From NCBI GenBank assembly GCA_017521365.1, contig JAFXCT010000088.1, positions 1 to 40,823 of the forward strand: a stretch of 40,823 nucleotides of DNA, read 5' to 3'. Every line of letters starts with the position of its first letter. Within the stretch, counting starts at the first letter, position 1. Shown here one piece after another: positions 1 through 40,823 of this stretch. The notes under the pieces are model-generated. The model was not told the DNA's origin, made no database searches, and was given only the letters and a program-made list of their open reading frames with translations. The position numbers and the translations under genes were made by a program. The DNA comes from Clostridia bacterium. Its GTDB lineage: Bacteria; Bacillota; Clostridia; Oscillospirales; Acutalibacteraceae.

Positions 1-1
1 T

Positions 2-175
2 ATTACAATAGAAGATATGCTGAAGGTTGCCGAAAAAGCAGGTGTCAAAAAATCCGACGCTGTAAAAAGTATAGAGCAGGTAAGGACTTCCGTTTCAAAA
101 TGGGCGAATTTTGCCCGACAGACGGAAATGTCAGAACACAATATAAAAATGATACAATCAAATCTGAATTTATAA
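2..175 (+). CDS. HipA-family kinase (toxin), C-terminal fragment
   Basis: An open frame runs in from the window edge and ends at TAA 173-175, giving 57 residues that begin ITIEDMLKVAEKAGV. The motif order (ED-L-VA--AGVKK--A, then VR--VS-W--FA, then MSE--I--I---LNL) is that of the extreme C-terminus of HipA-type serine/threonine kinases, the toxins of hipBA-like modules. The start, ATP site and catalytic loop lie outside the window, so activity cannot be judged. No antitoxin gene follows on this side; in hipBA operons it normally precedes hipA. A different HipA-like gene lies at 34778-35689. The family call rests only on the tail pattern. Confidence 0.6.
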   Translation: MTIEDMLKVAEKAGVKKSDAVKSIEQVRTSVSKWANFARQTEMSEHNIKMIQSNLNL

Positions 176-230
176 TGCAAAGGTTTCTGTGAAATAAAAA
201 ACTCTGTTCTTTTATTTAAATTTGCGCTTC

Positions 231-263
231 GTACGTATTTTGTACGTGATTTGTACGTAATTA
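231..263. repeat. Three 11-bp direct repeats with GTACGT core
   Basis: GTACGTATTTT (231-241), GTACGTGATTT (242-252) and GTACGTAATTA (253-263) sit head to tail with a period of 11 bp, about one helical turn. The array lies between the hipA-like stop and a small ORF. The phasing suits a protein binding site, but the function is not known. Confidence 0.6.
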
Positions 264-279
264 TCCTTTACACTATATT

Positions 280-462
280 ATGCTTAAAGAAAAATTTTAC
301 GATAATAACCATATGTACGTTGCCGTACTTGAGAATGACACTTTTATTATTGCATATGAGGACGGCACAGCAACCGACCTCAACGGAAACCGCTATCAGC
401 TCATTTCCCACCTTGACGAAAACAACGAAACCGTAACCGACGGCTGTCAGCTTATTAAGTAA
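280..462 (+). CDS. Hypothetical small protein (60 aa)
   Basis: A 60-residue frame with a protein-like composition: mixed acidic and polar residues, a YVAVLENDTFIIAYEDG segment that looks like beta strands, and no low complexity. No Shine-Dalgarno sequence precedes the ATG at 280, nor the in-frame ATG at 313. No family is recognised. It lies alone between the hipA-like 3' end and the tRNA operon, just after the GTACGT repeats. It may be a remnant, a real small protein, or chance. Confidence 0.3.
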   Translation: MLKEKFYDNNHMYVAVLENDTFIIAYEDGTATDLNGNRYQLISHLDENNETVTDGCQLIK

Positions 463-524
463 CCACCGGCCCGTAAACATAATCTATACCAACAGCAAAA
501 ACCAACACGGTATTTATCGACTCG

Positions 525-548
525 TTTTGACTTGCATTTTGACTTGCA
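525..548. repeat. Tandem 12-bp direct repeat in a non-coding stretch
   Basis: TTTTGACTTGCA occurs twice in tandem (525-536, 537-548). Just downstream AAAGCGGATAAAAA and AAAGCAGATAAAAA form a second imperfect pair (about 559-591). Apart from these I see no gene in 463-620. Confidence 0.6.
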
Positions 549-620
549 TTTTTTGCACAAAGCGGATAAAAACAGCGTAAAGCAGATAAAAAACTATTTG
601 AAAAATCACTAAAAAACGCA

Positions 621-666
621 AAAGAAAAACGCTCACACTTGGCTATACAGAGCCGTTTGTGAGCGC
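621..666 (-). terminator. Terminator of the tRNA operon
   Basis: Read on the minus strand, GCGCTCACA pairs with TGTGAGCG around an inner GGCT/AGCC helix, followed by TTTTTCTTTT. It lies 10 nt past the 3' end of tRNA-Trp and should end the tRNA transcript. Confidence 0.75.
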
Positions 667-675
667 TTTTTATTT

Positions 676-751
676 TGGCAGGGGCAGAAGGACTTGAACC
701 CTCGGCACGCGGTTTTGGAGACCGCTGCTCTACCAACTGAGCTATACCCCT
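676..751 (-). tRNA. tRNA-Trp (anticodon CCA)
   Basis: A 76-nt cloverleaf on the minus strand. The acceptor AGGGGTA pairs with TGCCCCT, the anticodon stem GCGGT/ACCGC holds loop CTCCAAA (anticodon CCA), the T-loop is GGTTCAAGTCC, and the 3' CCA is encoded. It lies 9 nt downstream of the next tRNA, so the two are probably co-transcribed. Confidence 0.95.
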
Positions 752-760
752 ATATTAACT

Positions 761-837
761 TGGTGGGCCATCAGGGACTCGAACCCCGGACCAACCGGTT
801 ATGAGCCGGTTGCTCTAACCAACTGAGCTAATGGCCC
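761..837 (-). tRNA. tRNA with CAT anticodon, probably Ile2 (lysidine), possibly elongator Met
   Basis: A 77-nt cloverleaf on the minus strand. The acceptor GGGCCAT pairs with ATGGCCC, the anticodon stem ACCGG/CCGGT holds loop CTCATAA (anticodon CAT), and the CCA is encoded. The GGCTCATAACC anticodon arm is typical of the Firmicutes tRNA-Ile that TilS modifies to read AUA, but elongator Met cannot be excluded by eye. It is first in the two-tRNA operon. Confidence 0.9.
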
Positions 838-931
838 ATATGGCTGCGTTTTCAACAGCTTTTGAAGTATAGCAAAAATATAAGCTTTTGTCAAGTTTTT
901 TTTCAAAATTATATTTGCTTTTATAAGAATG

Positions 932-960
932 TTGCTTTTACGGCACATTGATGATAAAAT
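932..960 (+). promoter_or_regulatory. Sigma-A-type promoter of the 982 operon
   Basis: TTGCTT (932-937), a 17-bp spacer, then TAAAAT (955-960) with an extended TG at 952-953. It ends 21 bp before the first gene. Confidence 0.5.
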
Positions 961-981
961 AGCCGTGTGAGGTGATTTAAA

Positions 982-1902
982 ATGAAAACTAAAAAAATGA
1001 TTAACGTGTACACCGCCTTGTGGGCGGCGATTGCGGCAGCCTACGGACTGTGGATGGCAGTATTTATGAGCTGGGACCAGTATCCCTATATCATACCTAC
1101 TCAGGCGGATGCGCTTTTGCCGGCAGAGGAGTTTATTGCAAAATTTGACGGTATGCTTTATATGCCGCTTTTCCCCAATGCTGCGGCATTCTGGGTGTGG
1201 GTAATTGCTTCAACTGCGTTGCTTTTCTGCTACGCATTGTTTATCCGTAAAATTCTTTTTGCAGAAAAGCTTTCGAAGGCAACAACAGCTTTCTGTATGG
1301 TTAATCTTTTTGCGGGCTGTGCGTTTATTACCTGGTACGGCTTCCTCAGCTATCCGGAGCAGTTCGGCAATATTTTAACAGATGTTACCGCAAGTATGCT
1401 CGGCCTTAAATATCCTTGGGAATTCAAAATGTGGGGTGTTCTGGCTTCTCTTTCGATTTTTACGAACACGCTCTATATGTACCGCAAGAATAATTATCCG
1501 GGTAAGCTTGGCGTTATAGTAACATCTCTCGGCTGTGCCTCAATTTATATAACAGTAAATCTTCCGTCAGCAGGTACTGAGATTGTGATGACTCCCCGTT
1601 GTATAGGTCATTGGGCAACGGCGCTCATTTTTGCCTTCCTCGGTGCAGCAGGTGTCATAATTTTCCTTTTCCATAAGTGCAGACAGAAGGACAGGAAGTA
1701 TATAATTGCAACCGTTATTTTTGTTGCCATACTTCTTCTTATGCTTGCTCTGCTGGTTTTCGTCGGAAAGAGTGCTTTTATTGAAAACCTGCCTATGTGG
1801 GTTGCCTATGCGCTGCTGTTTATAATTAATTTCACATCCTTCTTTGATAAAAAAACCGAAACAAAAAAGGTGAAAGAAAAGAATACGGTTGGTACAAAAT
1901 GA
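982..1902 (+). CDS. Polytopic membrane protein, unknown function
   Basis: A 306-residue protein with about eight hydrophobic segments (near residues 8-29, 68-90, 103-121, 146-164, 175-192, 208-230, 240-262 and 268-286) and a Lys-rich cytoplasmic tail. No catalytic or transporter motif is recognised. The ATG follows GAGGTGA at a good distance. Its stop overlaps the ATG of the acetyltransferase gene, so the two are translationally coupled, and a short fucosidase gene follows. The operon suggests a role in handling a small metabolite or sugar, but nothing in this sequence names a substrate. Confidence 0.8.
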   Translation: MKTKKMINVYTALWAAIAAAYGLWMAVFMSWDQYPYIIPTQADALLPAEEFIAKFDGMLYMPLFPNAAAFWVWVIASTALLFCYALFIRKILFAEKLSKATTAFCMVNLFAGCAFITWYGFLSYPEQFGNILTDVTASMLGLKYPWEFKMWGVLASLSIFTNTLYMYRKNNYPGKLGVIVTSLGCASIYITVNLPSAGTEIVMTPRCIGHWATALIFAFLGAAGVIIFLFHKCRQKDRKYIIATVIFVAILLLMLALLVFVGKSAFIENLPMWVAYALLFIINFTSFFDKKTETKKVKEKNTVGTK

Positions 1903-2492
1903 AGCAAAAGCCTATGGATAACAAAACGTTGAAGTATTTTGCCCGTATGGCGGCTCAGGCCTACGTCAACGACCCCGTGCACAGCTACGTCACCAAGAGT
2001 GAAAAATTCAGAAAAAGATTCGTTTATCACTTTATGATTGAGCGTCTTGCAACGTCCAACCGTGAGGATATAGTTTATATTGATGAAGAAAAGCGCGGTA
2101 TATGCATCTGGCGAGAGGCTCATAACGAATACGGCGTTCTGGATTTTCTGATGTATCCCAATTGGGTTTTCCTGTGGCTCTATTGGCCGAAAACCCTTAA
2201 AACGCTTATGGCTTATTCTCACCTTGACGTTAAGGTTTTCCCCGAAAATACTTATATAATTTCGCCCGTTTTCGTTGCCCCCGAGCATCAGGGCAAGGGT
2301 ATTGCAACAAAGCTGATAAAGCAGGGGATAGAGGACCTTACCGCAAAGGGCTTTAAGCTCGGCCTTGAGGCGCAGGATAAGGAAAACGTGGCGTTTTACG
2401 AAAAGCTCGGTTTCAGAGTGATTAAGCACGATTACTGGAAAAAAGAGGGCATAGATAATTTTTATATGATGTATGCCCCCGAAGAGGAATAA
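1899..2492 (+). CDS. GNAT-family N-acetyltransferase
   Basis: A 197-residue GNAT protein. The acetyl-CoA pyrophosphate loop is VAPEHQGKGIATKLI (Q/R-x-x-G-x-G/A pattern), followed by the helix IEDLTAKGFKLGLEAQ and the motif B region NVAFYEKLGFRV. The N-terminal half, rich in Trp and aromatic residues, resembles unassigned GNATs. The ATG overlaps the preceding stop (ATGA). A second in-frame ATG lies five codons in. The next gene starts 1 nt after its stop. The acceptor is unknown. Confidence 0.85.
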   Translation: MKQKPMDNKTLKYFARMAAQAYVNDPVHSYVTKSEKFRKRFVYHFMIERLATSNREDIVYIDEEKRGICIWREAHNEYGVLDFLMYPNWVFLWLYWPKTLKTLMAYSHLDVKVFPENTYIISPVFVAPEHQGKGIATKLIKQGIEDLTAKGFKLGLEAQDKENVAFYEKLGFRVIKHDYWKKEGIDNFYMMYAPEEE

Positions 2493-2493
2493 T

Positions 2494-3501
2494 ATGAATA
2501 ACAGAGAATGGTTTAAATCCGCACAGTACGGAATGATGGCTCATTGGGGGCTTTATTCTGCGCTCGGCGGCGAGTACAAAGGCGGCAGGGTAAGGGACTA
2601 TGCCGAGTGGATTCAGAGCTGGCTTGCAATACCCAACGCCGAATATGAAAAATTAGCAAAGGTTTTCAATCCCATATATTTTAATGCGGAGGAATGGATT
2701 CGCCTTGCCAAGGACTGCGGAATGAAGTATTTCGTCTTCACCTCCAAGCACCACGACGGCTTTGCGATGTTCAAATCCAAGGCGGACAAGTTCAATATCG
2801 TCGATGCCACTCCCTTCGGCAGGGACGTTGTTGCCGAGCTTGGTGAGGCCTGCTATAAGCACGGGCTTGAATTCGGGCTCTACTATTCCCAGGAGCTGGA
2901 CTGGCACCACCCTCACGGCGGCGGTTACACCAACCTTTCGGGCTGCTCGGGCTCTTCGTGGGACAATAATTGGGACTTCCCCGACAGAAGCAAAAAGGAT
3001 TTTTCAATCTGCTTTGAGGAGAAAATAAAACCGCAGGTAAAGGAAATTCTAACGGGCTACGGTGACCTGTGCCTTATATGGTTTGACGTTCCGCACACAA
3101 TAACTCCCGAGCAGAGCCTTGAGCTCAACGCTCTTGTAAAGCAGTATCAGCCCGACTGCCTTATAAATTCAAGAATAGGCAACGGCGCTTACGATTACGT
3201 TTCTCTCGGCGATAACGAATACCCCGATGAATTTAAGCCGACAGAGAATACAGACCCCAACAGCCTTGACGGCTTCAAATATTCACCCTACGGTCTTTAC
3301 GAAACGGCAGGTACTCTCAATAGCTCGTGGGGCTTTAAGTATTACGACCAGAACTGGATTACCCCCGAAGAGATTGCACAGAGAAGAAAAAAGCTCAATT
3401 CGCTGGGTGTTAACTATCTGCTCAATATCGGCCCGGACGGGCTCGGCAGAATACCCTCGTTCTCGGTTGAAGCACTGAAAAAATCGGCAGAGCTTATGTG
3501 A
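2494..3501 (+). CDS. GH29-type alpha-L-fucosidase, short cytoplasmic form
   Basis: Glycoside hydrolase family 29 removes alpha-linked L-fucose from glycans with retention of configuration. Seen here are the N-terminal WFKSAQYGMMAHWGLYS, the barrel motif FVFTSKHHDGFAMF (about residues 73-86), LIWFDVP with D198 at the usual nucleophile position, and the ending YLLNIGPDGLGRIP. At 335 residues it is near the minimum for the catalytic barrel and lacks the C-terminal beta-sandwich common in the family. No signal peptide is present, so it should act on imported oligosaccharides. I chose the ATG at 2494 (GAGGAA upstream) over the longer frame, which overlaps the acetyltransferase. Confidence 0.85.
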   Translation: MNNREWFKSAQYGMMAHWGLYSALGGEYKGGRVRDYAEWIQSWLAIPNAEYEKLAKVFNPIYFNAEEWIRLAKDCGMKYFVFTSKHHDGFAMFKSKADKFNIVDATPFGRDVVAELGEACYKHGLEFGLYYSQELDWHHPHGGGYTNLSGCSGSSWDNNWDFPDRSKKDFSICFEEKIKPQVKEILTGYGDLCLIWFDVPHTITPEQSLELNALVKQYQPDCLINSRIGNGAYDYVSLGDNEYPDEFKPTENTDPNSLDGFKYSPYGLYETAGTLNSSWGFKYYDQNWITPEEIAQRRKKLNSLGVNYLLNIGPDGLGRIPSFSVEALKKSAELM

Positions 3502-3512
3502 TTTTTTGCTTT

Positions 3513-3578
3513 GCAACCGTGGGTTGACAGATTGCAAGCCGCTGTTTGGTGGTATGTAAGCTGTTGCTTTGCTATAAT
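3513..3578 (+). promoter_or_regulatory. Promoter with CAACC-N3-GGTTG palindrome before an XRE gene
   Basis: An extended -10 (TG at 3570-3571, TATAAT at 3573-3578) lies downstream of the inverted repeat CAACCGTGGGTTG (3514-3526). The same layout, with almost the same distance, stands before the related XRE gene at 9095. Autoregulation by the downstream repressor is inferred. Confidence 0.5.
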
Positions 3579-3629
3579 CGAGACAGCACAGGGGACTCCT
3601 TTGTGAAATATCTCAACGAGGTGAACAGA

Positions 3630-4601
3630 ATGATACTGGCTGACAAGATAATAAGACTGAGAAAGAAAAACGGTTGGTCGCAGGAAGAACTCGCAGAAAA
3701 AATGAATGTTTCAAGACAGGCTGTTTCAAAATGGGAGGGTGCACAGACTGTACCCGACCTTGAAAAAATACTGCAGCTTGGTGAACTGTTTGGCGTAACA
3801 ACGGACTATCTTTTAAAGGACGAAATTGAAAACGAGGAATTTAACGGCGTTAATAACGATTTGCTTGTAAAACGTGTTACAATGCAGGAGGCAAATGAAT
3901 ATATTGAACACAGAAAAAAAGCCTCTCTGCTGCTTGCGCTAGGCGTGTTCCTTTGTATTATGTCACCATCAGCGCTGATTGTGCTTTCCGCCGCTACGGT
4001 TTATTACAGCGTTTCAGAGGGCGTGGCTGTTTTGGCTGGTCTTGTTGCACTGTTGTTTATGGTGGCGGCTGCCGTTGGCATTTTCTGCTATTGCGGCTTC
4101 AGGCATGCTGCATTTTCTTACCTGAACGGTGAGTTTGAAACCGAGTACGGCGTTGTCGGTATGGTTAAAGAAAAGGATAAGCAGTTTACTCCCTTCGGCA
4201 TAGCAAGCAATATAATTGCAACCTGCCTTTGCATTATTTCTCCTGTGCCGTTGATTGCTTCTGCTTTTTTTGGCAACGAATTTGCGGTTTGTGTTTGCGT
4301 GGCTGTTCTGCTTCTGATTGTCGGTATAGCCGTTGCGCTGTTTATCATCGGTACCGTACGCAGCAACAGTATGCACCGTTTGCTCAAGGACAGAGAATTT
4401 TCCGCAGAGAAAAAGAAAAGCAGCGAGAAAGGCGGAAAACTGTCAGCAGCATATTGGCTGATTGCTACAGCGGTTTATCTGGCAACGAGCTTTATTGCAA
4501 ACGCGTGGGGAAAAACGTGGATAATATGGCCGATTGCCGGTGTGCTTTTCCCGGTGGTTTATATAATTGGTAATTCTGTGTTTAATAAGAAGAATAAATA
4601 A
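3630..4601 (+). CDS. XRE-family regulator with membrane-spanning C-terminus
   Basis: A 323-residue protein. Residues 1-65 form a Cro/C1-type helix-turn-helix (WSQEELAEKMNVSRQAVSKWEGAQ), with LFGVTTDYLLK closing the domain. After a linker come about six hydrophobic segments in two pairs plus a final pair. Such HTH-membrane proteins are common in Clostridia and are usually autoregulatory, perhaps sensing envelope stress; the signal is unknown. ATG 3630 is preceded by CGAGGTG and begins where the HTH homology begins, so the upstream in-frame extension is rejected. A related protein is encoded at 9095-9901. Confidence 0.85.
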   Translation: MILADKIIRLRKKNGWSQEELAEKMNVSRQAVSKWEGAQTVPDLEKILQLGELFGVTTDYLLKDEIENEEFNGVNNDLLVKRVTMQEANEYIEHRKKASLLLALGVFLCIMSPSALIVLSAATVYYSVSEGVAVLAGLVALLFMVAAAVGIFCYCGFRHAAFSYLNGEFETEYGVVGMVKEKDKQFTPFGIASNIIATCLCIISPVPLIASAFFGNEFAVCVCVAVLLLIVGIAVALFIIGTVRSNSMHRLLKDREFSAEKKKSSEKGGKLSAAYWLIATAVYLATSFIANAWGKTWIIWPIAGVLFPVVYIIGNSVFNKKNK

Positions 4602-4604
4602 AAA

Positions 4605-4650
4605 CAAGGTGGAGTGTGCCGGAAGCATACTTCACCTTGCTGTTTTTTTA
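4605..4650 (+). terminator. Intrinsic terminator
   Basis: CAAGGTGGAGTGTGC pairs with GCATACTTCACCTTG (two G-U wobbles) and is followed by CTGTTTTTTTA. It lies between convergent genes and also has an A-rich left flank, so it may serve both strands. Confidence 0.85.
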
Positions 4651-4655
4651 TCGTA

Positions 4656-5183
4656 TTATTTGAATGTTACAAGCTCGTTCAAATCTTTGCGCTTCTTTTC
4701 ACGCAGCTTGTCGTTTTCGCTTGCATAGCCGAGTGATATTACAAGCCTTACCGGGTCATTGAGTGAACAGATTTTGCGCAGCTCCTTATCGTCAAACCAG
4801 CCCAAAATGCAGGTTGAAAGCCCCTGTGCGGCGGCTTCTGCCGTGATGTAGGCGGACACAATGCCTATATCAATCGAGCGGTAGTCGTTGTGCTTTACCT
4901 TTGAGCCGACAGCGGCTGTTGAGTTGTACGGCTTTTCGGATATTACTATCATTACGGGCACGTCTGCGGTGAATTTGTTCATTCCCATTCCCTGCGTTGC
5001 CTTTGCAACAGCCTTGGCTGTTTCGCCCGTGCATACCGTCAGGTGGTAGGGCTGTGCGTTGCAGGCAGATGGTGCAAGCCGTGCCGAATTGATAACCGCA
5101 TCGAGCTTCTCTTTCTCAACCTGTCTTGCTGCATCATAGCTTCTGCAGGACTGTCTGTTGATTGCTATATCTGTAAAATTCAT
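4656..5183 (-). CDS. Nitroreductase-family FMN oxidoreductase
   Basis: A 175-residue member of the nitroreductase fold, FMN-dependent NAD(P)H oxidoreductases of broad substrate range. FMN-binding features are the N-terminal NRQSCRSYD, SARLAPSACNAQPYHLTV, and the C-terminal GWFDDKELRKIC with VISLGYA. The start ATG at 5183 follows GGGAGAG; a longer in-frame extension lacks a ribosome binding site. It is monocistronic and convergent with the XRE gene. The physiological substrate is unknown. Confidence 0.88.
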   Translation of the reverse strand: MNFTDIAINRQSCRSYDAARQVEKEKLDAVINSARLAPSACNAQPYHLTVCTGETAKAVAKATQGMGMNKFTADVPVMIVISEKPYNSTAAVGSKVKHNDYRSIDIGIVSAYITAEAAAQGLSTCILGWFDDKELRKICSLNDPVRLVISLGYASENDKLREKKRKDLNELVTFK

Positions 5184-5270
5184 TGTGAATCTCTCCCTAT
5201 ATTTCTTTATATACATTATTATACAGTCTAACAATTAAAAATTCAACATTTGTTTTTGTTTTTTTAGTCA

Positions 5271-5299
5271 TTGAAAACTTGGATTTTTTATGCTATAAT
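5271..5299 (+). promoter_or_regulatory. Promoter of the leader-rsgA transcript
   Basis: TTGAAA (5271-5276), 17-bp spacer, TATAAT (5294-5299), with an extended TG at 5291-5292. It is about 300 nt ahead of the rsgA reading frame, leaving a long leader. Confidence 0.75.
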
Positions 5300-5347
5300 A
5301 AATCAAAATATATCTGCAAAGGCAGATTCCGAAAGGAGAACAATTGT

Positions 5348-5380
5348 ATGATAGTTTTTTATGAGGTAATCGCATCTTAA
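5348..5380 (+). CDS. 10-codon leader peptide MIVFYEVIAS
   Basis: An AAAGGAG ribosome binding site is followed by ATG and ten codons ending in TAA, about 45 nt after the promoter. The frame codes MIVFYEVIAS. Downstream are two hairpins with T-tracts: CACAC/GTGTG at 5480-5495 with T-rich tail, and the strong stem at 5517-5557. A short well-translated ORF ahead of terminators is the classic layout of ribosome-dependent attenuation. The signal could be an antibiotic or slow translation, but neither is shown by the sequence. Confidence 0.5.
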   Translation: MIVFYEVIAS

Positions 5381-5516
5381 ACTGAATATGTGGTGCAAAC
5401 GATTATCGGGGCATATGCCTCTGTGTTGTTGTGCCGTTTTAAAGTAACCTTTCGTGAATACTATAACTTTCGGTTGTAGCACACTTTAGGGTGTGTTATT
5501 TTTATGCCTTAAATCA

Positions 5517-5563
5517 GCCGTAGAAAGTACCCACTAATGAGGGTTGCTTTCTACGGCATTTTT
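5517..5563 (+). terminator. Attenuator-like terminator ahead of rsgA
   Basis: GCCGTAGAAAG (5517-5527) pairs perfectly with CTTTCTACGGC (5547-5557), with inner ACCC/GGGT pairing, followed by ATTTTT. It lies between the leader peptide and the rsgA ribosome binding site, so read-through must be allowed for rsgA expression. Confidence 0.75.
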
Positions 5564-5606
5564 GCGCCCGTTTTGAGATGACAATTACAAAAAGGAGATG
5601 ATTAGT

Positions 5607-5741
5607 ATGATTTTATTTAAAGATATTATGGATTTAACTATGGAGGAAATTAACATTGGATTTGAAAAAATATGGCTTTATGCCACATATGATGCCGGAA
5701 GATATAAGTGGTATTCCTGCAAGAGTAACTGCAGTTCATAG
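5607..5741 (+). CDS. Possible upstream ORF overlapping the rsgA start
   Basis: AAAGGAGATGATTAGT precedes an ATG that opens a 44-codon frame ending at TAG 5739-5741. The rsgA TTG start at 5656 and its GGAGG site lie inside it in another frame. The better ribosome binding site belongs to this upstream ORF. It could couple or gate rsgA translation, or be the decayed start of an older gene. The peptide resembles nothing I know. Confidence 0.25.
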   Translation: MILFKDIMDLTMEEINIGFEKIWLYATYDAGRYKWYSCKSNCSS

Positions 5742-6714
5742 AGAACGATATGAATTAGTCTGTGAGTATGGTGAGATTTACGGTAGATTGAAAACAAAAG
5801 AATATTTTGTTGACTGTCAGACTTTTCCGACGACAGGTGATTTTGTGGTCATAGATTTTAACCCTGTTGGTGACAGCCTAATTCTTTTCACAATTCCACG
5901 TAAATCCTTTTTCTCAAGAAGAGACCCATCGCCCGGACGTGGTGAACAGGCAGTTGCATCGAATTTTGATTATGTGTTCATTATGCAATCTCTGAATCAG
6001 GATTTTAATACCAAACGGCTGGAACGCTATCTTACCTTGGGATGGCAATCTGGTGCTATACCGATTGTTGTGTTAACAAAAGCGGATTTATAGGATGATA
6101 TTGATAAATACATCCATACCGTTCAGAAAATTGCAACAGGAGTGCCTGTGCACGCTGTCAGTTCTAAAAGCGGACTCGGTATTGCAGACTTGTCTTGCTA
6201 TATGATAACGGGAAAGACTATTGTGCTGCTTGGCTCGTCCGGTGTCGGTAAATCAAGTCTTTTGAATGCTTTGGCTGGTGAAGAGATAATGGCTGTTAAC
6301 AGTATTCGTGAAGACGACAGCAAAGGTAGACATACAACGACCCATAGGCAACTCATTATGTTGAAAAACGGCGTTATGGTTATCGATACCCCTGGATTGC
6401 GAGAACTTGGAATGTGGGATGTTTCTATTGGTCTGGATGAAGCATTTAGTGATGTGGAACAGTTTTTAGGCAAATGCAAGTTTACCGATTGCAGACACGA
6501 TGTTGAGCCAGGCTGTGCAATCAGGTCTGCTATTTTAAAAGGTGAACTATCTATTGAACGTTGGGAGAGTTACCTGAATCTTAAAAATGAGGCAATATTT
6601 GCAGATGACAAAGGAGCTTTTTTGAGACAAAAACAGCAGAGAAATAAAGAAATAGCAAAAATGAACAAACAAATCAAAGCAGTTGACAGAAAACTTAGAG
6701 GTGAGAAAAAATGA
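5656..6714 (+). pseudogene. rsgA: rsgA (ribosome-dependent GTPase) interrupted by an in-frame TAG
   Basis: RsgA is a circularly permuted GTPase that aids maturation of the 30S subunit. The frame opens at TTG 5656 (GGAGG 10 nt upstream) with an OB-fold N-terminus, reaches the G4 motif LTKADL, then hits TAG at 6091-6093 (codon 146). The same frame continues without shift: DDIDKYIHT, G5-like SSKSG, P-loop GSSGVGKSS (from codon 193), DTPG, and the zinc site CKFTDC-H-----GC. The full 352 codons match the family length. With standard termination only an OB domain plus G4 would be made. A nonsense mutation is the simplest reading; suppression or sequencing error are alternatives. The block is more AT-rich than its neighbours and the next gene overlaps its stop. 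Confidence 0.85.
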
Positions 6715-7709
6715 ATTCTTATAATGAAATAATATCCGCAGAAAGTGTAATGCTTTATCTCATAAAAGATAATTTTAATTTAAAAGTGTCTGATATAGAG
6801 CTTCTCGATAAGCATTTTGGGACAGAGCTTTATTTAATTAACACAAATGCAGGCAAATACATAGTTAAGGTTTTGCCGTTGTATATGGAAAACGTAAAAA
6901 ACGAAGGTGAACTCACCGAATATCTTTATAATCACGGACTTAAAGTTGCAAGGTTTCTGAAAAGCAAAAATGATACTTATGTCGTAAAAAACAATGAGTT
7001 TCAGCTTACCGTTCAGCAGTTTATTGAGGGTGACTCTCTATCGGTGAATACTGCACCGGACTGGTTTATAAGCAAATCAGCAGATTTTCTTGGAGATACC
7101 GTATTATTACTGAAAGATTATGAGGGGTTATCGTTACGATTTGGCAAGGACTTCTTTTCAACTAAAACTGTTTACAGAAAAATATGGCAATATAAAAAAG
7201 AACTTGTTAAAGCGAAAAAAGCAAAAGAAATAAACATAGTTCCTATTTGGGAAGAACAAATCCGACATCTCAAGAGAATTTCAAAATTCCGTATCGACGC
7301 TGAAAAACTGACATACGCCAATTCACAGGGCGATTATCACATAGGTCAGGCTATCATAAATAACAATGATTTTACTGTTGTAGATTGGAGTTCAGCGTGT
7401 AGGTTGCCGATTGGTTTGGATGTAATAACCTCTTATGTTTTTTCAAGTCCCACCTGTGCTGAGGGTGAAATTGATGCGGATGGGCTGAAAAAACATATCA
7501 GGCAATTTACAGAAAAGTTTCCGTTAACCGAGTATGATATAAAAGCAATGCCGTATGTTCTGTATTTTTGGCACTGTATGTGTAACTACCGACCTGATGA
7601 GCTTGCCGATATGCCAGACAGTTATAAAGCCATTGCGAAACTCATAAACAACTTTTTGAATTGGCTTTATGACAATGTTGAAGAATTGTCGAAAAAACTA
7701 ACTGAATAA
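6711..7709 (+). CDS. APH/choline-kinase-fold phosphotransferase
   Basis: A 332-residue protein of the aminoglycoside phosphotransferase-like kinase superfamily. K53 in YIVKVL fits the ATP-binding lysine. The catalytic loop is SQGDYHIGQA with D208, a variant of HGDxxxxN in which the His is Gln and the Asn is Gln. VVDWSS (D225) is the metal-binding Asp motif. The substrate cannot be named: homoserine kinase-like, CotS-like and drug kinases share this fold. Its ATG overlaps the rsgA stop (ATGA), so it belongs to the same leader-controlled, AT-rich transcript. Being with rsgA behind an attenuator makes a ribosome- or antibiotic-linked role conceivable, but this is inference. Confidence 0.75.
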   Translation: MNSYNEIISAESVMLYLIKDNFNLKVSDIELLDKHFGTELYLINTNAGKYIVKVLPLYMENVKNEGELTEYLYNHGLKVARFLKSKNDTYVVKNNEFQLTVQQFIEGDSLSVNTAPDWFISKSADFLGDTVLLLKDYEGLSLRFGKDFFSTKTVYRKIWQYKKELVKAKKAKEINIVPIWEEQIRHLKRISKFRIDAEKLTYANSQGDYHIGQAIINNNDFTVVDWSSACRLPIGLDVITSYVFSSPTCAEGEIDADGLKKHIRQFTEKFPLTEYDIKAMPYVLYFWHCMCNYRPDELADMPDSYKAIAKLINNFLNWLYDNVEELSKKLTE

Positions 7710-7763
7710 ATCAAATTGCCCCATTAAGATTACAGATATACAGTTTAATTTTTATAAATTGTA

Positions 7764-7772
7764 TGTTATAAT
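7764..7772 (+). promoter_or_regulatory. Extended -10 element before the secreted protein gene
   Basis: TGTTATAAT (TG 7764-7765, TATAAT 7767-7772) lies about 35 bp upstream of the start. No good -35 is seen. Confidence 0.4.
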
Positions 7773-7806
7773 ATTAAAAAATATTAAATAACAGGCGGTG
7801 CAAAAA

Positions 7807-8946
7807 ATGAAAAAGTATTTATTAAAGGTTTTATCTTCTGTGTTATGTATTGCTCTTGTCTTTGCCGTTGTCTGCGTTGGCGTTTCTGCTGACAGCGACA
7901 GGGGATACATAGTTGTAACCGATACGGTTGCGGCAAACACGGGCCTGGACGTTTCCGATGCTATTCAGAGCTTAATCGACTCCAACCCCAACCGCACGAT
8001 ATATTTCCCCGACGGCGAATACGTTTTGGCAAAGCCGATTTATACGCCGGCCGACCCTAAACTCAGCGTTTCGCTTGAGCTTTCGGATTTTGCCGTGCTC
8101 AAGGCGGCTTGGAGCTGGACGAAGGGTGAAGCTGTTGTTCAGCTCGGCGGCAAAAACCCGGCAAACGACACCCACACCGTCGGCAGCAACTATTCGTTTG
8201 AGGGCGGCGTAATCGACGGCAGCGGCGTTGCAAACGGCATATCCATAAACGGCGGCAGAGAAACAGCCGTGCGAAATGTTTCAATCAAGCACACGGTTGT
8301 CGGCATTTTTGTTATGTACGGTGCTAACTCCGGCTCGTCTGATTCGGATATATACGGTGTCAATATTATCGGCACGGGTGGTACTGATTCCGTCGGCATA
8401 GTCCTTGAAGGCTTTGACAATACTGTTACCAATGTGCGTATCGGCTGCGTTTTCACGGGTGTGCACGTCAAATCCGGCGGTAATATACTGCGCAATGTCC
8501 ATCCGCTTTATTATTCCGATTATACCGATTTTGAAAACAGCTGCGGCTTCCTTATTGATGAGGGCAACAACTGGTTTGACTACTGCTACTCCGACCAGTT
8601 TGCCATAGGCTTCCGCACAACCAATTACGGCTCAAGCACCTTCAACAACTGCTTCTGCTACTGGTATTCTCCCAACGGCGGCGTGCAGACAGGCTTCAGA
8701 GCGGATAAGTATTTCAATTCCGACATCACAAGCCTTACCCTTGGCTTTAAGGACGAAACCTACAACACTGTGCTTTCCGTCGGCGAAATAGGCGGCACGG
8801 GCACAATATCAAACTTAAGCGTAGATGCCGATAACGTTGACGAGCATTCCTACCTTGCTTATATGGAGGATATGACTGCCTTCACCCGTATATTCGGCTT
8901 CTTCGTGCTGCTGTTGAATTGGCTGATGAATGCGATAGTTGGTTGA
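7807..8946 (+). CDS. Secreted parallel beta-helix (pectate-lyase-like) protein
   Basis: A 379-residue protein with a signal peptide (MKKYLLKVL...ALVFAVVCVGVSA). It then has a pectate_lyase_3-like entry motif (VSDAIQSLIDSNPNRTIYFPDGEYVL) and coils rich in G-N-V-I repeats typical of right-handed beta-helices (GVIDGSGVANGISINGG, NVRIGCVFTGVHVKSGGNILRNV). A hydrophobic segment at the C-terminus (FGFFVLLLNWLMNAIVG) may anchor it to the membrane. I chose ATG 7807 because AGGCGGTG fits it; the in-frame GTG at 7798 is part of that site. No catalytic residues can be assigned; polysaccharide binding or lysis is the family expectation. It is probably monocistronic. Confidence 0.75.
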   Translation: MKKYLLKVLSSVLCIALVFAVVCVGVSADSDRGYIVVTDTVAANTGLDVSDAIQSLIDSNPNRTIYFPDGEYVLAKPIYTPADPKLSVSLELSDFAVLKAAWSWTKGEAVVQLGGKNPANDTHTVGSNYSFEGGVIDGSGVANGISINGGRETAVRNVSIKHTVVGIFVMYGANSGSSDSDIYGVNIIGTGGTDSVGIVLEGFDNTVTNVRIGCVFTGVHVKSGGNILRNVHPLYYSDYTDFENSCGFLIDEGNNWFDYCYSDQFAIGFRTTNYGSSTFNNCFCYWYSPNGGVQTGFRADKYFNSDITSLTLGFKDETYNTVLSVGEIGGTGTISNLSVDADNVDEHSYLAYMEDMTAFTRIFGFFVLLLNWLMNAIVG

Positions 8947-8954
8947 GTAAATTA

Positions 8955-9002
8955 CGGTTTGTCGGGGCGACCTTTGTGTCGCCCCGACAAACTCTAATTT
9001 AT
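8955..9002. repeat. Palindromic repeat element (short copy)
   Basis: GTTTGTCGGGGCGAC (8957-8971) is a perfect inverted repeat of GTCGCCCCGACAAAC (8978-8992). Its outer sequences, CGGTTTGTCG on the left and CCGACAAACTCTAATTTAT on the right, recur at the ends of the larger element at 39156-39406. It may also stop transcription, though no T-tract follows. Confidence 0.8.
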
Positions 9003-9007
9003 ATGAT

Positions 9008-9072
9008 GCAACCGTTGGTTGACAAATCTCCAACAATAGTTGGTAGACCCTAATAACCCTTTTTGTTAGAAT
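9008..9072 (+). promoter_or_regulatory. Promoter/operator before the second XRE-membrane regulator
   Basis: The palindrome CAACC-GTT-GGTTG (9009-9021), then a second inverted repeat CCAAC-AATA-GTTGG, then an extended -10 (TG at 9064-9065, TAGAAT 9067-9072). The spacing from the palindrome to the -10 matches the region at 3513-3578 within 1 bp. Confidence 0.5.
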
Positions 9073-9094
9073 AACGGCAGAAAGGAGAATGATT

Positions 9095-9901
9095 ATGACT
9101 CTTGCAAACAGAATACAGTCCTTAAGAAAGCAAAGCGGAATGTCGCAGGAAATGCTGGCAGAAAAACTCGGTGTAACCCGTCAGGCGGTTTCCAAATGGG
9201 AAAGCGAGCAAAGCGCACCCGATATGGAAAACATAATTGCAATAAGCGATTTGTTCGGGGTGTCAACGGATTATCTGCTCAAAGGTGAGGAGCATAAAGT
9301 TCCCGAACAAAAAACATCATTTACCCTTGACCTTAAGAACGAAATACCCGATTTGATTATTTTTGCTTCGTCCGTTCTCAACGTCATTGGTGTGGCAACG
9401 GGCTACAACTGGATGAAGCAGTTTCGGGATTCACGCTTTGCCTACAGTTTTATATTCATTTTTGCCGCTACACTTCTTTTTGCCGTTGCTTCACGCTTCT
9501 TCGATGAAAAAGTTAAAGAAAGCAAGAAAAGACGGTTTGTAAATATCAACATCTGGCTTTATGCAGCGTATTCGTGGTGCTTCTTTGAATTTATCGGCGG
9601 CCATATTCCCTATATCACGAGCGCAATAATTCATTTTGTCGTGTGTGCTGTTGTTCTCGTTCCGTTTAATCTTAAGGCAGGCAGAGAAAAGAACCCCAAC
9701 AAAAAGCTTAAAAAATATATCAAAACTGCAGTCGTGTTTTCTGTAATTCAGGTTGTCATTGCCCTGTGCGGCATAGCAGCGTTCGTTATGTTCCTTGCCG
9801 CAGGCGAGGATGTAAAAACCTTTGTGCCCGCATTGTTGTTTTCCGTGCTTTATTTAGTCTTCGGAATAAAGGGCATAATTCAGACAAAACAATTATTGTA
9901 A
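9095..9901 (+). CDS. XRE-family regulator with membrane-spanning C-terminus
   Basis: A 268-residue protein. The N-terminal Cro/C1 HTH (MSQEMLAEKLGVTRQAVSKWESEQSAPDMENIIAISDLFGVSTDYLLKG, given here in part) is close to that at 3630. The C-terminal 190 residues have about six membrane segments and a Lys-rich loop (NPNKKLKKY). ATG 9095 is chosen over ATG 9089 because AGGAG lies 7 nt before it. Autoregulation through the shared upstream palindrome is likely. No gene follows in the same direction for 240 nt, so it may control only itself or distant targets. Confidence 0.85.
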   Translation: MTLANRIQSLRKQSGMSQEMLAEKLGVTRQAVSKWESEQSAPDMENIIAISDLFGVSTDYLLKGEEHKVPEQKTSFTLDLKNEIPDLIIFASSVLNVIGVATGYNWMKQFRDSRFAYSFIFIFAATLLFAVASRFFDEKVKESKKRRFVNINIWLYAAYSWCFFEFIGGHIPYITSAIIHFVVCAVVLVPFNLKAGREKNPNKKLKKYIKTAVVFSVIQVVIALCGIAAFVMFLAAGEDVKTFVPALLFSVLYLVFGIKGIIQTKQLL

Positions 9902-9956
9902 ATATATTGCGGTCGTTCGTTTATAACTATGGTATTACGTTAGATTACGTACTATC

Positions 9957-9982
9957 TGTAGGGGCGATTCACGAATCGCCCG
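9957..9982. repeat. Small dispersed-type palindrome
   Basis: GGGGCGATT-CAC-GAATCGCCC (9961-9981), a 9-bp stem preceded by CTGTA, resembles the short GTAGGGGCGATTC palindromes scattered in many Clostridia genomes. No T-tract follows. Confidence 0.5.
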
Positions 9983-10108
9983 AAATTTATCGACATATCT
10001 CTTTTTTCTGCGGACAAGCAAGTGAATTGTCCCTGCGATAATCAACGGTTTTTGTGCAAGACCCGACGTTTGTCCGCACTGATTGTCGGGAAATTATGTT
10101 TTGCCTTC

Positions 10109-10117
10109 TGTTAGAAT
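10109..10117 (+). promoter_or_regulatory. Extended -10 of the AraC-family gene
   Basis: TGTTAGAAT (TG 10109-10110, TAGAAT 10112-10117) lies 27 bp before the start codon and is identical to the -10 of the XRE gene at 9095. No convincing -35. Confidence 0.4.
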
Positions 10118-10143
10118 AAGCACACAGACAAGGAGGGATAACA

Positions 10144-11055
10144 ATGGATTGGATTATCGGAATACAACGGGCTGTAGATTATATTGAAGATAATCTGACT
10201 GAAACGATTAATTATGATGAAGTAGCAAAGAAGTGCTATTCATCAAGTTATCATTTCCAGCGTGTGTTCAGTATTCTTTGCGGCTTCACATTGGGCGAAT
10301 ATATCCGTAACCGAAGACTTACTCTTGCCGGCAGAGAGCTTGCAACCACCAATGCAAAAGTAATTGATGTTGCGATGAAATACGGTTATGAAAGTCCCGA
10401 CAGCTTTGCCAAAGCGTTTCAGAAGTTTCACGGAATACTTCCTTCACAGGCTCGCAGTAACGGCAGTAACCTCAAATCCTTTTCCCGTCTTGTGCTGAAA
10501 TTTTCTTTGGAAGGCGGCACGACAATGAAATACCGTATTGAAACAAAGCCTGAGCTTACACTTATCGGCTACAAAAAACGTTTTAACGGCACACCCTACG
10601 ATTCTTTAAGACAGCATCAGGAAGGGGAATTCTTTGCTTCAACCAGAGCGTTTCAATGGATGCTTAAAGGAATGACCAATGACAAGCTGTCGGATTACTG
10701 TGTTTTGTCGGATTTTGATGATGACGGCTACAATTTTTATATTGCAGTCACAACAGATGATTACGAGCGCAATAATTTATACAACAGCGAAGTAACGGGA
10801 ATTGACTTTATGGAAAAATTTGAGTTTGAGGAAATCGTCATTCCCGAAAGAACCTATATCATCTTTGAAACAGAAAAAACAAAAATGCCCATACCCGAAT
10901 ACTTTGATATGCGTAAGCAAATTGCAACCGAGTGGTTAACCGATAACGACTATCAGATAATCAAGGCTCCCGAGCTTGCGGTTTACCATTGGGGAATTGT
11001 GGGCGGCTGCCCCGAAAGAACAATAGAAATTTGGCTTCCTATCGAGAAAAAGTAA
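10144..11055 (+). CDS. AraC-family regulator with GyrI-like effector domain
   Basis: A 303-residue protein of Rob-like build. Residues 1-105 carry the two AraC helix-turn-helix motifs (INYDEVAKKCYSSSYHFQRVFSILCGFTLGEYIRNRRL, in part, then VIDVAMKYGYESPDSFAKAFQKFHGILPSQAR). Residues 125-303 form a GyrI-like/SOUL effector-binding domain (TMKYRIETKPELTLIGYKKRF ... ELAVYHWGIVGG). Such regulators usually answer to small amphipathic drugs. AAGGAGGGATAACA precedes the ATG. No obvious target gene is adjacent. Confidence 0.88.
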   Translation: MDWIIGIQRAVDYIEDNLTETINYDEVAKKCYSSSYHFQRVFSILCGFTLGEYIRNRRLTLAGRELATTNAKVIDVAMKYGYESPDSFAKAFQKFHGILPSQARSNGSNLKSFSRLVLKFSLEGGTTMKYRIETKPELTLIGYKKRFNGTPYDSLRQHQEGEFFASTRAFQWMLKGMTNDKLSDYCVLSDFDDDGYNFYIAVTTDDYERNNLYNSEVTGIDFMEKFEFEEIVIPERTYIIFETEKTKMPIPEYFDMRKQIATEWLTDNDYQIIKAPELAVYHWGIVGGCPERTIEIWLPIEKK

Positions 11056-11078
11056 TACATAAACAAAACCGTAATTTA

Positions 11079-11861
11079 TCACACAACATCTTCCGTTATA
11101 ATAATATCAACTCCGATTTCGTCAAACTGCTTCAAATCTTCTTCCGAGGCGTCCCAATCGGTTATGAGGGTGTTGAGCTTGTTTGCGGGGCAAATACTTA
11201 TTGTTGAATCAAAGCCGATTTTTTCTGTCGGGTAAAGTCCGTAAACCTTTCCGGAATTGGCGATTACCGTGTTGGTAAGCTCAATACTTCTTGATTTCTG
11301 GATTGATAAACCGAAGTCGGCTGAAATGCAGGCGGAGGTGACAAAGCACTTGTCGAAGCGCAGCCTTTTGACAACGGAAAGGGTGAAGCTGTCGTAAAAA
11401 CAGCCGTTTTTCTCCATTTCGCCACCCGTAAGGATTACGGTTACGTTCCCGTTTTTTCTCAGAATTTCGGCTATTGAAACCGAATTGGTAACAACCGTGC
11501 ATTTTAACGTTTCGGGAATGTTTCGGGCCATAAGGTAGCCAACGCTTGCATTTGTGATATAAACAATGTCGTTTTCTTCTATCTGTTCAACCGCCTTTTT
11601 TGCGATTGACAGATAGTTTTCTTTTACGTTTTCAACTCTTTCGGCAGGGGAGAGGTCACGGCAAATATTGCCGCCTACCTGCTTTGCAGGTATTGCACCG
11701 CCGTGTGTGCGCTTAAGCAAGCCCTTTTCCTCTAAAATGCGCAGGTCTCTTTTGGCTGAATCGTAGCTGATGCCGAACTTTTCCTGAATTTCGCCGTTGG
11801 AAATTCTGCCCGTTTCGTTAAGGTAATTGAGAATCGCCTGGTGTCTTTCTTCTATAAACAT
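11079..11861 (-). CDS. DeoR-family transcriptional regulator
   Basis: A 260-residue regulator. The N-terminal DeoR winged helix (MFIEERHQAILNYLNETGRI, KFGISYDSAKRDLRILEEKGLLKRTHGGAI) is followed by the DeoRC sugar-phosphate sensor domain with VYITNASVG, TVVTNSVSIAEIL and VTVILTGGEME. Such proteins typically repress sugar catabolic genes and respond to phosphorylated sugars. ATG 11861 follows GAGGC; the 26-residue upstream extension lacks homology. It is transcribed alone, convergent with the AraC gene. Possible own-operator repeats lie just upstream. Confidence 0.88.
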   Translation of the reverse strand: MFIEERHQAILNYLNETGRISNGEIQEKFGISYDSAKRDLRILEEKGLLKRTHGGAIPAKQVGGNICRDLSPAERVENVKENYLSIAKKAVEQIEENDIVYITNASVGYLMARNIPETLKCTVVTNSVSIAEILRKNGNVTVILTGGEMEKNGCFYDSFTLSVVKRLRFDKCFVTSACISADFGLSIQKSRSIELTNTVIANSGKVYGLYPTEKIGFDSTISICPANKLNTLITDWDASEEDLKQFDEIGVDIIITEDVV

Positions 11862-11873
11862 TTTTATGCCTCT

Positions 11874-11894
11874 TTTCGTGCAATTTCGTGAAAC
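11874..11894. promoter_or_regulatory. Possible DeoR operator half-sites
   Basis: TTTCGTG occurs at 11874-11880 and 11884-11890, spaced 10 bp, the second extending to TTTCGTGAAAC. DeoR-type repressors often bind repeats with a TTTCG core. Assignment is inference from position directly upstream of the deoR-like start. Confidence 0.3.
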
Positions 11895-11958
11895 AACGGG
11901 AATGTCGACCTTCCTTGTTTCGACTGTATGATAGCGCAACCGTTAACAAACGTCAATA

Positions 11959-12005
11959 GCAAATTTAAAAATCGTGAAAATTCGTTAAAACTAACTTTCA
12001 CGATT
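11959..12005 (-). terminator. Terminator of the rfbACD operon
   Basis: On the minus strand AATCGTGAAA and TTTCACGATT form a perfect 10-bp stem, followed by TTTAAATTT, immediately after rfbD. Confidence 0.65.
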
Positions 12006-12013
12006 CGGGAATA

Positions 12014-12856
12014 TCAATCAATTTCTTTTAAAAATCTTCTGAGCGCATCCTTCCAATCGGGCAGAGGGGTGAAGCCGTTGTCAATCAGCTTTTGTTTGGA
12101 AAGCTTGCTGTTCATCGGGCGTTTTGCCTTGGCAGGGTATTCGCTTGAGGTTATCGGCACAACTCTCGCATTCGAGCCGGATTGGCGCATAATCTCGTAG
12201 GCAAATTCCGCCCACGAGCAGAAGCCCTCGTTCGTTGCGTGGTAGGTACCGTATCTGTCCGTTTCAAGCATATCACAGATAAGTCTTGCAAGGTCTTTTG
12301 TATAGGTCGGTGAGCCGAACTGGTCACACACTACGTTGAGCGTGTCTCTTTCGCTGCCTAAACGAAGCATAGTTTTAACGAAGTTATTGCCGTTTGCGCC
12401 GAATACCCACGCCGTGCGCACAATGAAGTGCTTTGAAATGCTTTGCCTTACTGCGTTTTCACCGCCGAGCTTTGTCAAGCCGTAAACCGTCTGCGGATTT
12501 GTTTTGTCCTCGGTTTCATACGGCTCTTTTTTCTCGCCGTCAAAAACGTAGTCCGTGCTGACGTACACGAATTTAACATCAAGGTTTTTGCAGGCGGCGC
12601 AGAGGTTTTTCGTGCCTGCAACGTTGACGGCGTAGCAGTTGGCGCTGTCTTCCTCTGCCTTGTCAACAGCCGTGTATGCGGCACAGTGAACAACCGCATC
12701 GGGTCTGAAAGCCTGTACAAAGCCCGTTGTGCTTTCTGCGCTTGTCAGGTCAAAATCTGCCTTGTCTGCGGCAAGGCAGGTTTCGCCCTTTGCTTTGAGC
12801 AGCTCGTAAACGTCGTGCCCCAACTGGCCTGCACAGCCTGTTATAAGAATTCTCAT
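12014..12856 (-). CDS. rfbD: dTDP-4-dehydrorhamnose reductase
   Basis: A 280-residue extended SDR that makes dTDP-L-rhamnose, the last step of the pathway. It shows the Rossmann motif LITGCAGQLGHDV, VVHCAAYTAVDKAE, the catalytic YVSTDYVFDG (Thr/Ser) and YGLTKLGGE (Tyr-x3-Lys), and the substrate region VVCDQFGSPTYTKDLA. ATG 12856 follows TTGGAGAAG. It is the last gene of rfbA-rfbC-rfbD, separated from rfbC by 64 nt that contain a terminator-like hairpin. dTDP-rhamnose feeds cell-wall polysaccharide synthesis in Gram-positives. Confidence 0.95.
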   Translation of the reverse strand: MRILITGCAGQLGHDVYELLKAKGETCLAADKADFDLTSAESTTGFVQAFRPDAVVHCAAYTAVDKAEEDSANCYAVNVAGTKNLCAACKNLDVKFVYVSTDYVFDGEKKEPYETEDKTNPQTVYGLTKLGGENAVRQSISKHFIVRTAWVFGANGNNFVKTMLRLGSERDTLNVVCDQFGSPTYTKDLARLICDMLETDRYGTYHATNEGFCSWAEFAYEIMRQSGSNARVVPITSSEYPAKAKRPMNSKLSKQKLIDNGFTPLPDWKDALRRFLKEID

Positions 12857-12873
12857 AATCTTCTCCAATTCAT

Positions 12874-12900
12874 TAAAACGGGCGGAAAATAATCCGCCCG
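12874..12900 (-). terminator. Internal terminator-like hairpin between rfbC and rfbD
   Basis: On the minus strand CGGGCGGA and TCCGCCCG form an 8-bp stem followed by TTTT. It lies inside the operon and could lower rfbD expression relative to rfbA and rfbC. Confidence 0.5.
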
Positions 12901-12920
12901 AAGTCAAGTTGATATGTAAA

Positions 12921-13490
12921 TTAATATGTAAATTTAACGTCGCTGTCCTTCAGCAGGGGGGCAGAGCTGTCCTTTGCCGAAAGCACGGGGCTTTCAATTC
13001 CCCAGTCGACATTGATGTCGGGGTCGTTGAAGGCTATGCTTCTGTCTGCGCTCGGCTCGTAGTAATTGTCTGTTTTGTACATAACCTCAACCTCGTCGGT
13101 CAGGGTTACAAAGCCGTGCAGAAAGCCCCTCGGAATAAAAAACTGCCTCTTGTTTTCTGCGGAAAGCTCAACCTTTACCCACTTCATATAGGTTGGTGAG
13201 CCCTCACGGATATCCACCGCAATGTCGAGTATTGCGCCCTTTGTGCAGGTGATGAGCTTTGCCTGCGCAAACGGGTCAAGCTGGCAGTGAAGCCCTCTTA
13301 AAATACCTTTTTGTGCGGAATATGAGCGGTTGTCCTGAACAAAATCCGCCTTGATACCGAGCTCCTCGTATTTCTTTTTGGAGTAGCTCTCGTAAAACCA
13401 GCCTCTTGAATCGCCGTGTACAAGCGGCTCAACAATAATTGCGCCGTCAAGCTCGGTCTTTACGGCGGTAAGTGCCTTATTCGGGGTCAT
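12921..13490 (-). CDS. rfbC: dTDP-4-dehydrorhamnose 3,5-epimerase
   Basis: A 189-residue cupin epimerase (RmlC) that epimerises C3 and C5 of dTDP-4-keto-6-deoxyglucose. Diagnostic motifs are [40 protein letters not shown] with the catalytic His, [15 protein letters not shown], and [13 protein letters not shown] 13490 follows AGAGGAGAAG and overlaps the rfbA 3' end by 14 nt. The upstream in-frame extension lies wholly inside rfbA. Confidence 0.95.
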
Positions 13491-14430
13491 AGCTGTCTTC
13501 TCCTCTGCCCCAGATGGGTCTTTCATTCGGGCGGTTGTGCCTTGAGTAAAGTATTCTGCCCTCGGCTACACGTCTTAAGTGCTCGCCGTAGGGGGATTTG
13601 CCGTATTTCTCTGCGGATTCGAGAAGCTGTTTCTTGGAAATCCAGCGCATATTGTAGGCAATTTCCTCAAGTGCGGAAATTTTGATTCCCTGAAGCTGCT
13701 CGATTGTGCGAATGAAGTTTGCCGCATCGTGAAGCGAATCGACCGTGCCCGTGTCAAGCCAGGCAAAGCCTCTGCCCATAAGCTTGATGTCAAGCTCGCC
13801 GTTTTCAAGGTAAATGCGGTTTATGTCGGTAATTTCAAGCTCGCCTCTTTTGGAGGGCTTGAGCGATTTTGCGTATTCAACAACACGGTTATCGTAGAAG
13901 TAAAGACCTGTTACTGCATAGTTGGATTTCGGACATTCGGGCTTTTCCTCAATTGAAATAGGCTTGCCCGTTTCGTCAAACTCAACAACGCCGAATGCCT
14001 GCGGATTTTCAACATAGTAGCCGAAAATAGTGGCTCTCTTGTTGTTGGCGGCAGCGTTGCGAAGCATTGAGCCAAGGCCGTTGCCGTAGAAAATATTGTC
14101 GCCGAGTACCATTGCAACGTCGTCATCGCCTATAAATTCTTCGCCGATGATGAATGCCTGTGCAAGACCCTCGGGCTTTTCCTGAACGGCGTAGGACAGC
14201 TTTAGACCGAACTGTGAGCCGTCGCCCATAAGTGCCTCGAATTTCGGCGTGTCCGCAGGTGTGGAGATAATCAGAATTTCTCTGATGCCTGCAAGCATAA
14301 GTGTTGAAAGCGGATAATATATCATCGGCTTGTCGTAAACCGGTAAGAGCTGTTTACTGGTAACCATTGTAAGCGGATAAAGGCGAGTGCCTGAGCCGCC
14401 TGCAAGGACTATACCTTTCAAATAATTCAC
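13477..14430 (-). CDS. rfbA: Glucose-1-phosphate thymidylyltransferase
   Basis: A 317-residue RmlA that makes dTDP-glucose from glucose-1-phosphate and dTTP, the first step of dTDP-rhamnose synthesis. It has the nucleotide-binding [49 protein letters not shown] and [20 protein letters not shown]. The likely start is GTG 14430, preceded by AAAGGATT. The upstream ATG extension has no ribosome binding site and overlaps the promoter. The tail past residue 290 is slightly longer than usual. It heads an operon that lacks rfbB. Confidence 0.95.
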
Positions 14431-14467
14431 AATCCTTTCGGCTGAAATAAGTATATAACTTTTATTC

Positions 14468-14496
14468 AATATACTACTTTATTCCGATTTAGTCAA
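14468..14496 (-). promoter_or_regulatory. Promoter of the rfbACD operon
   Basis: On the minus strand TTGACT (14496-14491), 17-bp spacer, TATATT (14473-14468), about 38 bp before the GTG start. Confidence 0.8.
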
Positions 14497-14560
14497 CACT
14501 TATGGCTGTTAGTTAAAATTTTGTTCATTATTTGTGCAAACTGTCAAACGGGAAAAACAT

Positions 14561-14589
14561 TTGACCGAGGAACAAAAATGTAGTATAAT
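14561..14589 (+). promoter_or_regulatory. Promoter of the small Cys-protein gene
   Basis: TTGACC (14561-14566), 17-bp spacer, TATAAT (14584-14589), 23 bp before the ATG. Divergent from the rfb promoter. Confidence 0.85.
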
Positions 14590-14612
14590 CAAGCCGTAAG
14601 GAGCTGAGAAAA

Positions 14613-14786
14613 ATGAAGATGTGCGAGGACTGCCTCAACTACGAATACAACGAGGAAACGGGCGAAAACGAGTGTATAATTGATATGGATATGGACGACA
14701 CCGAGCGCTATATGGGCGGTATGGTGAAAAGCTGTCCGTATTTTATGATTAACGACGAGTATGCAATAGTAAGGAAACAGAACTGA
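14613..14786 (+). CDS. 57-residue DUF6472-like four-cysteine protein
   Basis: MKMCEDCLNYEYNEETG... ends in NDEYAIVRKQN. Four cysteines (C4, C7, C21, C41; C-x2-C then two singles) suggest a small metal site. The CPYF and DEY-IVRKQ ending fits the DUF6472 family of small clostridial proteins of unknown function. It has a consensus promoter, AAGGAG ribosome binding site and its own terminator, so it is a real, independently expressed gene. Confidence 0.85.
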   Translation: MKMCEDCLNYEYNEETGENECIIDMDMDDTERYMGGMVKSCPYFMINDEYAIVRKQN

Positions 14787-14788
14787 CA

Positions 14789-14826
14789 AAAGGTGAAGTG
14801 GTTTTCGGTCACTTCACCTTGTTTCT
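14789..14826 (+). terminator. Bidirectional terminator
   Basis: AAGGTGAAGTG and CACTTCACCTT form a perfect 11-bp stem with a short loop, then GTTTCTTTT. It sits between the convergent small Cys gene and glmS. Confidence 0.9.
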
Positions 14827-14827
14827 T

Positions 14828-16615
14828 TTATTCTACCGTAACCGATTTTGCAAGGTTTCTCGGTTTGTCAATATCACAGCCTCGCAGTCTTGCTATGTGG
14901 TAGCTGAGCAGCTGTACGGGCACAATCTGCGTGCTGACCGCAAAAAGCGGATGCACTTCGGGCACGGTTATTGTTTCGTCGGCACTGATTTTGCTGTCTG
15001 CCGAGGTTACGGCAATAACCCGTGCGCCCCTTGAACGCACCTCGTCAATGTTGCTTTGCAGTTTGTGTGCAAGAGCCGTTTGCGTGTTCATTGCAATAAC
15101 AGTCGTGTCCTTTTCGATAAGTGAAATTGTGCCGTGCTTCATTTCGCCTGCGGCGTATGCCTCGCAGTGGATGTAGCTGATTTCCTTGAGCTTTAGTGAG
15201 CCCTCCGAAGCCGCCGCAAAGCCGGCACCTCTGCCGATGAAATATGCTCTGTCAATGTGTCGGAGTCTGTGTGCAATTTCCTTTATCTGCTCCTCGCAGT
15301 TAAGTGCCGCACTTACCGATTTGTGAAGGTCGGTGAGTGCTTTTTTCATTTTTTCAAGCTCTTTTTTGTCTGCCGTGCCGAAGCTTTCGGCAAAGTAAAT
15401 TCCGAGCAGATACAGCGCTGAAAGCTGTGCGCCGTAGGCCTTGGTTGTCGCAACGGCAATTTCGGGACCCGCCCTTGTAAGCAACACAAAATCGCTTTCC
15501 GTGGCAATTGTGCTCTCCTTTACGTTGATTATGCTCAGCGTTTTTGCTCCCCGTTTTTTCGCTTCTCTCAATGCCGCAAGGCTGTCCGCAGTTTCACCGC
15601 TCTGGCTGATAATTATGACGGGTGTTTTCTCGCTCACAAGCGGCTCGGAATAGCGGAATTCCGACGCTGTTTCAACGCTTACGGGGATTTTGGCAAGTGA
15701 CTCAAAAATGCGTCTGCCCACAAGTCCGGCGTGGTATGCCGAGCCGCAGGCAACAATAAAAATCCGCTCGGGCTTTTGGGGTTTAAGGCCCAAATTAAAG
15801 CCGTTTTCGTTCAGGTACGCATCAACCGTTCTGCGTATCGCTTCGGGCTGCTCGTAAATTTCCTTTAGCATAAAATGCTCAAAATTCCCTTTGTCGGATG
15901 CGTAGCTGCTCTTTTCAAATTTCTCGGGCGCTTTGCGGATTTTATTCAGCTCAAAATCGTAAAACTCAATTTTGTCTTTTTCAAGCACGGCAATTTCGCC
16001 GTCGTCCATTCTGTAAAGCGTGTGTATTTTTTCGCTTATTGCCGCCGTGTCCGAGGCGGCGTAGGTGCCTTCACCGAGTCCGACAACAAGCGGACTTGAC
16101 TGCCGCACGCAGAAGAGCTTTTCGGGCTCCTCCTCGCAAATTACCGCAAGCGCAAACGAGCCCTCAAGCAGCCTCGCCGTGTGTGCAAGTGCCTTGAGGC
16201 AGCCGTCCGAATAAAACCTGTTGAGCAGGTGAACGGCAACCTCTGTGTCGGTGTCGCTTTTCATTTTTGTCAGCTTTAAATATTGCTCTTTCAGTTCGGT
16301 GTGGTTTTCGATTATTCCGTTGTGAACAAGCGTGAATTTTCCGCTTTGGTGGGGGTGAGCGTTTTCGTCGCTCGGCTCTCCGTGGGTTGCCCACCTTGTG
16401 TGCCCGATGCCTATAGCGGCAGTTGCTTGCGGCTTAAAGCGTAGCGCATTAATCAGCTCGCTTACACGTCCTTTTTTCTTTGTGATTTCCGTTTTTCCGT
16501 CGGCTATTACCGCAATGCCGGAGGAGTCGTAGCCTCTGTATTCCATACGCTCAAGTCCGAGTGTCAGCACGGGCACAGCCGCACTTACGCCGTTACAGCC
16601 TATAATTCCGCACAT
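14828..16615 (-). CDS. glmS: Glutamine-fructose-6-phosphate aminotransferase (isomerizing)
   Basis: A 595-residue GlmS that makes glucosamine-6-phosphate, the first step to UDP-GlcNAc and peptidoglycan. After Met comes the catalytic CGIIG, so the true start is ATG 16615 (GAGAGGTGA upstream). The N-terminal glutaminase half has GHTRWATHG and SDTDTEVAVHL. Two SIS domains carry VACGSAYHAGL, ISQSGETADSLAAL and FIGRGAGFAAASEGSLKLKE. It ends in the conserved DxPRNLAKSVTVE. Length is normal. It stands alone, and its leader is too short for the glmS ribozyme. Confidence 0.97.
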   Translation of the reverse strand: MCGIIGCNGVSAAVPVLTLGLERMEYRGYDSSGIAVIADGKTEITKKKGRVSELINALRFKPQATAAIGIGHTRWATHGEPSDENAHPHQSGKFTLVHNGIIENHTELKEQYLKLTKMKSDTDTEVAVHLLNRFYSDGCLKALAHTARLLEGSFALAVICEEEPEKLFCVRQSSPLVVGLGEGTYAASDTAAISEKIHTLYRMDDGEIAVLEKDKIEFYDFELNKIRKAPEKFEKSSYASDKGNFEHFMLKEIYEQPEAIRRTVDAYLNENGFNLGLKPQKPERIFIVACGSAYHAGLVGRRIFESLAKIPVSVETASEFRYSEPLVSEKTPVIIISQSGETADSLAALREAKKRGAKTLSIINVKESTIATESDFVLLTRAGPEIAVATTKAYGAQLSALYLLGIYFAESFGTADKKELEKMKKALTDLHKSVSAALNCEEQIKEIAHRLRHIDRAYFIGRGAGFAAASEGSLKLKEISYIHCEAYAAGEMKHGTISLIEKDTTVIAMNTQTALAHKLQSNIDEVRSRGARVIAVTSADSKISADETITVPEVHPLFAVSTQIVPVQLLSYHIARLRGCDIDKPRNLAKSVTVE

Positions 16616-16646
16616 TAAAATCACCTCTCAAATTAATATGCCCGTA

Positions 16647-16686
16647 GGGCGGCGAGTATAATCCGATTCAGATATATTCGCTGCCC
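16647..16686. other. Stem-loop in the glmS 5' leader
   Basis: GGGCGGCGAGTATA (16647-16660) and TATATTCGCTGCCC (16673-16686) form a 14-bp imperfect stem with a 12-nt loop, ending about 30 nt before the glmS ATG. It could regulate glmS or be a repeat element. Confidence 0.5.
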
Positions 16687-16725
16687 TGAATTAATAAAAT
16701 TTACTGCTTTTGCATAGAGATTGAA

Positions 16726-17625
16726 GTGTACATTTTGAAAGCGGTGATTGAAACGGAAGAAACGGTTTTTAACAAAGATTATGCGGATATGCGGCGCAGG
16801 GTCTATGCGCTCAAGGAAAAATATCCCTTTGCCTGCTGTACGGTAGGCGCACGCAGCTGGGGAGGCCGTGCGCTTTTTACGCTCGGACTCGGTCAGCCTC
16901 AGGGTGCAACCCTTTTTACGGGCTGTGTAAACGCCTGCGACTCGGAAACAACGTTTGCTCTGCTGAGGCTGTTTGAAAATATGTGCCGTGCAGTTGAAAG
17001 CGGAGATAAGCTCTGCGGAATAAGGCTCAATGAGATTTTTAAAAGCAGGGGCATTATCATAGTGCCGTGCGTTAATCCGGACGGAATGGAAATGCGCCGC
17101 TGCGGTGCGGTTGCGGCAGGCTGTTACGCAGGGCTTGCACAGCGGCTGTGCAACGACGGGTTTGAGGATTGGCGTGCAAATGCGGCAGGCGTGGATTTGA
17201 GCCGCAACGCTTCGGACGATTGGCGCAGGCTCAAGGAAACGGAAAAAAGCGTCGGCTATACCTCGCCGGGGGCGAAGTATTACGGCGGAAAAACCTGTTT
17301 CAGCGAGCCTGAATCACGTGCCGTTGCAAGCCTGTGCCGCAAATACGGCGTTCGGCATATAGTGGATGTGAGAAAGGGAAACAACTCGCTTTACGTCACG
17401 GGCGGCGATTGCGGAGAAAAAGGGGCTTTGACGGCGAAGATTCTGCGCCTCTGCTCGGGGCTTGACAGGGCGGAGAAAAGCGGTGCGATTGACGAAGAAA
17501 GAGGGCTTTGCGACTGGTTTGCCGCCGAATACGGCAGAGCCGCTTTTTCACTCGAATATAAGGAATACGGCGAAAAAAACTATCCGTCCTTCGAGGAAAC
17601 GGCTGTGGTTGCGGCGATAATGTAG
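16726..17625 (+). CDS. M14 carboxypeptidase-like protein lacking zinc ligands
   Basis: A 299-residue protein with the M14 scaffold: ARSWGGRALFTLGLG, VPCVNPDGMEM, GVDLSRN (usually GVDLNRN), SEPESRAV and a final SLEYKEYGEKNYP that holds the usual general-base Glu. The zinc motif HxxE is replaced by NACD (N69, D72 by my count), and the third ligand His aligns with Arg in VDVRKGNN. All three metal ligands are therefore lost and a peptidase reaction is unlikely. The relatives act on peptidoglycan peptides. The start is a GTG with only a weak AGAGA site; it matches where homology begins. No signal peptide. Divergent from glmS. Confidence 0.7.
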   Translation: MYILKAVIETEETVFNKDYADMRRRVYALKEKYPFACCTVGARSWGGRALFTLGLGQPQGATLFTGCVNACDSETTFALLRLFENMCRAVESGDKLCGIRLNEIFKSRGIIIVPCVNPDGMEMRRCGAVAAGCYAGLAQRLCNDGFEDWRANAAGVDLSRNASDDWRRLKETEKSVGYTSPGAKYYGGKTCFSEPESRAVASLCRKYGVRHIVDVRKGNNSLYVTGGDCGEKGALTAKILRLCSGLDRAEKSGAIDEERGLCDWFAAEYGRAAFSLEYKEYGEKNYPSFEETAVVAAIM

Positions 17626-17799
17626 CTCATTTGTGCAGGTTGGACAGAAACAAAACCTCTTATTGTCATATTTAACAAAACTGATAAAACGATGAAGTCA
17701 ACTTAATTTTTCGCATAGGAAAATTAAGCAAAAAAGTAATAAACAGGCGGAAAATAAATCGGCATAATAACCAAAACTTTTATATATATAAATTTTGTC

Positions 17800-17827
17800 T
17801 TGCAAAATTTTACATTTATGTTATAAT
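17800..17827 (+). promoter_or_regulatory. Promoter of the 17903 gene
   Basis: TTGCAA (17800-17805), 16-bp spacer, TATAAT (17822-17827) with extended TG. The 5' leader then holds GGGGAG/CTCCCC hairpin before the AAAGGAG site. The rest of 17626-17799 is AT-rich and shows only a CTTAATTTT/AAAATTAAG inverted repeat. Confidence 0.65.
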
Positions 17828-17902
17828 TATAATACCTAAAAAGGGGAGTATGAGTTCGCCTCCCCGGGTGCCAAAAGAAATATATGAAAGGAGAAAATCA
17901 AA

Positions 17903-19483
17903 ATGCAGTTTTTCCAGAAGATCATCTCACTGATAATGTCCTTCATTATGTCTCTTCTCGGTCTTGCTCCTGCTCTTCAGCCGGAAGATTGCTACACTCA
18001 GCGTGAGTGGTATGCAATGGTTGTAGAAACTTTTGACGAGCTTGACTATGACAAAGTAGAAGGCGAGACACTTACCGAAGAGCAGCAGATCGTTGCAGCT
18101 TGTAAGAAGTGGGACGTACTTTACGGTGAGTATGATGCAGATGCAGCAATTACGGACGTTCTTGTTGCGGAATCTCTCGTTGCTGCAGCAAACCTTAAGG
18201 TTATATCCGATGAGGATACCTCTCTTAAGATTGCTGTTGACCTTGGCGTTATTTCCGTCGAGATTGAGTCAGGCGAGTACGAGGCTCAGCTTATCAGCAA
18301 GGCAGACGCAAGAACAGCTCTCGACGTTGCTGAGGGCCTTTACTGGGCACGTGTTCTCAAGCCCCAGACCAACGGCGGCGTTCTTACCGACAAGGACCAC
18401 GGCGACGTTGAGCTCAAAAGTCTTGCACTTGTTGAGAACAGCGACGGCCTCACCCTCCAGACGGCTGACGGCGACGTAATCAACGAAGAGGACATCACAT
18501 ACCTTGCTTATGAAGGCAGCGTAAATCCCTTCGTTCAGCCCGAGGTTGCAGGCATCAACGGCCAGTCCATCCTTGATGATATCGAGGTAGACTTCTCCGT
18601 TGCAGGTCTTGACGTTCACGCAGGTCTCGCAGAAGGCGGCTTTGACGTTTCCGTAGCAGGTACATTCAAGGGCGTTAACGTTAAGAAGTCCTACGAAGTC
18701 CGTAACTTCAACGTAGACACAAAGTTCGAGGGTGCTCTTTCCGTTAACGACGTTAAGCACTCCTACGTAATTGTTAACTACGACCTTAAGGACACAACAA
18801 CCGTTACAGGCTCCAAGTCCTGGTCTCTTGACGAATCCGAGCTTCCCGAGGGTTCCGAGGCTATTGACTTCTTCGGCCGTGTAGAAGGCGGTCTCTTCGA
18901 GATGAAGGGCGGCTCCGAGAGCGAAATCGAAGTATTCTCTGTCGATGTTGCTATCCCCAACTGCCCCGCCATCACAATCGGTATCACAGCTAAGTTCGTA
19001 ATCACCTTCGACGGCAGAGTTGACCTTGTTATCACCTCCAGCGAGCAGAAGGGTGTAGAAATTATCGACAATAAGGTAAGAGCTATCTCCGTTGAGACTC
19101 CCGGCACAACAGACTTCACAGCTCAGGCTCGTGTAGAAGCTGTCCTCGGTCTCTACGTTGATATCAGCATCGTAAGCATCGTCCTTGTTGACGTTGGTCT
19201 TGAGGTTGGTCTCGGCGTACACGTAACTGTACACCTTACCTCCGGTGCAGCAACGCACAACCTTGATATGCCTTATGACTTCCTTATGGATATGAACTGG
19301 ACGCTTCCCACCGGCGAAAATCTTGACGGCTCCATAAACTTCAAGGTTTACGGTATCGTTACTATCTCCGTCGGCGAGAATTCCGATATCCTTGAGCCTC
19401 TCGGCCTTTGCAAGACCTGGAGACTTGTTACAGAGGAAAACGGCACATTTATCGATGAGACACTTGAACTCAGTGAGCTTTAA
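17903..19483 (+). CDS. Probable exported protein of unknown function (526 aa)
   Basis: The N-terminus (MQFFQKIISLIMSFIMSLLGLAPALQ) is hydrophobic and may be a signal peptide or anchor. The rest is acidic, beta-rich and Val/Gly/Asp-heavy, with long alternating stretches such as VDISIVSIVLVDVGLEVGLG and HVTVHL that look like amphipathic beta strands. No LPxTG, dockerin or SLH motif is visible. Codon use is strongly biased (few TTA, CTA or TCA codons), which suggests high expression and explains a long open frame on the opposite strand. AAAGGAG precedes the ATG, and the gene has its own promoter and terminator. No family recognised. Confidence 0.75.
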   Translation: MQFFQKIISLIMSFIMSLLGLAPALQPEDCYTQREWYAMVVETFDELDYDKVEGETLTEEQQIVAACKKWDVLYGEYDADAAITDVLVAESLVAAANLKVISDEDTSLKIAVDLGVISVEIESGEYEAQLISKADARTALDVAEGLYWARVLKPQTNGGVLTDKDHGDVELKSLALVENSDGLTLQTADGDVINEEDITYLAYEGSVNPFVQPEVAGINGQSILDDIEVDFSVAGLDVHAGLAEGGFDVSVAGTFKGVNVKKSYEVRNFNVDTKFEGALSVNDVKHSYVIVNYDLKDTTTVTGSKSWSLDESELPEGSEAIDFFGRVEGGLFEMKGGSESEIEVFSVDVAIPNCPAITIGITAKFVITFDGRVDLVITSSEQKGVEIIDNKVRAISVETPGTTDFTAQARVEAVLGLYVDISIVSIVLVDVGLEVGLGVHVTVHLTSGAATHNLDMPYDFLMDMNWTLPTGENLDGSINFKVYGIVTISVGENSDILEPLGLCKTWRLVTEENGTFIDETLELSEL

Positions 19484-19510
19484 TCGTAAATAAACCGTAA
19501 TTATAAAGAT

Positions 19511-19545
19511 GCGCCCTTCGGTTAATTCCGGAGGGCGTTTTCTTA
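19511..19545 (+). terminator. Intrinsic terminator
   Basis: GCGCCCTTCGG pairs with CCGGAGGGCG (one mismatch), then TTTTCTT. Confidence 0.85.
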
Positions 19546-19653
19546 TGCGTTACGTTATATTAATGATATAATTATTAAAAAGACTTCTAAAATAATAAAA
19601 AGTATGTTATTATAAATTAAAGTAAATTCAGTTTTTCGGCAGGTGGTTTTTGT

Positions 19654-20415
19654 ATGACTATGGTTTTGCTTACTGCGCTTGGCGTTGGCGGTGCCTCGGT
19701 AATCGGTGCGCTTTTGGGCTTTGTTTTTAAAAAGACAACGCATAAGTTCAGCGATATCGTGCTTGCCTTTGCGGCCGGTGTTATGCTTTCCGCTTCGGTA
19801 ATCGGGCTTATTCTGCCCTCGCTTGAGCACGGCGGAAAATATCCTTTGCTCGTCACCGTGGTTGGTGTTTTCTGCGGTGCGCTGTGCGTAAACGTAATTG
19901 ATAAGCTTGTGCCGCACCTGCACAAATTAACGGGTGTTGGCGGCGAAGAGGCGCACCCCGAAAACCAGGAAAAGCTGAACAAGGTGCTGCTTTTTGTAAT
20001 TGCAATTGCAATCCACAACCTGCCCGAGGGTATTGCTGCCGGTGTCGGCTTCGGCACGGGCGACGTAACCCAGGCGCTTACGATTGCGGGCGGTATAGCC
20101 TTGCAGAATATTCCCGAGGGTATGGTTATAATCGGCCCTATGCTTGCCGCAGGAATGAGCCACGGCAGAACGTTTGCAGTTGCAATAATTACGGGTGTTG
20201 TTGAGGTTATAGGTACGCTTTTGGGCTTCTTTGCCGTCAGCGTGTCAACGGCTGTCCTGCCGTTTGCGCTTGCGTTTGCGGGCGGTACAATGCTCTACGT
20301 AATAAGCGACGAAATGATACCCGAAACCCACGCACACGGCTCGGAAAGGGGAGCCACCTATTCCCTGCTTGCAGGCTTCTGCCTGATGCTCGTGTTTGAT
20401 GTTTTGTTGGGATGA
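19654..20415 (+). CDS. ZIP-family divalent metal transporter
   Basis: A 253-residue ZIP permease with eight membrane segments, importing Zn2+ or related divalent metals. The two metal-site helices carry AIHNLPEGIAAGVGFG (TM4) and ALQNIPEGMVIIGPM (TM5), and TM2 has LAFAAGVMLSAS. The cytoplasmic loop (about 93-105) is short and has HLHK plus acidic residues. AGGTGG precedes ATG 19654. Monocistronic. Confidence 0.95.
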   Translation: MTMVLLTALGVGGASVIGALLGFVFKKTTHKFSDIVLAFAAGVMLSASVIGLILPSLEHGGKYPLLVTVVGVFCGALCVNVIDKLVPHLHKLTGVGGEEAHPENQEKLNKVLLFVIAIAIHNLPEGIAAGVGFGTGDVTQALTIAGGIALQNIPEGMVIIGPMLAAGMSHGRTFAVAIITGVVEVIGTLLGFFAVSVSTAVLPFALAFAGGTMLYVISDEMIPETHAHGSERGATYSLLAGFCLMLVFDVLLG

Positions 20416-20426
20416 TATAAAAAACC

Positions 20427-20466
20427 GAGGCGCTGCGGGTAACCGCAACGCCTCAATTCTTTTTTA
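20427..20466 (+). terminator. Terminator between convergent genes
   Basis: GAGGCGCTGCGG and CCGCAACGCCTC pair with one mismatch around GTAA, followed by a T-rich tract to 20466. It may also serve the ceramidase-like gene from the other side. Confidence 0.8.
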
Positions 20467-20473
20467 TGATTAT

Positions 20474-22213
20474 TTATTTGTTGATTTCCTTTGCAAGTGC
20501 GTTGAGTGTTGCAATTGTTGCCGAGCCTGCTTTATCGCCGGTTGAGAGCATTTCCTCATAGTGTCTGTGGTAGGGGCCGAAGAGCTTGTCGGCGCCGTCC
20601 ATATCCCAGATTGTGTCGGCAATGAAGTGGGCGTAGTCGTTGTCGGGGATAATATAGCCGATAGCATCGTTGCAAAGGCCCATTACGAGCACCGTCTTGC
20701 CCTCGGGAATAAGGTCAGCCGTAGCGTCAAGTGTCCATTCCGTGCCGAGGTAGGAGTCCTCTGCTGAAATTACCTGGCCGTAAATAAGCTGGGGCACAAT
20801 TTCGCCCGGTGCGGTGAGCACAACTATGCTCTTGCCGATTTCAATATAGCCGGCTTCCGTAATGATTGAATAGCCGCTTTCGCTTGAAGCGTCCTCAACC
20901 GTAGTCGTGCCGATGAAGCCCTCTGTTGCGCCGTAGGGGAGCAGACCCTTGCCGAGCGGTACAACATATTCCGTCATTTTAACGTTGAGTATCGGCTCAA
21001 CCTCAGTGGCATTTTCCTGCGCCTCAAGAATAAGGCTTGCAAACTCATAGCCGAGCTGTTTGGAAACCCTGTAATCCTCAACCGTCGGGTCAGCCGCAAT
21101 TTCCGCCTCAACCTTGGCAACTATCTCTTCGGGCATTTCTGTCCACTTGTTTACCGAAACGGGAGCCTGTGCGCCCTGAATGAACATAAAGTTCATACCT
21201 GCCGCATTGATTTCGCTTTCCATAAATGCAGGGAAATCAGCGGAAAGGAGCTTTGTCGTTTCGTCAATAACTGTGGGGTGTGCACCGAAGTTTGTGAAAA
21301 CCGTCGGAGCGGAAGCCGTGTTGTCGGGCACGAATTTGAAGCATGCCATAAAATTCTGGAAGGTTTCCGTATAATATCTCTTGTTGCAAAGGTAGGGGTA
21401 TTCGTCGTCAAGGAAAATGCCTGCGCCTTCGTCCTTGCCCATTGTTGCGCTTTCAAAGTAGTAAAGCTTGCCCTTTTCCATATTGAGGTATGCTTCAACA
21501 ATTGCATCGGCTGTTTTGTTAATCATAACCTCAAGGAACTCGCTGTCAATCGACCTGTCTGCGCCCGTGAAAAAGCTCTTGAGGATTTTCGGGAGCAGGT
21601 CAAGGCCGATGCCCTGCGTGTCAATAACCGTGTGGCAATGAGTTGCGTTTATGTTTATAGCGTTGATGTTTGCAAAAACGCCCTTTTCAAGCAACTTCTT
21701 TTCGGCTGCGGCTCTGATTGCACGGATATCCTTGTTGGCAACGCCTATGCCGTCAACCGAGGCAAAGATTGTCGTGCCTCTGCCCGAGCCATCCTCCATA
21801 GCAATTGCGACAGCCTTCTGGTCATCGTAAACTCCGCTGACCTTCTGGGTGAAGTAGCCGCCCGTGTAGTATTTCTTTGTGCCGTCAAGCAGGTTTTGGG
21901 GCACAAGGCTTTCCTTGCCGAAGCCGAGTGACCACTGTGCTCCCTCTGCGGCTGAATCAAGAAACTCTGCCGTACCTGCATAGAAGTTTTCGCTCTCGCC
22001 CTTGAAATATTCCTCAACTGTCGGATAGTCGGGTGTCGGTGCAAGGAACCCAAGTAAGCCGATTGCGCCGTCAATAATTCCGCCAAGCACGGTCGTTACC
22101 GCCCTGATTGCGGTGTTGTGTCCTGCGGAAGCGGAGGCCGCAGATGCGTTGACCGAGAAAAGCATTGTGAATACAAGAAGTACTGCGATGAAGGTTTTAA
22201 AGCTTTTTTTCAT
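20474..22213 (-). CDS. Secreted neutral-ceramidase-like protein
   Basis: A 579-residue protein with a signal peptide (MKKSFKTFIAVLLVFTMLFSVNASA). Zinc-site elements of neutral/alkaline ceramidases are present: NATHCHTVID (H192, H194), NFGAHPTVID (H312), GEIVPQL (Glu) and NDAIGYIIP (Tyr), and it ends with HRHYEE. The family's nucleophile motif GDVSP is GAQAP here, so the catalytic Ser is Ala350. Ceramide hydrolysis is thus uncertain; another zinc hydrolase role is possible. The ATG follows AAAGGAG and lies 14 nt after the paralogue's stop, so the two are one operon. Confidence 0.7.
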   Translation of the reverse strand: MKKSFKTFIAVLLVFTMLFSVNASAASASAGHNTAIRAVTTVLGGIIDGAIGLLGFLAPTPDYPTVEEYFKGESENFYAGTAEFLDSAAEGAQWSLGFGKESLVPQNLLDGTKKYYTGGYFTQKVSGVYDDQKAVAIAMEDGSGRGTTIFASVDGIGVANKDIRAIRAAAEKKLLEKGVFANINAININATHCHTVIDTQGIGLDLLPKILKSFFTGADRSIDSEFLEVMINKTADAIVEAYLNMEKGKLYYFESATMGKDEGAGIFLDDEYPYLCNKRYYTETFQNFMACFKFVPDNTASAPTVFTNFGAHPTVIDETTKLLSADFPAFMESEINAAGMNFMFIQGAQAPVSVNKWTEMPEEIVAKVEAEIAADPTVEDYRVSKQLGYEFASLILEAQENATEVEPILNVKMTEYVVPLGKGLLPYGATEGFIGTTTVEDASSESGYSIITEAGYIEIGKSIVVLTAPGEIVPQLIYGQVISAEDSYLGTEWTLDATADLIPEGKTVLVMGLCNDAIGYIIPDNDYAHFIADTIWDMDGADKLFGPYHRHYEEMLSTGDKAGSATIATLNALAKEINK

Positions 22214-22227
22214 AACATATATCTCCT

Positions 22228-23703
22228 TTATTTTATACTTTCTTTAATCAGTTTTTCCGTTGTTTCAAGCAGGATTCTTCCCGTTTCGGGGCCCGTTGAA
22301 TTCGTTTCCTCGTAGTGGTCTCTGTCCATATCGTCGGTTGCCTTGTTTATGTAGGGCAGCGTTTCGTTAAGCATAAAATCGTTTTCCGCAAGTATGTAGC
22401 CAAGCTCATCGTTGCAAAGACCGATAACGAATTTGTGCCTGCAGTCCGTCATATCGCAAAGCACCTTTTTGTAGCTTGCCCTGCGGTGGTGTGCGCTGTC
22501 CTTTTCGGTTAGGAATTCGCCGTTGTAAAGCTCGGGGAAAAGCTCACCCGGTATAAGGAAAATGCCGACGTCCTTTTCGCCCAGCTCCATATAACCGACC
22601 TCGGAGCGGATGCAGACCTTGTTGCGCTTGTCGGTGCGTACAATGTCGTTATTGAGCACGCCGATAAACCTTGCAAGAATAAGCACCGTGTTTGCGCCCG
22701 GAATGTCAACGCCCGTTGATTTTATGTTCAGTATCGGCTTGAGCTCGGTTTCATTCTCTATTGAAAGGGCAAGCTCGCCGAGCTGCTTGCCGAAGCCCGT
22801 CATATATTCCTTGCAGTCTATCGTGTTGCGGTAAACCTTCTTGATTTCCTTTGCGGATATCATTCCGCCGATTGCGCCGTTGAAGAACACCGCCTTTGAG
22901 CCGGGCACGTTTTCTTCAATTTCCTTTATGAGATAAGCCGGAAAATCCGCACTGACAAGGCTTGTATCGCCGAGCAATTCTGCGTGAGAAGCAAAGTTGA
23001 CAACGTATACGTCGCCCGAATTGTCAAAGGGGGCAAAGCGGAATCTCGTCAGGTTTTTGTCGTAGGTCTCGGGCGTTCTTACATCCGCCTGCATATCCTC
23101 AGCCTCAGTATAGCCCATAAAGAGCCTGCCGTCCTTGCGGTTTTCAAAGGCTTCAATAATTGCCTTTGCAGCCTGCTTTTTAAGGTTTGCGAGGAAGGCA
23201 GCGTCTTTACCGGTTTTGTATAGCTTTTCGCCCCACAGTCCTTGCGTATCAATACCTGCGTGGGTGTGGGTTGAAGCAATGTTGAGTGACTTGATTTTGC
23301 CGATTTTACCGCTTTCAAGCACGAGCTTTCTGATGTCGTTTATATCGTGCCTGCTTATTCCCACACAGTCAAGCGAGCAGAAGACAGCACCGCCGTTACC
23401 TCGGTTGTCGTCAAGATAAACCGCCCTTGCACAAAGGTCGTCAAGCACGCCTTTTACGGGGTTGTTGGAATCATAGCCGGCTATGTAGTAGGTTTTTTCG
23501 TTGTAATCCGTCGGGGTGAAAGCAGCTTTGCCGTAACCGCAGGTCCATTTTATGCCTGCATTGCAGCTGAAAGCTTTGTCGCCCGTTTTCATATATTTGT
23601 CCGCTGCTTCACGGGTTGTGAAAAAGCGCTTGGGCATAGTTGAAAGAATGGTGTCGGTAAGCGCACCGACAGAGCCTTTGATGATTTTGTCTTTGAAATT
23701 CAA
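22228..23703 (-). CDS. Neutral-ceramidase-like protein, cytoplasmic paralogue
   Basis: A 491-residue homologue of the downstream gene without a signal peptide. It keeps IASTHTHAGIDTQG (H146, H148), NFASHAELLG, PGELFPELYNGEF and CNDELGYILAENDF, and the end DHYEETNSTGPETG is typical of the family. The nucleophile region reads NGAIGGM in place of GDVSP. The likely start is TTG 23703 with GGGAGGC 7 nt upstream; no suitable ATG is near. First gene of the pair. One paralogue appears intracellular and one exported, suggesting related chemistry on both sides of the membrane. Confidence 0.7.
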   Translation of the reverse strand: MNFKDKIIKGSVGALTDTILSTMPKRFFTTREAADKYMKTGDKAFSCNAGIKWTCGYGKAAFTPTDYNEKTYYIAGYDSNNPVKGVLDDLCARAVYLDDNRGNGGAVFCSLDCVGISRHDINDIRKLVLESGKIGKIKSLNIASTHTHAGIDTQGLWGEKLYKTGKDAAFLANLKKQAAKAIIEAFENRKDGRLFMGYTEAEDMQADVRTPETYDKNLTRFRFAPFDNSGDVYVVNFASHAELLGDTSLVSADFPAYLIKEIEENVPGSKAVFFNGAIGGMISAKEIKKVYRNTIDCKEYMTGFGKQLGELALSIENETELKPILNIKSTGVDIPGANTVLILARFIGVLNNDIVRTDKRNKVCIRSEVGYMELGEKDVGIFLIPGELFPELYNGEFLTEKDSAHHRRASYKKVLCDMTDCRHKFVIGLCNDELGYILAENDFMLNETLPYINKATDDMDRDHYEETNSTGPETGRILLETTEKLIKESIK

Positions 23704-23738
23704 GGCAAATGCCTCCCAAATTTTATTGTTATAATTTA

Positions 23739-23766
23739 AATATACACTTTATTTAAAAATTTTCAA
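23739..23766 (-). promoter_or_regulatory. Promoter of the ceramidase-like operon
   Basis: On the minus strand TTGAAA (23766-23761), 16-bp spacer, TATATT (23744-23739), 36 bp before the TTG start. Confidence 0.65.
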
Positions 23767-23785
23767 GTTTTTTATAAGATTTTTG

Positions 23786-23814
23786 TTGAAATTTTAACCT
23801 TTTTATGATACCTT
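23786..23814 (+). promoter_or_regulatory. Possible promoter of the 23854 operon
   Basis: TTGAAA (23786-23791), 17-bp spacer, TACCTT (23809-23814) with extended TG. The -10 is poor. Confidence 0.35.
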
Positions 23815-23853
23815 TATTAGCGTATACCGGATTGAGGGTGGTGAATTTTTAAA

Positions 23854-24417
23854 ATGGTGTCCATCAGAAAATACGAGGAGAAGGACAGGGAAGACGTGCA
23901 CTTCGTCAACCACAACAGCGACGGTCCCGAGGAAGTGCCGAACTACCTGACGGGCTTGTTCTATCTTAATACATTTTGTAACTATTATATAGAACATGAG
24001 CCTGAAAACTGCTTTGTCCTTGATGATGACGGAAGGGCTGTCGGCTACATACTCTGTGCCGAAAGCTTTGACCGCTTCAAGGAGATTTTTGACATCGAGT
24101 ATCTTCCACGTTCCGACAGCTACGGCGAGGACAGATACGAATGGGCTTCCACAGCCTACTTGCGTCAGGAAGAATTTAAGGAAGACTATCCTGCCCATTT
24201 TCACGTTGACATTCTGCCCGAATACCAGCGAATGGGTATGGGCGGCAAGATGGTAGATACTCTGTGTGCTCACCTGAAACAAAAAGGCGTCAAGGGCGTT
24301 TGCCTTACCTGCGGCCCGAGAAACGAAAAAGCAATGAAATTCTATGAAAAGCATAATTTCACCCTGCTGTCAATCGACCACGACGACGCCTGCTTCGGCA
24401 AAAAACTTACCGATTAA
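23854..24417 (+). CDS. GNAT-family N-acetyltransferase
   Basis: A 187-residue GNAT. The acetyl-CoA loop is VDILPEYQRMGMGGKMVDTL, followed by GVKGVCLTCGPRNEKAMKFYEKHNFTLL. The N-terminal half (PNYLTGLFYLNTFCNYYIEHEPENCFVLDD) resembles GNATs that associate with hexosamine-related enzymes. The gap to the next gene is 26 nt, so it probably heads the 24444-kdsB transcript. An amino-sugar acceptor would fit the context but is not shown. Confidence 0.85.
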   Translation: MVSIRKYEEKDREDVHFVNHNSDGPEEVPNYLTGLFYLNTFCNYYIEHEPENCFVLDDDGRAVGYILCAESFDRFKEIFDIEYLPRSDSYGEDRYEWASTAYLRQEEFKEDYPAHFHVDILPEYQRMGMGGKMVDTLCAHLKQKGVKGVCLTCGPRNEKAMKFYEKHNFTLLSIDHDDACFGKKLTD

Positions 24418-24443
24418 AAATTTATCAGACAGGAGAATTGATT

Positions 24444-25655
24444 ATGGCATCACCCGAATTGGTAGAACAGCTTTATCAGGCATTGCCCGATGAAACAAAA
24501 GAATTCCTCGCAACCGCAATCGAAAAGGTTGTCGAGGTTAAAAAACGCGGCGGTAAGGTTGCAGCCGTTATCGGCAGCGGCCCCAACCTCCACGAGGGCG
24601 TAACAACCCTTATCGCTACACTCATTCACGCAGGCCTTATCGACGGCGTTACAACAAGCTCTGCTGTTATCTCCCACGAAATGGGCGGTACGCTTGACCG
24701 TGTTAAGCGTTTTGACGCAGATATTCTTGGCGACAAGTGCCCCGAGGATATCCGCTGCCGAGGCAACATCTACGAGCTTACACAGCTTGACGAGGCAGAG
24801 TGGGCAAGAATCCGCTCCGAAATGCCTCTTGACGAGGAGCTTGTCGAAATCTGTGAAAAGGCAGAGGGCAAGGTTATCATCAAGGCGGCAGGCAATATGG
24901 CTTACCCCGTAGGCTGGTTCAACGAAACCGTTTCCACAGAGGTTATGGTTGCCGCACAGACTCTGGGCGAGAGCTTTGAGTATGTAGCAGGTCTCGGCGC
25001 TGACCCGAGAACAATGATAGGTGCAGGCGCAATCAAGGGTGTTCCCGTTCTTGTAAGCGTTCCCCAGCTTATCGGCGGCGGTCAGGTCGGCCTTTGCATT
25101 TCCGACAGTATTCCCGTAAGCCAGCGCTGCAAGAGAATTGCAAAAATGCTTTCCGATGCAGATGTTATCATTGAATCCGCAGTTGCTCTCACTCAGGAAA
25201 TTCACGACGGCCCGTTTGAAACCTACACCGGTCACGGTATCTGGGCTTCAATGAACGGCCTGCCCACATACAGCCTCAAGGACAAGACTCTCATCCGTTT
25301 TGACCTTGATGAAAACCTTAAGCGTTCCTGGGACCTCAACAAGCAGAGCGAGCTTATCCAGAAGGCAATCAACGAGGGCCTTCCCAAGACCAAGCTTACA
25401 AAGATTCCGTTCCGTATGGAAATGTCAGCCTTCACACGCCTTGAAAACAGTATCCCCGTTATCGGCGATATTGGCGAGCTGTGGCCGATATTTGTTGACC
25501 GCATCTGCAAGGAGCTCGGCGTTGAACTCGATTTCTCCTCCGCTCCTCAGAATACCGAAGAGGGCAAGGCAATGCGTGAGCGCATTGTTGAAGAAATCAA
25601 GCCCTTCTCACTCAACAAGATGCGCAAGGCAGTCAGCGAAAAATACAAGTTTTAA
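24444..25655 (+). CDS. Unrecognised 403-residue enzyme-like protein
   Basis: No family is recognised with confidence. It is soluble with strongly patterned motifs: VAAVIGSGPNLHEGVTTLI, DGVTTSSAVISHEMGGTLDR, GKVIIKAAGNMAYPVGWFNE, GLGADPRTMIGAGAIKGVPV, and PQLIGGGQVGLCISDSIP. The GSGPN and AGLIDGVTTSSAVISHE segments recall the Rossmann layout of deoxyhypusine-synthase-like or LOR/SDH-like proteins, but only in outline. Codon use indicates good expression. ATG 24444 is chosen (AGGAG 8 nt upstream) over the in-frame TTG at 24438. It is 23 nt upstream of kdsB, so a step in the same sugar pathway is a fair inference. Confidence 0.7.
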   Translation: MASPELVEQLYQALPDETKEFLATAIEKVVEVKKRGGKVAAVIGSGPNLHEGVTTLIATLIHAGLIDGVTTSSAVISHEMGGTLDRVKRFDADILGDKCPEDIRCRGNIYELTQLDEAEWARIRSEMPLDEELVEICEKAEGKVIIKAAGNMAYPVGWFNETVSTEVMVAAQTLGESFEYVAGLGADPRTMIGAGAIKGVPVLVSVPQLIGGGQVGLCISDSIPVSQRCKRIAKMLSDADVIIESAVALTQEIHDGPFETYTGHGIWASMNGLPTYSLKDKTLIRFDLDENLKRSWDLNKQSELIQKAINEGLPKTKLTKIPFRMEMSAFTRLENSIPVIGDIGELWPIFVDRICKELGVELDFSSAPQNTEEGKAMRERIVEEIKPFSLNKMRKAVSEKYKF

Positions 25656-25678
25656 TTGATATAAAGGAGATTAATGCA

Positions 25679-26428
25679 ATGGCTAAGGTATTAGGTGTAA
25701 TTCCCGCACGTTACGGTTCATCCCGTCTTCCCGGCAAGCCCCTCAAGGACATCTGCGGCAAGCCGATGATTCAGCACGTTTACGAAAACGCAAGCAAGTC
25801 CAAGGTGCTCGACAAGGTTGTTGTTGCTACCGATGACCAGCGTGTTTACGATGCAGTCGTTGCCTTCGGCGGCGAGGCTGTTATGACAAGCGTTAACCAC
25901 CCCACGGGCTCTGACCGTGTGGCAGAGGCTGCAAGCCACTATCCCGACTGCGACTATGTTATCAACATTCAGGGTGACGAACCCCTTGTTCCCCCCGAAA
26001 TTATTGACGATATCGGCTCGGCACTCATCAACAGCCCCGAATGTGTTATGGCAACGGGCAGCGTGCCGATTGACGGCGAGGATTACATTAAGAACAACAC
26101 CGTTGTCAAGGTTGTAACGGACGTCAACGGCAATGCTATCTATTTCTCCCGTTCACCCATTCCTTACCCCCGCAATGCTCAGCACGCAAAGTATTTTGAG
26201 CACGTAGGTATCTATGCCTATACGCACGATTTCCTCAACACATACACCAAGCTTGCACCCACACCGCTTTCGGAGTCCGAATCTCTTGAGCAGCTTAAGG
26301 TGCTTGAGCACGGCTACAAAATCAAAATCGTTCCCGCACCTGCACAGTATGAGGCAGTAAGCGTAGACACGGAGGAAGACCTTCAGGCAGTTATCCGTAT
26401 CTATAAGGAACGTAACGGCCTTTGCTGA
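25679..26428 (+). CDS. kdsB: 3-deoxy-manno-octulosonate cytidylyltransferase
   Basis: A 249-residue CMP-Kdo synthetase, which couples Kdo to CMP from CTP. Motifs: IPARYGSSRLPGKPL (nucleotide loop), TSVNHPTGSDRVAEA, VINIQGDEPLVPP, YFSRSPIPYPRN, HVGIYAYTHDFL and SESLEQLKVLEHGYKI. Length is normal. AAAGGAGATTAATGCA precedes the ATG. No kdsA, kdsC, kdsD or LPS gene is nearby, and a Gram-positive has no lipid A. The substrate may be Kdo for a capsule or a related 3-deoxy sugar acid. A strong terminator follows. Confidence 0.92.
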   Translation: MAKVLGVIPARYGSSRLPGKPLKDICGKPMIQHVYENASKSKVLDKVVVATDDQRVYDAVVAFGGEAVMTSVNHPTGSDRVAEAASHYPDCDYVINIQGDEPLVPPEIIDDIGSALINSPECVMATGSVPIDGEDYIKNNTVVKVVTDVNGNAIYFSRSPIPYPRNAQHAKYFEHVGIYAYTHDFLNTYTKLAPTPLSESESLEQLKVLEHGYKIKIVPAPAQYEAVSVDTEEDLQAVIRIYKERNGLC

Positions 26429-26438
26429 TTTGAGCTGA

Positions 26439-26480
26439 CCCCGAATGAAATATAATCAGGTTTCATTCGGGGCTTTTCTT
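26439..26480 (+). terminator. Terminator after kdsB
   Basis: CCCCGAATGAAA (26439-26450) and TTTCATTCGGGG (26461-26472) form a perfect 12-bp stem, then CTTTTCTTT. The loop contains TATAAT (26451-26456). Confidence 0.9.
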
Positions 26481-26509
26481 TAAAAACAAGAAATACAGGA
26501 GGCATTACT

Positions 26510-27529
26510 GTGATTAAAGCTGAACTTTTATATCAGGAATATATTTCAACCGAAGGCATTAACGACGAAATCGGCGAGTGCCACGCAGCTACCGTTGCAA
26601 TCTGTAACGGTACGCCCACAGCCGCATGGTTCGGCGGTATTAAGGAAAAGAATCCCAATGTCCGCATTTGGTTTACACGCCGTGACGGCGAGTGGAGCAC
26701 ACCCGTTGCCGTAACGCCCGATGACGGTGAGGCAGACTGGAATCCCACCCTCTTTGCGGAGGACGGCGTGCTTACTCTTATTTATAAGAGCGGTATTGAC
26801 GAGGGACATTGGTATTCAATGAAGTCTGTTTCCGAGGACGGCGGTAAAACCTGGTCAACACCAGTTGAGCTTGTACCCGGCGATATCGGCGGCAGAGGCC
26901 CCGTCAAAAATCAGATGATAAGACTTTCCAACGGTGCGCTTCTTGCTCCCGGCTCAACCGAGGATATCGGCGACCGCTGGGAATCCTGGACAGACTACAG
27001 CGATGATAACGGCGCAACGTGGAAGCTGTCTGCACCTGTTGCCTTTGAGCTTCCGGACGGCACAATCTGCAACCGCAAGGAAGAGCTTCCCAAGGACGGC
27101 GAGGGTCTTATTCAGCCAGCAGTTTGGGAAGACCCTGCACACGACGGCAGAGTTTATATGCTCGCAAGAACAAACCTCAACTGGGTTTACCGCAGCGAGT
27201 CAACGGATTTCGGCAGAAGCTGGTCTGTTGCCCGTCCCACCGATATGCCCAATAACAACAGCGGTCTGGGCGCAGCCCTTACGGATTGCGGCGTGCTCGG
27301 TCTTATCTGCAATCCCGTAGGCGAAAACTGGGGCGACCGTACACCGCTCAATCTCTTCCTCTCTGAGGATAACGGCGCTACATATCCTGTAAGCATAGAG
27401 CTTGAAAACACTCCCGGCGTAGAGTTTTCATATCCTTCAATAGTTGCTGAAGGCAACCTTCTCCATATGGTTTACACCGTTGGCAGAAAGAAGATATGCT
27501 ACGCTCTCGTTAAGGTAGAAAAAGACTGA
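26510..27529 (+). CDS. Cytoplasmic sialidase-like Asp-box beta-propeller
   Basis: A 339-residue protein of the BNR_2 sialidase-like type. Four Asp-boxes are visible: SEDGGKTW (108-115), SDDNGATW (164-171), STDFGRSW (231-238) and SEDNGATY (285-292). The N-terminus CHAATVAICNGTPTAAWFGG is typical of BNR_2 proteins. The FRIP motif of classical GH33 sialidases is absent. There is no signal peptide, so the substrate is intracellular. Start GTG 26510 follows AGGAGG. It is 32 nt upstream of a membrane protein gene and behind kdsB, pointing to an acidic alpha-keto sugar such as sialic acid, Kdo or a relative. The exact glycosidase activity is unproven. Confidence 0.8.
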   Translation: MIKAELLYQEYISTEGINDEIGECHAATVAICNGTPTAAWFGGIKEKNPNVRIWFTRRDGEWSTPVAVTPDDGEADWNPTLFAEDGVLTLIYKSGIDEGHWYSMKSVSEDGGKTWSTPVELVPGDIGGRGPVKNQMIRLSNGALLAPGSTEDIGDRWESWTDYSDDNGATWKLSAPVAFELPDGTICNRKEELPKDGEGLIQPAVWEDPAHDGRVYMLARTNLNWVYRSESTDFGRSWSVARPTDMPNNNSGLGAALTDCGVLGLICNPVGENWGDRTPLNLFLSEDNGATYPVSIELENTPGVEFSYPSIVAEGNLLHMVYTVGRKKICYALVKVEKD

Positions 27530-27561
27530 TTGAAAAACTGAATATTGAAAGGGTTTAATAT

Positions 27562-28998
27562 ATGGAAACTCAGAATGTATTAGCATTTCTTGCCATAAGT
27601 ATGGTAACTATGTGCTTTGGCTGGGGTATGCGTGGCTCCGCAATCGGCGGCGAAAAAGGCGCAATGCTCCCCGGTGCATTTATGGGCATACTCTGTGTCT
27701 GGTACACAGGCTCCGAGCTGCTTATGGAAAACGTATTTCTCTTTGCTGCCGCCTGCGCACTCGGCTATTTCTACGGCGGTATGGAGCCCTACGGCTCAAC
27801 AATGTCCCTTGTCCTTCACCACGACCAGCCCCGTTATAATCCGTCGTTGGGTTATCTTGCACTGGCTTTCAAGGGCTCAATCTGGAGCGGTCTTGGCTCG
27901 GCATTTTTAGGCATCAGCTTCTCTGCAATGAGCGGCGTTGTTTACAAATGGTATGATTTCGTAATTTTCTTTGCACTTGTTCCGCTTGTACAGGAAATCG
28001 GCTACCGCATTTTCAACACACCCTACGACCCCGAACACGGCAGAATGCCCAAGGTCTGCTTCTCAAAGGACAGCCGTGAGGAGTGGGGACGCAATCTTGT
28101 TATAGTTGCCGGTCTTCTCGTTATGATGGCTGTACGCCGTGACTATTTCGGTATCCTTATGTGGATTGGCGGCGCACTCGCAGGCTCAGTCGGCTGGGTT
28201 GTTGCAATCTTCTTCTACGATAAGGAAATCAATCCCCTCAAGAACGGCAAGCGTCTGTTCGGCAAGTGGGACGAAGCCAACATTATTGATGGCTGGAAGA
28301 TTATGGAATTCACTCAGGGCTGCTTCCACGGCCTTGGTATAGCAGGTGCCTTTGTTCTCGGCTGGCCTATAGCTGCCAAGAATCTTGAGCAGGCAGAGGC
28401 CGCAGGCAAGCTGTGGTATGAGCTTCCCGAAAAGGTTGATACCACTCTTTCGTGGGTATTCTGCGCACTCATAATTCTCACAATCTTCCTCTTCATCATT
28501 CCTTACCGCAGAAACGGCAACAAAATCACCCGTGCCTTCGGCGAGGTTGATATGAACATTGTCGAGGTGCTTGAACGCCCCTGCTATATGGTAGGTCCGC
28601 TTTGCCTGGTTATGCTCGGCTCAAACTTAATGGCAGAAATTATCTGCTGCTTTACAATGTACTACGTAATTGCCCAGCACGACGGTCTGGAAAGATACTG
28701 GGATTACAAGGGTATCAAGTTTATCCGTATATTCCTTATTCTTCTGGGTGCAGTACTGCTTGCAATTCAGGCAATCAGAGGCTACACTCTCTGGGAAACA
28801 TGGGTATTCTACTGCGTAGGCTATATTCTTTTCGACGCAGTAGCCTTCCTCCGCCCCAAGAGAATCAAGGAAAACAAGGCAAAATCAAAATCCTTCAAGG
28901 AGTTCCTTATTGCCTTCAACGGTGACCTTACCGTTCTTCCCTTCTTCTATATCCTTATGGCAGGTCTGCTTGTCTTCGGTTACGCAAACTTCCGCTAA
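27562..28998 (+). CDS. Polytopic membrane protein A (GWGxRG...GGEKGAMLPGA family)
   Basis: A 478-residue protein with about twelve hydrophobic segments. The first is followed by the motif GWGMRGSAIGGEKGAMLPGA (20-39), a polar, Gly-rich signature within the membrane. Other strongly conserved stretches shared with the downstream paralogue are GYFYGGMEPY, EIGYRIFNTPYDPE, SREEWGRN, IIPYRRNGNKIT and IAQHDGLERYWDYKGIKF. I do not recognise a named transporter family. The build suggests a permease or membrane enzyme. Its gene follows the propeller gene by 32 nt and ends in a terminator, so the two likely work together. Confidence 0.75.
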   Translation: METQNVLAFLAISMVTMCFGWGMRGSAIGGEKGAMLPGAFMGILCVWYTGSELLMENVFLFAAACALGYFYGGMEPYGSTMSLVLHHDQPRYNPSLGYLALAFKGSIWSGLGSAFLGISFSAMSGVVYKWYDFVIFFALVPLVQEIGYRIFNTPYDPEHGRMPKVCFSKDSREEWGRNLVIVAGLLVMMAVRRDYFGILMWIGGALAGSVGWVVAIFFYDKEINPLKNGKRLFGKWDEANIIDGWKIMEFTQGCFHGLGIAGAFVLGWPIAAKNLEQAEAAGKLWYELPEKVDTTLSWVFCALIILTIFLFIIPYRRNGNKITRAFGEVDMNIVEVLERPCYMVGPLCLVMLGSNLMAEIICCFTMYYVIAQHDGLERYWDYKGIKFIRIFLILLGAVLLAIQAIRGYTLWETWVFYCVGYILFDAVAFLRPKRIKENKAKSKSFKEFLIAFNGDLTVLPFFYILMAGLLVFGYANFR

Positions 28999-29005
28999 AT
29001 AACAG

Positions 29006-29041
29006 AAAAAGCCGGTACATAGCTTATGCACCGGCTTTTAT
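29006..29041 (+). terminator. Terminator between the two membrane paralogues
   Basis: AAAAGCCGGTACATA and TATGCACCGGCTTTTA pair with one mismatch around GCT, ending in TTTTATTT. Confidence 0.85.
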
Positions 29042-29071
29042 TTAAAAATATCAGAAAAGGAGTGTGTGACT

Positions 29072-30505
29072 GTGACTGAAAGTCCGCTTCTCTTTATTGT
29101 TTTCAGCATGCTGGCTATGTGCTTCGGCTGGGGAATACGTGGCTCGGCTATCGGAGGCGAAAAGGGCGCAATGCTGCCCGGTGCCTTTATGGGCATTTTG
29201 TGCGTGTGGTACACAGGCTCTGAGCTGCTTATGGAAAACATTTTTCTGTTTGCTGCTGCCTGTGCGCTGGGCTATTTCTACGGCGGTATGGAGCCGTATG
29301 CCTCCACAATGTTTCTTGTCCTTCACCACAACAGACCCCGTTATAATCCGCCTTTGGGTTACCTTGCCCTTAGCTTCAAGGGCAGTATATGGGGCGGTCT
29401 CGGTGCGGCGTTTTTAGGTGTCAGCTTTTCCGCAATGAGCGGTGTTGTTTACAGGTGGTATGATTTTGTTATCTTCTTTGCCCTTGTTCCGTTCCTGCAG
29501 GAAATCGGCTACCGCATTTTCAACACACCCTATGACCCCGAAAACGGCAGAATGCCGAAAATCGGCTTCTCCGAGGACAGCCGTGAGGAGTGGGGACGCA
29601 ATATTGTAATCGTTGCCGCTTTGCTTGTTATGGCAGCGGTAAGAGGCGATATTTTCACGATTATTATGTGGTCAGGCGGTGCGCTTTTCGGCGCAATCGG
29701 CTGGGTTATCGGCATAACCCTTTACGATAAGCAGCACCATACACGCAAAAACGGCAAACGCCTTTTCGGCAGACTCGATGAAATCGGCGTGATAGACGGC
29801 TGGAAGATGATGGAGCTTGTGCAGGGACTTGCGCAGGGCTTTGGCATCTCCGTTGCCTTTGTTGTCGCCTGGCCTCTTGCAAAGGAAAATCTTTCTGCTG
29901 CTGAAAGTGCAGGCGCTTTGTGGCATCCTATACCGCAAACTGTCGATACCGTGCTTTCGTGGGTGTTCTGTGCTCTGATTATCCTTACAATTTTCCTCTT
30001 TATAATTCCTTACCGCAGAAACGGCAATAAGATAACAACGGCCTTCGGCGAGGTCGATATGAACATTGTTGAAGTTTTGGAACGCCCGTGCTATATGGTG
30101 GCACCCCTTTGCCTGATAATGCTCGGCTCAACCACAATGGCAGGCATAATCTGCTGCTTTACAATGTACTACGTAATTGCCCAGCACGACGGTCTGGAAA
30201 GATATTGGGATTATAAGGGTATCAAGTTTATCCGTATTTTCCTCATTCTGCTCGGGGCAGTACTGCTTGCAATTCAGGCGGTGCGTGGTTATACCCTTTG
30301 GGAAACCTGGGTATTCTACTGTGTCGGCTATCTCATTTTCGAGTTCTTCTTTATGTTCCGTCCGAAGCTGGTAAGTGAAAACCGTAAAAAGACAAAGACC
30401 TTCAGGGATTTTGTCGTTTCCTTCGGCTGTTCGGCAAGCGTTTACCCGACATATCTGCTGATGATGACTGCATTGCTTATCTTTGGCTGGGTATATCTGA
30501 AATAA
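29072..30505 (+). CDS. Polytopic membrane protein B, paralogue of A
   Basis: A 477-residue close paralogue of the protein at 27562, aligned without large gaps. By eye roughly three quarters or more of the residues agree, with long identical runs between residues 300 and 415 and the most divergence in the loop around 200-290. It keeps GWGIRGSAIGGEKGAMLPGA. I chose GTG 29072 because AAAGGAG is 9 nt upstream and the N-terminus then matches paralogue A; GTG 29066 is too close. It is followed 11 nt later by the DUF3842 gene. Recent tandem duplication with divergence of a central loop suggests altered substrate or partner. Confidence 0.75.
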   Translation: MTESPLLFIVFSMLAMCFGWGIRGSAIGGEKGAMLPGAFMGILCVWYTGSELLMENIFLFAAACALGYFYGGMEPYASTMFLVLHHNRPRYNPPLGYLALSFKGSIWGGLGAAFLGVSFSAMSGVVYRWYDFVIFFALVPFLQEIGYRIFNTPYDPENGRMPKIGFSEDSREEWGRNIVIVAALLVMAAVRGDIFTIIMWSGGALFGAIGWVIGITLYDKQHHTRKNGKRLFGRLDEIGVIDGWKMMELVQGLAQGFGISVAFVVAWPLAKENLSAAESAGALWHPIPQTVDTVLSWVFCALIILTIFLFIIPYRRNGNKITTAFGEVDMNIVEVLERPCYMVAPLCLIMLGSTTMAGIICCFTMYYVIAQHDGLERYWDYKGIKFIRIFLILLGAVLLAIQAVRGYTLWETWVFYCVGYLIFEFFFMFRPKLVSENRKKTKTFRDFVVSFGCSASVYPTYLLMMTALLIFGWVYLK

Positions 30506-30516
30506 GGAGTTTAGTT

Positions 30517-30927
30517 ATGAATATAACGGTTATTGACGGTCAGGGCGGTCAGCTTGGCGCACAGCTTATAAAGGCGGTGCTTTCACGCTTCCCCGAGGTT
30601 AATCTGACCGCTGTGGGCACAAATGCGGTTGCTACGGCAACAATGCTTAAAGCAGGGGCAAAAAACGCCGCAACGGGTGAAAATCCCACGCTTGTTGCCT
30701 GCCGCAAGGCAGATGTTATTATCGGCCCTATAGGTATAGTTATTGCCGATTCGCTTTTGGGCGAGGTTACGGGCAAAATGGCAGTTGCCGTCGGTCAGGC
30801 GGATGCCGTGAGAATACTCATACCCGTGAATAAGTGCGACAATATTGTTGCAGGCGTTTCAAGCCTTAATATCGGCGCACTTGTTGATGATGCAGTTTCA
30901 AGGCTTGCCGAGGTAATTAACCGTTGA
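30517..30927 (+). CDS. DUF3842-family protein
   Basis: A 136-residue protein beginning MNITVIDGQGGQLGAQLIKA, a Gly-rich nucleotide-binding-like loop, with VGTNAVATATMLKAGA, ADVIIGPIGIVIADSLLGEVT and VSSLNIGALVDDAVSRL. This is the DUF3842 pattern, small Rossmann-like proteins of unknown function common in Clostridia. AAGGAG precedes the ATG. It is co-transcribed with membrane paralogue B. Its TGA stop lies inside the -35 of the next promoter. Confidence 0.8.
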   Translation: MNITVIDGQGGQLGAQLIKAVLSRFPEVNLTAVGTNAVATATMLKAGAKNAATGENPTLVACRKADVIIGPIGIVIADSLLGEVTGKMAVAVGQADAVRILIPVNKCDNIVAGVSSLNIGALVDDAVSRLAEVINR

Positions 30928-30952
30928 CAAGAGCAGAAATTTAGAGTACAAT
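30924..30952 (+). promoter_or_regulatory. Promoter of the ECF/kinase leader
   Basis: TTGACA (30924-30929), 17-bp spacer, TACAAT (30947-30952). The -35 overlaps the stop codon of the DUF3842 gene. Confidence 0.85.
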
Positions 30953-30957
30953 ACTCT

Positions 30958-31072
30958 TGTTGTTCTGAAGAACGGCAAAAGGGCAGAAGCCCTGCAGAAT
31001 CAAAGCGTTTTACTAATTTAACGATACTATGAAGGTGTCATTATCTCCGCAGGGGGGAATGGCACCGTTTTT
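30958..31072 (+). ncRNA. Structured 5' leader, candidate riboswitch or attenuator
   Basis: The leader contains GTTC-TGAA-GAAC, GGGC-AGAA-GCCC (30981-30991) and CGTT/AACG hairpins, then a terminator stem GGTGTCATT (31034-31042) / AATGGCACC (31058-31066) followed by GTTTTT. CCCTGC at 30990-30995 is complementary to GCAGGG (31049-31054) in the terminator loop, which gives a possible switch. ECF S-component genes are often under riboswitches. I could not match it by eye to TPP, FMN, preQ1, THF, purine or ykkC consensus. Confidence 0.5.
31034..31072 (+). terminator. Terminator within the ECF leader
   Basis: 9-bp stem GGTGTCATT/AATGGCACC (one G-U) with a G-rich loop and five T residues, 24 nt before the ECF gene start. 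Confidence 0.7.
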
Positions 31073-31095
31073 GTATGGTTGAGAAAGGACTTTTT

Positions 31096-31629
31096 ATGAA
31101 AAGTAAACTCTTAAAGCCGGTGCTTTCGGCACTCTTTCTTGCTCTTGCCTTCGTTATGCCGTTTTTAACGGGGCAGATTCCCGAAATCGGCTCAATGCTG
31201 TGCCCGATGCATATTCCCGTACTGCTGTGCGGCTTCGTCTGCGGCTGGCCCTGGGGTCTTGCCGTGGGCTTTATTGCTCCGCTTTTCCGCTCGCTTACGC
31301 TCGGTATGCCTCCGCTGTTTCCCGCTGCGGTGTGTATGGCGTTTGAGCTTGCCGCCTACGGTGCGGTTTCGGGCCTTATGCATAAGCTCCTGCCCAAGAA
31401 AAAGCCCTGTATCTATTGCTCGCTGCTTGTTGCAATGATAATAGGCAGACTCGTTTGGGGTACGGCAATGTTCGTTTGTATGGGTATAAACGGCGGTGCT
31501 TTCACCTTTGCCGCCTTTATTGCAGGCGCATTTACAAACGCAATCCCCGGCATTATTGTACAGATAGTTGTAATACCCGTTCTTGTTATGGTGCTTGAAA
31601 GCCCCAAAATTAAAAAGATTATAGATTAA
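31096..31629 (+). CDS. ECF transporter S component
   Basis: A 177-residue membrane protein with about six segments, built like the substrate-binding S subunit of energy-coupling-factor vitamin transporters: short N-terminus, LALAFVMPFL, GSMLCPMHIPVLLCGFVCGWPWGLAVGFIAPLFRS, and an AFTNAIPGIIVQIVVIP C-terminus. These pair with a shared EcfAAT module, which is not in this window. I chose ATG 31096 (AAAGGA upstream) over ATG 31075. The kinase gene starts 12 nt after its stop, so the imported compound is probably phosphorylated. Substrate unknown. Confidence 0.82.
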   Translation: MKSKLLKPVLSALFLALAFVMPFLTGQIPEIGSMLCPMHIPVLLCGFVCGWPWGLAVGFIAPLFRSLTLGMPPLFPAAVCMAFELAAYGAVSGLMHKLLPKKKPCIYCSLLVAMIIGRLVWGTAMFVCMGINGGAFTFAAFIAGAFTNAIPGIIVQIVVIPVLVMVLESPKIKKIID

Positions 31630-31641
31630 TCGGAGAATACT

Positions 31642-32688
31642 ATGAACACCCGAAACAGAATTTCGGCGCATTACCGTGCGTATGAGCAGATGAATCTGCG
31701 TGATATATTCAAATTTCTGCACCAGAGCACCTTCGGCTGTGAGCATATGGTCACTTCGCTTGAAGCGGCAACTCACTATATTAAAAAAGAAGCAGAAAAT
31801 ATTTCAAATACAAAACTGTTGGTTGAACCGCTTGACGGTGAATTCAGCCGTGTTCACTTGTCGGTATTAAACGGCGGTTTAAGCCACGAAACTTTCGGCA
31901 AGCTGTTTTTTCTTTCGGCAAAAAAGCCAAAGGCATCGGTTGAGGCTCTGGAAGAAAAGCTGAAAACAGTAAAAGAAATGATAATTGAGGGCACTTTACC
32001 GTTTGATGAAAAAGAGTTTGACGAGGCGGTAACTAAGTGGAAGCTGAACGGTTATGAAGCCCTGCACCATTCGGACACCTTCCGTAATGCATATAAGCCT
32101 GCCTACCGTGTTATTTCAAATTGCTTTGTTGCGTTTCTGCCGCTTTTTGCGGCAATTGATAAAGCACTCGGAGAGGGCAGGGTAATACTTGCAATTGAGG
32201 GCGGCAGCGCAAGCGGCAAAACTACCCTTGCCAAAATGCTCGAAGAAATATACGGCTGTACCGTTTTCCATACGGACGATTTCTTTTTGCAGCCCCATCA
32301 GCGTACCCCTGAGCGGTACAAAGAAACTGGCGGCAACCTTGACAGGGAGCGTTTTTTTGACGAGGTTATTGTTCCGTTAAAAGAGAATAAGCCCGTCAAT
32401 TACCGCCGTTTTGACTGCAAAACAATGCAGCTTTTACCCGCAGTTGAAGTTTTGCCGAAAAAGCTCACCGTAATCGAGGGCGCATACTCATTGCACCCGT
32501 ATTTCGGCGAATACTGCGATTTGTCAGTTTTTCTGAAAATCAGTAAAGAATTGCAAAAAGAGCGTGTCTTAAAGCGAAACCCCGAAATGGCTGACCGCTT
32601 TTTGGGTGAGTGGATACCGCTTGAGCAAAAATACTTTTCCGAAATGCAGATAAAACAGCGCTGCACAATTAGTGTAACGGTTGAATAA
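31642..32688 (+). CDS. Two-domain uridine-kinase-like P-loop kinase
   Basis: A 348-residue protein. Residues 1-165 are an uncharacterised helical domain (HYRAYEQMNLRDIFKFLHQSTFGCEHMV). Residues 175-348 are a uridine kinase/phosphoribulokinase-like domain with the P-loop IEGGSASGKTTLA (about 182-194), HTDDFFLQPHQRTPERY (the Asp-Asp substrate motif), the GGNLDRERF segment, VIEGAYSLHPYF and a lid region KERVLKRNP. It should phosphorylate a nucleoside- or vitamin-like alcohol. It shares a transcript with the ECF S component and the structured leader, which supports a salvage role. Confidence 0.8.
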   Translation: MNTRNRISAHYRAYEQMNLRDIFKFLHQSTFGCEHMVTSLEAATHYIKKEAENISNTKLLVEPLDGEFSRVHLSVLNGGLSHETFGKLFFLSAKKPKASVEALEEKLKTVKEMIIEGTLPFDEKEFDEAVTKWKLNGYEALHHSDTFRNAYKPAYRVISNCFVAFLPLFAAIDKALGEGRVILAIEGGSASGKTTLAKMLEEIYGCTVFHTDDFFLQPHQRTPERYKETGGNLDRERFFDEVIVPLKENKPVNYRRFDCKTMQLLPAVEVLPKKLTVIEGAYSLHPYFGEYCDLSVFLKISKELQKERVLKRNPEMADRFLGEWIPLEQKYFSEMQIKQRCTISVTVE

Positions 32689-32697
32689 CAGCAATAA

Positions 32698-32726
32698 AAC
32701 AGCTTGCAACGCAGGCTGTTTTTTAT
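32698..32726 (+). terminator. Terminator of the ECF/kinase operon
   Basis: AACAGCTTGC and GCAGGCTGTT (one G-U) around AAC, then TTTTTAT. Confidence 0.85.
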
Positions 32727-32779
32727 ACCTAAAATAGAAAATTCTCCTATTGAGAGAATTGGTTTCTAAATATGAGTTA

Positions 32780-32824
32780 TTGTTTATTGAAGTGAAAGCT
32801 GTTATTATTCGGTTGTAGCTACAA
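32780..32824 (+). promoter_or_regulatory. Promoter and palindromic operator of the XRE-TPR gene
   Basis: TTGTTT (32780-32785), 17-bp spacer, TATTAT (32803-32808) with extended TG, then the perfect 12-bp palindrome TTGTAGCTACAA (32813-32824) at the expected start of transcription. A second inverted repeat AATTCTC/GAGAATT lies at about 32739-32760. Confidence 0.5.
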
Positions 32825-32850
32825 TTAATTTATTGAAGGGTGATGCAAAA

Positions 32851-33939
32851 ATGACAGTTTATTTCGGCGAAAATCTTAAGAAATTACGCAAATCAAAAAA
32901 GCTCACTCAGGAGTCACTTGCAGAGTTTCTGGGTATGTCTTTTCAGGCGGTAAGCAAGTGGGAGAGGGGAGAAACCTACCCCGATATAACTATGCTTCCC
33001 GTTATCGCAGCATTTTTCGGCGTTACGGTTGACAGCCTTCTCGGCACGGATTTAATTGCGCAGGAAGCAAAAATCAAGGAGTATTGCGACAGCTATTCCC
33101 GCCTGTGGAACGAAGGAAAAATCGGTGAAGCAAGGGATATGTTAAAGGAAGCTATAGTCGAATTTCCCGGCAACTACGACCTTATGGCAAAATATTTCAA
33201 TGCCCTCATTCACGCTGAATACAATGACGAAAATATCCTTTTCGTCAAGCCCGAGGTCAACAGGGTATACGATATCATCCAGAACTATTGCACCGTAGAC
33301 AGCATACGAATCTGGACTAAAAAGCTGATGTGCCGTTACCTGCGTGATTTGAGCCTTATTGAAGGCAGCGGAGTTGATATTTCCGAAGCTGAAAAAATTC
33401 TTTCGGAAATGCCGATTATGCAAAACACGAGAGATTACGAGGCTATGTATATGTACCCTCACGATGATGAAAAGCGTGCAACGGCCTGTGCAAACGGAAT
33501 TACGGAAATGCTTCGCCTGTTCGGCGAAATAATGAACAGACGGTATAAAAGCTTTCTTGATGCCGACGAGGAGATAGCTGAGGCATATATTAACCTCGTT
33601 GAAAAGGTTATGCCTGACGGCGATTACGGCAAAAGCTGGTACCTCGTTGTAATTCACGCCCAGAGAATCGGCGTAAAGAAATATATTCAGGGCGATGAAA
33701 AATCAGCCCTTGAACACTTTGAAAAGGCGGTAAGGCTCGCAAAGCGTTACGACGAAATGCCCGACGTAACCGTGCATACCTCAAAGGCCGTGGAAGGCGT
33801 AACCTTTGACAAAACCAAAGCCTACCGCTTCTGGGAAGGCTCTTTTGCCCAGGATATAAAAGACGGTCTGCGTGACAGACCCCAGCTGTCGGAAGAATTT
33901 AAAAACAGCGAAGCGTTCAAGAGAATATTGGCAATCTGA
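32851..33939 (+). CDS. XRE-family regulator with TPR-like C-terminal region
   Basis: A 362-residue protein. The N-terminal Cro/C1 HTH (LTQESLAEFLGMSFQAVSKWERGETYPD, partial; ends FFGVTVDSLLG) is followed by about 290 soluble residues with helical repeats (SRLWNEGKIGEARDMLKEAI, SALEHFEKAVRLAKRYDEM) like TPR. The C-terminus is PQLSEEFKNSEAFKRILAI. ATG 32851 follows GAAGGGTGAT. No membrane segments. Probably autoregulated through the palindrome upstream. A decayed copy of the same family's C-terminus lies 600 bp downstream. Confidence 0.85.
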   Translation: MTVYFGENLKKLRKSKKLTQESLAEFLGMSFQAVSKWERGETYPDITMLPVIAAFFGVTVDSLLGTDLIAQEAKIKEYCDSYSRLWNEGKIGEARDMLKEAIVEFPGNYDLMAKYFNALIHAEYNDENILFVKPEVNRVYDIIQNYCTVDSIRIWTKKLMCRYLRDLSLIEGSGVDISEAEKILSEMPIMQNTRDYEAMYMYPHDDEKRATACANGITEMLRLFGEIMNRRYKSFLDADEEIAEAYINLVEKVMPDGDYGKSWYLVVIHAQRIGVKKYIQGDEKSALEHFEKAVRLAKRYDEMPDVTVHTSKAVEGVTFDKTKAYRFWEGSFAQDIKDGLRDRPQLSEEFKNSEAFKRILAI

Positions 33940-33951
33940 TTTGCAAGAAGA

Positions 33952-33981
33952 AAAAATCCAAGCCGAAAGACTTGGATTTTT
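33952..33981 (+). terminator. Terminator of the XRE-TPR gene
   Basis: AAAAATCCAAG and CTTGGATTTTT form a perfect 11-bp stem with an 8-nt loop and T-rich end. Confidence 0.85.
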
Positions 33982-34042
33982 GTCTATATGTATGTTCCAA
34001 AGCACTTATTTCTTGTAACTCAATGTGCATAAAAAAATTTAT

Positions 34043-34396
34043 TTATGCCAAAATTTCAATGAAATTAGTTAACAGCATTAAAGCGGCAAGACATAACGGT
34101 AGTATTATAACAGATAGGGATAATCTTTTGTTTTGACTGCTTTCTTTTAATTTTTTACGGACAAAAACCATAAAAGATATTGTTATAATATAAAGAACGG
34201 GAACTATCCATATGCCGAATAACATCATAAAACTCAATAATTCACAAAAAGCTTCGCCTAAAGGCAGATAACTAATCCAAGCAAATAACGGTATCTCAAA
34301 AAGAACTACTAAATATACCGCTAACATAACAGACGCCCAAATTAAAGTAATATACATAAAAATATTCTTCAATTTAACTGTTGTACCGGTCTTCAT
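34043..34396 (-). CDS. Small four-TM membrane protein, unknown
   Basis: A 117-residue protein with four hydrophobic segments (about 12-33, 40-60, 62-78, 95-113) and a basic loop FVRKKLKESSQNKR between the third and fourth. ATG 34396 follows AAAGGGGTG. AT-rich like the toxin-antitoxin area to its right. It stands alone on the minus strand. No family recognised. Confidence 0.65.
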   Translation of the reverse strand: MKTGTTVKLKNIFMYITLIWASVMLAVYLVVLFEIPLFAWISYLPLGEAFCELLSFMMLFGIWIVPVLYIITISFMVFVRKKLKESSQNKRLSLSVIILPLCLAALMLLTNFIEILA

Positions 34397-34538
34397 AGAA
34401 AAACACCCCTTTGCTATATTCTTATTTGTCAAAATAATTATACCACAACACCGTCTAAGATTTCAACTAATTAATTGATGTTTTAATACAATGTTAAAAT
34501 CCGCATATTGTAAACTCGGCGATACTGCTAATGCATAG

Positions 34539-34710
34539 GAAAACTTCAGAAAAATGTGCGAGTTGGCAATCAAATTTGATAATATGGACAGAATAACAAC
34601 TATGCATAATGCAGATAAAAGATATTTTAACCGAAGATTATCCGTTATCTAAAGAGTTTAAGGAATCTGATGAATTCAAAGAACTCATTTCAATTCTTGA
34701 AGAAAAGTGA
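34539..34710 (+). pseudogene. Remnant of an XRE-TPR regulator C-terminus
   Basis: Frame 1 from 34539 reads ENFRKMCELAIKFDNMDRIT..., which matches EHFEKAVRLAKRYDEMPDVT of the gene at 32851. After a frame change near 34610 it reads QIKDILTEDYPLSKEFKESDEFKELISILEEK and TGA at 34708, matching DIKDGLRDRPQLSEEFKNSEAFKRILAI. No start or HTH remains. The stretch 34397-34538 holds nothing else I can identify. Confidence 0.65.
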
Positions 34711-34719
34711 ACATATGGA

Positions 34720-34750
34720 ACAAAGTCACTCTTAACCAGAGTGACTTTGT
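34720..34750. terminator. Strong hairpin between the remnant and the HipA-like gene
   Basis: ACAAAGTCACTCT and AGAGTGACTTTGT form a perfect 13-bp stem with a 5-nt loop, followed on the plus side by CCTGTTTATT. It lies 28 nt beyond the HipA-like stop codon. Confidence 0.7.
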
Positions 34751-34777
34751 CCTGTTTATTCTGATTTTTATTGTTAT

Positions 34778-35689
34778 TCATTTAGCATCTTTATTTTTTT
34801 TTGCCCTTTCCTTTTTCTTTAGAGTTTCAAAAGAATAGTCAATAATGTGTTCTTTCCTATGTCGAAGCATAGTTATATAGAACTGCTTTTGAAGTTCGGA
34901 AATGCAAGGTATATTATTTATCATTTGTTCAATAGCTTCCATATTTATTTTCGGAGCTATACGCTTCAAAGCCTTGTTGCAATCGTCATTTTGTAAAGAT
35001 GAAATAAAATCGAAATAGTTAATTTTCTTACCTTCATTTTGAATTACAGAAGTGGGAAATACAAATACACGGGCATCTATCTCATCTTTACTGGCAAGAA
35101 TAGTTGAAATCATTTCCTCGCTTGCTTGGGGATAAAGGCAGCTTCCGCAATCATATACGGGGGCGATGCTCATCTTGTCTGTTTGTTCGTTGTATAAGAA
35201 TCCCCAGTTGCCGTTATGGCGGTCAAAGTTACCTATAAAAGCATCGGCAATAAATAAATTCCAAAAATGTTCTGTAAGTTCCTTGGAGTCGATTGCCTGT
35301 TGATTTTCAATGGTATATATAATGTCCTTCAATTCTGTTCCGTAACCATTGTGAGCGGAATCAATCATTTGGTTTTTCAACGAAGCGAAATCTTGCAAGG
35401 TAATACCGAGTGAAGTGAAGTCCTTGCATGCTACAACTATCTTTTCCTTATCGTTTACAGTGAATTTTCCAAGTAAAGTTTCTTGAGCTTTTATCCCAAT
35501 TATATTGAATATATGAGAGCCGATATATTCTGATATACAACTGTTTGCATAACTCATATCCAAACTCTTTCTCGGTGCAGGTGGAAACTTCAGCATATAC
35601 TGTTCTCCGTCATATATAACTGAAATCTTGCTTCCGTTAGCACCTGCATAAGTTTTATTCTTTCTTGGAAGTGTTGAAAAATCAATCAT
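34778..35689 (-). CDS. HipA/CtkA-like protein kinase, probable toxin
   Basis: A 303-residue kinase-fold protein of the HipA C-terminal/CtkA type. K34 in YMLKFP fits the ATP lysine. The catalytic loop is GNFDRHNGNW (153-162; D156, N161), and the metal motif is APVYDCGS (176-183, D180). It lacks the N-terminal subdomain of classical HipA, as CtkA and HipT do. The tail is Lys-rich (KKKERAKKNKDAK). ATG 35689 follows GAGAGGTGA in the end of the antitoxin gene, 8 nt after it, so the two are coupled. The expected action is serine/threonine phosphorylation of a host target, neutralised by the upstream protein. Confidence 0.82.
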   Translation of the reverse strand: MIDFSTLPRKNKTYAGANGSKISVIYDGEQYMLKFPPAPRKSLDMSYANSCISEYIGSHIFNIIGIKAQETLLGKFTVNDKEKIVVACKDFTSLGITLQDFASLKNQMIDSAHNGYGTELKDIIYTIENQQAIDSKELTEHFWNLFIADAFIGNFDRHNGNWGFLYNEQTDKMSIAPVYDCGSCLYPQASEEMISTILASKDEIDARVFVFPTSVIQNEGKKINYFDFISSLQNDDCNKALKRIAPKINMEAIEQMINNIPCISELQKQFYITMLRHRKEHIIDYSFETLKKKERAKKNKDAK

Positions 35690-35697
35690 TTATTAAA

Positions 35698-36135
35698 TCA
35701 CCTCTCTAATCCTAAATACTTTCCTCTTAAATACCAAGCTTGTTCAGATGATATCATATTATTAATTTCTGCAGAATTTATATCGCTTTGAAGTTCGCAA
35801 TAATAACAGTCTATCAAAGATACAATAACTCCGCTTTGTTGTTTTTCTATTGCGGCTTTAAAGTTTGACAATGAATCCATAAGAAACGCAGGAAGACCGC
35901 ATTCTAAATAGCTGTTATCAACGGGCTTTCCGTTGATGTCATAGTCAGGTTCAAGCAGTTCCTCCATTGAGCAATTCAAAGCTTTAGCAATAAGCAAAAC
36001 TGTTTTTGCAGAACATTTTTCAAGCGAACTTCTTCCTGCACAAATATCTATAACCGTTGTTTTTGGGACACCGCTTATTTTTGACAAATGATACATTGAT
36101 ATATTTCTTTTAATTAAAGCTGACTGTAAATTCAT
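35698..36135 (-). CDS. XRE-family antitoxin-like protein with C-terminal extension
   Basis: A 145-residue protein. Residues 1-62 form a Cro/C1 HTH (YHLSKISGVPKTTVIDICAG, then SCSAKTVLLIAKALNCSMEELLEP in similar form). Residues 65-145 are an extension (PAFLMDSLSNFKAAIEKQQSG ... EQAWYLRGKYLGLER) that could bind the kinase. ATG 36135 is preceded by GAGGTGATTCAGT. It is the first gene of the pair, the usual hipB-hipA order, with a consensus promoter and possible operator repeats directly upstream. Confidence 0.82.
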   Translation of the reverse strand: MNLQSALIKRNISMYHLSKISGVPKTTVIDICAGRSSLEKCSAKTVLLIAKALNCSMEELLEPDYDINGKPVDNSYLECGLPAFLMDSLSNFKAAIEKQQSGVIVSLIDCYYCELQSDINSAEINNMISSEQAWYLRGKYLGLER

Positions 36136-36154
36136 ACTGAATCACCTCATCTAT

Positions 36155-36198
36155 ATTATATCGTTATGCCGACCTATTGTCAATATACGTTCTATCGT
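36155..36198 (-). promoter_or_regulatory. Promoter/operator of the XRE-HipA pair
   Basis: On the minus strand a perfect TTGACA (36183-36178), 17-bp spacer, perfect TATAAT (36160-36155). TATCGT on the plus strand occurs at 36159-36164 (in the -10) and 36193-36198 (upstream of the -35), candidates for antitoxin half-sites. Confidence 0.85.
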
Positions 36199-36261
36199 AC
36201 TTTATTGTTATTATTTTTGAATAACATATAGAATTAAATGTATATCAAGACAACGATCACC

Positions 36262-36389
36262 TTTTTCGTTAGCAAGACATAAAAATGTTAGCAAGAATTG
36301 AAAAAGTTTGCTAATTTTGATTAGCAAGGACTATAACTTTGAAGGTGGTAGTTATTCCGACTTGGGGAGGCGATTCTGCTAACGAAAAA
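36262..36389. repeat. 128-bp segment bounded by 13-bp perfect inverted repeats
   Basis: TTTTTCGTTAGCA (36262-36274) and TGCTAACGAAAAA (36377-36389) are exact inverted repeats. Inside, TTAGCAAG recurs (about 36269, 36288 and 36323) with an inverted TTTGCTAA, and there is a hairpin formed by TATAACT/AGTTATT. No ORF. The rest of 36136-36421 shows only the promoter described. Confidence 0.7.
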
Positions 36390-36421
36390 ATCGTATTTTG
36401 ATGAATTTTTTTGAAAATGTG

Positions 36422-36472
36422 CAAAAAAACAAAAAAGCCGCAAACCCTTGATAAATCAAGGAGTTTCGGCTT
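36422..36472 (-). terminator. Terminator of tRNA-Arg
   Basis: On the minus strand GAAGCCGAAAC pairs with GTTTGCGGCTT around an inner CCTTGAT/ATCAAGG stem, followed by TTTTTTGTTTTTTT, just past the tRNA 3' end. Confidence 0.85.
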
Positions 36473-36479
36473 CAAAAAA

Positions 36480-36554
36480 TGGCACCCCCTACCGGGATCG
36501 AACCGATATCTAGCCCTTAGGAGGGGCTTATTCTATCCATTGAACTAAGGAGGC
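36480..36554 (-). tRNA. tRNA-Arg (anticodon CCT)
   Basis: A 75-nt cloverleaf on the minus strand. The acceptor GCCTCCT pairs with AGGGGGT, the anticodon stem AGCCC/GGGCT holds loop CTCCTAA (CCT), the T-loop is GGTTCGATCCC, and the 3' CCA is encoded. It borders the toxin-antitoxin block on its 3' side and a degenerate copy of itself on its 5' side. Confidence 0.95.
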
Positions 36555-36640
36555 TTATACCAAATTTATGGTATTATACAGTATTAAATTAACTCGATGT
36601 CAATCACTTTTCACCAAAAGGTGAATGACATAACAAACAA

Positions 36641-36754
36641 TTAGGAGGGGTTTATTCATACGAGCGAAGCGAGTATTGCGGTTTTGGGGTACCCACACAA
36701 AATCTTTGATTTTGTATGTGGGTCAAGTTCGCATATCCATTTAACTATGCAGGC
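36641..36754 (-). pseudogene. Degenerate tRNA-Arg copy split by a palindromic insertion
   Basis: On the minus strand GCCTGCATAGTTAAATGGAT resembles the first 20 nt of the intact tRNA-Arg (GCCTCCTTAGTTCAATGGAT). About 75 nt later GAATAAACCCCTCCTAA resumes at the anticodon arm (intact: GAATAAGCCCCTCCTAA) and then the match ends. The insert (about 36659-36733) contains the inverted repeat ACCCACACAAAATC/GATTTTGTATGTGGGT. Confidence 0.7.
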
Positions 36755-36773
36755 AGATGTTAATTTTAAATAC

Positions 36774-36798
36774 TTCGGGCGGTTTTACACCGCCCGAA
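36774..36798 (-). terminator. Terminator of the kinase-cyclase operon
   Basis: TTCGGGCGGT and ACCGCCCGAA form a perfect 10-bp stem with a 5-nt loop, 40 nt past the cyclase stop. The T-tract on the minus side is weak. Confidence 0.55.
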
Positions 36799-36837
36799 TA
36801 TATTACCACAAATTATTATAAGCCGTCAAGAGGTATT

Positions 36838-37440
36838 TTACGCTTTGCCCCAGAAAACAAAATCCGAAATGAGAATTGCTCTGGTGGGCGTGGCTTCAAC
36901 ACCGCTGAATTTCATTGGCAAGGCAACGAGGAAATATTTGCCCGGCGTTACCTTTTCAAGGTCAAGCCCTTCAAGCAACGGAATATCTGCGCCGAGGAAG
37001 GCTCTGTGGGGCGCTAACTGTGCGCCTTGTGTGCCGACGGAATTTGAGTCCGTGCCGACTAATTTTAAATTGGTTGAAGCCGCCGCAAAAGCACCGCTCT
37101 GCGAAAAATACGCCTTGCCGTTGCCCTTGATAATAAGCCGCTCACAGTCCTCGGGCACGTTTTCGTCGATAAAATCGCCGTTAATCGGACCCTCGGGTGC
37201 TTCGAGAACAAGACATTCGCCTATAAAGCGGTTAAGGTCAAGCTCTTCGGCGGTAATACCGTCCTCGATAAAATGGCGCGGAGCATCAATATGCGTGCCG
37301 TTGTGCAGGCCGAAATAGAGGGCGCAGAGATTACAGTCGTCGCCCTCCTCCATCCTTTCAACCCTTTGCAGACGGGGCTCCGGGTCGCCCGGATAAACCT
37401 CGGCTTCAAAAATATCTCTTGAAATATCAATAATTCTCAT
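36838..37440 (-). CDS. Cyclase-family metal-dependent hydrolase
   Basis: A 200-residue protein of the cyclase/kynurenine-formamidase family (PF04199 type). The metal motif is LHNGTHIDAPRHF, with a YPGDPEP N-terminal motif, VGTDSNSVG and the ending GLDLEKVTPGKYFLVALPMKFSGVEATPTRAI. The family hydrolyses amide, lactone or formamide bonds. ATG 37440 starts 2 nt after the sugar kinase stop, with only a weak ribosome binding site, so translation is probably coupled. Context suggests a lactone or sugar-acid derivative; kynurenine use is unlikely here. Confidence 0.85.
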   Translation of the reverse strand: MRIIDISRDIFEAEVYPGDPEPRLQRVERMEEGDDCNLCALYFGLHNGTHIDAPRHFIEDGITAEELDLNRFIGECLVLEAPEGPINGDFIDENVPEDCERLIIKGNGKAYFSQSGAFAAASTNLKLVGTDSNSVGTQGAQLAPHRAFLGADIPLLEGLDLEKVTPGKYFLVALPMKFSGVEATPTRAILISDFVFWGKA

Positions 37441-37442
37441 AA

Positions 37443-39041
37443 TCAACCGTTAAGCATTGCAAAGTTTTTCTTGTTTGCCTTATAAAGCTGCTTGTAAACC
37501 TCAAAATTCTTGTCGTAAACCGCCTTGTTTGCAGGGTTGGGGGTGTAGGTAGCATCGGCAGGAATGAGCGATTTTGCCTTTTCAAGGTTTTCGATAACGC
37601 CCAGACCGACTGCAACCGTAAGCGCCGCACCGACCGAGCCTGCGTTCTGCGGACTCTTTGTGGTTTCAACCGTTTTGCCCGTGCAGTCTGCAAGAATCTG
37701 GCAGGTGAGTGCTGAAAGTGCACCGCCGCCGACAAAACGTATTGTGTCGCTCGTCTTAATCTTCTTGTCCTGCGTTTCAATAAACCATCTCAGGTGGTAG
37801 CAGACACCCTCAAGCACGGCACGTATAAGCTCGCTCTTGCCCGTTTCAAGGCTGATGTTAAAGAACATACCTCTTGAATTGGGGTCTTCAAACGGGCAGC
37901 GGTTGCCGTGAAGCCACGGTGTGAAAATTACGCCGCCGCAGCCTGCGGGAACGTCCTTGATTGCATCGGTCATATAGTCGTAAAGGCTTGTGAAAACGCT
38001 TTCCTTGCTTTCGGCAACGTCTTCTTTTTTGAGGTAAATGCCGATTTCGTCAAGTGCAAGGTGATCCTTTACCCATTCAAGGCACTTGCCTGCGGTTTCA
38101 AGCTCGGCAAAATAATTGTAATAGCCGTCCTGTGCGCCGTCGATAGCGGCAATCATAGCCGAGGTGTCAACAATGCTCTTGTCAACAACCGTGCCGACCC
38201 AGCCCGATGTGCCGGAATAAACGTGAGTGTCGCCCAGTGCCGTTGCGCCTGCGCCCACACCGATGAGCGAAGCGTCACCGCCGCCGCCGAAAACAGCCGT
38301 GCCGGGGCAGAGTCCGAGCTCGGCAGCTGCCTCATCAGTCAGTCCGCCGACCTTGTCGGTCGATTTTACGATTTCGGGCAGGTGCTTCATATCAACGCCG
38401 AGCAGCTTACACACGGTCTTGCTCCAGCCGCGTTTGCCGTCACGGATATCGTAAAGCAGGGTACCGAAGGCGGAGTCCTGCGTCATAACGCATTTGCCCG
38501 TCATTTTGCAGATTATGTATTCCTTAACGTCGAGCCACTTGTGAATTTTTTTGAAATTCTCAGGCTCGTGCTTTTCAACCCACTTGTATTTGTAAACGGG
38601 GTCCTTAACGCTTGCGGAAACGGCGCCCGTAATAAGAAGCGAGGGAATGAGCTTGAAAATGTTTGCGCCTGCAATCTGTATGCCGAACGCCATATTTTCT
38701 TTCAGCTCCTGCTTTGCACGTTGGTCCATATAGCTGAAGGCGTTGCGGATTGGCTCACCCTTTTCGTCAACGATTACAAGACCCTGCATCTGTGAGCAGA
38801 AGGAAATACCGCTGATTTCCTTGGGGTCAACGCCTGTTTTTTCAATAACCTTTTTGCTTGTGTTGCATATTGCACTCCACCATTCGGACGGAATCTGCTC
38901 CGCAGAGCCGTCGGGCTTTGTGTGAAGGGAATAGCCCTCCATAGCCGCACCGATGAGATTTACGGTTTTGTCAACCTCAAACAGACAGGTTTTGACACCC
39001 GTCGTGCCAATATCAAACGCCATTATAAGTGTGTTGCTCAT
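37443..39041 (-). CDS. FGGY-family carbohydrate kinase (xylulokinase-like)
   Basis: A 532-residue sugar kinase of the FGGY family. N-terminal ATPase motif AFDIGTTGVKTCLFE, the substrate region GISFCSQMQGLVIVD and NAFSYMDQRA, the catalytic Asp in GGGGDASLIGVGAGA, the phosphate loop YSGTSGWVGT, and C-terminal RFVGGGALSALTCQILAD with SPQNAGSVGAALTVAVGLG. It is closer to xylulokinases than to glycerol or rhamnulose kinases by these motifs, but the substrate is not certain. ATG 39041 is preceded by AAAGGGAG at a long spacing. It is followed by the cyclase gene. No isomerase or transporter is adjacent. Confidence 0.88.
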   Translation of the reverse strand: MSNTLIMAFDIGTTGVKTCLFEVDKTVNLIGAAMEGYSLHTKPDGSAEQIPSEWWSAICNTSKKVIEKTGVDPKEISGISFCSQMQGLVIVDEKGEPIRNAFSYMDQRAKQELKENMAFGIQIAGANIFKLIPSLLITGAVSASVKDPVYKYKWVEKHEPENFKKIHKWLDVKEYIICKMTGKCVMTQDSAFGTLLYDIRDGKRGWSKTVCKLLGVDMKHLPEIVKSTDKVGGLTDEAAAELGLCPGTAVFGGGGDASLIGVGAGATALGDTHVYSGTSGWVGTVVDKSIVDTSAMIAAIDGAQDGYYNYFAELETAGKCLEWVKDHLALDEIGIYLKKEDVAESKESVFTSLYDYMTDAIKDVPAGCGGVIFTPWLHGNRCPFEDPNSRGMFFNISLETGKSELIRAVLEGVCYHLRWFIETQDKKIKTSDTIRFVGGGALSALTCQILADCTGKTVETTKSPQNAGSVGAALTVAVGLGVIENLEKAKSLIPADATYTPNPANKAVYDKNFEVYKQLYKANKKNFAMLNG

Positions 39042-39155
39042 AAGCTTTCACAGCTCCCTTTCGGACACAATAATATATATTAATATAACATAAATAATAT
39101 TTTTTTTCAATTAACATCATAGACAAAAATCCGGACGTGAATTTGACAGATTGCG

Positions 39156-39406
39156 GTTTGTCGAGCTAATTCGTAATTCGCAATTCGTAATTCGTAATTC
39201 GTAATTGTGGGTCGCTACGCTCCGAATTTTAAATAAACCTTTATGTTATGTCATTCTGAACGAAAGTGAAGAATCTTTTAGACTTTAAGATTCTTCGGCT
39301 ACGCCTCAGAATGACACGCTTTTAAGGGTTAAATTATAATTGGGTGTGGGTGAAACCCACCATTAATTACGAATTACGAATTACGCATTGTTTGTTTCCG
39401 ACAAAC
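39156..39406. repeat. Nested palindromic repeat element (long copy)
   Basis: The ends are GTTTGTCG (39156-39163) and CGACAAAC (39399-39406). Inside are five AATTCGT-type 7-mers (39168-39202) facing three AATTACG 7-mers (39365-39385), then GTGGGT/ACCCAC, then an inner inverted repeat. The right flank CCGACAAACTCTAATTTAT is identical to the one at 8984-9002. No ORF; the whole 39042-39480 gap is this element plus a promoter. Confidence 0.75.
39249..39316. repeat. Inner TGTCATTCTGA inverted repeat
   Basis: TGTCATTCTGA (39249-39259) and TCAGAATGACA (39306-39316) bound a 68-bp palindrome with inner GAAGAATCTT/AAGATTCTTC. This type of GTCATTCTGA palindrome is a widespread intergenic repeat in bacterial genomes. 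Confidence 0.8.
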
Positions 39407-39415
39407 TCTAATTTA

Positions 39416-39424
39416 TGCTATAAT
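39416..39424 (+). promoter_or_regulatory. Extended -10 of the sigma factor operon
   Basis: TGCTATAAT (TG 39416-39417, TATAAT 39419-39424) abuts the right end of the repeat element; the -35 would fall in TTCCGA of that element and is poor. Confidence 0.55.
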
Positions 39425-39480
39425 AAATGCAATGAAGTGCTGTTTTTTCGGTGTATAAAGGTGAAAGGGGGAAAAACAAA

Positions 39481-40041
39481 ATGACTGACGGCGAAATTGT
39501 AAGACTTTTTTGGAAGAGAAATGAAGCGGCGCTTGAGCACACACGCACGAAATACGGCAGCTATTGCAGGAGTATTGCGTTCGGTATTCTTCGCAACGGT
39601 GAGGATGCCGAGGAATGTGTCAACGACAGTCTGCTCAATGCTTGGAATTCAATTCCTCCAAGCAAGCCCCGAAACCTGCGTACATATATGGGCAAGCTCG
39701 TGCGCAATGCTTCAATTAACCGCTTCGAGCATTACTCTGCACAGAAAAGGGGCGGTACGCAAACCGAGCTTGCCCTTGGCGAGCTTGAAAACTCGCTGTT
39801 GGATAATGCGGATGCTTTGGCAACCTTTGAAAGCGAAGCAATAACACGGTGCATTAATACAATGCTTCAGAACAGCTCAAAGGAAAAGCGTATTGTTTTC
39901 GTGCGCCGATACTGGTATCTTGACAGCATAGCGGATATTGCAAATGCGTATTCGTTAAGCGAAAGCAAGGTTACAAGCATTTTGTTCAGAATGAGGAAGG
40001 AACTGAAAGAAGAACTTAAAAAGGAAGGAGTAAATTTATGA
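39481..40041 (+). CDS. ECF-type RNA polymerase sigma factor
   Basis: A 186-residue sigma-70 family factor. Region 2 is SIAFGILRNGEDAEECVNDSLLNAWNSIPP, and region 4 is RIVFVRRYWYLDSIADIANAYSLSESKVTSILFRMRKEL. Region 3 is absent, as in extracytoplasmic-function sigma factors. ATG 39481 is preceded by AAAGGGGG; the ten-codon upstream extension is not needed. Its stop overlaps the start of the next gene (ATGA), which codes for a membrane protein likely to hold it inactive. Confidence 0.9.
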   Translation: MTDGEIVRLFWKRNEAALEHTRTKYGSYCRSIAFGILRNGEDAEECVNDSLLNAWNSIPPSKPRNLRTYMGKLVRNASINRFEHYSAQKRGGTQTELALGELENSLLDNADALATFESEAITRCINTMLQNSSKEKRIVFVRRYWYLDSIADIANAYSLSESKVTSILFRMRKELKEELKKEGVNL

Positions 40042-40823
40042 ACGGTTTAACTGTTTTAAAAGCGATGAACGGTATTGACGAACGCTTTGTTGCCGAGGCT
40101 GTGTCCGAAAAGAAAAGGGGAAAGCTGTTTGCTTTTGTTAAAGCGGCGGCTACGGTTGCCGCTTGCATCTGCCTTGTTGCAGGCGGAGTATATGCCTATA
40201 AGTCTTTTCAGAACTCTCAACTGCCCTTACTTGAGGTTAAGGAAATTGATTTTGGCGGTATGGGCTTTGAGGGCAGCGACAGCCTTACCCTTGAACATTC
40301 CGACGATATCAGCCCGTGGAATGAGCAAATTAAAGTTGACAAGCTGCCCGTTTACAAAAATCGTTTCTACCGCTATGAGGGGCAGGAAAAATCGTATTAT
40401 TCCGAAAGCGATTTATTGAAAGTGGCTGAAAAATATTCAACGCTTTTGGGTGAAGAAATTATTTCTTATGAGAATTTTACTGACGATTTCAACGAAAAAA
40501 TAGTGCATAACGTCATTGCTCAAACGCAAAATCATCAGATATCCGTTGGCGGTGACGGCGGAGTAAGTATCGTGTTCAAAAATCCCGAGGGCTTGACGGA
40601 TTTATCCGCAGTTGAAGAAAAGTATCCGTTTTTATTTGATGAAAATGATGTTGTTGGAAAATATCAGGAGTTTTCAATAGACGGAGATCCGTTAAATTCA
40701 TATTATCAAAAATACCCCAAAGGTGAAACGCCGGAACAAAGTGTTGTAAACTATACGCTTAAAAATATGCGGTTTACACGTTCTGAAAGCGGTGAAATAA
40801 AATCTGTGAATATCGACGCTCAA
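40038..40823 (+). CDS. Probable membrane anti-sigma factor (3' end outside window)
   Basis: 262 residues are present with no stop before the window edge. The N-terminus MNGLTVLKAMNGIDERFVAEAVSEKKR is cytoplasmic, then one membrane segment (about 34-54, FVKAAATVAACICLVAGGVYAY), then a long extracytoplasmic acidic region. This layout, with four-base overlap with an ECF sigma gene, is typical of clostridial anti-sigma partners. A zinc anti-sigma motif (HxxxCxxC) is not seen. The extracytoplasmic part is not recognised. AAGGAAGGAG precedes the ATG. Confidence 0.75.
   Translation, partial: MNGLTVLKAMNGIDERFVAEAVSEKKRGKLFAFVKAAATVAACICLVAGGVYAYKSFQNSQLPLLEVKEIDFGGMGFEGSDSLTLEHSDDISPWNEQIKVDKLPVYKNRFYRYEGQEKSYYSESDLLKVAEKYSTLLGEEIISYENFTDDFNEKIVHNVIAQTQNHQISVGGDGGVSIVFKNPEGLTDLSAVEEKYPFLFDENDVVGKYQEFSIDGDPLNSYYQKYPKGETPEQSVVNYTLKNMRFTRSESGEIKSVNIDAQ

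Follow-up and report, generated by a model that had tools for sequence, protein, structure and literature searches.

What does a gene for CMP-Kdo synthetase do in a Clostridia bacterium, next to a sialidase-like propeller and a pair of membrane proteins that belong to no named family? Kdo biology is centred on Gram-negative LPS. In the window, by which we mean the whole 40,823-nucleotide stretch of contig JAFXCT010000088.1 that was analysed, the synthetase gene (kdsB) lies in a run with genes for a GNAT-fold acetyltransferase, a 403-residue protein (P402), a propeller, two polytopic membrane proteins (MP1 and MP2, collectively MP) and a DUF3842 protein (Table 1). A sequence-only reading had placed all of these in one direction, and all are indeed on the + strand, with families and coordinates confirmed. 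The span given there began too late, as the GNAT gene, which does belong to the set, precedes it. The gene list also omitted a divergent ceramidase-like pair, found by protein clustering at 21 of 26 close loci; both members score 24.7 bits against PF04734, below the cut-off of 32.1. Our tentative answer, to which we give somewhat less than an even chance, is that the set serves to import and process a 3-deoxy-2-ulosonic acid of the Kdo type, in a bacterium with no recognised route of Kdo synthesis.

Table 1. Features of the locus, in window coordinates.
Feature	Positions	Strand	Basis
CER1, ceramidase-like	20474-22213	-	weak PF04734; N-terminus signal-peptide-like by eye
CER2, ceramidase-like paralogue	22228-23703	-	weak PF04734
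GNAT-fold acetyltransferase	23854-24417	+	Pfam PF00583, E 1.9e-13; member of set
P402, 403-aa uncharacterised protein	24444-25655	+	no Pfam/NCBIfam family above cut-off; linked to Kdo by neighbourhood
KdsB, CMP-Kdo synthetase family, KpsU-like	25679-26428	+	above NCBIfam cut-offs
Terminator-like hairpin, kdsB/propeller gene gap	26439-26472	+	terminator scan and folding
BNR_2 Asp-box propeller	26510-27529	+	Pfam, E 1.5e-60
MP1, polytopic membrane protein, unnamed family	27562-28998	+	no Pfam/NCBIfam match; AF2 model
Terminator-like hairpin 3' of MP1	29007-29039		terminator scan and folding
MP2, MP1 paralogue	29066-30505	+	74% identical to MP1
DUF3842	30517-30927	+	E 4.7e-47

The call of a CMP-Kdo synthetase holds at curated KdsB cut-offs: the protein scores 310.4 bits against NCBIfam NF003952 (cut-off 193) and 230.5 bits against TIGR00466 (cut-off 155.2), and is below the cut-off of NF003948 (221.8 bits vs 281). 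Its nearest solved chain is KpsU (1gq9, E 5.5e-61, aligned residues 3-233), and the KpsU motifs are retained along the alignment. In the order as a whole, KdsB is above cut-off in 7 of 245 genomes, and the three that have P402 are all among those seven. A KdsB homologue might still use a different acid, in which case the set would degrade or recycle another sugar acid of plant or host, and the Kdo link would be ancestral only. CTP-transferases have been recruited elsewhere, for example, as is reported, to phosphonate synthesis (PMC6697681), and the glycosidase genes adjoining MP at other loci are varied (GH95, GH106-like, DUF4838 with a GH20-type domain, and GH78). We nevertheless hold a different substrate to be distinctly unlikely, given the family scores and the KpsU motifs, a KdsB dN below that of each of the other three genes examined, and P402, which tracks Kdo genes in unrelated genomes.

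The proposal that the set builds a Kdo-like sugar is weakened by the 11 genomes of the window's genus. None has KdsA above cut-off (nine have a match below it), and none matches the WaaA-type family PF04413 or the KpsC/S-type family PF05159, models that match 3 and 2 of 14 controls, respectively. The proposal of a nonulosonate fares similarly. NeuB (PF03102) is above its low cut-off in 8 of the 11 genomes (31.9-37 bits), but these matches coincide in position with the weak KdsA matches. In the window's genome, the one scanned for this purpose, the KdsA-/NeuB-like gene, which is the sole NeuB-family match, encodes a DAHP synthase (491 bits against a cut-off of 335).

One refutation named beforehand was a neighbourhood not conserved in relatives. 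Among close loci, taken as those with an MP at least 83% identical to MP1 (n = 26; 25 MAGs), P402, KdsB and the propeller co-occur at 25, as counted by protein clustering without correction for genes recovered by tblastn. The collinear order GNAT-P402-KdsB-(second propeller)-propeller-MP is seen at 23 of the 26, GNAT also at 23, and two MP genes at 7. In L050, L053, L059/L136 and L137 the set is rearranged, KdsB-P402 being divergent from the propeller(s) and MP; L059/L136 and L137 are from two other genera in another family. At high-GC loci spurious antisense ORFs masked the propeller in L059, and P402, KdsB and MP in L137/L109, all of which tblastn recovered. Since P402, KdsB and the propeller are kept together, even where rearranged in the two other genera, the neighbourhood is conserved. 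Over four genes and four relatives (16 comparisons), dN is 0.009-0.12 vs dS of 0.69-1.46; the genes are genuine and under purifying selection, and the low dN relative to dS, together with the recurring gene order, indicates more than chance. DUF3842, in contrast, is present only in the window and its two closest relatives (L031 and L032), and so is outside the conserved set.

A hairpin of 13 pairs lies downstream of kdsB (region 26428-26490, -21.8 kcal/mol, fold z -5.2) and another downstream of MP1 (region 28996-29050, -17.3 kcal/mol, fold z -5.0); the scan reports the latter on the minus strand, while by eye the T residues follow on the plus strand. Because the scan total is near expectation (17 sites vs 14.1), only these two long stems are relied on. 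With hairpins after kdsB and after MP1, the run from GNAT to DUF3842 is probably not one transcript. The locus could even be two adjacent modules, GNAT-P402-KdsB ending at the terminator, and propeller-MP serving a general glycan. Besides the terminator, L047 has the propeller and MP without P402 or KdsB, and elsewhere MP occurs with GNAT or alone. This division is improbable in our view, however, as both halves remain together through inversion in L050, L053, L059 and L137, the propeller of a distant genome (G617) adjoins P402 in a different setting, and the gap from kdsB to the next gene in L037, L039 and L048 is 20-28 bp, too short for a hairpin of the kind found in the window.

The propeller resembles the BNR_2/sialidase superfamily in its Pfam match and in four Asp boxes (residues 108, 164, 231 and 285), but differs in that its 339 residues have no FRIP-like (F/Y-RIP) motif and, by eye, no signal peptide. 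The original description, including both absences, is thereby borne out. Without a signal peptide, the protein is taken to be cytoplasmic. Comparison with solved structures gives only a short local match to the sialidase NanC.

The unfamiliarity of the membrane pair is also confirmed: MP1 and MP2 have no Pfam or NCBIfam match at E 0.1. When Pfam was run on 48 MP members (NCBIfam being run on MP1 and MP2), two families gave one stray match each. The AF2 model of MP1 is confident (pLDDT 89.8, pTM 0.92). When searched with VIA-align and Foldseek, no listed fold stands out and no match is significant, which is not proof of a new fold. The halves (residues 1-240 vs 241-478) show no credible profile match as an internal repeat (probability 1.1%). 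W21, R24, Y77, K104, W108, W245, K246, E249 and Y421 are invariant in 48/48 sequences. MP is not found in plasmids. At 53 of 54 other MP loci, clustering places neither KdsB nor P402 beside it, yet the genome of L109 has both by tblastn. The neighbours at those loci are varied glycan genes and, by eye, Hsp33-type housekeeping genes, and at 13 of the 54 a GNAT of the same cluster is immediately upstream of MP. An IclR regulator adjoins MP in L050, L053 and L059 (by family scan in L053 only) and a GPH-type sugar symporter in L079, L080 and L094 (by family scan in L080). In the reading that we favour, MP is probably the importer; the symporter, which would be redundant if MP imports, speaks against this.

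P402, which has no Pfam or NCBIfam family above cut-off and is not found in plasmids or viral contigs, is tied to Kdo by its neighbours. In a distant Bacillota class a PF04413 Kdo-transferase gene precedes P402 in all six genomes with upstream sequence, and in a seventh (G665) LpxC and LpxA genes, above cut-offs, come after it; the pairing with the Kdo-transferase gene points to Kdo. The identities of ABC, lpxK, HldE-type and Hsp33 genes are partly by eye. KdsA is above cut-off in 6 of 11 P402 genomes, with kdsB adjoining kdsA in each of the six, and is not so in G000, G073, G160, G665 and G617. A further candidate carrier, G542 (32% over 60 residues, E 9.3e-4), is not counted. Since the six KdsA-positive genomes also hold P402, it is not simply a salvage gene; the same genomes rule it out as a general replacement of KdsA. 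This last point bears on the possibility that a surface glycan is built, with P402 standing in for the KdsA route by supplying or remodelling a Kdo-like sugar, KdsB activating that sugar, and MP being a membrane glycosyltransferase or flippase. The adjoining Kdo transferase genes and the five genomes without KdsA would fit, and the invariant charged and aromatic residues of MP would suit an enzyme too. Synthesis of this kind is still unlikely, as apart from the KdsA-positive genomes, most other MP loci have glycan-degradation neighbours without KdsB, and no known Kdo glycosyltransferase family (PF04413, PF05159) is found in the 11 genus genomes.

Residues ~6-80 of P402 weakly match a group comprising ornithine cyclodeaminase (TIGR00300), the ArgZ-AgrE C-terminal domain, deoxyhypusine synthase (DHS) and GSU2086; the rest matches nothing. 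Against the ornithine cyclodeaminase, DHS and GSU2086 models P402 scores 17.5 of 410.8, 12.6 of 304.25 and 19.1 of 250 bits, and the L138 copy 25.5, 28.7 and 29.2 bits, so that P402 differs from this family in being far below all curated cut-offs. GSU2086 is described as a hypothetical protein whose gene sits between hldE and gmhA in an operon for sugar biosynthesis (PMC5585712). Structure prediction, suggested as a check, served for MP but not for P402, whose AlphaFold2 model (17 close sequences; pLDDT 47.1, pTM 0.53) was excluded from the fold search. In the favoured reading P402 would be an enzyme acting on Kdo or CMP-Kdo, probably NAD-dependent, as the distant resemblance suggests.

The grouping in G617, an independent case in a distant genome, agrees with the other alternative of the original proposal, in which a sugar acid is imported and then processed. 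There, on one strand, are kdsB, a solute-binding protein, two permeases, a DapA/NanA-family protein (202.7 bits to DapA, cut-off 206.15), a BNR_2 propeller, P402 and an isomerase-like gene. The ABC importer genes of G617 stand where the window has MP.

Under the uptake and processing that we favour, a Kdo-type acid, either free or within a small glycoside, would be imported by MP1/MP2, and the cytoplasmic propeller(s) would cleave its keto-sugar linkage. KdsB would then use CTP to activate the freed sugar directly, without the need for a kinase; P402 would modify Kdo or CMP-Kdo, and GNAT may acetylate an amino group on substrate or product. One study has KdsB activating Kdo directly, and notes that uptake of Kdo analogues has been ascribed to a sialic acid transporter, NanT (PMC12409901). 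Several observations weigh against these steps. The window's set has no aldolase, so the catabolic end is not seen, and with no known Kdo transferase family found in the genus, neither is a use for CMP-Kdo. The terminator after kdsB sets it apart from the propeller. MP is mostly without KdsB and P402 at other loci, and is absent from four of the 11 genomes of the genus, including one that is 99% complete.

A bolder form of this proposal would make P402 a previously undescribed Kdo-metabolic enzyme, with Kdo itself, CMP-Kdo or some conjugate of Kdo as substrate, common to LPS-type Bacillota and to Gram-positive gut Clostridia with KdsB but without KdsA, MP a new fold importing acidic sugars, and the whole a Kdo salvage pathway; we consider it rather unlikely as it stands. 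A literature search, mostly open-access, found no description of this gene set, though this does not prove the set to be unpublished. If true, the proposal would add a step to Kdo biology, give KdsB a role in Gram-positive gut bacteria in which the known route cannot yield Kdo, and name two uncharacterised families, P402 and MP, that can be assayed directly and simply. In a herbivore gut, Kdo could plausibly come from plant RG-II or from other bacteria through their LPS. Kdo from either would then be a nutrient or building block shared there.

The set can be compared with several known systems. With nan-type operons for sialic acid scavenging it shares the keto-sugar-acid theme, a transporter, propeller and regulator, and in G617 an aldolase-family gene; the window's set differs by adding KdsB and P402, lacking an aldolase gene, and having a putative importer of unnamed family. 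KdsB is like the KdsB/KpsU synthetases in its family scores and its alignment to KpsU, but sits in a genus whose 11 genomes are without KdsA above cut-off and without WaaA or KpsC/S matches. The OM/LPS locus of diderm Firmicutes also has Kdo genes (waaA/kdsABCD) in Bacillota; the accessible part of its description mentions unnamed hypothetical proteins and names no P402-like gene, and the window's genus is without the genes of that locus that were tested (PMC5007114). In the Kdo island of Bacillus coahuilensis m2-6, kdsB is likewise present in a Gram-positive, joined by kdsA, kdsC, kdsD and kpsC (PMC4744853). In the window's set no kdsA- or kpsC-type genes are found, and the companions of kdsB are instead P402, the propeller and MP.

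The plus strand of the window carries, in order, genes for an acetyltransferase (GNAT), the 403-residue protein P402, KdsB, the propeller, the paralogous membrane proteins MP1 and MP2, and a DUF3842 protein, with two ceramidase-like genes divergent from this run. KdsB, of the CMP-Kdo synthetase family, scores above the NCBIfam cut-offs for that family, and its nearest solved relative is KpsU (1gq9; E 5.5e-61). The propeller is a BNR_2 protein with four Asp boxes. P402, MP1 and MP2 match no Pfam or NCBIfam family above cut-off. The contig (C113) belongs to a 2.19 Mb assembly of 130 contigs, 86% complete, whose closest named relatives are Clostridia and Oscillospiraceae MAGs, most of them from ruminant and deer guts.

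Scanning the genome collection with an alignment of the MP family identified 86 relatives, and the analysis used the best 80 loci; the scan patterns were derived from the alignment, and divergent members were missed. In 26 loci (close loci) MP is at least 83% identical to MP1; these represent 25 MAGs, because L046 and L095 belong to one MAG. The co-occurrence expected from the sequence-only reading was found: P402 and KdsB are both present in 25 of the 26, and the propeller in all. A GNAT gene occurs in 23 loci and ceramidase-like genes in 21; 11 carry c9, a second gene of the propeller type, and 7 have two MP copies. The order GNAT-P402-KdsB-(c9)-propeller-MP is collinear in 23/26, where c9 lies between kdsB and the propeller gene (for example L024:10558-11601 (-), a weak BNR_2 match of 34.5 bits). 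The exceptions are L047, with propeller and MP only, L050 and L053. In the latter two, and in L059/L136 and L137, which come from two genera of another family (P402 identity 86% and 77%, respectively), kdsB-P402 is divergent from propeller-MP and the set is retained. The four genes compared with relatives are under strong coding constraint. MP occurs in 7/11 genomes searched in the window's genus and is absent from four, one of them 99% complete; the set is therefore patchy.

Other genes recur near MP. DUF1349 and GH78-type genes are often 3' of it on the opposite strand (L036, L045, L051, L052 and others). DapA/NanA-family genes, mostly divergent from GNAT-MP or MP, occur in 10/54 distant MP loci (L071, L077, L078, L090, L093, L097, L098, L102, L105, L107), possibly a second sugar-acid context of the family. 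Ceramidase-like genes are also found in distant loci L079 and L086; together with GNAT, their products could exchange N-acyl groups of the substrate.

The window genes had been read as one run in a single direction. The shared strand holds, but two hairpins, after kdsB and after MP1, make it likely that the stretch from GNAT to DUF3842 comprises two or three transcription units, and DUF3842 is found in 2/26 close loci. The corresponding intergenic gaps do, however, differ in length among relatives.

Further features of the window, with fold z-scores against shuffled sequences
Feature	Position	Strand	Location	Fold z
Ceramidase-like gene pair	20474-23703	-		
Hairpin, 13 pairs, T-rich tail	26439-26472		between kdsB and propeller gene	-5.2
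Second hairpin	29007-29039		3' of MP1	-5.0
Promoter-like site, 11/12 matches	30924-30952	+	just 3' of DUF3842 gene	
ECF-type S component gene	at 31075		downstream of promoter-like site	

P402 was found in 3/245 genomes of the order, 6/398 of the phylum (a count that takes in the window and a weak match not regarded as P402), 7/29 of one distant class (three also among the phylum-search matches) and 1/17 of another. Full-length distant copies are 51-54% identical, with long invariant stretches. In the class of 29, the gene immediately upstream is readable in six of the seven P402 genomes (G492, G679, G674, G669, G670, G467), and in all six it encodes a Kdo transferase of the PF04413 family (E 8.5e-56 to 1.2e-50); judged by ORF limits, the spacing ranges between a short overlap and 72 bp. 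All six also have KdsA over cut-off, with kdsB adjoining. The one transferase compared with the NCBIfam WaaA models scores 307 bits, below the cut-off of 438; that of G670 is split over two ORFs, and in G467 the pair lies at a contig end, the remainder of P402 beginning another contig. In the seventh genome, G665, a contig starts inside P402 and continues with LpxC (246.7 bits, cut-off 187.25) and LpxA (378.4, cut-off 226). This genome (L139), 98% complete, has LPS-type genes and P402 but no KdsA that exceeds the cut-off. G617, in which no KdsA match was found, has a series of genes on one strand: kdsB and those for a solute-binding protein, a pair of ABC permeases, a DapA/NanA-family protein, a BNR_2 propeller (27% identity to that of the window), P402, whose sequence is broken by a stretch of Ns, and an isomerase-like protein. 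What all P402 settings share is Kdo activation or transfer.

Within the order, KdsB exceeds its cut-off in 7/245 genomes, including all three with P402 and four without it. Among the 11 genus genomes, none has KdsA over cut-off, PF04413 or PF05159, which weakens the suggestion that the sugar is built by the module. The nonulosonate option loses ground as well: PF03102 (NeuB) exceeds its low cut-off in 8/11, at the same places as weak KdsA matches, and the corresponding gene in the window's genome scores 491 bits as a DAHP synthase. The proposed sugar-acid module is retained as a hypothesis, better supported than before and now directed by P402 to Kdo: the module may work on a Kdo-type sugar acid.

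Comparison with known proteins gives a hint of P402 chemistry. A structure model was of too low quality and was left aside. Residues ~6-80 show weak similarity, far under every cut-off, to ornithine cyclodeaminase, the ArgZ C-terminal domain, deoxyhypusine synthase and the GSU2086 family. The first three are NAD-using proteins, and our guess is therefore that P402 chemistry might be NAD-based. GSU2086 is described as a hypothetical protein of a sugar biosynthesis operon, encoded between hldE and gmhA (PMC5585712).
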